Shown here piece after piece: positions 1 through 51,826 of a stretch of 51,826 nucleotides of DNA. The stretch is from Gemmatimonadales bacterium. GTDB lineage: Bacteria; Gemmatimonadota; Gemmatimonadetes; Gemmatimonadales; GWC2-71-9. The stretch covers positions 1 through 51,826 of the forward strand of contig JAICJD010000006.1 in assembly GCA_025928645.1 (NCBI GenBank). The letters run 5' to 3'. The number at the start of each line of letters is the position of its first letter. The first letter of the stretch is position 1. Position numbers and translations under genes: made by a program. The notes under the pieces are model-generated. The model saw nothing but the letters and a program-made list of their open reading frames with translations. It had not been told where the DNA came from and did not search any database.

Positions 1-573
1 GCGGCGGGCGTGGCCGCGATGGCTGCGCTCGGCCTTGGGCACACCGGCGGCGGCTCGAGCGGGCATGGTCACGCCGGGGACGGCCATGCGGGTCACGATC
101 ACGCCGGCCATGCGGCCGCCCACGCACATCACGACGGTCTCCTCCGCGTGGCCGCCATCGCCTCTCCCCGGCTCTGGTTCACGCTGCTCGCCGGCTTCGG
201 TGCCGCGGGGCTTCTGGTGCGGCCGCTCGTCTCGGGCGGCTGGCTCCAGGCGGCCGTGGCGGGGGTCGGAGCCGTGCTGTTCGAAGCGCTGCTCGCCCGC
301 CCGCTCTGGAACTTCGCCTTCCGGTTCGCGTCGCGGCCCGCCGCGACGCTCGAATCGTGCGTCGAGGATGAAGTCGAGGCGGTCACCGGGTTCGATCGCG
401 ATGGGCATGGCCTGGTGGCGCTGGAGCTGGACGGCCAGGTGGTGCAGGTGCTCGCCACGCTGCGCGCGGCCGACCGCGCGGCGGGCGTTCGGGTGCGCGC
501 CGGCGACCGCGTCCGCGTCGAGGAGATCGACGCGGCGCGCAACCGGTGCGTCGTGTCGGCGCTCGGATCCTGA
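1..573 (+). CDS. NfeD/YqiJ-like membrane protein, 5' end outside window
   Basis: The reading frame is open from the first base, so the true start lies upstream; a GTG at 10 and ATG at 19 are the first internal candidates. The visible part shows the end of a probable membrane segment, a His/Gly-rich stretch (about residues 17-45, with GHDHAGHAAAHAHH), two hydrophobic segments (roughly residues 55-100) and a C-terminal beta-rich domain. That last domain carries the pattern ALELDGQVVQV and AGDRVRVEEID, which fits the OB-fold of NfeD-type proteins. NfeD-like proteins are membrane partners of SPFH/flotillin proteins, and the next gene, 13 bp downstream, is exactly that; the pair resembles yqiJ-yqiK. 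Family assignment rests on the C-terminal pattern plus context, so it is moderately secure. The His-rich stretch is unusual and may bind metal, which is inference. Confidence 0.62.
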   Translation, partial: AAGVAAMAALGLGHTGGGSSGHGHAGDGHAGHDHAGHAAAHAHHDGLLRVAAIASPRLWFTLLAGFGAAGLLVRPLVSGGWLQAAVAGVGAVLFEALLARPLWNFAFRFASRPAATLESCVEDEVEAVTGFDRDGHGLVALELDGQVVQVLATLRAADRAAGVRVRAGDRVRVEEIDAARNRCVVSALGS

Positions 574-586
574 GAGGAGTCGTCCG

Positions 587-1894
587 ATGATCCAGGACTG
601 GATGATCATCACCGCGCTCGTCGCGCTGGTGCTGCTGCTGTTGCCGGCCGTGGTCGCCGCGTTCCTGCGCGACGTCGACGCGGGCACCATCCGGCTCGTG
701 AGCTGGCTGCAGGGCTCCACGGTCATCTACCGCGGTCCCGGCAAGTCGAAGGAGGTGCCGCTGTTCACCACCGGCACCACGATCTCGAGCAAGGTCATCA
801 ACGTCGACCTCGACATCACCGACCAGACCGCAGACCTGGACAACACGGGCACGCCGCGACCGATCAAGGTGCGCGTGCTGGCGAGCGCCATCGTCTCGGT
901 GGGCGACAGCGACGAGCTGATCAAGACCGCGGCCAACCGCTTCTTCTCCAAGCCCGAAGCCGACCAAGTGAACACGCTCACCGACCTGTTGTCGAGCTCC
1001 GGCCGCCGGGCGATCAACCTGCTCACCCACGATCAGCTGTTCTCCGCCAAGACGGCGCCGTCGCCCAGGGCGCTCCCGGCGAGCTCGAGCCCCGGCGGAA
1101 CCGCGGTCGCCCTGCCGAGCACGGCCGTCGCGGCGGCCGAGGATGACGACGATCCGCTCGCGGTCATCATCCGCAAGGCCTGCAGCCGGGAGCTGACCGA
1201 CCTCGGGCTGATCTTCAACTCGCTCAACATCAAGGCCGTACAGAGCGAGGTGGCCGAGGCGCGGCGGCGCCAATCGGCAGCGGAGGCCCAGGCCAATGCC
1301 GACATCGTCGCGGCGCAGCAGTCGCGCCGCGCCAAGGAGGCGCAGCTCGAGGCCGACCGGGTCATCAGCGACAAGCAGCGCGACCTGGAGCAGACGCGAG
1401 CGGCCAATGCGGCGCTGATCGCGCAGGCGGAGGCCAAGAAGCAGGACGCGCTCGCGGTGCAGCGCGTGGCCGAGCTCGACGCGACCCAGATCGCGCAGGC
1501 CAAGGCCGACGCCGAGCGGGTGAAGATCGAGGCGGAAGCGGCGGCCGACGCGGAGGCGATTCGCATCCGGCGGATCGCCGAGGCCACCGCCGAGAGCATC
1601 CGGCGGGTGAATGAGTCCATTCGGGAAGGCGGCGAGAGCTACTTCCGCTACAAGCAGATCGAGCTGCTGCCGCAGATCGCGCCGGCCGTCGCGGAGGCGC
1701 TGGCGGAGGCGAAGCTGGTGACGATCGCGAGCGACGGCCGGGGCGCGCCGGACGCGACCGCGAACGGCATCGTGGGGGTCATCCAGACGGTGCTCGCGGC
1801 GCAGCTCGTGAGCCGGAGCGGCGTGCTCGACGGGGCAACGGGCCCGTCGGGCGCGTCGTCGGGCACGGGAACGCCACCGGCGAAGCGATCGTAG
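587..1894 (+). CDS. Flotillin-like SPFH-domain protein (YqiK-like)
   Basis: 435 residues. One N-terminal membrane segment (about residues 5-27, rich in L/V) is followed by an SPFH domain (about 28-225) and a long Ala/Glu/Arg-rich coiled coil (about 220-370) of the kind that lets flotillins oligomerise at the membrane. The start ATG at 587 has a GAGAGGAG ribosome-binding site just upstream, overlapping the previous stop; longer in-frame starts are shadows. A Ser/Pro/Ala- and Asp-rich low-complexity insert (about residues 153-188, ending EDDDDPL) splits the SPFH region. Flotillins organise membrane microdomains and commonly pair with an NfeD-type protein, present immediately upstream. Specific client proteins cannot be read from sequence. 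Confidence 0.85.
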   Translation: MIQDWMIITALVALVLLLLPAVVAAFLRDVDAGTIRLVSWLQGSTVIYRGPGKSKEVPLFTTGTTISSKVINVDLDITDQTADLDNTGTPRPIKVRVLASAIVSVGDSDELIKTAANRFFSKPEADQVNTLTDLLSSSGRRAINLLTHDQLFSAKTAPSPRALPASSSPGGTAVALPSTAVAAAEDDDDPLAVIIRKACSRELTDLGLIFNSLNIKAVQSEVAEARRRQSAAEAQANADIVAAQQSRRAKEAQLEADRVISDKQRDLEQTRAANAALIAQAEAKKQDALAVQRVAELDATQIAQAKADAERVKIEAEAAADAEAIRIRRIAEATAESIRRVNESIREGGESYFRYKQIELLPQIAPAVAEALAEAKLVTIASDGRGAPDATANGIVGVIQTVLAAQLVSRSGVLDGATGPSGASSGTGTPPAKRS

Positions 1895-1976
1895 CGGATC
1901 GGGAATTCACGACGGAAGCTAAGTCTTTTGCCCGGGGCTCTCCTGGATCGGGGCCGGGGCAGGCGCCGGCATCCTA

Positions 1977-2315
1977 TTCACCACGGAACCACGGAAAACA
2001 CGGACAACAGCCACGGAAAAAGCCTTTGGTCAACGGCACACCCGTTGAGCGCCTGCTCTGGGGGTTGAGCGTCCTGCCCTGAGGAGTGAATCACCACGGA
2101 GCCACGGAGGGCGCTTGGGAAGCGGAGGGAATCGGGGCACGGGGCCATCACCAACAAATTGATGTTGTCCGGGTTCCAGATGCCCTCCGTTCGCAGGAAC
2201 CCTCCGTGCCTCCCTGGTTGTTTTTCAACTAGCGACGGAACTCCACGGGGTGTGCCGTTGACCAGCAGCAGTTTTCCGTGGCCGTTGTCCGTGTTTTCCG
2301 TGGTTCCGTGGTGAA
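1977..2315. repeat. Nested inverted-repeat element, copy 1
   Basis: The element has 44-bp terminal inverted repeats: 1977-2020 and 2272-2315 are reverse complements with one mismatch (CAACAG against CAACGG). They are built from the heptad-like units CCACGGA and ACACGGA. Just inside, a second inverted match (around 2029-2044 and 2249-2264, GGTCAACGGCACACCC) extends the symmetry. The centre has a weaker inner inverted repeat (CCACGGAGCCACGGAGGG around 2094-2111 against CCCTCCGTGCCTCCC around 2200-2214). It lies between two convergent genes (SPFH stop at 1894, DUF4340 stop at 2349) and fills most of that gap. Translations across it give low-complexity peptides and no transposase, so I treat it as non-coding. 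A second copy lies at 50287-50589. Confidence 0.9.
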
Positions 2316-2348
2316 TCAGTCCGCACCGATGCCGGCCACCGAGCAGTG

Positions 2349-3311
2349 CTAGTGTCCAGCCGGCTGGTCCGGAATGACCCGCACAGGCGCCGGTTTCTGC
2401 TTCCTGAGCGTCGAGTCGGCCGGCGTGAGGCGGTCCACGCTGTACTCGTCCATCCGGTATATCGTCCGGCCGGTATCCGCCTTGACCCAGTCGCCCGCCG
2501 CCGTCGAATCGAACAGCAGCGTGATGATCGGAGTGCCGTCCTTCCGGAGCAACCGCGCGCGCCGGTCGGGCGGCGCGAAGCGCGCCGAGTCGGCCTGGAG
2601 CGGCGTGGCGAAGCCGGTCGCCTCGATCGTGCGGTACGCCTCGAGCAGCTGTGTCACCGCCGTCGAGTCTGCCGCGCCGCCGGGCGCGAGCGTCCAGCCC
2701 TTGCCTTCGCGCCGGAGCGTATAGCGGCGGGCGCCGCGGTTGACCTCGATCGTGCTCACGCTGTCGTCCGCCACCGCGGCGATGCGGTGCTCGCGCCAAG
2801 CGTCCGGAGTGCGGGTCAGCGCTTCCACCAGGCGCCCCTGGACCTCCCAGGTGCGGTTCTGGTTCGGGAGGCGCAGGTAGCCGCCAGAGAAATCCCCGGC
2901 GCGGTTGCCCGCGATCACCTCGAGCAGCGTCCGTCCGTGGCCCCGCGCCCGAACGTGCGTGCCCCCCGCGCTGTCCACGCCCAGCGACGCCTGGGTAGAG
3001 CGCTGCTCCGCGACGAGGTCGCTGCTCCGGGTCGTGTCGGCCAGGGCGTCGAGCAGCTCGCCGACGGCCGACATGGCGGCCGGATGGCCGTTGGCGGTCC
3101 AGCGGCTCGAGTCGATCCGGGCGAGCACGGTCGTGTCGTTCCCCTTTACCAGCGTCACCGTGTCCACCGCATTCCGGGCGACCGGCGGGAGCGTGAGGGA
3201 ATCGTGCGAGGCGGTCGGCCCGCCGGCCCGCCGGGTGAGCGCCGCCGCGCCCCAGAGGAGCACCAGGGCCAGGAAGACGAGACCGAGCCGCGCGAGCTGC
3301 CGGGCGCTCAC
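2349..3311 (-). CDS. DUF4340 domain membrane-anchored protein
   Basis: 320 residues from a GTG start whose first bases overlap the stop of the upstream permease gene (GTGA). An N-terminal hydrophobic anchor (LGLVFLALVLLWGAAAL, about residues 9-25) is followed by an extracytoplasmic region of repeated beta-strand/loop segments with the DUF4340 pattern: paired phrases such as VEALTRTPDAWREHRIAAV and EVNRGARRYTLRREGKGWTL. DUF4340 genes are commonly found beside GldA/GldFG-type ABC transporter genes, as here, and the product probably works with that transporter at the cell surface. Biochemical function is not known. A longer in-frame extension upstream would overlap the permease for hundreds of bases and is rejected. 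Confidence 0.85.
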   Translation of the reverse strand: MSARQLARLGLVFLALVLLWGAAALTRRAGGPTASHDSLTLPPVARNAVDTVTLVKGNDTTVLARIDSSRWTANGHPAAMSAVGELLDALADTTRSSDLVAEQRSTQASLGVDSAGGTHVRARGHGRTLLEVIAGNRAGDFSGGYLRLPNQNRTWEVQGRLVEALTRTPDAWREHRIAAVADDSVSTIEVNRGARRYTLRREGKGWTLAPGGAADSTAVTQLLEAYRTIEATGFATPLQADSARFAPPDRRARLLRKDGTPIITLLFDSTAAGDWVKADTGRTIYRMDEYSVDRLTPADSTLRKQKPAPVRVIPDQPAGH

Positions 3312-5521
3312 GCCGGCTCCTCCGCCGGCACCAGCGGCCGGTAGGGATCGCGCGTGCGCCGGCGGCGCCGCAGCAGATGCGCCAGCCCGATCAGCACGAC
3401 CAGGACCGGCAGCCCGACGATGTTCGCGTACTTGGCGAACTCCCGCTCGGCCGCGGTGGCGAACACCAGCGGAACCGGCCGGCGGTCCTTCGAGCGGATG
3501 GCGATGAGATCCTCGTCCTGCGCCAGCCAGTCCGTCGCGTTGAGCACGAGCGAAAGGTTCTCCGGCGCGCTCTGGATGAAGCGGTCGGTCGCGAAGTCGG
3601 TGCTGCCGACCACGACGGCTCGCCCGCGGCCGGCCTTGGGCGTCACCACCGCGCCGAGGAGCCGCCGAGACAGCTTGGTCTGGGGGAAGTTGCCCCGCGG
3701 GTCGATCGACGTGGCGTCGGTGAACGTACCCGCCGAGGCGCTCGAGACGAGCAGCGGGGTCACCGTGCCGCGCGCCGCCTTCGACGTGTCGATGGTGCTG
3801 GCCCAGGTGAGGACCGCGTCGCCCAGGTCCTGGTTGACCGTGGAGCGGCGGGTACTCTGCGCCCGGATGAAGAAGGGATAGACCTGCAGCACCCGGCCGA
3901 AGTCGCTCGGCACCGGGATCGCCTCGTTGGACACCAGGTCGTAGGCGAGGTCGCGCCGGACCGCCACGCCGAAATGCTGGAGCACGGCGTTCCACGGGAC
4001 CTCGCGCGGGGTGGCCAGCGGCTCCTGGGGCGACACCGCCATGCCGCCGGCGAGCACCAGCACGCTGCCGCCCTTGTCCACGTACTGCTTGAGCCGGTCG
4101 AGCAGCGGCCCGGGCGCCGAGTCCGGCGCGCCGGCCAGCACCACCGCCGCCACCGTGCTGTCCAGCCGGGTGGAGTCGGACGGCCCGAGCGACCGGACGT
4201 CGTACGACTTCGCGAGCTGCTGCTGGAACTCGGAGAAGCTGTTGTTCTGCTCCATGGCCGGGATGCCGGCGAAGGCGATGACCGGCTTCCGAGCCCGCGT
4301 GAGGTTCCGGATGCTCGAGACCAGGCGGTACTCGAGGTCGTCGGTGTGCTCGACGAACGGGATCGCGTCCGTCTGCGAGCCGTGCTGGATGGCGAGCCCC
4401 AGGTAACCCTGCTTCACCTGCAGCTCGGACTGGCCGATCACGTTGAACTGCACCGGCTGGATGCCGAGCGACTCGGCGTCACGTCGGGCGGCGGCGTCGC
4501 TGGACGGATCCCGCTCGAGGACGCGGATCTTGTCGTGGCCCGCGGTGCGCACGTCACGCAGGAGGTCGTCCACGTCGCGCTTCATGAGCGCCACCTCGGT
4601 GGGCAGCTCGCTCGACGCGAAGAGCTTGACCGTCACCAGGTCGTCGAGGTGGCCGAGGACCCGGCGGGTGGCGGGCGAGAGCGTATAGGCGTGCCCGGGC
4701 GACAGATCGAGCCGGCCGCCGATGTAGCCGCCCAGCAGGTTCACCACCACGAGCGACGCGGCCAGCAGGCCGACGCCGAGCTGCAGCCGCCGGCGGGCGC
4801 CGCCTCCCGGGGCGAGCTTCCGGCCGAGCAGCGCGCCGTAGGCGAGCGCAAGGAAGATCCCGGCGAGGGAGAGGAAGTAGACCACGTCCCGCAGGTCCAG
4901 CACGCCGCGGCCGATGCTGTCGAAGTGCGAGAGCACGCCGATGCGCGCCGCCGGGGCGGCCAGCGCGGGCGGGAGCCCGACCAGCAGCGGGTTGAGGCCG
5001 ACCAGGATGAGCAGGAACATGATGACCGCGGCCAGAATGAACGCGGTGATCTGGCTGCGGCTCAGGCTCGACGCCCAGGTGCCGATGCCCGCGAACCCCG
5101 CCGCGAGCAGCCCCGCGCCGATGTACTGCGCCAGCACGGTGGACCACGGCATGTCGGCCCCGAGCGCGAGCGCGAGCGGGATCGGCACGGTCAGGGCCAA
5201 AGCGATCCAGAGGAACAGCACCGACGCCAGATATTTGCCGAGCAGCAGCTCGAGCTCGCTCAGCGGCTGGGCCAGCACGACCTCGATCTGGCCGCCCCGG
5301 ATGTCCTCGGCCAGCGACCGCATGGTGACGGCCGGGACGAAGAACAGGAACACCCAGGGCAGCACGTCGAGCATCGGCCGCAGCGACGCCACCTGGGCCA
5401 GGTACGCCGAGCGGAAAAAGAGGAAGGCATTGATCGCGAGAAAGGCGACCAGGAGCACGTAGCCGGTGGGCAGGTCGAACAGCGACTTGAGCTCCCGGCG
5501 CGCGACGGTCCACACACGCAT
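3308..5521 (-). CDS. Fused GldF-GldG-like ABC transporter permease/substrate-binding protein
   Basis: 737 residues. The N-terminal part (1-240) is an ABC-2 type permease with about six membrane segments, beginning MRVWTVARRELKSLFDLPTG, similar to GldF. After another membrane segment (about 250-270) comes a large extracytoplasmic GldG/IFT52-type region: YTLSPATRRVLGHL, a central beta/alpha domain containing GYLGLAIQHG and IPFVEHTDDLEYRLVSSIRNL, and KPVIAFAGI. A final membrane helix (about 700-720) ends with a basic tail. In Bacteroidota GldF and GldG are separate proteins acting with the GldA ATPase in gliding; here they are one polypeptide. Its start overlaps the stop of the upstream ATPase by one base, and its stop overlaps the DUF4340 start, so the three form one operon. 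Role in this organism (motility, export or envelope assembly) is unproven. Confidence 0.87.
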   Translation of the reverse strand: MRVWTVARRELKSLFDLPTGYVLLVAFLAINAFLFFRSAYLAQVASLRPMLDVLPWVFLFFVPAVTMRSLAEDIRGGQIEVVLAQPLSELELLLGKYLASVLFLWIALALTVPIPLALALGADMPWSTVLAQYIGAGLLAAGFAGIGTWASSLSRSQITAFILAAVIMFLLILVGLNPLLVGLPPALAAPAARIGVLSHFDSIGRGVLDLRDVVYFLSLAGIFLALAYGALLGRKLAPGGGARRRLQLGVGLLAASLVVVNLLGGYIGGRLDLSPGHAYTLSPATRRVLGHLDDLVTVKLFASSELPTEVALMKRDVDDLLRDVRTAGHDKIRVLERDPSSDAAARRDAESLGIQPVQFNVIGQSELQVKQGYLGLAIQHGSQTDAIPFVEHTDDLEYRLVSSIRNLTRARKPVIAFAGIPAMEQNNSFSEFQQQLAKSYDVRSLGPSDSTRLDSTVAAVVLAGAPDSAPGPLLDRLKQYVDKGGSVLVLAGGMAVSPQEPLATPREVPWNAVLQHFGVAVRRDLAYDLVSNEAIPVPSDFGRVLQVYPFFIRAQSTRRSTVNQDLGDAVLTWASTIDTSKAARGTVTPLLVSSASAGTFTDATSIDPRGNFPQTKLSRRLLGAVVTPKAGRGRAVVVGSTDFATDRFIQSAPENLSLVLNATDWLAQDEDLIAIRSKDRRPVPLVFATAAEREFAKYANIVGLPVLVVLIGLAHLLRRRRRTRDPYRPLVPAEEPA

Positions 5522-6462
5522 TACTCCGACTCCTGCTCGATGGTGAGCTCGCGGAAGAGGTCCTCGAGGCTCCCGGCCTCCTGGTGCAGCTCATACAAGG
5601 TCCAGCGCTCCACCATGGCGACCTCGAACACCCGGGGCCGCAGGTCCTCGGCCGAGGCGGCGGTGAGCACGACCCGGGTCCGTCCGTCGGCCGCCTCGAG
5701 GATCTCGACGTCGCCAACCCCGGGCAGCGCGCCGAGCCGCTCCGCCACGTTGGCGCCCGCGGCCTCGACCGCCACGCGGGCCGCGCCCTTGGCGCGGGCG
5801 ACGAGGCCGTCCATGGGCCCGTCGGCTACGAGTTTGCCTCGGTTGATGATGAGGAGGCGGGAGCAGGTGAACTGGAGCTCGGGCAACACGTGGGTCGAGA
5901 GGAGCACGGTACGCTCCCGGCCCAGGTCGCTGATGAGCCGCCGGATCTCCACCCGCTGGTTGGGATCGAGCCCCTCGGTCGGCTCGTCCAGGATCAGCAG
6001 GTCCGGCCGGTGGAGAATGGCCGCGGCGAGACCGACCCGCTGGCGGAACCCCTTGGACAGCTCGCCGATGGGGCGGTGGTACACCGGCTCAAGGCTCGTG
6101 GCCGCAACCGCCTCGTCAATGGCGCGCTGGCGGTCAGGGCCGGCCAGCTCCCGCAGCCGACCCACGAAGTCGAGGTACTCCGAGACCAGCATCTCGCTGT
6201 ACAGCGGATTGTTCTCGGGCAGATAACCGATCCGGCGCTTGGCCTCACGGCCGGCCTGATCCAGCGGAACGCCGTCCAGTTGGATCGTGCCGGCGTCGGG
6301 TTCGATGAACTGCGTGATCATGCGCATGGTGGTCGACTTCCCGGCCCCGTTGGGCCCCAGGAAGCCCACCACCTGGCCACGATCGACTTCGAAGGAGACC
6401 TGATCGACGGCCGGGATGTCGCCATACCGCTTCGACACCCGGTCAAGGGTGAGTAATGACAT
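5521..6462 (-). CDS. ABC transporter ATP-binding protein (GldA-like)
   Basis: 313 residues. Walker A is GPNGAGKST (about residue 38), followed by the Q-loop (MRMITQFIEP), the signature LSKGFRQRVGLAAAILHRP, and Walker B with LLILDEPTEGLDPNQ, then the H-loop VLLSTHVLPE. This is a complete nucleotide-binding domain plus a C-terminal extension typical of the GldA/CcmA/NatA class. It is the first gene of a minus-strand operon with the fused permease and DUF4340 protein, and should energise that transporter at the inner membrane. A plausible promoter sits about 40-65 bp upstream (6499-6527). Substrate unknown. Confidence 0.93.
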   Translation of the reverse strand: MSLLTLDRVSKRYGDIPAVDQVSFEVDRGQVVGFLGPNGAGKSTTMRMITQFIEPDAGTIQLDGVPLDQAGREAKRRIGYLPENNPLYSEMLVSEYLDFVGRLRELAGPDRQRAIDEAVAATSLEPVYHRPIGELSKGFRQRVGLAAAILHRPDLLILDEPTEGLDPNQRVEIRRLISDLGRERTVLLSTHVLPELQFTCSRLLIINRGKLVADGPMDGLVARAKGAARVAVEAAGANVAERLGALPGVGDVEILEAADGRTRVVLTAASAEDLRPRVFEVAMVERWTLYELHQEAGSLEDLFRELTIEQESE

Positions 6463-6498
6463 AGAGTTAGGTGGGTTCCAGTTGTTTGCGCCGGGACG

Positions 6499-6527
6499 AT
6501 TCTATCCCCCCGTCCGGGCCGCATCAA
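6499..6527 (-). promoter_or_regulatory. Candidate sigma-70-type promoter for the ABC operon
   Basis: Read on the minus strand, TTGATG (6527-6522) and TAGAAT (6504-6499) are separated by exactly 17 bases. They match the -35 and -10 consensus at 4 of 6 and 5 of 6 positions, upstream of the ATPase start at 6462. No transcript evidence is available. Confidence 0.5.
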
Positions 6528-6668
6528 GGGGCAGTCTGGCCGGGAGATGCCTGTGGCCGGGTTAGAGTCGCGGGTTCGGTGGGATATAAAGCAGGGCGAG
6601 GCAGGAAAGGCGAGGGGGCAGAGGGCTATCCCGCCCCTCCGCCCCCCGCCGTCTCCTTCGCTACAGCG

Positions 6669-8090
6669 TCACGCCGGGCACTTGAGTGCGGACTTGACGT
6701 TCACCCGGCCGAAGTTCGTGATATTCGGGTTGGGCAGCGGGTCGGCAGTCTTCTCAATGCACGCCGCGAGGTCCTCCGGTGTCTGGTTGCCCGGCAGAGC
6801 GGCCTCGATAACCGCGGCCTCGCCGGAGACCTGGGCGGCAGCCGGGCTGGTGCCGGCCTCGAAGAGATAACTCAAACCATCGGCACAGTCCTCGAACCCG
6901 GGCTCGCGCGTGCTGGGGCTGCAGGCAGCCAGAATCAGGTCCTGGAGCACGTTGTTCGGGAACTCGAACTCGCCGCCCGGCGCGTAGACGTCGACGCCGC
7001 GCTTCCCGATGTTCGAGTAGAGCGCGATATGATCGAAGTTCCTCTGGTTGATGGGGCCGGTGGCGCCGACGGAGAGCACGTGGTTGAGCTGAGCGGGGAT
7101 CGAGATGATGTCCGGGTTGTTGAGGTTGACGCCGTCATTCCCCGAGCTCGCCACGAAGAGGACGCCGTGGGCGGTCGAGAAATCGACCGCGCGCTGCATC
7201 GCCTTGATGAGCACCTTCACGTCGGGATCGTTGGCCGGGAGCACCGCGCCGAGGCTCATGTTGGCGACCTGGACCCGCTTGAGGCCGTCGAGCAGGCCGG
7301 CGGTGCCGACGTACTGGATGCCGGCGGTCACGTCGCCGAAGCTGCCGCTGCCGGTCCTGTCGAGCACCTTGACCGAGCAGAGCGAGGCTTTCGGCGCGAC
7401 CGACGCCATGCCGAGGCCGTTGCTGGAGACCAGCGAGGCCATGGACGTGCCGTGCAGGTTGAAGTCGCGGTCGGCCCGCTCGGTGGCGACGAACGACGCG
7501 CTGATTTCGAGATTGAGCTTGCCCTTGATATCGATATGCCGCGGGTCGACGCCCGTGTCCAGGATGCAGACCAGGACGCCCTTCCCCTGGTTGCTCAGGT
7601 CCCAGGCCTTGTCCGCCTGGATCCGGCGCAGGTTCCACTGGAACGAGAGGAATTGCGCCTTGTGCGGGTCGCCCTGTGAGGCGAAACGGTGAATGTCGGT
7701 GGCGATCTTCTCCCGGGGCGGCAGCCACTGCACCTTGCGATCCTTGGCGACGGCCTCCACGTCGGGCCGCTTCCGCAGCTCGGCGGCGGCGCCGGCCGTC
7801 ATCCGCACCTGCATGACCCCGATGTCCGCGTGCGAACGCTCTACCGTGCCGCCCAGCTTCGCCATCGCCGTGGACGCGGACGCCATCGCGCCCGGCCCGA
7901 CTGCCTGGCCGGTCTTGCCCTGCTTGAACAGCACGATGTACCGGTCCGTGCTCGCCGACGCGCTGGCGGCTGCGGCGGCGGACGGCGCCGCCTGCTCCGG
8001 AGAGTTGGGCTCCTCACCGCACCCGCTCGCAAGGACGACGATCCCGGTAAGCGCGAGCGCCACCGGGATGGTATGATGGGCCAGCCTCAT
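6669..8090 (-). CDS. Subtilisin-like S8 serine protease, probable lipoprotein
   Basis: 473 residues from the ATG at 8090, chosen because GGAGGG precedes it and a signal sequence follows at once; a start 28 codons further upstream lacks these. The N-terminus MRLAHHTIPVALALTGIVV leads to LASGC, a lipoprotein-type signal. Residues about 50-130 look like an I9 propeptide (RYIVLFKQG to VEAVAKDRKVQWLP). The peptidase domain has the Asp motif (VCILDTGVD), a His motif in unusual wording (NLHGTSMASLVSS), the oxyanion Asn (VASSGNDG) and the Ser motif (EAGTSPAAAQVSG). The catalytic triad is therefore complete. It probably degrades or processes proteins outside the cytoplasm. It stands alone, divergent from the propeller gene. 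Confidence 0.9.
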   Translation of the reverse strand: MRLAHHTIPVALALTGIVVLASGCGEEPNSPEQAAPSAAAAASASASTDRYIVLFKQGKTGQAVGPGAMASASTAMAKLGGTVERSHADIGVMQVRMTAGAAAELRKRPDVEAVAKDRKVQWLPPREKIATDIHRFASQGDPHKAQFLSFQWNLRRIQADKAWDLSNQGKGVLVCILDTGVDPRHIDIKGKLNLEISASFVATERADRDFNLHGTSMASLVSSNGLGMASVAPKASLCSVKVLDRTGSGSFGDVTAGIQYVGTAGLLDGLKRVQVANMSLGAVLPANDPDVKVLIKAMQRAVDFSTAHGVLFVASSGNDGVNLNNPDIISIPAQLNHVLSVGATGPINQRNFDHIALYSNIGKRGVDVYAPGGEFEFPNNVLQDLILAACSPSTREPGFEDCADGLSYLFEAGTSPAAAQVSGEAAVIEAALPGNQTPEDLAACIEKTADPLPNPNITNFGRVNVKSALKCPA

Positions 8091-8422
8091 GCTACCCTCC
8101 TGCAGAAATTGCCTGGGATTTTGGAAGGAGAAACCGCGGGACCCCAAAGTGTCTCTCCAATCACCGATGGTCAAGAGTGTCCCATGCGTTCGGACGCCGC
8201 ACTCGAGTCGAGTGGGGCGTGTACGTCGAGCGCGCGCCTCACTGTGTCGCGCGGCCGCACGCCTTTCCTAGTGCTTTTGCGTTTGGGTAGCTCGCTTCTG
8301 TTGCGCTCGAGAGTCGGCGGACGGTAGCGATGACGTCATGTTGAAAATCGAAACGGCTCCGGCATTGCGTCGGCGGTTCGCCGGGGGCAGACTATGCGTC
8401 GACCTGAGAGGAGGCGCAGCAC
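8091..8422. other. Divergent intergenic region with two small palindromes
   Basis: This 332-bp gap lies between the protease (leftward) and the propeller gene (rightward). It holds both ribosome-binding sites, a 15-bp palindrome with 7-bp arms (8200-8214, CACTCGA-G-TCGAGTG) and a 10-bp palindrome (8330-8339, ATGACGTCAT), either of which could be an operator. No coding pattern is seen. On the minus strand TTGACC near 8172 is a possible -35 box, but no convincing -10 follows. Confidence 0.4.
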
Positions 8423-9538
8423 ATGAGCAGGGTGCGAGTATTGGTCGGCACACGGAAGGGGGCGTTCATTCTGGGCGCCGACGGAAAGCGCGACCGATGG
8501 GAGGTGAGCGGGCCGCACTTTCCCGGGTGGGAGATCTACCACGTCAAAGGGTCGCCGGTCGATCCCAATCGGCTGTACGCGTCGCAGACGAGCGGCTGGT
8601 TCGGTCAGGTGATGCAGCGCTCGGACGACGGCGGGAAGACCTGGAACGCCGTGGGCAACAAGTTCGAATACGAAGGTGTGCCCGGCACGCATCAATGGTA
8701 TGACGGCACCCAGCACCCGTGGGCCTTCGCGCGAGTATGGCACCTCGAGCCCTCGCTGACCGACCCAGACACGGTCTATGCCGGCGTCGAGGACGCGGCG
8801 CTGTTCCGCTCCACCGACGGGGGCGCCACCTGGCAGGAATTGCCGGGTCTGCGCACCCATGAGTCCGGCCCGAAGTGGCAGCCGGGGGCGGGCGGCATGT
8901 GTCTGCATACCATTCTGCTCGATCCCCAGAATCCCAAGCGGATGTTCGTTGCCATCTCGGCGGCCGGCGCGTTCCGCACCGATGATGGCGGCGCCACCTG
9001 GACGCCGATCAACCGCGGGCTCAAGTCACAGGGCATCCCGAGCCCGGAGGCGGAGGTCGGCCACTGCGTGCACCGCATCGCGTTGCATCCCTCGCGCCCA
9101 GGCGTGCTCTTCATGCAGAAGCACTGGGACGTGATGCGGAGTGACGATGGCGGCGACTCGTGGCACGAGGTGAGCGGCGACCTGCCGACCGACTTCGGCT
9201 TTCCGATCGACGTCCACGCGCACGAGCCGGAGACGATCTACGTCGTGCCGATCACGAGCGACTCCTACCACTTTCCGCCAGACGGCCGGCTGCGCGTGTA
9301 CCGGAGCCGGACGGGCGGCAACGAGTGGGAGCCGCTGGCGAAGGGACTGCCCCAGCAGGACTGCTACGTCAACGTGCTCCGCGACGCGATGGCGGTGGAC
9401 CGCCTTGACCCCTGTGGCGTGTACTTCGGCACCACCGGCGGGCAGGTGTATGCGTCCGCGGACGCGGGCAACACCTGGGCGCCGATCGTGCGCGATCTGC
9501 CGGCCGTGCTGTCGGTGGAGGTCCAGTCGCTCCCGTGA
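8423..9538 (+). CDS. Asp-box (BNR) beta-propeller protein, sialidase/VPS10-like
   Basis: 371 residues with a strong GAGGAGG site upstream. It contains repeated Asp-box motifs S/T-x-D-x-G-x-T-W: [48 protein letters not shown] and [12 protein letters not shown], spaced about 55-70 residues apart, which indicates a 6-7-bladed propeller. No signal peptide is visible, so the protein is probably cytoplasmic, unlike secreted sialidases. Catalytic sialidase residues cannot be identified with confidence, so an enzyme activity is not claimed. Its TGA overlaps the GTG start of the ubiquitin-like gene, implying translational coupling. Confidence 0.85.
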
Positions 9539-9831
9539 TCCGGGTCGTGCTTCCGACCCACCTGCGAACGCTCGCCGGGATCGCGGACGAGGTGCGGGTC
9601 ACGGTGCAAGGCCGGCCTACGCGGGGGAAGGTCCTCGACGCGCTGGAAGCGGCGCACCCCGTGCTGCGGGGCACCATTCGCGACCAGGCCACGCAGGTCC
9701 GGCGCCCCTTCCTTCGATTCTTCGCCTGCGAGCAGGACCTGACCCATGAGCCGCCCGACGCGCCGCTTCCCGAGGCCGTGGCCGCGGGCGACGAGCCGTA
9801 TCTCGTCGTCGGGGCCATGGCCGGCGGCTGA
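9535..9831 (+). CDS. MoaD/ThiS-family ubiquitin-like protein
   Basis: 98 residues from a GTG that overlaps the previous stop (GTGA). The sequence begins [15 protein letters not shown] and ends in [10 protein letters not shown]. The first beta-hairpin, the [10 protein letters not shown] helix and the C-terminal Gly-Gly are the hallmarks of beta-grasp sulfur carriers, which are adenylated at the terminal glycine by an E1-like enzyme and thiocarboxylated. No E1-like activating enzyme, molybdopterin synthase large subunit or thiamine gene is nearby, so it may serve a different pathway. The ECF sigma factor starts 5 bp downstream, making a tight three-gene group. Confidence 0.8.
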
Positions 9832-9836
9832 GCCGC

Positions 9837-11111
9837 GTGTCGAATTCCGGCGATGCCGTTGTCCACGGCGCCATCGACGCCGTCTGGCGGATCGAATCGG
9901 CCCGGGTGATCGCCACGCTCACGCGCCTGGTGGGCGATGTCGGGCTGGCGGAGGAGCTGGCGCAGGACGCGCTGGTGGCGGCGCTCGAGCGGTGGCCGGA
10001 GCAGGGGATCCCGCGGAATCCGGGCGCCTGGCTCACGGCCGCCGCGAAGCACCGGGCGTACGATGCCCTGCGGCGCGACAAGGTGCTCGCGCGGAAGCAC
10101 GAGGAGCTGGGCCGCGAGCTCGAGGCACGCCAGGAATCGGCCGTGCCGGCGCTGGACGACGCCCTCGACGATCCGGTCGGCGACGATCTGCTCCGGCTGG
10201 TCTTCATCGCCTGCCACCCGGTGCTCTCGACCGAGGCCCGGGTGGCGCTCACCCTCCGCCTGGTCGGCGGCCTCACGACCGACGAGATCGCGCGCGCGTT
10301 CCTCGCCCCCGTCCCGACGATCGCGCAGCGGATCGTCCGCGCCAAGCGCACGCTGTCCGAGGCGCGGGTGCCGTTCGAGGTGCCGCGCGGCGACGAGCTG
10401 GGCGCCCGCCTCTCCTCCGTGCTCGAGGTGATCTACCTCGTGTTCAACGAGGGCTACTCCGCCACGGCGGGCGACGACTGGATGCGCCCGACCCTCTGCA
10501 ACGAGGCGCTCCGGCTGGGACGAATTCTGGCCGAGCTGATGCCGCACGAGCCGGAGGTGCACGGTCTCGTGGCCCTGTTGGAGATCCAGGCCTCGCGTCT
10601 CCGCGCGCGCACCGGTCCGTCGGGCGAGCCGGTGCTGCTCCTGAACCAGGACCGTGCGCGCTGGGATCAGCTGCTCATCCGGCGCGGCCTCGCGGCGCTC
10701 GCGCGCGCGGAGGCGCTGGGCGGCGCGCTGGGACCGTACGCGCTCCAGGCCGCGATCGCCGCGTGTCACGCCCGCGCGCACACCGCCGAGGAGACCGACT
10801 GGGAGGGGATCGCGGCCCTGTACGACGCGCTCTCTCAGCTCGCGCCCTCCCCGGTGGTCGAGCTCAATCGTGCCGTCGCGGTCGGCATGGCATTCGGACC
10901 GGTGGCGGGACTCGAGCTGGTGGATCGGCTCGTCGAGGCCGGCTCGCTCCAGGGCTATCATCTGCTGCCCAGCGTCCGCGGCGATCTGCTGTTTAAGCTC
11001 GGCCGGCTGGACGAGGCGCGGGCGGAATTCGAGCGGGCGGCGGGCCTTACCCGGAACGCGCGCGAGCAGCAGCTGCTGAGATCGCGGGCGGCGGCCTGCG
11101 GCGAGCCGTAG
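9837..11111 (+). CDS. ECF42-type RNA polymerase sigma factor with C-terminal TPR-like extension
   Basis: 424 residues, over twice the length of a simple ECF sigma factor. Sigma region 2 lies at about residues 15-85 (LTRLVGDVGLAEELAQDAL, NPGAWLTAAAKHRAYDALRR) and region 4 at about 120-175 (VALTLRLVGGLTTDEIARAF, IAQRIVRAKRTL). A long helical extension follows, with VIYLVFNEGYSA, WDQLLIRRGL, PYALQAAIAACHARA and LYDALSQLAPSPVVELNRAVA, the typical DUF6596/TPR-like tail of the ECF42 group. That tail is known to be needed for activity in the group, which usually lacks a classical anti-sigma factor. The DGPF/YCII-type partner gene normally found beside ECF42 is absent here; the neighbours are the ubiquitin-like and propeller genes. 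Confidence 0.92.
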   Translation: MSNSGDAVVHGAIDAVWRIESARVIATLTRLVGDVGLAEELAQDALVAALERWPEQGIPRNPGAWLTAAAKHRAYDALRRDKVLARKHEELGRELEARQESAVPALDDALDDPVGDDLLRLVFIACHPVLSTEARVALTLRLVGGLTTDEIARAFLAPVPTIAQRIVRAKRTLSEARVPFEVPRGDELGARLSSVLEVIYLVFNEGYSATAGDDWMRPTLCNEALRLGRILAELMPHEPEVHGLVALLEIQASRLRARTGPSGEPVLLLNQDRARWDQLLIRRGLAALARAEALGGALGPYALQAAIAACHARAHTAEETDWEGIAALYDALSQLAPSPVVELNRAVAVGMAFGPVAGLELVDRLVEAGSLQGYHLLPSVRGDLLFKLGRLDEARAEFERAAGLTRNAREQQLLRSRAAACGEP

Positions 11112-11156
11112 CCGCGCTCGCCCGGCGCTCCGATAGCCGGCCGGGGCTCCGCGGGC

Positions 11157-11175
11157 CCTGGGGCTTCGCCCTAGG
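11157..11175 (+). terminator. Hairpin after the sigma factor gene
   Basis: CCTGGGGC and GCCCTAGG pair over 8 bp (one G-T wobble) with a 3-base loop, 46 bp after the sigma factor stop. No T-run follows, so its terminator role is uncertain. Confidence 0.35.
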
Positions 11176-11234
11176 CACCTGCACGCCCCGACATGTACAT
11201 TCAGCGACTCCCACCAGCTTCGGGCCCGAGCTCC

Positions 11235-12338
11235 ATGCAGCCTTCTCGGTGGTTCGCGATCGCAGTCACGGCGGCGCTCCTCGCGGGCCGCACGCACGCC
11301 GGGTGCGCGCAGCAGCTCACCTGGAATAACGGGCTCACGTTCTATCTCGACAACACCGAGTTCTTCAACCCGTACCGCACCGGCGAAACGCTGCTCGGCG
11401 GGCAGATCCTGAGCTACATCTCCGCGGCGCTCGGCCCCCGTACCGAGGTCGTCGCCGGGTTTCACGGCAACCACCAGAGCGGCGATTCCCGCTTCCTGAG
11501 CCCGTTCAAACCGATCCTCGGCTTCCGCTACCGCACCGAGCACTCGCTCGGCGTGATCGGCACCCTGGTGACCGAAGGCCGGCACGGCTATCTCGAGCCG
11601 CTCGAGGGCACGCTCCTCGACATCACGCGGCCGGTGGAGTACGGCGTGCAGTGGCGCGAGCAGCACACGGCCGGCGGCGGCGAGCTGTTCCTCAACTGGC
11701 AGCGGCTCAATACCTCGAGCGGCCGGGAGGTGTTCGACTACGGCCTGCTGCTGCACGCCGATCCGCTGTCCTGGCTTCGGCTCGAGCTCCAGGGGCACGG
11801 CCTGCATCATGGCGGACAGCTCTACACGGCGGGCCAGCCGGTCGTGAACAATCAGGTACTCGCGCTCGGCGGACAGATCAGCGGCCGGCTTCCGCTGCTC
11901 GGCGCGAGTACGTTCCGCGCCTTTCAGCTCCTGAGCCACGGCGACATCGACAGCCTGCCGTCGGGACGGCCGAATCATGGGCACGGGACGTATCTGCGGG
12001 CGGGGTTCCGGCCGGGCAACTGGCTGGAGCTGTTCGCCATTCAGTGGTGGGGCCGCGACTTCGTCTCGAACGAGGGAGACGCGAACTACAACTCGCAGGG
12101 CTCGAACCCCGGGTTCTACCATCCCTATCGCAAGTATCAGGAGATCGGGCTTGCGCGGCTCACGCCGATCGAGTCCGGCCTTACGCTTGACACCGAGCTC
12201 CGCTTCCATCGCATCGACGACCGCCGGAGCATCGCGATCGGCACGTCCCCATGGGAGTACTCCTACCGGGTAATGGTGCGCGCGCCGTTCAGCATGCGGC
12301 TCCAGCCGCAGGCCGCACCCGTGCCGGAGGCGCCGTAG
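11235..12338 (+). CDS. Exported, probably outer-membrane-associated protein of unknown function
   Basis: 367 residues from the ATG at 11235, chosen because a compact signal peptide starts there (MQPSRWFAIAVTAALLAG to AHAGCAQQ-like cleavage region); an ATG at 11193 would add 14 residues ahead of the signal. The mature part alternates hydrophobic and polar residues and is rich in aromatic residues at strand ends (GFRYRTEHSLGVIGTLV, WLRLELQGHGLHHGG, YLRAGFRPGNWLELFAIQWW, YSYRVMVRAPF), which fits an outer-membrane beta-barrel. I do not recognise a named family. It is a separate unit from the sigma factor gene, about 120 bp downstream. A short hairpin overlaps its stop codon. Confidence 0.7.
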   Translation: MQPSRWFAIAVTAALLAGRTHAGCAQQLTWNNGLTFYLDNTEFFNPYRTGETLLGGQILSYISAALGPRTEVVAGFHGNHQSGDSRFLSPFKPILGFRYRTEHSLGVIGTLVTEGRHGYLEPLEGTLLDITRPVEYGVQWREQHTAGGGELFLNWQRLNTSSGREVFDYGLLLHADPLSWLRLELQGHGLHHGGQLYTAGQPVVNNQVLALGGQISGRLPLLGASTFRAFQLLSHGDIDSLPSGRPNHGHGTYLRAGFRPGNWLELFAIQWWGRDFVSNEGDANYNSQGSNPGFYHPYRKYQEIGLARLTPIESGLTLDTELRFHRIDDRRSIAIGTSPWEYSYRVMVRAPFSMRLQPQAAPVPEAP

Positions 12339-12346
12339 CGCCTCCG
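12325..12346 (+). terminator. Hairpin overlapping the stop codon
   Basis: A perfect 9-bp stem (CGGAGGCGC with GCGCCTCCG) with a 4-base loop contains the TAG stop of the outer-membrane-like gene. A C-rich rather than T-rich tract follows, so it may act as a weak or factor-dependent terminator. Confidence 0.4.
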
Positions 12347-12445
12347 CCCCCCGCTCGCTTGACCGCCCGTCCTGGCCCCGGTTTTGCCCCTCCCCGGTCG
12401 GCTCTCCATTTCCAATCTCTGGCATCTCCCTGTACAGGAGGACGC

Positions 12446-13228
12446 ATGGCGGCTAACCGACTGACAATCCTCACGCTCGCGGTGCTAACGGCGTGCGGCG
12501 GCGACCGCAACGCGAGCATGGCGGCTGACAGCCTGAGCCGCGACTTGCAACGGCTTCCCGTAGACTCCTCGGCGACCCTGAGCGACCAGGCGGGCGCCAC
12601 CCCGGTCCACACGGCCCCCGCTCCGGCACCGGCCCACGCGCCCAAGCCCCGGCCCAAGCCGACCCCGGTGAAGGCGGCCCCCAAGCCCGCGCCCGCGCCG
12701 GCTCCGCTGGCCCTCGCTTCGGGCACCACGCTCTCGACCGACGTGGATCGCGAGATCTCGTCCAAGACCGACAAGCCCGGCGCCACCGTGACCAGCACCG
12801 TGGCGAGCGATGTGCGTGACGCGTCGGGACGAGTGGTGATTCCGGCGGGCTCCAAGGTCACGCTCACGATCACCGAGATCCACGAGTCGGAGAACAAGAG
12901 CGACAAGACCGGCAAGCTGGCGCTTACGCCTACCGCGGTCGAGATCCAGGGCCAGAGCTATGCCCTGAGCGGCTCGGCCACGGCGCTCGAGCGGACGCTG
13001 CGCGACCGCAAGACGAACGCGGGCGACGTCGCGAAGGTCGGGGCGGGGACGGCCGCCGGCGCGATCGTGGGCCGCGTGGTCGGCGGGAGCACCAAGGGGG
13101 CAGTGATCGGCGGCATCATCGGCGGCGCGATCGGCGCCCAGCGCGCGGTCGAGACGCAGGACCGCGATGTCGTCGTGCCGTCCAATTCGAAGGTGGAGGT
13201 GACGCTCTCGGGACCGTTCACGCGCTGA
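12446..13228 (+). CDS. Glycine-zipper lipoprotein of unknown function
   Basis: 260 residues; ATG at 12446 preceded by CAGGAGGA. The signal sequence ends in AVLTACGG, a clear lipobox with Cys at about residue 17. A Pro/Ala/Lys-rich linker (about 55-90) leads to a beta-rich domain (about 90-190) containing VVIPAGSKVTLTITEIHESE and a late phrase VVVPSNSKVEVTLSGPF. Between them a glycine-zipper segment (about 205-235, GAIVGRVVGGSTKGAVIGGI) may insert in or associate with a membrane. The Pro/Ala linker suggests a cell-wall-spanning tether. No partner is evident nearby; a perfect hairpin terminates the unit at 13275. Confidence 0.75.
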   Translation: MAANRLTILTLAVLTACGGDRNASMAADSLSRDLQRLPVDSSATLSDQAGATPVHTAPAPAPAHAPKPRPKPTPVKAAPKPAPAPAPLALASGTTLSTDVDREISSKTDKPGATVTSTVASDVRDASGRVVIPAGSKVTLTITEIHESENKSDKTGKLALTPTAVEIQGQSYALSGSATALERTLRDRKTNAGDVAKVGAGTAAGAIVGRVVGGSTKGAVIGGIIGGAIGAQRAVETQDRDVVVPSNSKVEVTLSGPFTR

Positions 13229-13274
13229 ACGGCTTGTGATCGTGCGCCCGGCAGCCGCCGGGCGCGGTGGGGTC

Positions 13275-13306
13275 GAAGGGAGCACGCCCGAAGGCGTGCT
13301 CCCTTC
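13275..13306 (+). terminator. Perfect 14-bp hairpin terminator
   Basis: GAAGGGAGCACGCC and GGCGTGCTCCCTTC pair without mismatch around a CGAA loop, 46 bp after the lipoprotein stop. The core layout (CGAAGGG...GC...CCCTTCG) resembles the inner part of the palindromic repeat at 20064-20133, so it may be a short relative of that family used as a terminator. Confidence 0.6.
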
Positions 13307-13368
13307 GTGCTTCGGGGCGGCCGCCCGTGTGACCCATGACACCGCCGACAGCGGGTTAGACTTCGACC

Positions 13369-13665
13369 ATGTCCAGGGCCTTTGTGGACGAGGATGCGGG
13401 TGGCGGCGAGGCGCCGGGCCGCTACACGCTTCCCGAGCGTACCGATCCGACCTTCGACCGCGCCGCCGCCCGCGCGCTGCTCCGCGGCGCGGACCAGGGC
13501 GACACCGCCGGTGCGGAGGCCGCCACCGGATATTTCTGGGGCGACCCCGCGCTCTTCGCGGAGGTGGAGCGGATTCTCGCCGAAGCGCGCGAGGACCACG
13601 ACGACCGCCTGGAGCAGCTGGCCGAGCGATTCCTCCGCGGACCGGTCCGCCGGCGCCGCACCTAG
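13369..13665 (+). CDS. Small protein of unknown function
   Basis: 98 residues, beginning MSRAFVDEDAGG. The body is acidic and helical (RAAARALLRGADQGDTAGAE, then AEVERILAEAREDHDDRLEQ), ending in a basic tail PVRRRRT. Codon use matches neighbouring genes and the downstream gene begins 12 bp later behind a strong AGGAGG site, which supports expression of both. The first residues resemble the N-terminal tag seen in some GreA-family proteins, but the GreA fold itself is missing. No function is claimed. Confidence 0.6.
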   Translation: MSRAFVDEDAGGGEAPGRYTLPERTDPTFDRAAARALLRGADQGDTAGAEAATGYFWGDPALFAEVERILAEAREDHDDRLEQLAERFLRGPVRRRRT

Positions 13666-13677
13666 CCAGGAGGCACC

Positions 13678-14067
13678 ATGGACGACGCCCGTGACCGCAT
13701 TCCCGCCGCCGAGCTCGACGCGGCGCTCAATCCCGATCGCGACGAGCAGCAGGCCCGGGCCCGCGAGCACAATCTGGACGTGCTCGGCCAGCGCGGGGTC
13801 CGGTTGTTCGGCGACGAGCTTGACGACGAGCTGGCCGACCTCTGGTCGGCGGTGGACCGCTTCGAGTCGGCCGTCGAGGCTCGGGGAGGCGATACCTTCA
13901 CCAACGCGCCGGACTCCTCCGAGCCCGACAACCCCGCGTTCGTGCTGCCCGAGCGCAAGGCGCGGGAACCGGTTGCCGCGTACGTCCACCGGATCCACGA
14001 GGCAACGGAGCGGCTGCGGACGTTCGAGCGCAAGCCGGACGGGGGGTCGGGGGACGCGAGGGACTGA
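13678..14067 (+). CDS. Small acidic helical protein of unknown function
   Basis: 129 residues; ATG at 13678 is preceded by CCAGGAGGCACC. The protein is acidic, has no Cys, no signal and no membrane segment. It is mostly predicted helix with a loop region TFTNAPDSSEPDNPAFV. The phrase LGQRGVRLFGDELDDELADL is distinctive. It follows the preceding small gene closely and probably shares its transcript. A palindromic repeat lies just downstream and could end the message. No family recognised. Confidence 0.62.
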   Translation: MDDARDRIPAAELDAALNPDRDEQQARAREHNLDVLGQRGVRLFGDELDDELADLWSAVDRFESAVEARGGDTFTNAPDSSEPDNPAFVLPERKAREPVAAYVHRIHEATERLRTFERKPDGGSGDARD

Positions 14068-14090
14068 TTGCAGTGAGGGGGTGAGCCGCT

Positions 14091-14177
14091 CTGTCATCCG
14101 GAGCGAAGCGAGGGATCTTCCCGGGCCGAGTTCGAGCCATTTCTGGGCAAGATCCCTCGCTTCGCTCGGGATGACAG
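14091..14177. repeat. REP-like palindromic repeat, copy A
   Basis: 29-bp arms 14091-14119 (CTGTCATCCGGAGCGAAGCG and on) and 14149-14177 are inverted with one mismatch around a 29-bp loop. It lies between two convergent genes, where the hairpin could terminate transcription from both sides. Relatives are at 20064, 39134 and 44557. Confidence 0.85.
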
Positions 14178-14211
14178 ACTGTCCCCCGGATGACGACCAG
14201 TTCCCCCCCCG

Positions 14212-15960
14212 TTACCGCCGCAGCAACTCGCTCCGCCGGTAGGGGAACACGTCCACCACCTCGCCGGCCCGAAGCCGCCGCTGGGCCTCCTGCCAGAACC
14301 CGACGTCGAGCAGATCGCCGTGGGCGGCCAGAAAGGCGTCGCGCAGCTCGCCCGGCGGCACCAGGAACGCGTGGAACTCCTCGGGAAACACGTCGTTCAC
14401 GCCCACCGAGAACCACGGCTCCGCCGACATCTCGTCCTCGTAGGTGACGGGCTCGGGAATGTGGCGGAACCGGCACTCGGTGAGCAGGCACAGCTCGTCG
14501 TAGTCGTAGCAGATCACCCGCCCGTTGCGCGTCACGCCGAAGTTCTTGAGCAGCATGTCGCCGGTGAAGATGTCGGCCGCGGCCAGGTCCTTGATGGCGT
14601 TGCCGTAGTCGGCCACGGCCTCGCGGGCGGCCGCCGGATCCGCCTCGCGCAGGTACAGGTTGAGCGGCGTCACCCGGCGCTCGGTGTAGACATGGCGCAC
14701 GATCACCCGGTCGCCCTCGATCCGGACCGTGCGTGAGGCCACCTCGAGCAGATAGGCCAGCAGCTCCTCGGGGAAGCAGCGCCGGGGGAACTCGAGATGC
14801 TCGAACTCCTGTGCGTCGGCCAGGCGGCCCACCCGGTCGCGCACGAAGACGAAGTGGTACTTGTCCATGACCGCCTGGCGGGTGGTGTTCTTGGGCGCGC
14901 CGAAGCTGTCCTTGATGACCTTGAACACCAGGCTCAGCGCGGGCAGCGTGAACACGGCCATGACCATGCCCTCGTCGCCCTCGGCCGGGCTGAACCGCGC
15001 CGACGGGTCGGCCAGGTGGGCCACGAGCATCCGGAACAGCTCGGTCTTCCCGTGTTTGTTGTGGCCGATGCCGTTGTACAGTTCGTCGATGCGCTTGTTG
15101 GGCATGATCGAGAGCAGGAACTCGACCAGCTCGCGCGGGTTGGGCGCGTCCACCCGGAAGTAGGACCAGCTGAAGCCGAACACGACGCTGGCCTCGTTCT
15201 GGGTGAGCAGCACGGCGTCGACCACGATGCCGCGCTCCGCCCGGAGCAGGGGAAGCACCAGCGGGAGCGTCGCCGTGCCGCGCCGGATCCGGCCCACCAG
15301 ATACGCGCCTTTGTTGCGGAAGAACACCGGGCGCAGCACGTCCACGTCGACAGGCCCTCGCTCGGGCAGCGCGCGCAGCGCGTCTTCGATCTGCCGCGCG
15401 ACGATCGCCGCGTCGCGCTCGAGCGAGGCGAAGGGCACCGACCAGGCGAACCGGCCGAGGATGCGGCCCACCAGGGCGGCGTCCACGGTGTCCACCCGGT
15501 CGCGCTCGAACAAGGGCGCGCGGCCGGGCTCGACCGGCGCGGGCGACGGATCCACGTACTCGATGGCCGAGTCCACGCCCACCGTGCTGAACACCCGGCG
15601 GGTCACCGAGTTGAAGAAGGTCTGCGCCAGTTCCGCGTCGGGGCGGCGGAGGGCGCGCGCCGCGTGGCGGGCCCGCATGGCCGCCCACAGCGTACGCTCC
15701 ATGACCGCGTCTTCCAGGATGTCGTGCACGTCGGCCACGGCCCCATCCACGTGGATGCGGTAGAGCGCCAGGCGCTCGGTGGCGTCGGCCTGCGCGCCGA
15801 GCCAGTCGCGCTGCTCGAATCGCTCGCGCGCCCGGCGGGTGACCTCCTCGAAGCCGCGCTGGTAGCGCTCGTAGGCCGCGTGAATGGCTTCCACGGCGCG
15901 GTTGCCGATCTCGGGGCAGGCGGGCAGATTGAGCGTCGTCTCAGCGCCGATCGCACTCAT
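14212..15960 (-). CDS. aceK: Isocitrate dehydrogenase kinase/phosphatase AceK
   Basis: 582 residues, close to the usual ~578. The N-terminal regulatory half is helical ([20 protein letters not shown]). The kinase-like half carries the expected phrases [20 protein letters not shown] (nucleotide-binding lobe), [38 protein letters not shown] (catalytic Asp and metal-binding Asn) and [10 protein letters not shown] (DYD metal-binding motif). AceK both phosphorylates and dephosphorylates isocitrate dehydrogenase on one Ser, diverting carbon to the glyoxylate shunt. Its substrate gene lies divergently, with 26 bp between the two start codons. The usual aceA and aceB neighbours are not in the window. 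The ATG at 15960 has only a weak GGA site. Confidence 0.96.
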
Positions 15961-15986
15961 TCCGGTACGTCCGAAGGAACAGGTCC

Positions 15987-17210
15987 ATGACAGTTTCCGT
16001 CCGTGGCGATGCCATCACCATGCGCGAGGGCAAACTTCAGGTGCCGGCCCAGCCGGTCATCCCCTTCATCGAGGGCGACGGCACCGGCCCCGACATCTGG
16101 CGCGCCGCGCAGCACGTCTTCGACGCCGCCGTGGCGCACGCCTACGGCGGCAAACGCCGCATCGCGTGGCACGAGGTCCTCGCAGGGGAGAAAGCCAAGA
16201 ACCAGCTCAACAGCTGGCTCCCCGACGATACCCTCGCCGCCATCGAGCACTACCTCGTCGCCATCAAGGGGCCGCTTACGACCCCGGTGGGCGGCGGCTT
16301 CCGCTCGCTCAACGTCGCCCTGCGCCAGAAGCTCGATCTCTACGCCTGCGTCCGTCCGGTGCGCTGGTTCGAGGGGGTGCCCTCGCCGGTCAAGGCGCCG
16401 CAGGACGTGGACATGGTGATCTTCCGCGAGAACACGGAGGACATCTACGCCGGGATCGAGTACAAGGCGCGGAGCGACGAGGCTCGCCGGGTGATCGAGT
16501 TCCTCCAGCAGCAGATGGGCGCCCAGACCATCCGGTTCCCGGGCTCGAGCGCGATCGGCATCAAGCCCGTGTCCGAGGAAGGGTCGAAGCGGCTCATCCG
16601 CGCCGCGCTCGACTACGCCGTGACCCGCAAGCTTCCGAGCGTGACGCTGGTCCACAAGGGCAACATCATGAAGTACACCGAAGGCGGCTTCCGCGACTGG
16701 GGCTACCAGCTCGCCCGCGAGGAGTACGGCGCGGTCGAGATCGACGGCGGCCCCTGGTGCCGGCTTCCCACCGGCGTGGTGGTGAAGGATGTCATCGCGG
16801 ACGCCTTCCTGCAGCAGATCCTCACCCGCCCGCGCGAGTACAGCGTCATCGCCACGATGAACCTGAACGGCGACTACATCTCCGACGCGCTGGCCGCCCA
16901 GGTGGGCGGCATCGGCATCGCGCCGGGGGCCAACATCAACTATCTCACCGGCCACGCGGTGTTTGAGGCGACCCACGGCACCGCGCCTCGCTACGCGGAC
17001 CAGGACAAGGTGAACCCCGGCTCGGTCATCCTGTCCGGTGAGATGATGTTCCGCCACCTGGGCTGGACGGAGGCGGCCGACCTGATCGTTTCCTCGCTCG
17101 AGAAGACGATCGCCCAGAAGCGGGTCACCTACGATTTCGAGCGGCTCATGACGGGGGCTACGCTGCTCAAGACCAGCGAGTTCGGGAACGCGATGGTGGA
17201 GAATATGTGA
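15987..17210 (+). CDS. icd: NADP-dependent isocitrate dehydrogenase
   Basis: 407 residues, usual length about 416. Oxidatively decarboxylates isocitrate to 2-oxoglutarate in the TCA cycle. Visible signatures: [11 protein letters not shown] at the N-terminus, [13 protein letters not shown] (Ser107, equivalent to the AceK target Ser113 of E. coli), [44 protein letters not shown], and the metal/product-binding run [19 protein letters not shown]. The target Ser is intact, so control by the divergently encoded AceK is credible. An AAGGAA site precedes the ATG. Promoters for both genes must overlap each other or lie inside the opposite gene. Confidence 0.97.
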
Positions 17211-17226
17211 GGCCAGGCGCGCCTTC

Positions 17227-17634
17227 TCACCGCCGTCCTTTCAACCGCTCGATCTCCCGCCGGTCCCGCTTGGTCGGCCGGCCCTTCTCCGGGACGAATG
17301 CCGCGTGCAGGCTCTTGAGCTGTAAGGCCATGGCCTCGCGGGCCGCCACGCTTTCCGGGCGCTCCTCGTAGAGCTCGGCGGCCCCCGCCGCGGGGCCGCG
17401 GCGCGCCGACAGGGCTCGCACCGTCACGCTGTGCTCGTAGGGACCGAGGCGGACCCGGATTTCATCACCCACCTGGAGGTGCCGCGCGCGCTTGGCGCGC
17501 TCGCCGTTCACCTGGACCTTCCCGCCGGCGATCGCCTCCGCCGCCAGTGACCGCGTCTTGAAGAAGCGGGCCGCCCACAGCCACTTGTCGAGCCGGACCT
17601 CCGCCTCCGCATCCTGCCCGATCTCTCGCATGCT
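17227..17634 (-). CDS. S4-domain RNA-binding protein, Hsp15-like
   Basis: 135 residues from ATG at 17634, convergent with icd (16 bp between stops). The S4 domain (about residues 12-75) has the characteristic VRLDKWLWAARFFKTRSLAA, GGKVQVNGERAKRARHLQVG and DEIRV. A basic C-terminus (PTKRDRREIERLKGRR) is shared with Hsp15/HslR, which rescues stalled 50S subunits carrying nascent chains. An AGGAGG site is 11 bases upstream of the ATG; a TTG two codons earlier would sit at a better spacing of 5 and is an alternative start. Function in this organism is inferred from family only. Confidence 0.88.
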   Translation of the reverse strand, partial: SMREIGQDAEAEVRLDKWLWAARFFKTRSLAAEAIAGGKVQVNGERAKRARHLQVGDEIRVRLGPYEHSVTVRALSARRGPAAGAAELYEERPESVAAREAMALQLKSLHAAFVPEKGRPTKRDRREIERLKGRR

Positions 17635-17740
17635 CAATAGTACCTCCTTCCCACCGGCCCGCTGAGCGCGCCCGATTGGCTGGCCCACGCCAGGCGCAAT
17701 CCTTGCAGCCACTTAGCCGACCTCGCCTTCCCGGAACCCG

Positions 17741-20041
17741 ATGCTGCTTCCGCTGCCGCCAGTGTGGATCTCGCTGGCCATCGCCCTCGCTCCGGTCCGC
17801 GCGCCGGTCGCGCCCCGGCCGGTCCGGCCATCGCCGGCCCCCGGAGATACGATCATCGCGGTGGCCGCGGTGGCGCTCGATCAGGGCCGCCCGTGGGAAG
17901 CAAGTCGGCTCATCAGCCGGGTACTTGCGGACTCCGCCGGGCGGACGCCGGACGCGCTGCTCCTCGCCGCGACCGCCGCCAGCCGGTGGGGCGGCTGGAC
18001 CGAGGTGATCGGCCTGCTCGAAGGCCGCCCCTGGATCGACAGCGTGCCCGACGGCCGCGCACGGCTGCTGCTCGCGCGTGCTTCGCTCGAAGCCGGCCGC
18101 GACTCCGCCGCCTTGCGTCACGCGTTGGCCGCGCCCTCGTCCAACGTAGCGGCCACCGACGGCGAGCGGCTCGTGCTGCTCGCCCGGGCGCTGGACCGCC
18201 TGGGCGCCCGCGACAGCGCCGCCGGGACCTACCTCCGGGCGGCGGCGATGCTCCCGAATGTGGCGGACTGGCTGCGCGTCCGCGCGGCCGCCGTTACGGA
18301 CGACAGCGCGCGCCGCGCCCACCTCGCCGAGCAGGTGACGGATCCGCTGGCCCGCGGGCGTGTGGCGTGGAGCGATGCGGCGGCGCACGAGGCCACCGGC
18401 GACCTCGACGGCGCCGCGGCGCGATACGCGGCTCTCGGCGCGCGCGCGGCTGCCCTCCGGCTTCGCCTGGGGGCGAGCCCCGACTCGGCACCGCGCGCCC
18501 AGGTTCGCCACGACCTGCTGACCCTGGTCTCCGCCCGCCGGAGCCCGGGCGAGATCCGCGACGCCATCGCGCTGCTCGACAGCGCCTACGCTCCGCTCAC
18601 GCCACCCGAGGAGCTGGAAGTCGCCCGGGCGGCTGCGGTGGCCGGCAGCCATGCCCGCGCGGCCGATGGGTTCGGCCGCGCCTTCGCCGCGGGGCTCGGC
18701 ACCGGTGACGACCGCTTCACTTATGCGACGGCGCTCACCCGGGTCGGCCGCAACGCCGAGGCTGCGGCCGCCTTCAGGCGCGTGACGGGTTCGCGGGCCC
18801 TGCTCGCCTCGGCGGCGTACCAGCAGGCCCGCGCGCTGGTGCGGGCCGGCGAGCCGGCGCCCGGCAGGACGGCGCTCCGGCACGTCATCGTGACCTACCC
18901 GCGCGACACGACGGCCGCTTCCTCCGCGCTTTTTCTCCTCGGAGACCTGGCGTCCGACGACCGGTCGGACTCGCTCGCGCGGACGTACTATCGCCGCCTG
19001 GTGACGCGCTATCCCTCGAGCCGCTTCGCCCCCATCGCCGCGCTGCGTGCCGGGATGATCGCCCTGCTCGCGGGCGACGTGGTGCCGGCTGCGGGAGAGT
19101 TCGACGAGCTGGCGCACCGCTACGCGCGGAGCGACGAGGCGTCCGCCGCCACCTACTGGGCGGGACGCGCCTGGTGGTCGTCGGGCGACACGGCCACGGC
19201 GCGCGAGCGCTGGGAGGCGCTGGCCGCCGGCGACCCCGGCGGCTACTACACCGGCCTCGCCACGCGCCGGCTGGGTCGCCCCGACTGGGTGCCGCCGGCC
19301 GCGCGCGACACGTTCGTGGATGTGGCCGCCGCCGACAGCGCCATGGCGCGCGCGGCGCTGCTCGCGCGCCTCGGCCTCGCGGGGGAGTCCCGCTGGGAGT
19401 ACGACCGCCTGCTTCGCTCGAGCGACACGTCGTCCGAGCGGCTGCTCGCGCTGGCCGACCGCTTCCGACGTCACGGCCTGGCCTCCCAGGCGATCCAGCT
19501 TGCCCGGCGCGCGCTGGCGCAGGGCGCGCCGGCCGATGCCCGCACATATCGGCTGCTCTATCCGGTGATGCTGGAGGACGCGCTCCTCGCGGAGGCGGCC
19601 GATCACGGGCTCGACGCGGCCTTCGTCGCGGCGCTCATCCGGCAGGAGTCCATGTTCAACCCGCTCGCGACCTCACCGGTCGGCGCGCGCGGACTCATGC
19701 AGGTGATGCCCGAGCTGGGGGGACGCCTCGCGCAGTCGCTCGCGTATCCCGTATGGGACCCGGTGCTGCTCTACCAGCCCGACGTGAGCCTGCAGCTGGG
19801 CGCCTCCCACCTGCAGGAGCTGACCGGCCGCTACGGACAGCCGGTGCACGTGCTGGCCGCCTACAACGCGGGCGTGAGCCGGGTCGAGCGCTGGTCACAG
19901 CGCATCGGCGTGGACGACCCCGAGGTCTTCACCGAGCGCATTCCCTTCGCCGAGACCCGCGGCTACGTGCGGGCCATCCAACGGAACGAGGACATCTACC
20001 GCAGCCTCTACGCCTGGAGCGCGGTCACCGCGCAGCGCTGA
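17741..20041 (+). CDS. Soluble lytic murein transglycosylase with TPR-like N-terminal region
   Basis: 766 residues. A hydrophobic N-terminus (MLLPLPPVWISLAIALAPV) suggests export. Most of the protein is a helical superhelix of TPR-like repeats (about 60-590), with phrases such as YATALTRVGRNAEAAAAFRR and SSALFLLGDLASDDRSDSLA. The C-terminal SLT domain (about 615-745) has the catalytic Glu in ALIRQESMFNPLATS, followed by GARGLMQVMP, LGASHLQEL and VLAAYNAGVSRVERW, all diagnostic of Slt70-type enzymes that cleave peptidoglycan glycan strands. It acts in the periplasm. The motif CTTGCAGCCAC lies 28 bp before the ATG (17702-17712). Start has no strong ribosome-binding site. A palindromic repeat follows the stop. 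Confidence 0.92.
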   Translation: MLLPLPPVWISLAIALAPVRAPVAPRPVRPSPAPGDTIIAVAAVALDQGRPWEASRLISRVLADSAGRTPDALLLAATAASRWGGWTEVIGLLEGRPWIDSVPDGRARLLLARASLEAGRDSAALRHALAAPSSNVAATDGERLVLLARALDRLGARDSAAGTYLRAAAMLPNVADWLRVRAAAVTDDSARRAHLAEQVTDPLARGRVAWSDAAAHEATGDLDGAAARYAALGARAAALRLRLGASPDSAPRAQVRHDLLTLVSARRSPGEIRDAIALLDSAYAPLTPPEELEVARAAAVAGSHARAADGFGRAFAAGLGTGDDRFTYATALTRVGRNAEAAAAFRRVTGSRALLASAAYQQARALVRAGEPAPGRTALRHVIVTYPRDTTAASSALFLLGDLASDDRSDSLARTYYRRLVTRYPSSRFAPIAALRAGMIALLAGDVVPAAGEFDELAHRYARSDEASAATYWAGRAWWSSGDTATARERWEALAAGDPGGYYTGLATRRLGRPDWVPPAARDTFVDVAAADSAMARAALLARLGLAGESRWEYDRLLRSSDTSSERLLALADRFRRHGLASQAIQLARRALAQGAPADARTYRLLYPVMLEDALLAEAADHGLDAAFVAALIRQESMFNPLATSPVGARGLMQVMPELGGRLAQSLAYPVWDPVLLYQPDVSLQLGASHLQELTGRYGQPVHVLAAYNAGVSRVERWSQRIGVDDPEVFTERIPFAETRGYVRAIQRNEDIYRSLYAWSAVTAQR

Positions 20042-20063
20042 GGTCGACTCGTGCTCGGGCTGC

Positions 20064-20133
20064 GAGTCACCCTGAGCGGAGCGAAGGGGGCATGCGTTCG
20101 GGCATGCCCCCTTCGCTCCGCTCAGGGTGACTC
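20064..20133. repeat. REP-like palindromic repeat, copy B (perfect)
   Basis: Two 32-bp arms, 20064-20095 and 20102-20133, are exact reverse complements around a 6-base loop GTTCGG. The core is CACCCTGAGCGGAGCGAAGG. It follows the transglycosylase stop by 22 bp and ends about 70 bp before the likely kinase start, so it can act as a terminator between the genes. Its perfection suggests recent arrival or active maintenance. Confidence 0.92.
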
Positions 20134-20204
20134 CATGCGCAGGCTGGCACGCCGGGATCGGGCTTCATACCTTCCAATCGTTCCTGCCACCAAGGCCACT
20201 CCGG

Positions 20205-22946
20205 TTGCTCGATTCCGCGCGCTCGCTCGACGCCCTCGACCGGATTGACGAGGGCCTCTTCGCTCTGGATGCCGACGGACGGTTCGCCTACGTCAACCGG
20301 GCGGCCGTGCGGCTCCTGCCGCCCCTCATCGGCGCCAGCGGCGACCTGCTCGGCACGCTGCTCCGCGATGCCTCACCCTCGCTGCCCCGCACGCCCGCCG
20401 GCTCGGCGCTGAGCCGCGCGCTCGCCGAGCGCGTATCGGTGACCAAGAGCCTCCGCGATCCCATCTCCGGCAAGATGCTTGAGCTCCGACTGTTCCCCTC
20501 TCCGGAGGGCGTGAGCGGGCTCCTGCTCGAGATGCCGCGGCACAAGGCGGCGGACGTCCTCAACCGGGTGAGCGACCTCTATCTCGCCTGCGACGACGAG
20601 TGGCGCCTCACGCTGGTGAACGCGCGGGCCGCCGAGTACCTCCGCCTCCTCGGGCCGGAGCGGGGCGATCCGGTCGGGCGTTCGGTCTGGGAGGTCATCC
20701 CCGGGCTGGTCGGCTCGCGGTTCCAGGCCGAGGCGTTCCGCGCGCTGGTCGAGCAGAGCGAGGTCGAGTTCGAGGGTTTCTTCGCGCCGCTCAACCGCTG
20801 GTTCTCGGTCCGCGTGACGCCGTCGCCCGAGGGCATCATCGCGTGCGTGCGCGACGTCACGGGCTGGCGTCAGACCAGGCGCGTGCTCACGCGCGAGGCC
20901 GAGCGGCTCGCCGCGGTCATCGACACCCAGCAGGCGGTCGCCACGGCCGGCCCGGACCTCGGCGCGGTCATGCGGGTGGTCGCCGAGCGGCTGCAGGCGC
21001 TGACCCGGGCCGCTGCGGCCGGCGTGTTCGTGCCGGACGGCGGCGAGCTCGTGCTGTGCGAGGCGAGCGGATCAGTGCGGGAGCGGATCGGCCTCCGGGT
21101 CTCGCCCGACGGCTCGCTGATCGGCCGGGCGTACCTGACGGGCGAGCTGATCCGCTGCGACGACGCCGCGCTGGACGAGGGGGCGGACCGCGCCGCGGCC
21201 GAGGCGCTCGGCGCCCGTTCGGCGATCATCATGCCGCTCAGCGCCGAGCACGGGGTGCAGGCGGTCGTAGCCATCTGGTCGGGCCGGCCCCGCGCCTTCA
21301 ACGACCTCCACGTTCACACCATCCGCCTGGTGGCGGGACTGCTCGCAGCGGCGCTCGAGCGCGCCGCGTCGCTCGCGGCGAACCAGCTCCTCCTCACCGA
21401 GCGCACCGCTTCGCTGGCCGCGATCCGGGCGGGCGAGGAGCGCTTCCGCACGCTGGTCGAGGGCATCGACGACGTGGTCTTCCGGCTCGACCGGAACCAG
21501 CGCTGCGTCGACATCTTCGGCCGCTGGCTCGGGCGCGAGGGCTTTGCGCCGGGAGACTTCCTGGGCCGGACCACGGCGGAAATCGTGGGCGCGAACAGCG
21601 CGGTGCACCAGCGGGCCAACCAGCGCGCGCTCGCCGGCGAGACGGTGACCTACGAGTGGACCCGCGAGTCGGCCCGCGGCCTGCGGCACATGCAGACCAC
21701 GCTGTCGCCCCTGCGCGGGCCCGAGGGCCAGGTCGTCGGCATCGTCGGCCTGGGCCGGGACATCACCCAGCGCATCGAGGCGGAGCAGCAGGTGCGCCAG
21801 GCGCAGAAGATGGAGGCGGTGGGCCGGTTCGCGGGCGGCGTGGCCCACGACCTCAACAACATGCTGATGATCATCCTGGGGTTCAGCGACTTCCTGCTCG
21901 GCGCGCTCGACGCCGAGGACGCCCGCCGCTCAGACGCCGACGAGATCCGGAAGGCGGCGGACCGCGCGATGCACCTGACCCGCCAGTTGCTCGGCTTCGG
22001 CCGGCGGAATCGGGTGGTCGCCCGCGAGGTCCTCGGCCTGAACGGCGTCGTCGAGGGCATGGAGCGCATGCTGCGCCCGCTGCTCGGCGAGGACATCTCG
22101 CTGGTGACGAGCCTGAGCCCGGGCCTGGGCGGCATAGAGGCCGACTACGGGCAGATGGAGCAGATCGTGATGAACCTCACGCTGAACGCGCGCGACGCCA
22201 TGTCCGGCGGCGGCCAGCTGACGATCGAGACGATGGACGTGGACTTCCCCGAGGGCTACGCGCATCGCCACCTGGGCGTCGAGATCCCGGCGGGAGCGTA
22301 CGTGCTGCTCGTGGTGAGCGACATGGGACACGGCATGACGCCGGAGGTGAAGGCCCACCTGTTCGAGCCCTTCTTCACCACCAAGCCCACGACGCTCAAC
22401 ACCGGCCTCGGCCTCGCGACGGTCTACGGCATCGTGGTGCAGAGCGGGGGATACATCTGGGTGGATTCCGCGCCGGGCCAGGGAGCGAGCTTCAAGATCT
22501 GCTTCCCGCGCGTCGCCGCCGACGAGACCGGCGCGGTGGACGCCCCGGGGCCGCCGCCCCCGACCCGCGGCACGGAGCGGGTGCTCCTGGTCGAGGACGA
22601 GGACGGCGTGCGCGCCCTCGCTGCCCGGGTGCTGGCGGAGCAGGGATACGTCGTCGTGGAGGCCCGGAACGGCCTCGAGGCGCTCGGCGTCCTGGAGCGG
22701 CCCGACCACGGCATCGATCTCGTGCTCACCGACGTCGTGATGCCGGACCTGGGCGGGGTCGAGCTCGCCGACCGAGTCGCCGCCGTGCATCCCACCGTGC
22801 GGATCGTGTACATGTCCGGCTACAGCGAGGGCGACAAGCTCCACCCCGGCGTCCGCGAATCTCCTTACCCCTTCCTGCAGAAGCCCTTCTCTCCCGAGAG
22901 CCTGGCCCTCCGGATCCGCGAGGCGCTCGACCGCTCGTCCCGGTAG
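20205..22946 (+). CDS. PAS/GAF-containing hybrid histidine kinase with receiver domain
   Basis: About 913 residues from the TTG at 20205, chosen because AAGG lies 9 bases upstream and the PAS domain starts soon after. A GTG at 20127 would begin inside the palindromic repeat. In order: PAS (ALDRIDEGLFALDADGRFAY), second PAS (VSDLYLACDDEWRLTLVNAR), GAF (about residues 225-390), third PAS (RFRTLVEGIDDVVFRLDRNQ), HisKA with phospho-His in FAGGVAHDLNNMLM, HATPase with MEQIVMNLTLNARDAM, VVSDMGHGMTPE and GLGLATVYGIV, and a C-terminal receiver with VLLVEDEDG and VLTDVVMPDLGG. It has no membrane segment, so it senses cytoplasmic signals. No regulator gene is adjacent; the phosphate may pass to the fused receiver. 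Signal unknown. Confidence 0.92.
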   Translation: MLDSARSLDALDRIDEGLFALDADGRFAYVNRAAVRLLPPLIGASGDLLGTLLRDASPSLPRTPAGSALSRALAERVSVTKSLRDPISGKMLELRLFPSPEGVSGLLLEMPRHKAADVLNRVSDLYLACDDEWRLTLVNARAAEYLRLLGPERGDPVGRSVWEVIPGLVGSRFQAEAFRALVEQSEVEFEGFFAPLNRWFSVRVTPSPEGIIACVRDVTGWRQTRRVLTREAERLAAVIDTQQAVATAGPDLGAVMRVVAERLQALTRAAAAGVFVPDGGELVLCEASGSVRERIGLRVSPDGSLIGRAYLTGELIRCDDAALDEGADRAAAEALGARSAIIMPLSAEHGVQAVVAIWSGRPRAFNDLHVHTIRLVAGLLAAALERAASLAANQLLLTERTASLAAIRAGEERFRTLVEGIDDVVFRLDRNQRCVDIFGRWLGREGFAPGDFLGRTTAEIVGANSAVHQRANQRALAGETVTYEWTRESARGLRHMQTTLSPLRGPEGQVVGIVGLGRDITQRIEAEQQVRQAQKMEAVGRFAGGVAHDLNNMLMIILGFSDFLLGALDAEDARRSDADEIRKAADRAMHLTRQLLGFGRRNRVVAREVLGLNGVVEGMERMLRPLLGEDISLVTSLSPGLGGIEADYGQMEQIVMNLTLNARDAMSGGGQLTIETMDVDFPEGYAHRHLGVEIPAGAYVLLVVSDMGHGMTPEVKAHLFEPFFTTKPTTLNTGLGLATVYGIVVQSGGYIWVDSAPGQGASFKICFPRVAADETGAVDAPGPPPPTRGTERVLLVEDEDGVRALAARVLAEQGYVVVEARNGLEALGVLERPDHGIDLVLTDVVMPDLGGVELADRVAAVHPTVRIVYMSGYSEGDKLHPGVRESPYPFLQKPFSPESLALRIREALDRSSR

Positions 22947-23063
22947 CCCAGGTCACATCCCCGCGTCCGGCGGGCGCATCATCTTGGAAGGCGTTCGCGG
23001 CCCGGGGCCTCGCGGGAATCGTGGGGGCCCCTTCGGCATCGTCGCCAGATGGAGGTTGCGTCC

Positions 23064-23633
23064 ATGGAAAGCAAGGTCAAGCTCGCGGGGCACCCGGTTC
23101 ACCCGATGCTCATCGTCTTTCCGCTGGGGCTGCTGAGCACGTCGGTGGTGTTCGACATCATCGGCCTGATCACCCACGAGGCGCGCTGGACCGAGGTGTC
23201 GTACTACATGGTGAGTGCGGGCATCATCGGCGGCCTGCTCGCGGCGGTCCCGGGCGCGCTGGACTGGTGGGCGATCCCGCGCGGCACGCGGGCCAAGCGG
23301 ATCGGGCTGCTGCACGGGGTCGGGAACGTCGTTGTGCTCGCCCTCTTCATCGTGAGCTGGCTGCTCCGCCGCGAGGTCCCCGCGGCGCCGCCGACGGGCG
23401 CCATCGTCGCGGCCCTGATCGGGCTCGCCATCGCGCTCGGAACGGCCTGGCTCGGGGGCGAGCTGGTGAACCGGCTCGGCGTCGGCGTGGACGACGGCGC
23501 CAGCCTCGACGCGCCGAGCTCCCTCACCGCGCAGCCGGTGCGCGGGGCGGGCCGCCAGGCCGGCGATCGGCGGGCGTATCCCTCGACGGCGTACTCCGGC
23601 ATCGAGCGGCGGGCGGTCGGCTCGGCGCGCTGA
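23064..23633 (+). CDS. DUF2231 integral membrane protein
   Basis: 189 residues from ATG at 23064; a GGAGG site lies 8 bases upstream and actually overlaps an earlier ATG at 23049, which argues against that one. Four membrane segments are visible (PMLIVFPLGLLSTSVVFDII, VSAGIIGGLLAAVPGALDW, GNVVVLALFIVSWLL, IVAALIGLAIALGTAWL). The N-terminal GHPVHPMLIVFPLGL is the DUF2231 signature, with conserved His residues that might bind metal or haem. Function unknown. A polar C-terminal tail follows. Same strand as the next two genes but with 100-bp and 37-bp gaps. Confidence 0.88.
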   Translation: MESKVKLAGHPVHPMLIVFPLGLLSTSVVFDIIGLITHEARWTEVSYYMVSAGIIGGLLAAVPGALDWWAIPRGTRAKRIGLLHGVGNVVVLALFIVSWLLRREVPAAPPTGAIVAALIGLAIALGTAWLGGELVNRLGVGVDDGASLDAPSSLTAQPVRGAGRQAGDRRAYPSTAYSGIERRAVGSAR

Positions 23634-23733
23634 GGCGTCGCCCGGGGCGGGTCGCCGCCTCCCGCGCGCGTTCGCGATCGGCACCGCGCTGTCCCGCATC
23701 CGCCGCGCGGTCCGGCCGCTGCCGAAGGCCGCG

Positions 23734-24321
23734 ATGTTCGCGCTGGCCGAGGACGGATATCGCAGCGTCTTTCAGCAGCTCGTCGCGTGCATCCTGAGCA
23801 TCCGGACCCGCGACGAGGTGAGCCTGGTGGCGGCGCGCCGGCTGTTCGCCGCCGCGCCGGATCCCGGGAAGCTGGCGGCGCTCGCGCCCGCGGCGATCGA
23901 CCGCCTCATCGGGGACACCAGCTTTCACGAGGCCAAGGCCCGGCAGATCCGGGAGATCGCCCGGCGGACGGTCCGGGAGCACGCCGGGCGGCTTCCGTGC
24001 GACGCGGAGGTGCTCCGCTCGTTCACCGGCGTCGGCCCCAAGTGCGCGCACCTGGCGCTGGGCGTGGCCTGCGGCGAGCGGCGGATCAGCGTTGACATAC
24101 ACGTGCACCGGGTCACCAACCGCTGGGGTTACGTGCGCGCGCCGACGCCCGAGCGCACGATGGCCGAGCTGGAGCGGGTGCTGCCCGCCCGCTACTGGAT
24201 CGAGATCAACGCGCTGCTCGTGCCGTTCGGGAAGCACATCTGCACCGGGCGGCTGCCCAGGTGCTCGACCTGCCCCGTGCTCGACATGTGCGCCCAGGTC
24301 GGCGTCACGGCACACCGCTGA
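23734..24321 (+). CDS. Endonuclease III-like DNA glycosylase/AP lyase
   Basis: 195 residues. The helix-hairpin-helix FTGVGPKCAHLAL retains the catalytic Lys, and VDIHVHRVTNRWG retains the catalytic Asp. The C-terminal iron-sulfur motif is complete, with the exact C-x6-C-x2-C-x5-C spacing (CTGRLPRCSTCPVLDMC). This is the Nth family, which removes oxidised pyrimidines in base excision repair. The N-terminal motif is CILSIRTRDE where E. coli Nth has LLSAQATD, so the inserted Gln contact differs and substrate range may too. The ATG at 23734 is the only standard start; the frame stays open upstream without ATG, GTG or TTG, and the protein is slightly short (E. coli 211). Confidence 0.88.
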   Translation: MFALAEDGYRSVFQQLVACILSIRTRDEVSLVAARRLFAAAPDPGKLAALAPAAIDRLIGDTSFHEAKARQIREIARRTVREHAGRLPCDAEVLRSFTGVGPKCAHLALGVACGERRISVDIHVHRVTNRWGYVRAPTPERTMAELERVLPARYWIEINALLVPFGKHICTGRLPRCSTCPVLDMCAQVGVTAHR

Positions 24322-24358
24322 GTCCGGCGCACGACTTCACGGCAGATCGGAGATCGCC

Positions 24359-24886
24359 ATGGCACAGAGTCCCGACAAGAATCTGAAGGAGCTGTACGAG
24401 CTGATCGACGGGATGGAGATCGCGATGTTCACCACCCGCCGCCCCGACGGCCACCTCGTCTCGCGGCCCATGGCCACGCAGACGCAGGCCGAGGGCACCG
24501 ATCTCTGGTTCGCCACCGACATCGAGTCGCACAAGCTGGACGAGCTGGAGTTCGACCCGCACGTGAACCTGGCCTACTATCGCGACCGCACGCGGGAGTG
24601 GGTCTCGGTGAGCGGCACGGCGACCGTCTCGCGCGACCGCAAGGCGATCCGCGAGCTCCATCGCCCGGACTGGAAGGTGTGGTTCGGCGACCAGGGCGGC
24701 GCCCGCGACGGCGGCCCCGACGACCCGCGGATCGGGCTGATCCTGGTGGACGTGCACTCGGTGACCTACCTCAAGCAGGACAAACCGCGGCCGGTCGTGC
24801 TGTTCGAGGTGGCGAAGGCGATGGTGACCGGAACGCCACCGAATCTCGGCGAGCCGAAGCGGGTGGAGGGCGCCGAGCTCGGGTAG
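24359..24886 (+). CDS. Pyridoxamine 5'-phosphate oxidase-like (general stress protein 26-type) flavin-binding protein
   Basis: 175 residues. The split-barrel fold is indicated by ELIDGMEIAMFTTRRPDGHL, VSRPMATQ, DLWFATDIESHKLDELEFDP, VNLAYYRDRTREWVSVSGTA and the later WKVWFGD. This matches the general stress protein 26 branch, which binds FMN or F420-like cofactors; it is not PdxH itself. The start ATG at 24359 follows a weak GGAGA-type site. Reaction unknown. Located just after the Nth-like gene, consistent with a stress-response neighbourhood, though co-transcription is not proven. Confidence 0.87.
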   Translation: MAQSPDKNLKELYELIDGMEIAMFTTRRPDGHLVSRPMATQTQAEGTDLWFATDIESHKLDELEFDPHVNLAYYRDRTREWVSVSGTATVSRDRKAIRELHRPDWKVWFGDQGGARDGGPDDPRIGLILVDVHSVTYLKQDKPRPVVLFEVAKAMVTGTPPNLGEPKRVEGAELG

Positions 24887-24941
24887 GATGACTCCTGTGT
24901 GTGGGCTCCAGCCGGACCGGGCGTGCCCTAGCTGAGATCCT

Positions 24942-25919
24942 CTAGTACCGCCGCTCCCACGCCCGGTACCCGATCGCCGCGTTGAGCCAGCGAACCAGCG
25001 GCACCAGCGCCGAGAAGTCGCGCGCCAGTGCGGCGGGGAGCCGCGGGCTTCGCACCTCCGCCTCAGTGAGCGGCCGGTAGGCCGTGAACGAGCGGTACCG
25101 CAGCCAGCGCTCCGCCGGGTGCCCTTGGGCATAGCCGCGGGGCAGCCGGGTCAGCATTGCCTCCGGCGTGATCCGCTTGAAGCGGCGGCGGAATGCCGGC
25201 GCGGCCACGATCCGGTCCAGCTCACCGGGAGACTCCGCGAGCGCTGCTCGAATCTTCTCGAGCGCCGGCCGGGCCGGCATCCACATCCCGCCGGCCACGA
25301 AGCAGTCCCCGTGCGCGAGCTGGACGTAGAGCCCCGCACCGGCGCCCTCGGCGTCCTGTCCGGCGCCCCGGCCTGCGTCGGCGTGATAGAACTGGCAGGC
25401 CGCGTTCGTCTTGTAGGGCGACTTGTCCTTCGAAAAGCGGACGTCGCGGTGGATCCGGAAGATCGACCGACGGGGGTCGCCGGTGAGCTCGGGGGCGATC
25501 CGGGCGAGCCGCACGTCCATTTCCTCCACCAGCGCGCGGAGCGGCTGGCGGACCTCGGTCTCGTACACGGCGCGATGCCGCTCGAACCAGTCGCGTCGGT
25601 TGTTCCGGGCGAGCCGTCGGAGGAACGCCAGCGCTCCCGGACCGAAGCCGCGGAACTCGGCGGAACCGACGGGCGTGGATCGATGCACCAGCTGCTCTTT
25701 CAGGTGTCTCGGCATGCGCTTGATGACCAGCTCGCGGCGGAGCGCGGCACCCTGGTCGGCGGCGGTTTCGACATGCACCACGCGCACCGGCCGCCGTGCC
25801 CGGGTGTAGCTCGCGCCCCGGCCGGCGTTGTGCGCGGCTTCCCGGCGGGCCGGGTCGGTGGTGATGCCCGTGTAGAGGGTGCCGTCGCCGCAGCGGGCGA
25901 GGTAGACGTGCCAGGTCAT
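24942..25919 (-). CDS. GIY-YIG nuclease domain fused to DUF2461 domain
   Basis: 325 residues. Residues about 3-80 are a GIY-YIG domain of the UPF0213/YhbQ type: VYLARCGDGTLYTGITTDP (GIY becomes VYL, YIG becomes YTG), the conserved Arg near 25-26, HNAGRGASYTRARRPVRVV and the metal-binding Glu in ALRRELVIKR (about 63). From about 87 a full DUF2461 domain follows (FGPGALAFLRRLARNNRRDW, RIHRDVRFSKDKSPYKTN, GLYVQLAHGDCFVAGGMW, RGYAQGHPAERWLRYRS). Both are normally separate proteins. GIY-YIG domains cut DNA; DUF2461 is of unknown function. A single continuous frame of 978 bases with no stop joins them, and a junction of only about 8 residues links the domains. Confidence 0.9.
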   Translation of the reverse strand: MTWHVYLARCGDGTLYTGITTDPARREAAHNAGRGASYTRARRPVRVVHVETAADQGAALRRELVIKRMPRHLKEQLVHRSTPVGSAEFRGFGPGALAFLRRLARNNRRDWFERHRAVYETEVRQPLRALVEEMDVRLARIAPELTGDPRRSIFRIHRDVRFSKDKSPYKTNAACQFYHADAGRGAGQDAEGAGAGLYVQLAHGDCFVAGGMWMPARPALEKIRAALAESPGELDRIVAAPAFRRRFKRITPEAMLTRLPRGYAQGHPAERWLRYRSFTAYRPLTEAEVRSPRLPAALARDFSALVPLVRWLNAAIGYRAWERRY

Positions 25920-26003
25920 GGGCGTGGCATGGATTGTAATGCCGTGGCCCCCTTTCTATCTTCGGCACTACCCCCCGTGAACACGCCGAGCTCGCACGTG
26001 ACG

Positions 26004-27662
26004 ATGCCCGATCGCCGCCGGGTCGGCCGCAGCACTCTGCCCGACCAGCGCACCCTCTTGTCCTGGCTGTTCGTCGGGCGCCTGGTGCTGGCGGTCGGTA
26101 TCCTGCTGGGCGCGGGGCTGGTCTGGACCGAGCGGCCGCGCGAGTCGTTCCTCGTCACCGTGTCGGTGGTCGTGGCTCTCGTCATCACGGGCTACGGCGC
26201 CTGGCACGTCTTTCTCCGCTCGCGCACGCCGGGCAACGGCTTCCTCATGGTGCAGGCCCTGGTGGATCTCGGGGTCGTGACCACCATCGTTCACTTTGTG
26301 GGGCAGCCGCAGTCGGCCTTCCCCGCGTTGTACGTCCTGGCCGTGGCGGCCTACGCGCTGCTCATGCCGCCCGCGTGGGGCGCGCTCACCGCGATCTGCG
26401 CTTCGGCCCTGTTCCTGGGCGATGCCTTCATCACCCGGGCGGGCGCGCCCGACACGGCATTCTGGGCCCAGGTGGTGGTGTTCAACGTGGTCTTCGCCAT
26501 CGTGGCGGTGCTCGGGCACCGGCTTCGCGAAGCGGGCATGGAGCAGGAGACGCTGGCCACCGAGCTCAAGCGGGTCCGGCTCGAGGCCGACGACATCCTG
26601 CGCAACATCCGCTCGGGTGTGCTCACGGTGGATGGCGTGGGCCGGCTCGCCTTCATCAACCCCACGGGGCAGAGGCTGCTGGATCTGGATGGTGACGGGC
26701 TCATCGGGATGCCGGTGCTGGACCAGCTCAAGGGACGCTCGACGGAGCTCTGGGCGGCGGTGGTCGCGGGCATCCGGAACGGCCGGAAGATCAGCCGCGG
26801 CGAAGGCATGGTGACGCACCAGGGCGGCCGGATCTTCCCCATCGGGCTCAGCACCACCACGTTCCGCCAGGAGGCGCAGGAGGCGCCCTCGGTGACCGCC
26901 ATCTTTACCGACATCTCGGACCTCAAGGAAGTCCAGGAGCTGCAGGCCCGGGCGGAGCGGCTCGAATCGGTGGCCGCGCTGAGCGCGTCGCTGGCGCACG
27001 AGATCCGGAACCCGCTGGCGTCCATCCGGAGCTCGGTCGAGCAGCTCGCCCGCTCGAAGCACGCGGACGACGACGAGAGGTTCCTCGCCGGGCTGATCGT
27101 GCGCGAGAGCGACCGGCTGAGCCGGCTCCTGAGCGAGTTCCTCGACTTCGCCCGGGTCCGCGCCACCCATCTGGTGCCGATCGATCTGCACGCCGTGACG
27201 GTCGCGGCGGTCCGGCTCATCCGGGCGCATCCCGACTGCCGGGCCGACGCCGCGATCACCGTCGAGGGCGGCCGGACTATCCTCGACGGCGACGAAGACC
27301 TGCTCCATCGGGTGATCGCGAACTTGGTGCTCAACGCCGTGCAGAACGCCCGGGGCCCCATCCGGATCGTGGTGAGCGTGACTGCCGTGCAGGGTGCCGA
27401 GATCCCGCACGGCACCAACTTGGAGCACGCGGTCCGGCTTCAGGTGCGGGACGACGGGCCGGGCATTCCCGCGGATATCCGCGAGCGGCTGTTCGATCCG
27501 TTCGTCTCCGGCCGTCCGGGCGGGAGCGGGCTCGGCCTCGCCATCGTGCAGCGGGCCGTCCAGGCGCACCGGGGACTGGTGCTGGTGGACTCCGGCCCCG
27601 GCGGGGGCACGACCTTCACTATCTTTCTGCCCGCCAAAATGATGGCGGAGGATGCCGCATGA
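26004..27662 (+). CDS. pilS: PilS-like sensor histidine kinase
   Basis: 552 residues from ATG 26004; a GTG at 25977 would add 9 residues and neither has a clear ribosome-binding site. Several membrane segments occupy about residues 18-175 (LFVGRLVLAVGILLGAGLVW, FLVTVSVVVALVITGYGAW, FPALYVLAVAAYALLMPPAW, AQVVVFNVVFAIVAVLG), as in PilS. A PAS domain follows (LRNIRSGVLTVDGVGRLAFI), then HisKA (ASLAHEIRNPLASIRSS) and HATPase (RVIANLVLNAVQNARG, VRDDGPGIPADIRERLFDPF, GSGLGLAIVQ). Its stop overlaps the pilR start (ATGA). In other bacteria PilS controls pilin transcription through PilR and sigma-54; the pilin gene is 4.8 kb downstream here, with a sigma-54-like promoter. Confidence 0.88.
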   Translation: MPDRRRVGRSTLPDQRTLLSWLFVGRLVLAVGILLGAGLVWTERPRESFLVTVSVVVALVITGYGAWHVFLRSRTPGNGFLMVQALVDLGVVTTIVHFVGQPQSAFPALYVLAVAAYALLMPPAWGALTAICASALFLGDAFITRAGAPDTAFWAQVVVFNVVFAIVAVLGHRLREAGMEQETLATELKRVRLEADDILRNIRSGVLTVDGVGRLAFINPTGQRLLDLDGDGLIGMPVLDQLKGRSTELWAAVVAGIRNGRKISRGEGMVTHQGGRIFPIGLSTTTFRQEAQEAPSVTAIFTDISDLKEVQELQARAERLESVAALSASLAHEIRNPLASIRSSVEQLARSKHADDDERFLAGLIVRESDRLSRLLSEFLDFARVRATHLVPIDLHAVTVAAVRLIRAHPDCRADAAITVEGGRTILDGDEDLLHRVIANLVLNAVQNARGPIRIVVSVTAVQGAEIPHGTNLEHAVRLQVRDDGPGIPADIRERLFDPFVSGRPGGSGLGLAIVQRAVQAHRGLVLVDSGPGGGTTFTIFLPAKMMAEDAA

Positions 27663-29038
27663 GCTACAAGCCGTCCGTGCTGGTGGTCGACGACGAGTCG
27701 GGGATCCTCGATACCCTCCGAATCCTACTCCGGAACGAGGGGTTCGAGGTGACCACGGCCCAGGGCGGGAAGGCCGGCCTGGAGCAGATCCGCTCGGGGA
27801 CCCACGATATCATCCTCTCGGACGTGCGGATGCCCCAGGTGAGCGGGCTCGATATCCTGAACGCCGCGCGCGAGCAGGACCCGATGACGCCGGTCATCCT
27901 GATGACCGCGCAGGCCTCGCTCCAGAGCGCCATCGGCGCGGTCAACTCGGGCGCCTTCTACTATATCCAGAAGCCATTCAGCAACGACGAGCTGGTGGCG
28001 ATCCTGCGCCGCGCCTGCGAGTTCCGCCAGGTGCGGGTGGAGAACAAGCAGCTCAAGCAGGAGATCCGCCGGCGCGACAAGGCGACCGTCACCCGGCCGA
28101 TCGGCAAGTCGAAGCGGTTCCTCGAGGTCCTGAAGCTCGCGGAGCACGTGTCGCCCACGGACTCGACCGTGCTGATCCAGGGGGAGAGCGGCACCGGCAA
28201 GGAGGTCATCGCCCGCTACGTGCACAACCTCTCGAACCGGACCGAAGGGCCGTTCCTCTCGATCAACTGCGGCGCGCTGCCGGAGAACCTGCTTGAGAGC
28301 GAGCTGTTCGGGCACGTGAAGGGCAGCTTCACCGGCGCCGTCCGTGACAAGCAGGGGCTGTTCGCCGCGGCGCGCGGGGGGAGCTTCTTCCTCGACGAGG
28401 TCGGCGAGATGCCGCCGTCGCTCCAGGTGAAGCTGCTCCGCGTGCTGCAGGAGCGGGAGGCCATCCCGGTGGGCGCCACCGAGCCGATCCCGGTGGACGT
28501 ACGCATCATCGCGGCCACCAACCGCGACCTCGAGGAGGAGATCCGGCGCGGCAACTTCCGTTCGGACCTGTTCTACCGTCTCAACGTCATCGCCCTCAAC
28601 CTGCCGCCGCTGCGCGACCGACGCGACGACCTGCTGCTCCTGATCGAGTCCTTCCTCCAGCAGCTCGCCGTGGAGGCGGGAACCGAGCCCAAGGCGCTGG
28701 CCTCGGAGGCGCTCGACGCGGTGATGGTCTACGAATGGCCCGGCAACGTGCGCGAACTGGAGAACGCGCTCGAGCACGCCACCGTGCTGAGCCGGGGCAC
28801 GCTGATCGAGGCCTCGGCGCTGCCCGAGCGGATCACCAAGCGGCGGAAAGAGCCGCTCGTGGCCGAGCGGTCCTACCGCAATCCGACGCTCGAGGTGATC
28901 GAGCGGGCCTATATCATGTGGGTCTTGCAGGCCGAAGGCGGGAACAAGACGCGCGCGGCCGAGGTGCTCGGCATCGACCCGAGCACGCTGTACCGCAAGC
29001 TGAGCCGCTACGAGGAGCAGGTGGAGGTGAAGGCGTAG
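27659..29038 (+). CDS. pilR: PilR-like NtrC-family sigma-54 activator
   Basis: 459 residues. The receiver has phospho-acceptor Asp55 in ILSDVRMPQVSG and conserved Lys in YYIQKPFSN. The AAA+ domain (about 145-385) has Walker A GESGTGKE (175-182), the sigma-54 contact loop GSFTGA (222-227, where most activators have GAFTGA) and Walker B GGSFFLDEVGEM. The Fis-type HTH is at the C-terminus (KTRAAEVLGIDPSTLYRKL). It is translationally coupled to pilS through ATGA and probably drives sigma-54 promoters such as the one at 32344. Its stop lies 6 bp from that of a convergent gene. Confidence 0.92.
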   Translation: MSYKPSVLVVDDESGILDTLRILLRNEGFEVTTAQGGKAGLEQIRSGTHDIILSDVRMPQVSGLDILNAAREQDPMTPVILMTAQASLQSAIGAVNSGAFYYIQKPFSNDELVAILRRACEFRQVRVENKQLKQEIRRRDKATVTRPIGKSKRFLEVLKLAEHVSPTDSTVLIQGESGTGKEVIARYVHNLSNRTEGPFLSINCGALPENLLESELFGHVKGSFTGAVRDKQGLFAAARGGSFFLDEVGEMPPSLQVKLLRVLQEREAIPVGATEPIPVDVRIIAATNRDLEEEIRRGNFRSDLFYRLNVIALNLPPLRDRRDDLLLLIESFLQQLAVEAGTEPKALASEALDAVMVYEWPGNVRELENALEHATVLSRGTLIEASALPERITKRRKEPLVAERSYRNPTLEVIERAYIMWVLQAEGGNKTRAAEVLGIDPSTLYRKLSRYEEQVEVKA

Positions 29039-29044
29039 CCCCGG

Positions 29045-32000
29045 TCAGCGCTGCGTCAGCGACCGCGGCCGGCCAAACCCCATGGCCCGCTGGATCTCGG
29101 CGGAGCGGACGTAGGCCGCGAGCAGCCGGCTCCGGAGGTCGCCCGCCGGGCGGACGCTGAACCGGGACAGCGTGTCGAACACCGCGCGCGCGCCCTCGAT
29201 GTCGCCGCTGTTGAGCTTGGCGAACACCGCGCCGTCCCGGAGCTCGTCGGCGGTGATCCAGCGGTGCTCCCGCATGGCCACCGGGAGCAGCCGGTCCGCT
29301 GCCCTGGCCGCGTCGGCGAAGCGCCATGACGCCAGGTCGCGCCGGAAGGCGACCACGTCGCGTGCGGGCGGCGGCGCGCCGAACCGCGCCATGGTGCGGT
29401 CGACGTCGCCGTAGAAGGCATCGTCCGAAATGCCAGCCGTTCCTCCGTTCCGCAGCCGGTCCACCTGCTCCACCTGATCCGTCCACATCTCCCAGTCGCT
29501 CGGCGCCTGCCCCCGCCCGGCCCGCCACTGCTGCCAGGTGAACACGGCCTTGGCGGCCAGCGGCGAGGGAATCGTGTCGGTGCGCCCTTCGGCGGCCGGG
29601 CTTCGGAGCAGCGCTCCCGTCGCGCGCGCCCGCACGCGCGGGTTCTCGGGCACCGAGGCGACCGGGTCGGCGGCCGGAGGCAGTGGGCGGCCCCGCATCG
29701 AGGCGAGCAGCGGGAACCAGTCCGACGAGAGGGCCGGGAAGCCGGCGGCGAAGTCGTGGCGGTAACGCCGCCGCTCGGCGCCGAGGTCGAGCAGGGGAAA
29801 GAAGTCGGAGTTGGCCTGGACCGAACCCTGGTTGAACAGCGGCGCCAGCTCGCGCCGGCCGACCAGGTGAAGTGCCTCGAGCGTGGCGGGCCGCAAGGGT
29901 CGGAACCGGCAGAGATCGGCGCGGACGAGCGGCAGCTCGAGCACCGACCAGTCGGGCGCCGGGAGGCGCGGCCCGTTGCCGGCCACGACCAGGAGGTCTC
30001 CGGTGGCGACGAGATAGACCTCGTAGGAGGGGAAGTTCCGGTGAATCGCCGCGAGCACGCTGAGCACCAGCTCGTCATCCAAGGCGTACACGTGCAGCCA
30101 CTGCCCGAAGACGCCGCCGTCCGACAGGTACGTCCGGACGCGCTGGTAGAACTCGGTCGTGAACAGGCCGGATACGCCGCTCACCCACGGGTTCGACGGC
30201 TCGGACATGATCATGTCGAAGCGGCGTGAGGAGGAGGCGAAGTAGGACTTCGCGTCGTCGATGACGAGGTGGGAGCGGGGGTCCTCGAAGGCCCGGCGGT
30301 TCGCCGGATAGAAGATCCGCGAGCCGGCCACCATCTGCGGCTCGATCTCCACGGTGACGAGGTTCTTGAGCGCGGGGCTCGCCAGCATGAAGTGCGACGA
30401 CATGCCCGAGCCCTGTCCGATGACCGCCGCGGATCGGGCGCGCGGCGCGTAGGCCATCGTGATGAGCGGGAGCAGGGCCTGCGTGGCCCCGTCCTGTTCG
30501 AGCGCGGCCGGCGCCCGCGTTCCGTCGCACGGGGCGAACCACTCGGGCCCGAGCGACGCGTCGGTCTTGCCGTTGGTCGCCAGGTAGACCTGGCCGTTGC
30601 CCGGGATCGCCGCGGCGGTCACGGTCGCCGTGCGCCCGTCGCGGTAGAACCGCACCTGCCGCTCGTTGGGCTTGACCAGCACCCCGGTGCGGTACACCCC
30701 GCTCGAGAGGAGCGTCCGGTCGAACCGGACCCCGCCCCACGCGACGATCGCCGCGAACAGGCTGCCCACCACCGCCACCGGGACCCAGCGCCGCTCGGGC
30801 CCGCGCCCGAGCGCGCGTCTGAGCAGGACGACGCCCACCGCCATGTCGGTCAGCGCGCCCACGATGAGCAGCGCATGCAGGCCGATCGCCGGGAGCAGCA
30901 CCAGCCCCGCCGCGATCACCCCCGCGATCGACCCCAGCGTGTTCCAAGCGTAGACCGCGCCGATCGCCCGCTCGCCGGTCCGGAGCCCGAGCAGGATCCG
31001 GGTGATGAGCGGCAGGGTCATACCGGCGCACACGGTCGCGGGCAGCATGACCACGAGGCAGATCGCGTAGCGGGCCAGCGTGTACCCGGTGTACCCCGCG
31101 TCGGTCGGCGCGAAGGTGGCGAGCAGGTCCGCGGTCCACTGGAACGAGCGGATGTAGAGCGGCAGCGTCGCCAGCGCGAGCGCGCCCATGATCCATTGAA
31201 CGGTCGCGAGCGTCCTGAGCGGATCGGCCAGACGGTCGGCCCGGCTTCGGATGGCCCACGCGCCGATGGCCAATCCGAAGATGAACGCGGACAGCATGAG
31301 CTCGAACGCGTGGGTCGCGCTGCCCAGGACGAGGGCCAGCATCCGGATCCACGCGATCTCGTAGATGAACGACGCCACGGCGGTCGCGAAGCTTGCGAAC
31401 AGCAGCAGCCGAGGCAGATCGCCCGACTCGAGGGGCGGCTCGGGCTCCGCAGCCAGGGCGGACTCGAGGCTGGCTGCGGCCAGCCGGGAGCGACGCGTGA
31501 CGTTGGCGCAGAGCGTTATCACCGCGACGACGAGGTTGAGCGCGGCCGCGGCGGCGAGGGTTCCCGGCAGGCCCGCCGCCTCCACCAGATAGAAGCCCGC
31601 CAGCAGCACTCCGACCGCCGCGCCCAGGCTGTTGGCGAAGTAGAGCAGCGCCAGCGTCCGGCCCGGGCGCGCCCGCGTGAGCCGCAGCACGCCCGCGCTC
31701 ATGAGCGGGAAGGTCATTCCCAGGAGCACCGACTGCGGCAGGATCAGCGCGCTCGCCACCGACCACTTGGCGGCCGTCAACGCCCAGGAGCCGACCAGGG
31801 CGGGGAACAGCGACGCGTAAGCCCAGCCGGTCGCCGCCTGAAAGACGTCGTGGAACACGAGTCCCATGCAGCCCACGACGAGCTCGACGGCGACGTAGCC
31901 GTAGAGCGGCTGGCGGAGCCGTTCTGACCGGCGGCTCACCAGCATCGCGCCCAGCGACATCCCACCGAGGAAGATGACCAGCACCAGGATCTGGGCGTAG

Positions 32001-32104
32001 GCGGCGTGCCCGACGAAGAGACCCAGATAGCGGGTCCAGATGGATTCGTAGATCAGGCCGGCGGCGCCGGACAGCACGAAGACCACATAGAGGATCCAGG
32101 TCAT
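29045..32104 (-). CDS. Fused MFS-like transporter/spermidine synthase-like protein
   Basis: 1019 residues. The start at 32104 (MTWILYVVFVLSGAAGLIYE) is chosen because a membrane segment begins there; longer frames add a polar leader without a ribosome-binding site. About 14 membrane segments lie in the first ~530 residues (for example LVLVIFLGGMSLGAMLVSRR and FIYEIAWIRMLALVLGSATH). A spermidine synthase-type Rossmann domain follows (about 560-790): SAAVIGQGSGMSSHFMLASP, VTVEIEPQM, PRSHLVIDDAKSYFASSSRR, DMIMSEPSNPWVSGVSGLFT. A helical C-terminal region (about 800-1019) is unassigned. Such fusions are widespread, but their substrate is not established. It is convergent with pilR and divergent from the pilin gene. 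Confidence 0.88.
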   Translation of the reverse strand: MTWILYVVFVLSGAAGLIYESIWTRYLGLFVGHAAYAQILVLVIFLGGMSLGAMLVSRRSERLRQPLYGYVAVELVVGCMGLVFHDVFQAATGWAYASLFPALVGSWALTAAKWSVASALILPQSVLLGMTFPLMSAGVLRLTRARPGRTLALLYFANSLGAAVGVLLAGFYLVEAAGLPGTLAAAAALNLVVAVITLCANVTRRSRLAAASLESALAAEPEPPLESGDLPRLLLFASFATAVASFIYEIAWIRMLALVLGSATHAFELMLSAFIFGLAIGAWAIRSRADRLADPLRTLATVQWIMGALALATLPLYIRSFQWTADLLATFAPTDAGYTGYTLARYAICLVVMLPATVCAGMTLPLITRILLGLRTGERAIGAVYAWNTLGSIAGVIAAGLVLLPAIGLHALLIVGALTDMAVGVVLLRRALGRGPERRWVPVAVVGSLFAAIVAWGGVRFDRTLLSSGVYRTGVLVKPNERQVRFYRDGRTATVTAAAIPGNGQVYLATNGKTDASLGPEWFAPCDGTRAPAALEQDGATQALLPLITMAYAPRARSAAVIGQGSGMSSHFMLASPALKNLVTVEIEPQMVAGSRIFYPANRRAFEDPRSHLVIDDAKSYFASSSRRFDMIMSEPSNPWVSGVSGLFTTEFYQRVRTYLSDGGVFGQWLHVYALDDELVLSVLAAIHRNFPSYEVYLVATGDLLVVAGNGPRLPAPDWSVLELPLVRADLCRFRPLRPATLEALHLVGRRELAPLFNQGSVQANSDFFPLLDLGAERRRYRHDFAAGFPALSSDWFPLLASMRGRPLPPAADPVASVPENPRVRARATGALLRSPAAEGRTDTIPSPLAAKAVFTWQQWRAGRGQAPSDWEMWTDQVEQVDRLRNGGTAGISDDAFYGDVDRTMARFGAPPPARDVVAFRRDLASWRFADAARAADRLLPVAMREHRWITADELRDGAVFAKLNSGDIEGARAVFDTLSRFSVRPAGDLRSRLLAAYVRSAEIQRAMGFGRPRSLTQR

Positions 32105-32430
32105 GGGCGGCGGGGCGGGCAAGAAGCATGCAACCGGTGGCACCGTTTCTGAAACTGGGGCGCTCGGGCGCGAGAAATTGGTCCCGGCCGCCGCCGGGCC
32201 CGTGCGCATGTTCCCGTGGGCGGCCGCCGGGAATCCACTCTTGCAAAATCCGCCTGGCCGGTCCGCCGCGGGGCCCCCGAGGCGCGATGCAAGCAATGGT
32301 TAAGTGGCTACAAGGCCACGCGTTTTGCCGGCAGGAGGGGGGGTGGCATCAGTGTTGCCTTACCGGGGGCCGGCACGATCGGAGACCGCGATCATGGCCG
32401 CAGTCAACCAGGCATTCAACCGGAGGAAGC
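32105..32430. other. Divergent regulatory region upstream of the first pilin gene
   Basis: 326 bp between the MFS/spermidine synthase-like gene (leftward) and the first pilin gene (rightward). Contents: a sigma-54-like promoter at 32344-32358; on the minus strand a one-mismatch copy of CTTGCAGCCAC at 32304-32314; and a strong CGGAGGA site at 32421-32427. No additional coding pattern is seen. Confidence 0.6.
32344..32358 (+). promoter_or_regulatory. Candidate sigma-54 promoter of the pilin gene
   Basis: TGGCAT-CAGTG-TTGC matches TGGCAC-N5-TTGC at 9 of 10 fixed positions with correct spacing of the -24 GG and -12 GC. Predicted start of transcription near 32370 leaves a leader of about 60 bases before the ATG at 32431. 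Confidence 0.72.
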
Positions 32431-32853
32431 ATGTCGAACCGTAAGGGCTTTACCCTGATCGAGCTTCTGATCGTGGTCGTCATCATCGGCATTCTGGCGG
32501 CCATCGCGATCCCGAAGTTCGCGAACACGAAGGAGAAGGCGGTACTGGCCAGCATGAAGTCGGACCTGCGCAACCTGGTGACGGCGGAAGAGGGCTTCTT
32601 CTCGGATAACCAGGACTACGCGACCACGCTGGGCGCCAATCAGGTGAACGGCAACGGCGGCGGCGGGACGGTGGCCTTCGTGCCGTCGGCCAACAACGCC
32701 ATCACGGTGACCCGTGAGAGCGCGGGCGGCTGGTCGGCCGAGGTTACTAACCCGACCCTCAAGGGCGCGATCAAGACCTGCGGCATCTTCGTGGGCTCGG
32801 GCGCGGCCCCGAACGGCGCGGTGAAGGCCGAGGGCGCGCCGGCCTGTTACTGA
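32431..32853 (+). CDS. Type IV pilin, likely major subunit
   Basis: 140 residues with a CGGAGGA site 4 bases before the ATG. The short leader MSNRKG is followed by the prepilin cleavage site G/F and the hydrophobic helix FTLIELLIVVVIIGILAAIA, the class III signal processed by prepilin peptidase PilD. The helix continues KFANTKEKAVLASMKSDLRN. Two Cys near the end (TCGIFVGSG and GAPACY) would form the disulfide D-loop typical of pilins. It is a close paralogue of the next gene, matching it at both ends. A hairpin downstream may let this gene be expressed more strongly than the rest. Being the first gene after the promoter, it is the likely major subunit (inference). Confidence 0.92.
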   Translation: MSNRKGFTLIELLIVVVIIGILAAIAIPKFANTKEKAVLASMKSDLRNLVTAEEGFFSDNQDYATTLGANQVNGNGGGGTVAFVPSANNAITVTRESAGGWSAEVTNPTLKGAIKTCGIFVGSGAAPNGAVKAEGAPACY

Positions 32854-32876
32854 TCCGAAGCTGAGCTTGGGATACG

Positions 32877-32906
32877 GGGGCGGTGGTCCTAGCGGGTCGC
32901 CGCCCC
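32877..32906 (+). terminator. Attenuator-like hairpin between tandem pilin genes
   Basis: GGGGCGG (32877-32883) pairs with CCGCCCC (32900-32906) across a 16-base loop, followed by TTGT. Position between the two pilin genes suggests partial termination or 3'-end protection of the first pilin message. Confidence 0.45.
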
Positions 32907-32988
32907 TTGTCCTGACTACCGCTGGAGCTGTCGAGCGCCGATCCGGGCAGGAACACCCTCGAGCTCCCGAGGAATGGGAGAGTGGACC

Positions 32989-33381
32989 GTGAGAACTGAC
33001 AATCGAGGTTTCACCCTGATCGAGCTCCTGATCGTGGTCGTGATCATCGGCATCCTGGTGTCCATCGTGGTGCCGAAGTTCGCCAACGGGAAGGAGCGCG
33101 CAATGGTCTCCGCCATGCGCTCCGACCTGCACAACCTGGTGACGGCGCAGGAGGCCTACTACACGAACGGCCTCACGTACTACAACGGCCCGGTTCCCGA
33201 TCCGTCGTTCTCCTACAACGTGTCCGAGAATGTCACCGTCACGCTGGTGAACGTGACCGCGTCCGGCTGGGGGGCGACGGCCACCCATGGGGGATCCAGC
33301 CGCACCTGCGCCGTGTACGTGGGCACCGGCGGGCCGATCGGCCCGGCCACGCTGGAGGGCGCGCCGGCGTGCACGCCCTGA
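32989..33381 (+). CDS. Second type IV pilin (paralogue)
   Basis: 130 residues from GTG at 32989: GGGAG lies 8 bases upstream, giving leader MRTDNRG before the G/F prepilin site. An ATG at 32974 has no spaced ribosome-binding site. Helix FTLIELLIVVVIIGILVSIV, then VPKFANGKERAMVSAMRSDL, parallels the first pilin closely. The middle (YYNGPVPDPSFSYNVSENVT) differs, while the end keeps the disulfide-loop pair (RTCAVYVGTG, GAPACTP). Encoded 26 bp before a kinase gene, suggesting pilin plus its own two-component system. It could be an alternative or minor subunit. Confidence 0.88.
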   Translation: MRTDNRGFTLIELLIVVVIIGILVSIVVPKFANGKERAMVSAMRSDLHNLVTAQEAYYTNGLTYYNGPVPDPSFSYNVSENVTVTLVNVTASGWGATATHGGSSRTCAVYVGTGGPIGPATLEGAPACTP

Positions 33382-33407
33382 GCCGCCCGTCCGCGGCCTA
33401 GCCGGCC

Positions 33408-34551
33408 GTGCCTCGCCGGTCGTTGCGCACCGAGCTGCTCGTCAGCCTCGGTTTTGTCACATCCGCCGCCGTCATCGTGGTGGGCGTCACGACGGTGGTG
33501 CTGAACGGCGGCGACGTCCGGGAGACGCTCTGGCCGCTCATCGCGCTCTGGCTAGGCAGCACGGCCGTATTCGTCCTGTTCGGTGCGTATGTGGTGCACC
33601 GGTCGGTGGTCCGGCCGCTCACGGTTCTCGCCGCCGAAGCCGATGATCTCGCCGCGGGCGCGGCCCCGAGCGCCGCGCCGACGTACGAGACGGCGGAGCT
33701 GGACCTGCTGAGCGCCCGGTACCGGGCCATGGCCGAGGACCTGCTGGACGCGCAGAGCCACATCGTTCGGGTCGAGAAGCTCGCCGGGATCGGCCAGCTC
33801 GCCGCCGGTGTGGCCCACGAAGTGCGGAACCCCTTGGGCGCCATCGCCACCTATACCGAGGTGCTGCAGCGGCGCGGGGCCGATCCGGCGGTGACGGGAG
33901 AGATCCGCCGGTCGATCGACCGTATCGAGCGCATCGTCCAGGGCCTGGTCGACTACGGGCGGCCACCGGCCGCCGCGTCGGGCGCGGTCACCGAGGTCAC
34001 GGACCTCAACGCCACGGCGCGCACCGTGGCCGACTTCCTCGAGGCGCAGGGCATGTTCCGCGGCCACGAGGTGGCAGTCCAGCTCGACCCGTCCGCGCCG
34101 CCGGTCGCCGGCAACCGGCACGCGCTCGAGCAGGTCGTGGTCAACCTTGTGGCCAACGCCTGCCAGGCGGCGCCGGGTGGACGGATCCGGATCGGGACGC
34201 TGCGCATGGCGTTCGAAGCCCGCACCCACGACTCGCGGGCATCCGATGCGGGAAACGCCGGGCCTCGGCCGGCGCGGCGCTGGTCGACGCGGCCTCGCCG
34301 GCCCGAGCTGCCGGCCGGCAGCCCCGGCGTCCTCCTGTTCGTGGCCGACAGCGGGCCCGGCGTCCCCGAGGCGCACCGGGAGCGGATCTTCGATCCGTTC
34401 TTCACCACGAAGGAGCCGGGGCAGGGCACCGGGCTGGGGCTCGCCATCGTGGCCCGAACGGTGCACGAGAGCGGCGGGGTCGTGTGGGTGGACCGGGCGC
34501 GGGAGGGTGGAGCGGTGTTCAAGGTCTTCTTACCACTAGCGGGTGGTTCCG

Positions 34552-34571
<20 letters not shown>
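33408..34571 (+). CDS. Membrane sensor histidine kinase
   Basis: 387 residues from GTG at 33408. Two membrane segments (about 9-32 and 43-63) flank a very short periplasmic loop, so it is unlikely to bind a large external ligand. A HAMP-like stretch follows (VRPLTVLAAEADDLAAG). HisKA has His137 in LAAGVAHEVRNPLGAI; HATPase has LEQVVVNLVANACQAAPGG, VADSGPGVPEAHRERIFDPF and GTGLGLAIVARTV. An Arg/Pro-rich insert of about 40 residues (ARTHDSRASDAGNAGPRPAR and on) sits between the N and G1 boxes, which is unusual. Its 3' end overlaps the regulator start by 20 bases, so the two are a cognate pair. Confidence 0.88.
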
Positions 34572-35928
<1,357 letters not shown>

Positions 35929-35938
35929 GCCGCGCATC

Positions 35939-35973
35939 GCGCAAGGAGTCGCGCTGGCTGCAAGGCCTTGCGC
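35939..35973 (+). terminator. Hairpin after the regulator gene
   Basis: GCGCAAGG (35939-35946) can pair with CCTTGCGC (35966-35973). The right half also contains the self-complementary GCAAGGCCTTGC (35960-35971). It begins 11 bp after the stop and may end the pilin-regulator transcript. It overlaps a near-copy of the CTTGCAGCCAC motif on the minus strand. Confidence 0.45.
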
Positions 35974-36026
35974 GGCTCCGCCGTGGGAAGATTTGCTAAG
36001 TCGTTGCCCCCGTTGTGCGCTCTTCC

Positions 36027-36041
36027 TGGTACAGCTCCTGC
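36027..36041 (+). promoter_or_regulatory. Candidate sigma-54 promoter of the minor pilin operon
   Basis: TGGTAC-AGCTC-CTGC keeps the -24 GG and -12 GC at the correct 10-base separation and matches 8 of 10 fixed positions of TGGCAC-N5-TTGC. It lies about 60 bases before the GTG start at 36102. Confidence 0.5.
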
Positions 36042-36101
36042 CTTTCCCCGCCATCGATCGCTGGCTCACCACCGGATTCGCCTCTCCAGGAGGAGCGTCA
36101 C

Positions 36102-36551
36102 GTGGCTCGTCGGTGCGGATTCACGCTCATCGAGATGCTGGTCGTGGTGGTCGTCATCGGGCTCGCGAGCCTCATCGCGCTGCCCAAGCTGAACGACGCG
36201 TTCGCGCACAGCAACGTGCTGAGCGCCAAGGCCAAGCTGTCGGCGCTGTATTCCGCGGCTCGTACGACGGCCATGAGCTCGAACCAGACCGGCATCCTTC
36301 GGGTGAACGGCAATCAGGTGTACGTGTATGCCCGGCCGCGCCGGAGGGCGCCGACGGCGGGCAACAGCGTCGATACCATCGTCCGGCCCACCGACTTCTC
36401 GACCGCGTACGGCGTCACTCTCACGGGCGGCGTCGATTCCGTTCGGATTGCGTCCACCGGGCTGGGTCTCGACTCGGCGGTGATCATCCTGACCAAGTCT
36501 CACACGATCGATACCCTCATCATCAGCAAGTATGGGCGGGTCTTGAAATGA
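36102..36551 (+). CDS. FimT/GspH-like minor pseudopilin
   Basis: 149 residues from GTG 36102, preceded by CAGGAGGAG. Leader MARRCG then the prepilin site G/F, FTLIEMLVVVVVIGLASLIA, then a pilin-like helix (ALYSAARTTAMSSNQTGILR) and a beta-rich head ending KYGRVLK. This matches FimT/FimU/GspH minor pilins, which prime pilus assembly at the tip. It opens a four-gene operon; the stop overlaps the next start (ATGA). Confidence 0.87.
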   Translation: MARRCGFTLIEMLVVVVVIGLASLIALPKLNDAFAHSNVLSAKAKLSALYSAARTTAMSSNQTGILRVNGNQVYVYARPRRRAPTAGNSVDTIVRPTDFSTAYGVTLTGGVDSVRIASTGLGLDSAVIILTKSHTIDTLIISKYGRVLK

Positions 36552-36934
36552 ACGAGCAATCCGAGCGGGGCTTCACCATCATCGAGATCATGCTGGCCGT
36601 GGTCGTGCTCTCGGTCGGCGTCATGGCCCTGGTCAGCAGTTCGGCGCTCGCCACCCGCATGATCGGCCGCGGCGGCATGTCATCCCAGGTGACCCAGGTG
36701 GCCGCCGCGCGGGCCGAGCTGCTCAGGGCGTATGCGGCGCAGACGTCGCCCGGTTGTACCAACGCGCAGATAAAGACCGACAGTGCTACCAACGCCACTA
36801 CGCATATCACCGAGAAGTGGGAGCTGTTGAATCCCGCGGGCAGCGCGACACAGCTGGTCCGGATGAGTTTCAGGTACCGGACCGCCAACGGTATGCGGGC
36901 CGACACGATGTACATCACCCTCTACTGCAAGTGA
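36548..36934 (+). CDS. pilV: PilV-like minor pilin
   Basis: 128 residues. Leader MNEQSERG, cleavage at G/F, helix FTIIEIMLAVVVLSVGVMAL characteristic of PilV, followed by ALATRMIGRGGMSSQVTQVA. Two Cys (SPGCTNAQ and the terminal YCK) could form a disulfide. Overlaps the FimT-like gene and is 2 bp from the PilW-like gene. Minor pilins of this set form the priming/tip complex of the pilus. Confidence 0.85.
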   Translation: MNEQSERGFTIIEIMLAVVVLSVGVMALVSSSALATRMIGRGGMSSQVTQVAAARAELLRAYAAQTSPGCTNAQIKTDSATNATTHITEKWELLNPAGSATQLVRMSFRYRTANGMRADTMYITLYCK

Positions 36935-36936
36935 CC

Positions 36937-37890
36937 ATGACCACACGGCGCGGATTCACGCTCGTCGAGCTGCTGATCGGTCTGATCCTGCTCCTGGCAG
37001 TGGGCGCGGTCGCCTACCAGCTCCTGGTCAACACGCAGCGGGTGAGCCGCTCGCAGGGCTCACACATCGGCATGCAGGACAATGTGCGCTCGGGGGCGAT
37101 GATCATCGCGAACGAGCTGCGCGAGGTGGGTTACGATCAGATCACGGCCACCGAGCTCGTGTCGCTCCAGACCCGCTATCCCGGCGCCACCCTGGTGGCC
37201 GGGGTCAATCCCGATCTCATTGCCATTGGGCCTGATTCGATCACTTATCGCGCCATGCGCGGATTGGGCTACACCTGCAACCTCATTCCCGCAAGCAACG
37301 ACATCGTGGTGATCAACAAGGACACCGATGCGCGGAAGTGGCAGGGGCTTCGCACGATCACTACCACGGACAGCCTGATGCTGTACGTGGAGAACGACCC
37401 GTCGACGGCCACCGACGATCTCTGGATCACCGTCGGTCTCGCCGTGGCGCCGGTGGCGCAGAACTGTCCGAACGGGGACGCCGGCCTCCGCTTCCGGATC
37501 GGCTGGCCAGTGGGCATGGTGCCGGGAATAGCCACGGTGCTCGACGTCAACAACATGCCGCTCGGCGCGCCGGTCCGCGCGTTCGAGGTCATGCAGATGC
37601 GCTCGTACGTTTCGGGCGGCAAAGCATGGCTGGGCATGCGCTCGAGGCCAGGCGCCGGCAATCCGATCGAGCCGGTTCTGGGTCCGCTCGCCAACGCGGC
37701 CGAGGGCCTGGCATTCACGTACAGGAACTCCACGAACGGGCTGGCGGCACTGCCAGCCGACGTGCGCAGCATCGAGGTGAGCCTGCGCTCCGTGAGCGAT
37801 GGCGTGAACCGCTCGACCGGGACGTATGCCAAGGTGGACAGCCTCACAATGACCACGCGCGTCGCGTTGCGCAACGCGCTTCGTCCGTAA
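36937..37890 (+). CDS. pilW: PilW-like minor pilin
   Basis: 317 residues; leader MTTRRG, cleavage G/F, helix FTLVELLIGLILLLAVGAVA. Next come QRVSRSQGSHIGMQDNVRSG and MIIANELREVGYDQ, a region typical of PilW, and then a large beta-rich head. The C-terminal phrase RSIEVSLRSVSDGVNRSTGT resembles the closing strand of PilW/GspJ proteins. It stands between the PilV- and PilX-like genes in the standard order. Confidence 0.87.
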   Translation: MTTRRGFTLVELLIGLILLLAVGAVAYQLLVNTQRVSRSQGSHIGMQDNVRSGAMIIANELREVGYDQITATELVSLQTRYPGATLVAGVNPDLIAIGPDSITYRAMRGLGYTCNLIPASNDIVVINKDTDARKWQGLRTITTTDSLMLYVENDPSTATDDLWITVGLAVAPVAQNCPNGDAGLRFRIGWPVGMVPGIATVLDVNNMPLGAPVRAFEVMQMRSYVSGGKAWLGMRSRPGAGNPIEPVLGPLANAAEGLAFTYRNSTNGLAALPADVRSIEVSLRSVSDGVNRSTGTYAKVDSLTMTTRVALRNALRP

Positions 37891-37916
37891 CTCGACTGTC
37901 AGCCAGGAGCAGACCC

Positions 37917-39107
37917 ATGCGATACCCGAGACACTCCGACGAGCGAGGTATGGCGCTGGCCGTGGCCATCTTCGCGCTCGTGGTGATCGGCGCGCTCGTG
38001 GCGGGCGCCTTCTACGCCAGCACGCTGGAGCAGCGCACCGGTCGAAACTCGCTGTATGCGTCGGAGGCAGCGCAGATCGCCGAGGCCGGGCCGATGGCGG
38101 TGCTGGCGAACTGGGACTCATACGCCCTCAACAACACTGGCGTCGGATCCAAAGTCGACCTGGGGACGACGGCGGTGCCGAACTGGCCCCACTCCTCGTA
38201 CCAGACCACCGCCACGCGGCTCAACACTCAGCTCTTCCTGATTACGAGCCTCGGGAGCCTGACCGATGCCTCGGGCAATCTTCTCGCCCAGAACTCCGTG
38301 GCGACGATCGCGCGGCTCAACTTCGTCAAGGCGACGGCAAAGGCCGCGGTCACCGTCACCAAGCCGATCACGTTCAACGGCAACGCATTCGGGGTTATCG
38401 GGAACGACTCGATGCCGAAGGGCTGGGACAAGGACAGCTTGGGCAACGCCGATCCGAACTGCAGCGTCGGAGACAACCAGGCCGGTATTCGGAGTGCTAC
38501 CACCACGGGCGCTAACAACGGCGACCTGACAAAGATCTCGGGCAGCCCGAAGACGGTGGAAAACGATCCGACCGTGAACTCGGACTTTTTCAACGTCTTC
38601 GGCGACGTGTCGTTTGACGACCTCAAGAAAAGCGCCGACATCGTCATCTCGGCGACCACGCCGCAGCAGCCGGCGCCGAGCCTCATGACGACGGCTCCAT
38701 TCCGCTGCAACACGGGGGACATGTTGAATTGGGGCGAGCCCGAGCGCACCGCGGGCTACGTGAAAGCGTGCTCGACCTACTTCCCGATCATTTACGCCAG
38801 TGGCTCGCAGCTCAAGATGGCGAGCAACGCGCGTGGCCAGGGGCTGCTGCTGATCGAGGGCGACCTCGAGATCGCGGGTGGGTTCGAGTTTTACGGTCTG
38901 ATCGTCGCCAAGGGCGGCATCAAGATCTCCGGCACCGGCAACAAGATCAACGGCGCGCTGCTGGCGCAGGACGTCGCCATCGGCGACCAGAACACGATCA
39001 GCGGCAACACCACGCTCCAGTTCTCGTCGTGCGCGCTCAACAAGGCGATTCAGGGTTCGGCCAACGCCAAGCCGCTCACGTATCGGAGCTGGGCGCAGCT
39101 GCACTAG
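37917..39107 (+). CDS. PilX-like pilus assembly protein with large beta-repeat C-terminal domain
   Basis: 396 residues with AGGAG upstream. The N-terminus (RHSDERGMALAVAIFALVVI) matches the PilX N-terminal segment, in which the residue at +1 differs from the usual Phe. The remaining ~350 residues are much longer than classical PilX (about 195). Near the end, alternating short strands (GLLLIEGDLEIAGGFEFYGL, GGIKISGTGNKINGALLAQD, VAIGDQNTISGNTTLQ) look like a right-handed beta-solenoid related to polymer-forming proteins. Cys pairs (PNCSVG, FRCNTG, KACSTY, SSCALN) suggest disulfides. Last gene of the minor pilin operon; no pilY1 follows. Likely exported to the pilus base or tip. Confidence 0.82.
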   Translation: MRYPRHSDERGMALAVAIFALVVIGALVAGAFYASTLEQRTGRNSLYASEAAQIAEAGPMAVLANWDSYALNNTGVGSKVDLGTTAVPNWPHSSYQTTATRLNTQLFLITSLGSLTDASGNLLAQNSVATIARLNFVKATAKAAVTVTKPITFNGNAFGVIGNDSMPKGWDKDSLGNADPNCSVGDNQAGIRSATTTGANNGDLTKISGSPKTVENDPTVNSDFFNVFGDVSFDDLKKSADIVISATTPQQPAPSLMTTAPFRCNTGDMLNWGEPERTAGYVKACSTYFPIIYASGSQLKMASNARGQGLLLIEGDLEIAGGFEFYGLIVAKGGIKISGTGNKINGALLAQDVAIGDQNTISGNTTLQFSSCALNKAIQGSANAKPLTYRSWAQLH

Positions 39108-39133
39108 CTGGGCGCCGGCGAAACGGAATCGGA

Positions 39134-39198
39134 GTCATGCGACCGGAGCGAAGCAGACAAGCGCCAACGCATGGCTCCTTCGCTTCGCTGCGGATGAC
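39134..39198. repeat. REP-like palindromic repeat, copy D (degenerate)
   Basis: The arms begin GTCATGCGACCGGAGCGAAGC and end GCTTCGCTGCGGATGAC, imperfectly inverted. The interior CATGGCTCCTTCGCTTCGCT is shared with copy C at 44557-44622. Confidence 0.7.
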
Positions 39199-39439
39199 CA
39201 CTGGAGCACGCGGCCATCCGGGCCCTTCTCGGACTGCCGGCACCCGGCGCGCATCACCCAGCGGCGCCCACGTTCGCACTCTGCAAGCAGTTGCAGTCGC
39301 CCGATCAGCACCTGCACTCCCGCATCCCGAGAATGGGCTTGCGAAAGAGAAGAAGCAGGGCCTGCCACCCGCCGCGTGACCCCGCCGACATCCGCACTAA
39401 AACGACGCCGCCCAACGACTTCCCCAAGTGCAATTTGTG

Positions 39440-39454
39440 TGGCACATCGGTTGC
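39440..39454 (+). promoter_or_regulatory. Sigma-54 promoter of the pilMNOPQ operon
   Basis: TGGCAC-ATCGG-TTGC matches all 10 fixed positions of the sigma-54 -24/-12 consensus with exact spacing. It lies 95 bp before the pilM start, and no coding gene overlaps it. Confidence 0.82.
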
Positions 39455-39548
39455 CCTCACGCGCCCTGAGTATCCTCATGCCCCGGCGCCGGTGCCGTAT
39501 CCGGAGCGATGCATCAGGCCTGAGCAACCCCTCAACAAGCGGACAACT

Positions 39549-40592
39549 ATGGGACTCTTCGGGCGCAATGCGACGACGGTCGGCCTGGACATCGGCAGCG
39601 GCCTGATCAAGCTCGTCGCGATTTCCCACGGCTCAGGCGGCCCGGTGCTCACCAAGGTGGCGTTCACCTCGGTGGTGAACGACGCCATCGTCGAGGGCGA
39701 GGTCATGGACCCCGGCATCGTCGCGGAGTCCATCAAGGGCCTCCTGGCTTCCGCCGGCATCAAGGGCAAGAAGATCGTCACCGCGGTGGGCGGGCGGGAC
39801 GTGATCATCAAGAAGATCGCGATGGACCGGATGAAGGAGACGGAGGCGCGCGAGGTCATCCGCTGGGAGGCCGAGCAGCACGTGCCGTTCGACATGGACA
39901 ACGTCGAGCTCGACTTCCAGATCCTGGACCCCGAGGCCGATGGTCTCCAGATGCAGGTGCTGCTGGTGGCGGCCAAGCGGGAGCTGGTGGAGCACAAGCT
40001 CGCCCTGCTCTCCGAGGTCGGGCTCGAGGCCAGCATCGTCGACGTCGACTCATTCGCGCTGCACAACGCGTTCGAGGTCAACTATCCCGAGGCCATGACC
40101 GGCGTGGTCGGGCTGGTGAACATCGGCCACGAGACCACCAACATCAACATCCTGGACGACGGCGTCCCGGTGCTCACGCGGGATATCCCGGTCGGCACCC
40201 GGCGCTTCAAGGAAGATCTGCAGCGCGAGCGCGGTCTCTCCGCCGACGAGGCCGACGCGGTGCTTCGCGGCGCCAGTGTCAACGAGGCGCTCGATCAGCT
40301 GCTCGAGTCGCGCGGCGAGGAGCTCGCGGTGGGCATCGAACGGGCGGCCGCATTCCTCCAGTCCGCCAGCCGGTCGGCCGGCGGCATCTCGCGGATCTTC
40401 ACCACCGGCGGCGGGGCGCGAATCCCGCGGCTCAACAAAGTGCTCTCGGACCGGCTGCGCATCCCGGTCCAGCTGGCCAACCCGATCGAGAAGCTGCAGG
40501 TGGCCGACGGCGTCTTCGAGCAGTATCCCGTCGACGAGGTCGCCCCCCTGCTGATGCTGCCGATCGGCCTCGCGCTGCGCAGCGCCGCGTAA
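39549..40592 (+). CDS. pilM: Type IV pilus assembly protein PilM
   Basis: 347 residues. Actin-like ATPase: the N-terminal phosphate loop is VGLDIGSGLIKLVAI, followed by EVIRWEAEQHVPFDMDNVEL, VDVDSFALHNAF, VNIGHETTNINILDDG and the late FTTGGGARIPRLNKVLSDRL. PilM sits in the cytoplasm and binds the N-terminal peptide of PilN, linking the inner-membrane platform to the motor ATPases. First gene of the pilMNOPQ operon, 25 bp before pilN, behind a perfect sigma-54 promoter. Confidence 0.95.
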   Translation: MGLFGRNATTVGLDIGSGLIKLVAISHGSGGPVLTKVAFTSVVNDAIVEGEVMDPGIVAESIKGLLASAGIKGKKIVTAVGGRDVIIKKIAMDRMKETEAREVIRWEAEQHVPFDMDNVELDFQILDPEADGLQMQVLLVAAKRELVEHKLALLSEVGLEASIVDVDSFALHNAFEVNYPEAMTGVVGLVNIGHETTNINILDDGVPVLTRDIPVGTRRFKEDLQRERGLSADEADAVLRGASVNEALDQLLESRGEELAVGIERAAAFLQSASRSAGGISRIFTTGGGARIPRLNKVLSDRLRIPVQLANPIEKLQVADGVFEQYPVDEVAPLLMLPIGLALRSAA

Positions 40593-40617
40593 CCCCGACC
40601 CAGGGACACGACGACCG

Positions 40618-41355
40618 ATGATCAACGTCAATCTGCGCCCCGACCTCAAGCGCAAGCGCGCCCGCCGCCCCGTCACGGGTGCGCTGGAGGGGTTCCGCGG
40701 GCTGGGCAGCAAGATCAAGGACCCCGTCCTGCTCGTCGCCGTGCTGAGCTGGGTCGGCGTGCTGGGCTGGCTCGCCTTCGTCTTCGTCGGCACCACGCGG
40801 GAGCTGAGCGCGCTCACCCCGCAGCTCGAGCACAGCCGGGCCGAAAACCGGCGGTTCAAGGCCTTCCTCACCGAGAAGCGGCGCCAGGAAACGGTGCGCG
40901 ACTCGCTGGTGGCGCAGATCACCACCATCCGTACCGTCGATGGTGACCGCTACGTGTGGCCGCACCTGCTCGACGAGGTCACCCGCGCGCTCCCGGCCTA
41001 CACCTGGCTGGTGGATCTCGGGCCTGCCAGCGCCAACTCCAGCGCGCATCCGGCCGCCCCGGCGCCCGCCGCGGCCCCGGCCGCCAAGGGCGCGGGAGCC
41101 AAGGACACCGCGGGCCCCGCGCCCGCGCCGGCCATCCAGTTCGAGGTGAACGGGCGCACGGTGGACATCCAGGCCTACACCCGCTTTCTCCGCCAGCTCG
41201 AGGCCTCGCCCTGGATCACCGACGTCACGCCGGTCTCGGCGCAGACGGTGGTGGAGAAGGACCGGCCGGTCACCGCGTTCACCATCCGCGGCACGTTCAA
41301 GCAGGCGGATTCGGCGTACATCAAGACGGTTCCCCTCAGCCAGTCGGTGAGGTAG
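40618..41355 (+). CDS. pilN: Type IV pilus assembly protein PilN
   Basis: 245 residues. The cytoplasmic N-terminus INVNLRPDLKRK carries the PilM-binding motif. One membrane segment (about 40-60, LLVAVLSWVGVLGWLAFVF), a coiled coil (LEHSRAENRRFKAFLTEKRR) and a periplasmic domain with FLRQLEASPWITDVTPVSAQ follow. An Ala/Pro-rich insert (about residues 141-175, including SSAHPAAPAPAAAPAA) interrupts the periplasmic domain, making it longer than usual. Forms the inner-membrane alignment complex with PilO and PilP. Confidence 0.93.
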   Translation: MINVNLRPDLKRKRARRPVTGALEGFRGLGSKIKDPVLLVAVLSWVGVLGWLAFVFVGTTRELSALTPQLEHSRAENRRFKAFLTEKRRQETVRDSLVAQITTIRTVDGDRYVWPHLLDEVTRALPAYTWLVDLGPASANSSAHPAAPAPAAAPAAKGAGAKDTAGPAPAPAIQFEVNGRTVDIQAYTRFLRQLEASPWITDVTPVSAQTVVEKDRPVTAFTIRGTFKQADSAYIKTVPLSQSVR

Positions 41356-41358
41356 CCC

Positions 41359-41988
41359 ATGGCCCTCTCGTCGCAGAAGTCCACCCCGGTGCTCGTGATC
41401 CTGCTCGCGGGCCTGGCGGGCTACATCGCCTACTCCGGCGCCGTCATCGACGCCCTCGGTATGTCGGGGCTCGAGGCCCGGAAGCAGCAGGTGGTGGCCG
41501 TCAAGGATACGATCGCGCGGCTCGACGCGGCCACCGACAGCGCCAAGAAGGAGCTGGCGCGCGGCACCGTGGACGATCTCCGCAAGCGCCTCGACACCTA
41601 CCGCGGCAGCCTCGCGCTGCTCCGCCGGCTGGTGCCCGAGCGGAACGAGGTGCCGAACCTGCTCGACGACATCTCCACCCGCAGCAAGATCCGCGGGGTG
41701 ACGCTGTCGCAGGTCGTGCCGCTCCCCGTGGAGTCGGGGCCGGCGCCGTTCGATACCTACAAGTACAACATGTCGGTCATCGGCCACTACGACGAGATCG
41801 GGCAGTTCCTGGCCGACGTCGCGAGCCTGCAGCGGATCATCGTGCCGTACGATCTGGCGGTCGCGCCGGCCAACACCAACGCCGCCAAGGCCATGAACGA
41901 CACCAGCGGCGCGCTGCTCGAGGCCAAGTTCCAGGTTCGCACGTTCGTCAAGTCCCCCAGCGGGGAGGGAGAGGCCAGTGGCACGTAA
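41359..41988 (+). CDS. pilO: Type IV pilus assembly protein PilO
   Basis: 209 residues; 3 bp after pilN. Membrane segment VLVILLAGLAGYIAYSGAVI (about 12-32), coiled coil (ARKQQVVAVKDTIARLDAAT), then a ferredoxin-like periplasmic domain (LRRLVPERNEVPNLLDDIST, YKYNMSVIGHYDEIGQFLAD). Partner of PilN in the alignment complex. Its 3' end overlaps pilP by 11 bases. Confidence 0.94.
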   Translation: MALSSQKSTPVLVILLAGLAGYIAYSGAVIDALGMSGLEARKQQVVAVKDTIARLDAATDSAKKELARGTVDDLRKRLDTYRGSLALLRRLVPERNEVPNLLDDISTRSKIRGVTLSQVVPLPVESGPAPFDTYKYNMSVIGHYDEIGQFLADVASLQRIIVPYDLAVAPANTNAAKAMNDTSGALLEAKFQVRTFVKSPSGEGEASGT

Positions 41989-42616
41989 CGCGTGGTTCGG
42001 GGTCGCGCTCCTCGGCGTCGTGTCCGTCGCCGCCTGCGGCGGCGAGGCCGTCGAGGCCAAGGCGGCCGCGGCCGCCCAGGCGCAGGTCGCCCGGGTGCAC
42101 GCGCGCACCGACAGCCTGGCGCGCGCGCGCGATCAGCATATCGCCGCCGTCTCGGGTGACAGCACCGCGCAGACGTCGCTCGCGGCCACGACGCCCGCCG
42201 CGGTCCCGGCCGCGCGGCCGGCCGGCCGGGACAGCGCCCAGGTCGCGGAAGCCGAGGTGTCCGACTCGGTGCAGCGGGCCCGGGAAATCGAGGTCATGCG
42301 CGAGACGTTCGCGTACGCCGGTGGCACGCGCGACCCGTTCGTCTCGCTCATCACCAAGGATGACAGCGGCATCGAGATCACCAACCTCGATCTGGTGGGC
42401 GTCTACCTCGATCTGCGGACGCCGTCGAACAACGTGATCGTGCTGCGCGAGAAGGGCCAGGAAGGCAAGCGTCACAAGATGCGGGTGGGGGACCAGCTGG
42501 GCCGCTCGCGGCTGGTGCAGATCCGTCCCCGTGAAGCGGTGTTCATGATCGCCGACTTCGGATACGAGCGCCAGGAAACTCTCTCACTGCGGAAGCAGGA
42601 GGTCGAGACGCCATGA
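41978..42616 (+). CDS. pilP: Pilus assembly lipoprotein PilP
   Basis: 212 residues from GTG 41978 inside the end of pilO. Signal with lipobox VAACGGE (Cys about residue 20). An Ala-rich linker is followed by the PilP core: GGTRDPFVSLI, ITNLDLVGVYLD, NVIVLREKGQEGKRHKMRVG and PREAVFMIADFGY. PilP is an inner-membrane lipoprotein that connects PilN/PilO to the PilQ secretin. Overlaps the pilQ start (ATGA). Confidence 0.93.
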   Translation: MARNAWFGVALLGVVSVAACGGEAVEAKAAAAAQAQVARVHARTDSLARARDQHIAAVSGDSTAQTSLAATTPAAVPAARPAGRDSAQVAEAEVSDSVQRAREIEVMRETFAYAGGTRDPFVSLITKDDSGIEITNLDLVGVYLDLRTPSNNVIVLREKGQEGKRHKMRVGDQLGRSRLVQIRPREAVFMIADFGYERQETLSLRKQEVETP

Positions 42617-44457
42617 CGGGCATGTATCGCTGGATGCTGGCCACCGCCGCGGTCCCCTCGCTGCTGCTCGCGAGCCTGTGGACCGCGACTCCCGCCGCGG
42701 CCGAAGGGCCCGGCAGCGGAGAGGTGACCGCCGTGAGCCTGGCGCCCGCCGCCGGCAAGACCGAGATCGTCGTCGCCGTCCGCGGCACGGTCGACGTCCG
42801 TGACTTCCTGCTCACCTCGCCCGACCGGCTGGTGCTCGACCTGGTCGGCGCCACGCTGAGCTCCACCAGCGCGAGCCTCTACGACGGCGTGAAGCGGGGC
42901 AAGGTGGTCAACCTCCGCTACTCGCAGTTCCGTCCCGATGTCGTGCGCCTCGTGGTCGACCTCGAGGGGCCCCAGGCCTACAAGGTGGACCGCTCGACCG
43001 GCGCCGTGCGCGTGACCTTCGACTCGGGAGAGGGCTTCGAGGCCTGGTCCTCGACCAACCCGGGCGCGGGGAGCGCCCAGCGGCCGGATGATCGGACTGT
43101 GTCCGACGCTGCCGTCGCTCAGGCGGTCGCCCCGGTGCGCGAGTCCGTGCGGAAGCCCGAGGTAGGCATCCGCACCGCCTCGATGCTCACCCGGGCCGAG
43201 GAGCCGCGCATCACCGTCACCTGGGACCGCGCCAGCATCGCCGACGTGGTCGCCGGCTTCGCCGCGTTCAGCGGGCGCACCATCATTCTGGGCAAGGACA
43301 TCAAGGGCGAAGTCAACGCCGAGATCAAGAACCAGCCGTGGCCGCAGGCCTTCCAGGCGGTGCTCGCCACCCAGGGCCTGTCGGCCCAGGAGATGCCGGG
43401 CGGCATCATCCGGGTGGACGCGCCCTCGGCGCTCGCCGCGCTCGACTCGCTCGAGCCGCTCGAGACCAGCATCGTCCGAATCAACTATGCCCAGGCCTCG
43501 TCGCTCGCCAAGACGGTCGAGAGCATCCTGACCAAGAACCGCGGCCGGGTCGTGGCCGACACCGGCTCCAACGCGCTCATCCTCACCGAGACGCGGAGCC
43601 GCATCCAGAGCGTCACCGACTTCGTGCGCGGTCTCGACGTGCGCACCCCGCAGCTCTCGATCCAGGCGAAGATCATCTTCGTCGACCGCACCGACATCGA
43701 GCAGCTCGGCCTCAAGTACGATCTGGGCAGCAAGAGCCAGTTCTTCAACAAGGTCGTCCAGCGCTGCTGCGATGCCGAGACCGGCAAACGGTTTCAGCCC
43801 GAGGTCAACGTGGTCGACCTGGGCGGCAACTCGCTCGCCGCCGTCGGCAACGCCGACCAGACGATCACCGGCTCCGCCCTCGACCTGGTGTTCTCGACGG
43901 CCATCGGCGGGTTCAGCCTGACCAGCTTCCTGAGCGCGCTCGAGCGCACCGACCTGGCCGACATCCAGGCCGAGCCGGTCATCTCGACCCTCGACAACCG
44001 CCAGGCCGACATCCTCGTCGGTGAGGAGACGCCGGTCCGCGTCATCGACGCGTCGTCCGCCGGGAGCGGGACGGCTCGCGCCAACGTGCAGTTCAAGGAG
44101 ACCGGCATCCGCCTGACGGTCACGCCGCACGTGACCAACAACCGCCAGGTGCTGATGCAGCTCCACACCGAGCGCTCGGCCATCCAGCCGCTGGCCGCGG
44201 CCGACCTCGGTTTCATCTTCCAGAAGCAGAAGGCCGACAACCAGCTCCTGGTCGAGGACGGTGAGACGGCCGTCATCGGCGGGCTCACGGTTACCCAGGT
44301 CACCAAGACGCACAGCGGCATTCCGCTGCTCGGGGGGCTCCCGATCATCGGCAAGCTGTTCAGCTTCAGCAACGATCAGGAAAATCGGCGCGATCTCATT
44401 ATCTTGGTCACGCCCCGGATCACCGACGACGGCGCCTCGGACCAGCAGCAGCAGTAG
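42613..44457 (+). CDS. pilQ: Type IV pilus secretin PilQ
   Basis: 614 residues. Signal peptide (AVPSLLLASLWTATPAAAEG); one AMIN domain (about 38-135, VAVRGTVDVRDFLLTSPDRL, LVVDLEGPQAYKVDRS) that binds peptidoglycan; N0/STN domain (about 198-275, SIADVVAGFAAFSGRTIILG); N1 domain (about 288-350); and the secretin barrel with VISTLDNRQADILVGEETPV, VTPHVTNNRQVLMQLHTERS and the signature VIGGLTVTQVTKTHSGIPLL then GGLPIIGKLF. A Cys-Cys pair (RCCDAETG) is unusual. It forms the outer-membrane pilus pore. Last gene of the operon, followed by a strong hairpin. Confidence 0.96.
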   Translation: MTGMYRWMLATAAVPSLLLASLWTATPAAAEGPGSGEVTAVSLAPAAGKTEIVVAVRGTVDVRDFLLTSPDRLVLDLVGATLSSTSASLYDGVKRGKVVNLRYSQFRPDVVRLVVDLEGPQAYKVDRSTGAVRVTFDSGEGFEAWSSTNPGAGSAQRPDDRTVSDAAVAQAVAPVRESVRKPEVGIRTASMLTRAEEPRITVTWDRASIADVVAGFAAFSGRTIILGKDIKGEVNAEIKNQPWPQAFQAVLATQGLSAQEMPGGIIRVDAPSALAALDSLEPLETSIVRINYAQASSLAKTVESILTKNRGRVVADTGSNALILTETRSRIQSVTDFVRGLDVRTPQLSIQAKIIFVDRTDIEQLGLKYDLGSKSQFFNKVVQRCCDAETGKRFQPEVNVVDLGGNSLAAVGNADQTITGSALDLVFSTAIGGFSLTSFLSALERTDLADIQAEPVISTLDNRQADILVGEETPVRVIDASSAGSGTARANVQFKETGIRLTVTPHVTNNRQVLMQLHTERSAIQPLAAADLGFIFQKQKADNQLLVEDGETAVIGGLTVTQVTKTHSGIPLLGGLPIIGKLFSFSNDQENRRDLIILVTPRITDDGASDQQQQ

Positions 44458-44489
44458 CCGCTCGCACGGCTGGTCGAGCACCCCGACGG

Positions 44490-44519
44490 GAACGAGCCCG
44501 GCGCAGGCCGGGCTCGTTC
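44490..44519 (+). terminator. Perfect 13-bp hairpin after pilQ
   Basis: GAACGAGCCCGGC (44490-44502) and GCCGGGCTCGTTC (44507-44519) pair perfectly around GCAG, 32 bp after the pilQ stop. There is no long T-run, as is common in GC-rich genomes. Confidence 0.72.
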
Positions 44520-44556
44520 GCGTTGGGTAGACTGGTGTACCACGGACCATCCCCGT

Positions 44557-44622
44557 GTCACCCTGAGCGCAGCGAAGGGGGCATGCGTCCGGGCATGGCT
44601 CCTTCGCTTCGCTCAGGATGAC
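44557..44622. repeat. REP-like palindromic repeat, copy C
   Basis: Arms GTCACCCTGAGCGCAGCGAA and TTCGCTTCGCTCAGGATGAC are inverted with few mismatches; the layout equals copy B. It lies between the pilQ terminator and the aroC start at 44637, so its end is only 14 bp from the start codon. Confidence 0.85.
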
Positions 44623-44636
44623 TCCAAAGGCCGCCC

Positions 44637-45890
44637 GTGCACCTGAGGTTCTCCACCGCCGGCGAATCCCACGGAAAGGCCCTCGTCGCCCTGGTCGAGG
44701 GGCTGCCCGCCGGCCTGCCGGTCAGCGCCGAGTGGGTGGACCGCGACCTCTTCCGCCGGATGCAGGGCTACGGCCGCGGCGCGCGCATGAAAATCGAGCG
44801 CGACCGGATCGAGTGGCTGGCGGGCGTGCGCGCCGGCGAGACGCTCGGCTCGCCGGTGGCGATGCTGATTCCCAACCGCGACTGGGCCAACTGGGAAGAC
44901 GTCATGGCCCATGAGGCGCCGACCCCGGGCGAGCTGCGCCGGCGCCGGGTCACCCGGCCGCGGCCCGGCCACGCCGATCTCGCCGGCGTCCTCAAATACG
45001 ACCGGGTGGACGCGCGCGACATCCTCGAGCGCGCGAGCGCGCGCGAGACCACCGCGCGCGTCGCGGCCGGCGCCCTCGCGCGGCGGCTGCTCGACGAGTT
45101 CGGCGTCGAGGTTGGAAGCCACGTGGTCTCGCTCGGCGGCGTGCGCGCGGCGCCACCGGCCGAGCTGCCGGTGCCGCTCAATGACGCTTCCGACCGCTCC
45201 GAGGTGCGCGTGCTCGACCCCGCGGCCGAGCCCGAGATCATCCGCCGCATCGATGCCGCCAAGCAGGCGGGTGACACGCTCGGCGGCGAGGTCGAGGTGG
45301 TGGCGCGCGGCGTCGTGGTCGGGCTCGGCAGCCACGTCGCCTGGGATCGGAAGCTGGACGGGCGGCTCGCCGGGATGCTCATGTCCATCCCCGCCGTCAA
45401 GGCGGTCGAGATCGGACTGGGCATCGAGGCGGCGCGCCGGCCCGGGTCGGCCGTGCACGATCCGATCGACCCCGGCGAGACGCCGTCCGGGCGCGGCGAG
45501 CCCGGCCCCCCGAAGCCTGGCGACCGGCGCGCCGGATTCCGCCGCCGCACCAACAACGCCGGCGGCCTCGAAGGCGGGATCACCACCGGCGAGCCGCTGG
45601 TGCTGCGCGTCGCCATGAAGCCGATCAGCACGCTCATGTCGCCGCTGCCGACAGTCGACCTGGCCAGCGGCCGGCCCGCCAACGCGCAGAGCGAGCGCTC
45701 CGACGTCACCGCGGTTCCCGCGCTCGGCGTCATCGCCGAGGCCGTGACCGCCCTGGCCCTGGCCGACGCCATGCTGGAGAAGTTCGGTGGCGACTCCCTC
45801 GCCGAGATGCGCCGGAACTACGACGGCTACGTCGCCGCCCTCGGGGCGCGCTGGGCCGCGCTCCGGGCCGGTGTGGAGGAGGGACCGTGA
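44637..45890 (+). CDS. aroC: Chorismate synthase
   Basis: 417 residues; GTG start with AAAGG upstream, directly after a palindromic repeat. Converts EPSP to chorismate with reduced FMN, the last step of the shikimate pathway. Signatures: FSTAGESHGKALVALVEG, MQGYGRGARMKIERDRIEW, TRPRPGHADLAGVLKYDRVD, RASARETTARVAAGALARRL and RRRTNNAGGLEGGITTGEPL. A Pro/Gly/Arg-rich insert (about residues 278-300) makes it longer than the E. coli enzyme (361). Its stop overlaps the aroK start (GTGA), so two steps of the pathway are coupled. Confidence 0.97.
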   Translation: MHLRFSTAGESHGKALVALVEGLPAGLPVSAEWVDRDLFRRMQGYGRGARMKIERDRIEWLAGVRAGETLGSPVAMLIPNRDWANWEDVMAHEAPTPGELRRRRVTRPRPGHADLAGVLKYDRVDARDILERASARETTARVAAGALARRLLDEFGVEVGSHVVSLGGVRAAPPAELPVPLNDASDRSEVRVLDPAAEPEIIRRIDAAKQAGDTLGGEVEVVARGVVVGLGSHVAWDRKLDGRLAGMLMSIPAVKAVEIGLGIEAARRPGSAVHDPIDPGETPSGRGEPGPPKPGDRRAGFRRRTNNAGGLEGGITTGEPLVLRVAMKPISTLMSPLPTVDLASGRPANAQSERSDVTAVPALGVIAEAVTALALADAMLEKFGGDSLAEMRRNYDGYVAALGARWAALRAGVEEGP

Positions 45891-46408
45891 GCCGCCACGT
45901 GCTCCTGGTGGGGTTGCCCGGCGTCGGCAAGAGCGCCGTCGGCCGGCTCGTGGCCGAGGAGCTGCCGGCCCCGCTGCTGGACATCGACTCGATCCTGGTC
46001 CGTCAGATGGGAATGCCCGTGGCGCAGATCTTCGGGATGGTGGGCGAGCCGCGGTTCCGCGCCATGGAGCGCGACGCCGTGGAGACCGCCCGGGCCCGGG
46101 AGCCGGCGGTCATCGTGCCGGGCGGCGGCTGGGCGGCCCAGCCGGGCCAGGTGGATGCGGCCCGGAGGGACTGTCTCCTTATATACCTCAAGTGCACGCC
46201 GGCCACGGCGGTCCGCAGGGCCGAGCAGGGCGAGGTCCGCCCCTTGGTGGCGGGGGCCTCGGATCCGGTCGAGCGGATCAAGAGCCTGCTCGCGGCCCGG
46301 GAACCGTTCTACAAGCTCGCCGATTATGAGGTCGCATCGGACGCCAAGCCGACCGCGGCGGTGGCGCGGGAGGTGGTCCAGCTGGCACGGCAGCACGGCG
46401 GGTGGTGA
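45887..46408 (+). CDS. aroK: Shikimate kinase
   Basis: 173 residues; GTG start overlapping the aroC stop. Walker A GLPGVGKSAVG (residues 9-19), substrate-binding LLDIDSILVRQMG, the motif IFGMVGEPRFRAME, VIVPGGGW (usual GGG glycine-rich loop) and the lid Arg region EVRPLVAG. Phosphorylates shikimate to shikimate 3-phosphate in the cytoplasm. Complete and of normal length. Confidence 0.93.
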   Translation: MSRHVLLVGLPGVGKSAVGRLVAEELPAPLLDIDSILVRQMGMPVAQIFGMVGEPRFRAMERDAVETARAREPAVIVPGGGWAAQPGQVDAARRDCLLIYLKCTPATAVRRAEQGEVRPLVAGASDPVERIKSLLAAREPFYKLADYEVASDAKPTAAVAREVVQLARQHGGW

Positions 46409-46549
46409 AGGGGCGGTCGGGTCCCACCGGGTTATATTGGCTCCTGACAACAGTTTACGAGATCAGCGCTTGCGCCGGCCCCGGCCCCCCGGTTTCTTGC
46501 AGCCACCGGCGTTGAGCAGCGGATGACCTCAGCAGGCACATTGGACTAC

Positions 46550-48931
46550 ATGGCGACCAGATCCAAACGAGCGGCAAAATCCCCCAGTGGCGGCAAGGCC
46601 AAGCCTCCCAAGCCGACCGCGGCGAAGGCCGAGAAGGCCGGATCCTCCCGCAAGGCCTCCAAGGGCCGCGGCGGGAGCGCGCTCGTCATCGTCGAGTCGC
46701 CCACGAAGGCCAAGACCATCGGGAAGTACCTGGGCGCCGGATACGACGTCCGGGCCACGATCGGGCACCTGCGGGATCTGCCCACCCGGGAGCTCGGCGT
46801 GGACGTCGAGCGCGGGTTCGAGCCCAAGTACGTCACCATCAAGGGCAAGACCAAGACGCTCTCGGAGCTCAAGAAGGCCGCCAAAACCGCCTCGACCATC
46901 TATCTCGCGACCGACCCCGACCGGGAGGGCGAGGCCATCGCCTGGCACGTGGCCGACCAGCTCGACACCCAGGCGCCCACCCACCGGGTCCTGTTCCACG
47001 AGATCACCAAGGACGCGATCCACGAGGCGATGGAAAAGCCGGGCGAGATCGACGACCGCAAGGTGAACGCCCAGCAGGCGCGCCGGATCCTGGACCGGCT
47101 GGTGGGCTACAAGGCGAGCCCCATCCTGTGGCGCAGCATCAAGACCGGCCTCTCCGCCGGCCGGGTGCAGACCGTGGCCCTCCGGCTCATCGTGGAGCGC
47201 GAGCGCGAGATCCGCGCCTTCGTGCCCCAGGAGTACTGGAGCATCGCGGCGCTCTGCGCCAAGGACGGGCAGACCTTCGAGGCGTCGCTCGCCAAGGTGC
47301 GGGGGCACAAGCCTCAGCTCCACTCGGCCGAAGAGGCGCAGGTCGTGGTGGACGCGGTGCGGCAGCTGCCGTTCGTGGTCACGAAGGTGGAGAAGCGCAA
47401 CCGGCGCAAGAACCCGGGCGCGCCGTTCACCACCAGCACGCTGCAGCAGGAGGCGGCCAAGAAGCTCGGCTTCAGCTCGCGCCGCACCATGCGGGCGGCG
47501 CAGGACCTGTACGAGGGCATCGACGTCGGCGAGGACGGCGCGGTCGGTCTCATCACGTACATGCGGACCGACTCGGTGCGGGTATCCGACGCGGCGGTCG
47601 CCTCGGTGCGCGAGTTCATCGGGAAGAACTACAAGAAGCCTTACCTGCCGGACACCCCCAACGCGTACAGCACCCGGAAGAACGCCCGGGTACAGGACGC
47701 GCACGAGGCCATCCGCCCCACCGACGTGCGCCGCCGTCCCGAGCAGGTGCAGCGCTACCTGGAGCCCGACCAGTTCCGGCTGTACCAGCTTATCTGGCAG
47801 CGGTTCGTCGCCTCGCAGATGACGCCCGCCGTCTACGACATGACGATCGTGGACTTCGACCTGGGCGAATACCTGTTCCGCGCCACCGGTTCGGTGCTCG
47901 TGTTCGACGGGTACCACGTGCTGTACACCGAGGGCCGCGAGAAGGAAGAGGGCAAGACCATGGACGACCTGCCGCCCATCCCGCCGCTGGCGCAGGGCGA
48001 CCGGGTCGAGGTGCGGGAGATCACCCCGTCGCAGCACTTCACCGAGCCGCCGCCGCGCTACTCCGAGGCGAGCCTGGTGAAGGAGCTGGAGCGGCTGGGC
48101 ATCGGGCGGCCGTCCACCTACAGCGCCATCATCTCGACCCTGAGCGCGCGCGAGTACGTCAAGGTCGAGCAGCGCCGCTTCTTCCCGACCGAGCTGGGCG
48201 AGCTGGTCGAGAAGATCATGGTGGCCAGGTTCCCCGAGATCTTCAACGTCGAGTTCACCTCCGACATGGAGACCGAGCTCGACCGGATCGAGGACGGCGA
48301 GCTGGCCTGGCAGCGCGTGCTCGGCGACTTCTACAGCCCGTTCAGCAAGGCGCTCGAGGCGGTGGACCTGAACGCGCTGGTGGCCGACGCGCACGGGCTC
48401 AAGCCCGAGGACCTGGCTAAGGAGCGCTGCCCCAAGTGCGGCAGCGCCATCGAGCTCAAGACCGGGCGGTTCGGGCCCTACCTCGCGTGCGTCAAGTACA
48501 AGGACACCTGCGACTACGTGAAGTCGCTCAAGAAGCAGCGCGCCCCCGACCGGCCCACCGACGAGAAGTGCCACCTGTGCGGCTCGCCCATGGTGATCAA
48601 GACCGGCCGGTTCGGCGAGTTCCTGGCTTGCACCACGTACCCGGCGTGCAAGGGCACCCGCGCCATCCCGCTCGGGATCAAGTGCCCCAAGTGCATCGAG
48701 GGCGATCTCGCGGAGCGGCGCACCAAGCGCGGCAAGTCCTTCTGGGGCTGCGTCCGCTATCCCGCGTGCGACTTCTCCACCTGGAACAAGCCGGTGCCGG
48801 ACACCTGCCCCGAGTGCGGCTGGGTCGGCATGGAGAAGAAGGTGAGCAAGGCGGAAGGCGAGACCCGCACCTGCCTCAAGTGCGGGCACAAGCTGGTGCT
48901 GGCCGAGCCCGAGGAGGTGGCCACGGCGTGA
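46550..48931 (+). CDS. topA: DNA topoisomerase I
   Basis: 793 residues from ATG 46550; an ATG at 46523 would add nine residues and neither has a strong site. A basic Lys/Ala/Pro-rich tail of about 43 residues (KRAAKSPSGGKAKPPKPTAA) precedes the Toprim domain (LVIVESPTKAKTIGKYLG, TDPDREGEAIAWHVAD). The catalytic Tyr is Y337 in GLITYMRTDSVRVSD. Four C-terminal zinc-ribbon modules are visible (CPKCGSAIELKTGRFGPYLA, CHLCGSPMVIKTGRFGEFLA, CPKCIEGDLAERRTKRGKSF, CPECGWVGMEKKV). Relaxes negative supercoils. The motif CTTGCAGCCAC lies at 46496-46506 just upstream. Its stop overlaps trmFO. Confidence 0.97.
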   Translation: MATRSKRAAKSPSGGKAKPPKPTAAKAEKAGSSRKASKGRGGSALVIVESPTKAKTIGKYLGAGYDVRATIGHLRDLPTRELGVDVERGFEPKYVTIKGKTKTLSELKKAAKTASTIYLATDPDREGEAIAWHVADQLDTQAPTHRVLFHEITKDAIHEAMEKPGEIDDRKVNAQQARRILDRLVGYKASPILWRSIKTGLSAGRVQTVALRLIVEREREIRAFVPQEYWSIAALCAKDGQTFEASLAKVRGHKPQLHSAEEAQVVVDAVRQLPFVVTKVEKRNRRKNPGAPFTTSTLQQEAAKKLGFSSRRTMRAAQDLYEGIDVGEDGAVGLITYMRTDSVRVSDAAVASVREFIGKNYKKPYLPDTPNAYSTRKNARVQDAHEAIRPTDVRRRPEQVQRYLEPDQFRLYQLIWQRFVASQMTPAVYDMTIVDFDLGEYLFRATGSVLVFDGYHVLYTEGREKEEGKTMDDLPPIPPLAQGDRVEVREITPSQHFTEPPPRYSEASLVKELERLGIGRPSTYSAIISTLSAREYVKVEQRRFFPTELGELVEKIMVARFPEIFNVEFTSDMETELDRIEDGELAWQRVLGDFYSPFSKALEAVDLNALVADAHGLKPEDLAKERCPKCGSAIELKTGRFGPYLACVKYKDTCDYVKSLKKQRAPDRPTDEKCHLCGSPMVIKTGRFGEFLACTTYPACKGTRAIPLGIKCPKCIEGDLAERRTKRGKSFWGCVRYPACDFSTWNKPVPDTCPECGWVGMEKKVSKAEGETRTCLKCGHKLVLAEPEEVATA

Positions 48932-50226
48932 ACGCCACCGTCGTCGGCGGCGGGCTGGCCGGCTCGGAGGCGGCGTGGGCGCTGGCGGACCGCGGGGTCC
49001 AGGTCACGCTCATGGAGATGCGACCGGCGGTGAAGACCCCGGCGCACCACACCGGCCGCCTGGCCGAGCTGGTCTGCAGCAACTCCTTCAAATCCACCGA
49101 GCTGACCAACGCGCACGGGCTCCTCAAGGCCGAGCTCCGCGCGCTCGGCAGCCTGCTCCTGCCCTGCGCCGACGAAGCCCGCGTGCCCGGCGGCGCGGCG
49201 CTGACGGTGGACCGCGAGGTCTTCTCGCGCGCGGTCCACGGGCGCGTGACGAGCCACCCCAACATCACCGTCGTGAGCGAGGAAGCCGCCGAGCTGCCGT
49301 CCTGCGGCGTGGTGGCGACGGGGCCGCTCACGTCCCCGAGGCTCACCGACGCGATCGTCGCGCGGCTCGGCTCGGCGGCGCTCGCCTTCTACGACGCCAT
49401 CGCGCCGGTGGTCGCGGCCGACTCGCTCGACACGGAGCGGCTGTACGCCCTCTCGCGCTACGGCAAGGGCGAGGGCGATGACTACCTCAACGCGCCGATG
49501 GACGCGGCCGAGTACGAGCGATTCCTCGACGCGTTGCTGGAGGCCGATCAGCACCAGGGTCACGACTTCGACCAGGTCCCCTACTTCGAGGGCTGTCTGC
49601 CGGTCGAGGAGCTGGCGCGCCGCGGGCGGGAGACGCTCCGGTTCGGCCCCATGAAGCCGGTGGGCCTGGCCGACCCGCGCACCGGCCGGGAGCCGCACGC
49701 GGTGGTGCAGCTCCGGCGGGAAGACCGCGCGGGGCAGATGTGGAACCTGGTGGGCTTCCAGACCCGGCTCCGGATTCCCGAACAGCAGCGGGTGTTCCGC
49801 ATGATCCCCGGGCTCGAGTCGGCGGAGTACCTGCGGTTCGGGAGCATCCACCGCAACTCGTACCTGAACAGCCCCGCGAGCCTCGGTCCCGCGCTCACGG
49901 CCAGGGACGACGACCGGCTGTTCTTCGCCGGCCAGCTCACCGGGGTCGAGGGGTACACCGAGTCGCTGGGGACCGGCCTGCTGGCGGGCATCAACCTGGC
50001 GCGGCGCCTCGAGGGCAAGCCGGCTGCCGTGCCACCGCCCACCACCATGCTGGGCGGGCTCTACCGCTACCTGCGCGAGGCCGATCCGAAGCACTTTCAG
50101 CCGATGAACGCGAACTTCGGACTGCTCGATCCGCTCTCGGGCAAGGTGAAGAAGGACCGGAAGCGGGAGTTGCTGGCGGAGCGGGCGCAGGCGGAGCTCG
50201 GGCGTTTTCTGGAGCAGATTCGGTGA
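48928..50226 (+). CDS. trmFO: Methylenetetrahydrofolate-tRNA-(uracil-5-)-methyltransferase TrmFO
   Basis: 432 residues; GTG start overlapping the topA stop (GTGA). FAD-binding motif VVGGGLAGSEAAWALADRGV, LVCSNSFKSTELTNAHG (conserved Cys), YALSRYGKGEGDDYLNAPMD, FEGCLPVEELARRGRETLRF (second catalytic Cys), GPMKPVGLADPRTGREPHAV and LFFAGQLTGVEGYTESLGTG. Makes ribothymidine at position 54 of tRNA using folate and FADH2. In many genomes xerC follows directly; here a palindromic element of about 300 bp is inserted. Confidence 0.96.
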   Translation: MNATVVGGGLAGSEAAWALADRGVQVTLMEMRPAVKTPAHHTGRLAELVCSNSFKSTELTNAHGLLKAELRALGSLLLPCADEARVPGGAALTVDREVFSRAVHGRVTSHPNITVVSEEAAELPSCGVVATGPLTSPRLTDAIVARLGSAALAFYDAIAPVVAADSLDTERLYALSRYGKGEGDDYLNAPMDAAEYERFLDALLEADQHQGHDFDQVPYFEGCLPVEELARRGRETLRFGPMKPVGLADPRTGREPHAVVQLRREDRAGQMWNLVGFQTRLRIPEQQRVFRMIPGLESAEYLRFGSIHRNSYLNSPASLGPALTARDDDRLFFAGQLTGVEGYTESLGTGLLAGINLARRLEGKPAAVPPPTTMLGGLYRYLREADPKHFQPMNANFGLLDPLSGKVKKDRKRELLAERAQAELGRFLEQIR

Positions 50227-50286
50227 GGCCGGGGTCCGGTCACCACGGCGGGTGACAGCACACCGGTGGAGTTCGTGGTGCTGAGG

Positions 50287-50589
50287 TTCACCCGGAACCA
50301 CGGAAAACACGGACAACGGCCACGGAAAATGCCTTTGGTCAACGGCACACCGGTCGGGTTCCGTCGCTAGGTGAACAAGCGAACCACGGAGGCACGGAGG
50401 ACGGCCACGGAGAACCGACGGGACCTCGGTGGTGTGCGGTTGACCTCACGCTTTTGTCCGTGCCGTCTCCGTGCCCTCCGTGCCTCCGTGGTTCGCTTTT
50501 TCTGTCAGCCCCGAGCTCCACTGGTGTGCGGTCACACCACCAGCCGTTTCCGTGGCCGTTGTCCGTGTTTTCCGTGGTTCCGTGGTGAA
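50287..50589. repeat. Nested inverted-repeat element, copy 2
   Basis: Outer arms 50287-50328 and 50548-50589 are inverted with one mismatch near the end (CACCCGG against CACCACGG) and match those of copy 1. An inner pair, 50379-50400 and 50475-50496, is a perfect 22-bp inverted repeat (GCGAACCACGGAGGCACGGA and on). It sits between trmFO and xerC and accounts for most of the 380-bp gap 50227-50606, ending 17 bp before the xerC ATG. The flanking 60 bp on the trmFO side hold no visible gene. No transposase is encoded. Confidence 0.9.
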
Positions 50590-50606
50590 CCGTCGCGGAC
50601 CCCGTG

Positions 50607-51524
50607 ATGAAAGGCCCAGTGAGACAGGAAATCGCCGAGTTCCTCACCTACCTCGACAAGCAGCGCGGCCAGTCGCCCAATACCGTGAAGGCGTACGCGC
50701 GCGATCTCGAGAGCTTCACCGGGTTCTGCGACCGCCACTACGGCGGCGGGTGGGGCTGGGACACCGTGGACCGGCTCGGTATCCGCGGCTTCCTCGGCGA
50801 GCTGCAGCGGAAGGGGCTCTCCAAGCGCTCCGCCGCGCGGGCGCTCTCCGCGGTGCGGAGCTTCTACCGGTACCTGCAGGAGAATTACGGCGTCGCGAAC
50901 AACATCGCGCGCGCCGCCCGCATGCCGAAGCTCGACCGGCGGCTGCCTGCGTACCTCGACAGCGATCAGACCCGGACCCTGTTCGAATGGGCGGAAGGCC
51001 GCGCCGCGGGCGACGACTTCGCCGCCACGCGTGACCTCGCCATCCTCGAGCTGTTCTACTCGACCGGCATCCGGCTCTCGGAGCTGAGCGGCATGAACCT
51101 CGAGGATCTCGACCTGCTGTCGGACCAGGCGAAGGTGCGGGGCAAAGGCCGGAAGGAGCGGATCGTGCCCGTCGGCTCGCGCGCGGTGCACGCGCTCCGC
51201 CGCTATCTTACCCACCGCGAAGCCGCGGTGGCGCGGCGCGGGGCCGACCGCCGGGCGGTGTTCGTGACGCAGCAGGGCCGGCGGCTCGCGCCGCGTGGGG
51301 TGCAGCGGGCGGTCCACGCGATGTTCGATGCGATCGGCGCCGACCGCCTCAGGGTCCACTCGCTCCGCCATACCTTCGCGACGCACATGCTCGACGCGGG
51401 CGCCGACCTGCGCGCGGTGCAGGAGATGCTCGGCCACGCGTCGCTCAGCACCACCCAGATCTACACCCACACGAGCGTCGAGCGGCTCAAGAAGGTGTAC
51501 AACCAGGCGCACCCGCGGGCGTAG
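50607..51524 (+). CDS. xerC: Tyrosine recombinase XerC
   Basis: 305 residues from ATG 50607 (a GTG lies one codon upstream). The N-terminal SAM-like domain (EFLTYLDKQRGQSPNTVKAY) and catalytic domain are complete: Arg156 in TGIRLSEL, Lys180 in VRGKGRKER, His251/Arg254 in HSLRHTFATH, His277 in LGHASLSTTQ and nucleophile Tyr286 in QIYTHT. It resolves chromosome dimers at dif with XerD. It is the gene normally tied to trmFO and hslVU. The ribosome-binding site (GCGGA) is weak, and a palindrome lies just upstream, so its expression may differ from trmFO. Confidence 0.95.
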   Translation: MKGPVRQEIAEFLTYLDKQRGQSPNTVKAYARDLESFTGFCDRHYGGGWGWDTVDRLGIRGFLGELQRKGLSKRSAARALSAVRSFYRYLQENYGVANNIARAARMPKLDRRLPAYLDSDQTRTLFEWAEGRAAGDDFAATRDLAILELFYSTGIRLSELSGMNLEDLDLLSDQAKVRGKGRKERIVPVGSRAVHALRRYLTHREAAVARRGADRRAVFVTQQGRRLAPRGVQRAVHAMFDAIGADRLRVHSLRHTFATHMLDAGADLRAVQEMLGHASLSTTQIYTHTSVERLKKVYNQAHPRA

Positions 51525-51554
51525 ACCCGATTCCCCGCAAACGCAGAGACTCGC

Positions 51555-51826
51555 ATGCCCCACTTCCACGGCACCACCATTCTCGCGGTCCGCAAGGACG
51601 GGCGCGTCGCGCTGGGCGGCGACGGGCAGGTCACCATGGGCGAGACCGTGATGAAGGCGCGGTCCACCAAGGTGCGCACGCTCAAGGGCGGGAAGGTGCT
51701 CGCGGGTTTCGCCGGCTCGGTGGCCGACGCGCTCACGCTCTACGAGAAGTTCGAGGAGAAGCTCGACCGCTACCCCGCCAACCTTCCGCGCGCCGCGGTG
51801 GAGCTGGCCAAGGACTGGCGGAGCGA
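51555..51826 (+). CDS. hslV: ATP-dependent protease subunit HslV, 3' end outside window
   Basis: The first 90 residues are visible. The propeptide MPHFHG is followed by the catalytic Thr ([10 protein letters not shown], Thr7 before processing), [20 protein letters not shown] and [20 protein letters not shown], all diagnostic of HslV. Located 30 bp after xerC, with hslU expected to follow outside the window. The gene is cut by the window edge, not broken. Confidence 0.94.

Follow-up and report, generated by a model that had tools for sequence, protein, structure and literature searches.

A conserved sigma-54-type promoter module before pilMNOPQ and pilA in Gemmatimonadales: probable joint control of the pilin and the pilus assembly operon

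Sigma-54 in type IV pilus regulation and the Gemmatimonadales pil locus

Sigma-54/PilR control of type IV pili has been described mainly for the pilin gene: the control of pilA by the two-component system PilSR and RpoN has long been known in Pseudomonas aeruginosa, Geobacter sulfurreducens and Xylella fastidiosa (PMC6058289, PMC2725144, PMC3224663). In commensal Neisseria, RpoN control was reported to be absent from pilus genes other than pilE, pilM being one of the genes tested (PMC6528607). RpoN2 and PilRX of Xanthomonas oryzae reach pilC as well as pilA, and pilM-Q is not reported in the review that describes this system (PMC8657755). For G. sulfurreducens, a PilR regulon of 54 loci that is unconfirmed by phenotype has been predicted, with in silico sites accompanied by sigma-54 promoters before pilus genes (as described in PMC6058289). 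The open-access literature that we searched yielded no description of pilMNOPQ being controlled by sigma-54.

The locus analyzed here comes from a group of uncultivated soil Gemmatimonadales (Gemmatimonadota) for which the nearest records are metagenome-assembled, many of them with soil-type isolate names. The window, that is, the whole stretch of 51,826 nucleotides under analysis, encodes the following pilus-related genes:

25119-27662, + strand: PilS-like histidine kinase with a PilS transmembrane domain
27659-29038, + strand: PilR-like sigma-54 activator with a receiver domain, an AAA+ domain with a GSFTGA loop and a Fis-type helix-turn-helix (HTH)
32431-32853, + strand: major pilin gene pilA, with an N_methyl domain and matches in 102 of 102 family genomes
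33408-35928, + strand: second histidine kinase (33408-34571) and sigma-54 response regulator (34543-35928), between pilA and pilM
39549-40592, + strand: pilM, first gene of pilMNOPQ (Pfam PilM_2, 9.5e-64; TIGR01175 above the cut-off)
40618-44457, + strand: pilN (40618), pilO (41359), pilP candidate (41978) and the secretin gene pilQ (42613-44457)

The pilMNOPQ gene order is conserved in relatives, and the pilP candidate is a small gene in the pilP position that has no Pfam match. The second kinase-regulator pair within the pilin cluster recalls the Myxococcus xanthus pilus cluster with its two pilRS pairs (PMC6060248).

Promoter elements upstream of pilM and pilA share the same layout:

39322-39355, + strand: distal enhancer-like block before pilM, GCATCCCGAGAATGGGCTTGCGAAAGAGAAGAAG, conserved and at a fixed distance within the window's genus (g1)
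39339-39346, + strand: candidate enhancer core TTGCGAAA before pilM, 101 bp before the -24 element
39398-39422, + strand: position of the central dyad TAAS-N3-TTG-N5-CAA-N3-STTA before pilM, 42 bp before TGGC, weak (score 10/14)
39440-39454, + strand: predicted sigma-54 -24/-12 promoter of pilMNOPQ, TGGCAC-ATCGG-TTGC
32241-32251, + strand: candidate distal enhancer core for pilA, TTGCAAAATCC, located 103 bp upstream of the -24 element
32301-32325, + strand: central dyad of the pilA promoter, TAAGTGGCTACAAGGCCACGCGTTT, at a position kept in most modules
32344-32358, + strand: predicted sigma-54 -24/-12 promoter of pilA, TGGCAT-CAGTG-TTGC, 73 bp before the ATG, with elements matching at 9-10 of 10 positions before pilA of relatives

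Conservation of the element and of the upstream block

A sequence-only reading had described a perfect sigma-54 consensus 95 bp before pilM, and this description is accurate: TGGCACATCGGTTGC occupies + strand positions 39440-39454, pilM begins with the ATG at 39549, and all ten fixed bases of TGGCAC-N5-TTGC are matched, the GG and GC dinucleotides lying 10 bp from each other, although the less conserved neighbours (G after TGGCAC and A/T after TTGC) are not. Taken alone, this ten-base match is at chance level, the 3.9-Mb genome containing five exact matches versus five for the reversed control pattern. What lifts the element above chance is its conservation among relatives rather than the match itself. 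We searched for the best -24/-12 candidate in the 450 bp before pilM on both strands of 84 loci; the scan was anchored on GG/GC, so that conservation was judged by position, strand and alignment. On the coding strand, the best score was 10/10 in 18 loci and 9/10 in another 18, whereas on the opposite strand it never exceeded 8/10. The element is present in all nine loci of g1, 61-109 bp before the pilM ATG, and in 13 other genera of the family, 139-287 bp before the ATG. Thus, the lack of conservation in close relatives that had been named as grounds for abandoning the prediction was looked for, and the opposite was found.

The substitutions in the element fit the sigma-54 rules, with GG and GC constant and C or T at position six, and the N5 spacer differs between genera (ATCGG, ATGGG, AGCCG, AGGCG and AACGG). 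In group g34 (L131, L132, L134, L135, L139, L148 and L150), TGGCAC-N5-GTGC is constant at -177/-178 before pilM, possibly a weaker sigma-54 element. The gene for the sigma factor itself, rpoN, is present in one copy in the window's genome (G000:C90, E 8e-64) and was found in 49 of the 50 family genomes of good quality.

Alignment of the g1 loci shows a pilM spacer that is diverged outside two blocks, namely the promoter and an upstream block with the consensus GCATCCCGAGAGACGGCTTGCGAAAGGGAAGATG. The CCCGAGA of this block starts exactly 114 bp before the -24 element in the g1 loci where this was measured, with the core TTGCGAAA starting at 101 bp; the distance from the block start to the -24 element is 114-120 bp in other genera. 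Enhancer-binding proteins typically act from a conserved site some 100 bp ahead of the -24/-12 element. As a sequence feature, the conserved block with its fixed spacing lies where an upstream activator site would be expected, at about 80-150 bp from the start.

Other uses of the spacer were considered and rejected. An Rfam search of 39100-39600 yielded only weak eukaryotic or archaeal chance matches, disfavoring a conserved RNA or riboswitch. A pilM start further upstream, in the frame that is open back to 39291, is disfavored by the conservation of the ATG and the next codons and by the variable upstream spacing among relatives.

The pilA gene (ATG at 32431) is preceded by TGGCATCAGTGTTGC at 32344-32358 and has the same layout as pilM, with TTGCAAAA located 103 bp before TGGCATcagtgTTGC and a shared, weak 25-bp dyad between them; the modules extend over 32241-32358 at pilA and 39339-39454 at pilM. 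In most of the 41 modules compared, the dyad starts 42-44 bp before TGGC, between the enhancer core and the promoter, and its mean score is 10.9/14, compared to 8.7 for shuffled sequence. It is clear at many pilA promoters but weak at the window's pilM, where it scores 10 against the same shuffled average. The dyad may be a second activator site or a site for a bending protein.

To delineate the distribution of the module, we searched 102 family genomes with the pattern TTGCRAA-N(88-104)-TGGCAY-N5-TTGC, using the reversed pattern as a control, and obtained 39 matches versus one. All but one of the 39 precede pilA or pilM (24 a pilin gene and 14 pilM), the remaining match, in G032, being unrelated. 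The window's genome contains exactly two matches, at pilA and pilM, and a looser pattern recovered the same two. When 298 genomes sampled across the phylum were searched, the pattern occurred in only one more, which belongs to a different family of the order; this match also precedes a pilin gene. Many family genomes have no strict match even at pilA.

The motor operon pilB-pilT-pilC resides on a separate contig (C82). The 8 kb around it contain no element of at least 9/10, and the 500 bp leading up to pilB contain no enhancer core; the idea that the sigma-54 pilus regulon also takes in the motor genes was accordingly rejected. The earlier suggestion that pilus machinery and pilin are switched on together is hence well supported for the pilin and pilMNOPQ (the alignment complex and secretin), the only places in the genome where the module is found, but not for the motor operon. 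Within these limits, the pilin and pilMNOPQ are probably switched on together in these Gemmatimonadales.

Candidate mechanism, alternative promoters and evolutionary history

Taken as a whole, the explanation that the pilMNOPQ operon has a genuine sigma-54 promoter at 39440-39454, with a predicted start at about 39466, appears very likely to be correct. The notion that the element is an accidental ten-base pattern in a GC-rich intergenic stretch draws on the chance-level number of exact matches in the genome, and is hardly credible given the conservation in 14 genera, the strand bias of 36 to 0 and the pairing with the enhancer core that occurs genome-wide only at pilA and pilM. Under the proposed mechanism, an activated PilR-type enhancer-binding protein would bind about 100 bp upstream at the TTGCGAAA block, with the central dyad perhaps as a further site, and would loop to the sigma-54 RNA polymerase parked at -24/-12; opened by the activator, this polymerase would initiate pilM transcription near 39466, in an rpoN-dependent manner. 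Considering the shared parts at nearly equal spacing in the pilA and pilM promoters, we propose that one signal raises the pilin together with the PilMNOPQ alignment complex and secretin.

PilR (27659-29038), which is encoded with PilS upstream of and close to pilA, is the likely activator of both promoters, judging from its position, its distribution and the constancy of its HTH; because the genome encodes about 13 strong sigma-54 activators, we infer this assignment rather than treat it as settled. The promoter could be real and yet respond to the second response regulator (34543-35928), a complete sigma-54 activator from the same locus whose sigma-54-touching loop, GAFTGA, has its counterpart in the GSFTGA of PilR. 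We consider this unlikely: the second regulator differs in its HTH from genus to genus, whereas PilR has a nearly invariant one in the eight genomes compared, and, in a comparison at the level of loci, the pil loci of G051 and G100 lack the second pair although the pilA module is present there. On these grounds, PilR appears to be the better candidate.

A different possibility is that pilMNOPQ is transcribed mainly by the housekeeping polymerase or by read-through from the upstream minor-pilin genes, and that the sigma-54 element merely adds to this. Read-through into pilM is possible because no + strand terminator was found in 39080-39620, and at least 10 related loci have, besides the element, a TTGACA-N17-TAGCGT promoter 60-77 bp before pilM. 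In all nine g1 genomes, however, the TTGACA promoter is absent, and the sigma-54 element is kept and lies closer to pilM. Within 39080-39620, no sigma-70-like site with -35 and -10 hexamers 16-18 bp apart was detected, the best score before pilM in the window's genome being 7/12; a sigma-70 promoter overlapping the element was also rejected, the best g1 matches being TTGCCC with poor -10 boxes. A mainly housekeeping or read-through origin of pilMNOPQ transcripts is therefore somewhat improbable, and control through the sigma-54 element remains our preferred reading.

The distribution of the two promoter types is suggestive of the order of events. In more distant genera, pilM is preceded by a TTGACA promoter of the housekeeping type, or by no recognized promoter, and the sigma-54 element is absent; intermediate genera have both promoters, with TTGACA-N17-TAGCGT at the distance given above; and in g1, and apparently also in g11, g14 and g16, the housekeeping promoter was not found. 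In the PilM tree, the loci with the strict element belong to one clade of 37 rows (support 100/99), within which g25 and g34 alone lack the strict element, g34 retaining the variant. The tree was rooted by midpoint, so that we infer the direction of change; the simplest reading would be a single gain of the sigma-54 module at pilM, after which several genera, including the window's, lost the housekeeping promoter, a direction supported by the wider spread of the pilA module. We would give roughly even chances to the full scenario, namely, that in one clade the PilR/sigma-54 module of the pilin was gained once before pilMNOPQ and that the housekeeping pilM promoter subsequently disappeared from several genera, including that of the window, leaving a dedicated two-operon sigma-54 regulon for all-or-none pilus assembly, with the motor genes outside.

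Two further features of the housekeeping-type promoters were observed. In L085, L088, L092, L098 and other loci, a palindrome CTCAAGC-N9-GCTTGA lies over the -35 box of the housekeeping pilM promoter, 60-110 bp before pilM, as if a further regulator acts there. In L101-L118 and relatives, the housekeeping-type promoter TTGACAGGATAAGGGGCGGGGCTTACTGT, about 80 bp before pilM, is kept almost letter for letter, including the spacer, in several distant genera.

Relationship to known pilus regulons

The predicted switch is of a known kind, placed on a new operon: sigma-54/PilR control of the pilin is textbook knowledge, and the new aspects are its apparent extension to pilMNOPQ and the accompanying loss of the housekeeping promoter in the genus. 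This family-specific, apparently once-gained extension, along with the two-promoter intermediates, would be an example of the stepwise rewiring of a pilus regulon. The block with the core TTGCRAAA provides a precise candidate for the PilR operator, and the result bears on how pili are regulated in a phylum of which only six species have been cultured (PMC10581226).

The arrangement resembles the PilSR/RpoN systems in the -24/-12 element before the major pilin gene, the PilSR pair encoded nearby and the upstream enhancer; unlike in those systems, where pilA is the demonstrated target, the module is also found before pilMNOPQ, and the proposed core TTGCRAAA is unlike the hallmarks quoted in PMC6058289 for PilR of P. 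aeruginosa (TGT-N11-AGA and GTCT). As in the RpoN/Nps/Npa system of Neisseria (PMC6528607), sigma-54 and a two-component activator would turn on the pilin gene, the difference being that pilM is predicted to be RpoN controlled here. As reviewed for Xanthomonas RpoN2/PilRX (PMC8657755), sigma-54 control extends beyond the pilin to pilus assembly, reaching pilC there, as it is predicted to reach pilMNOPQ here. Finally, in silico sigma-54/PilR-type sites before pilus genes are shared with the predicted G. sulfurreducens regulon, but the latter comprises 54 loci, whereas the strict module described here marks two places per genome.
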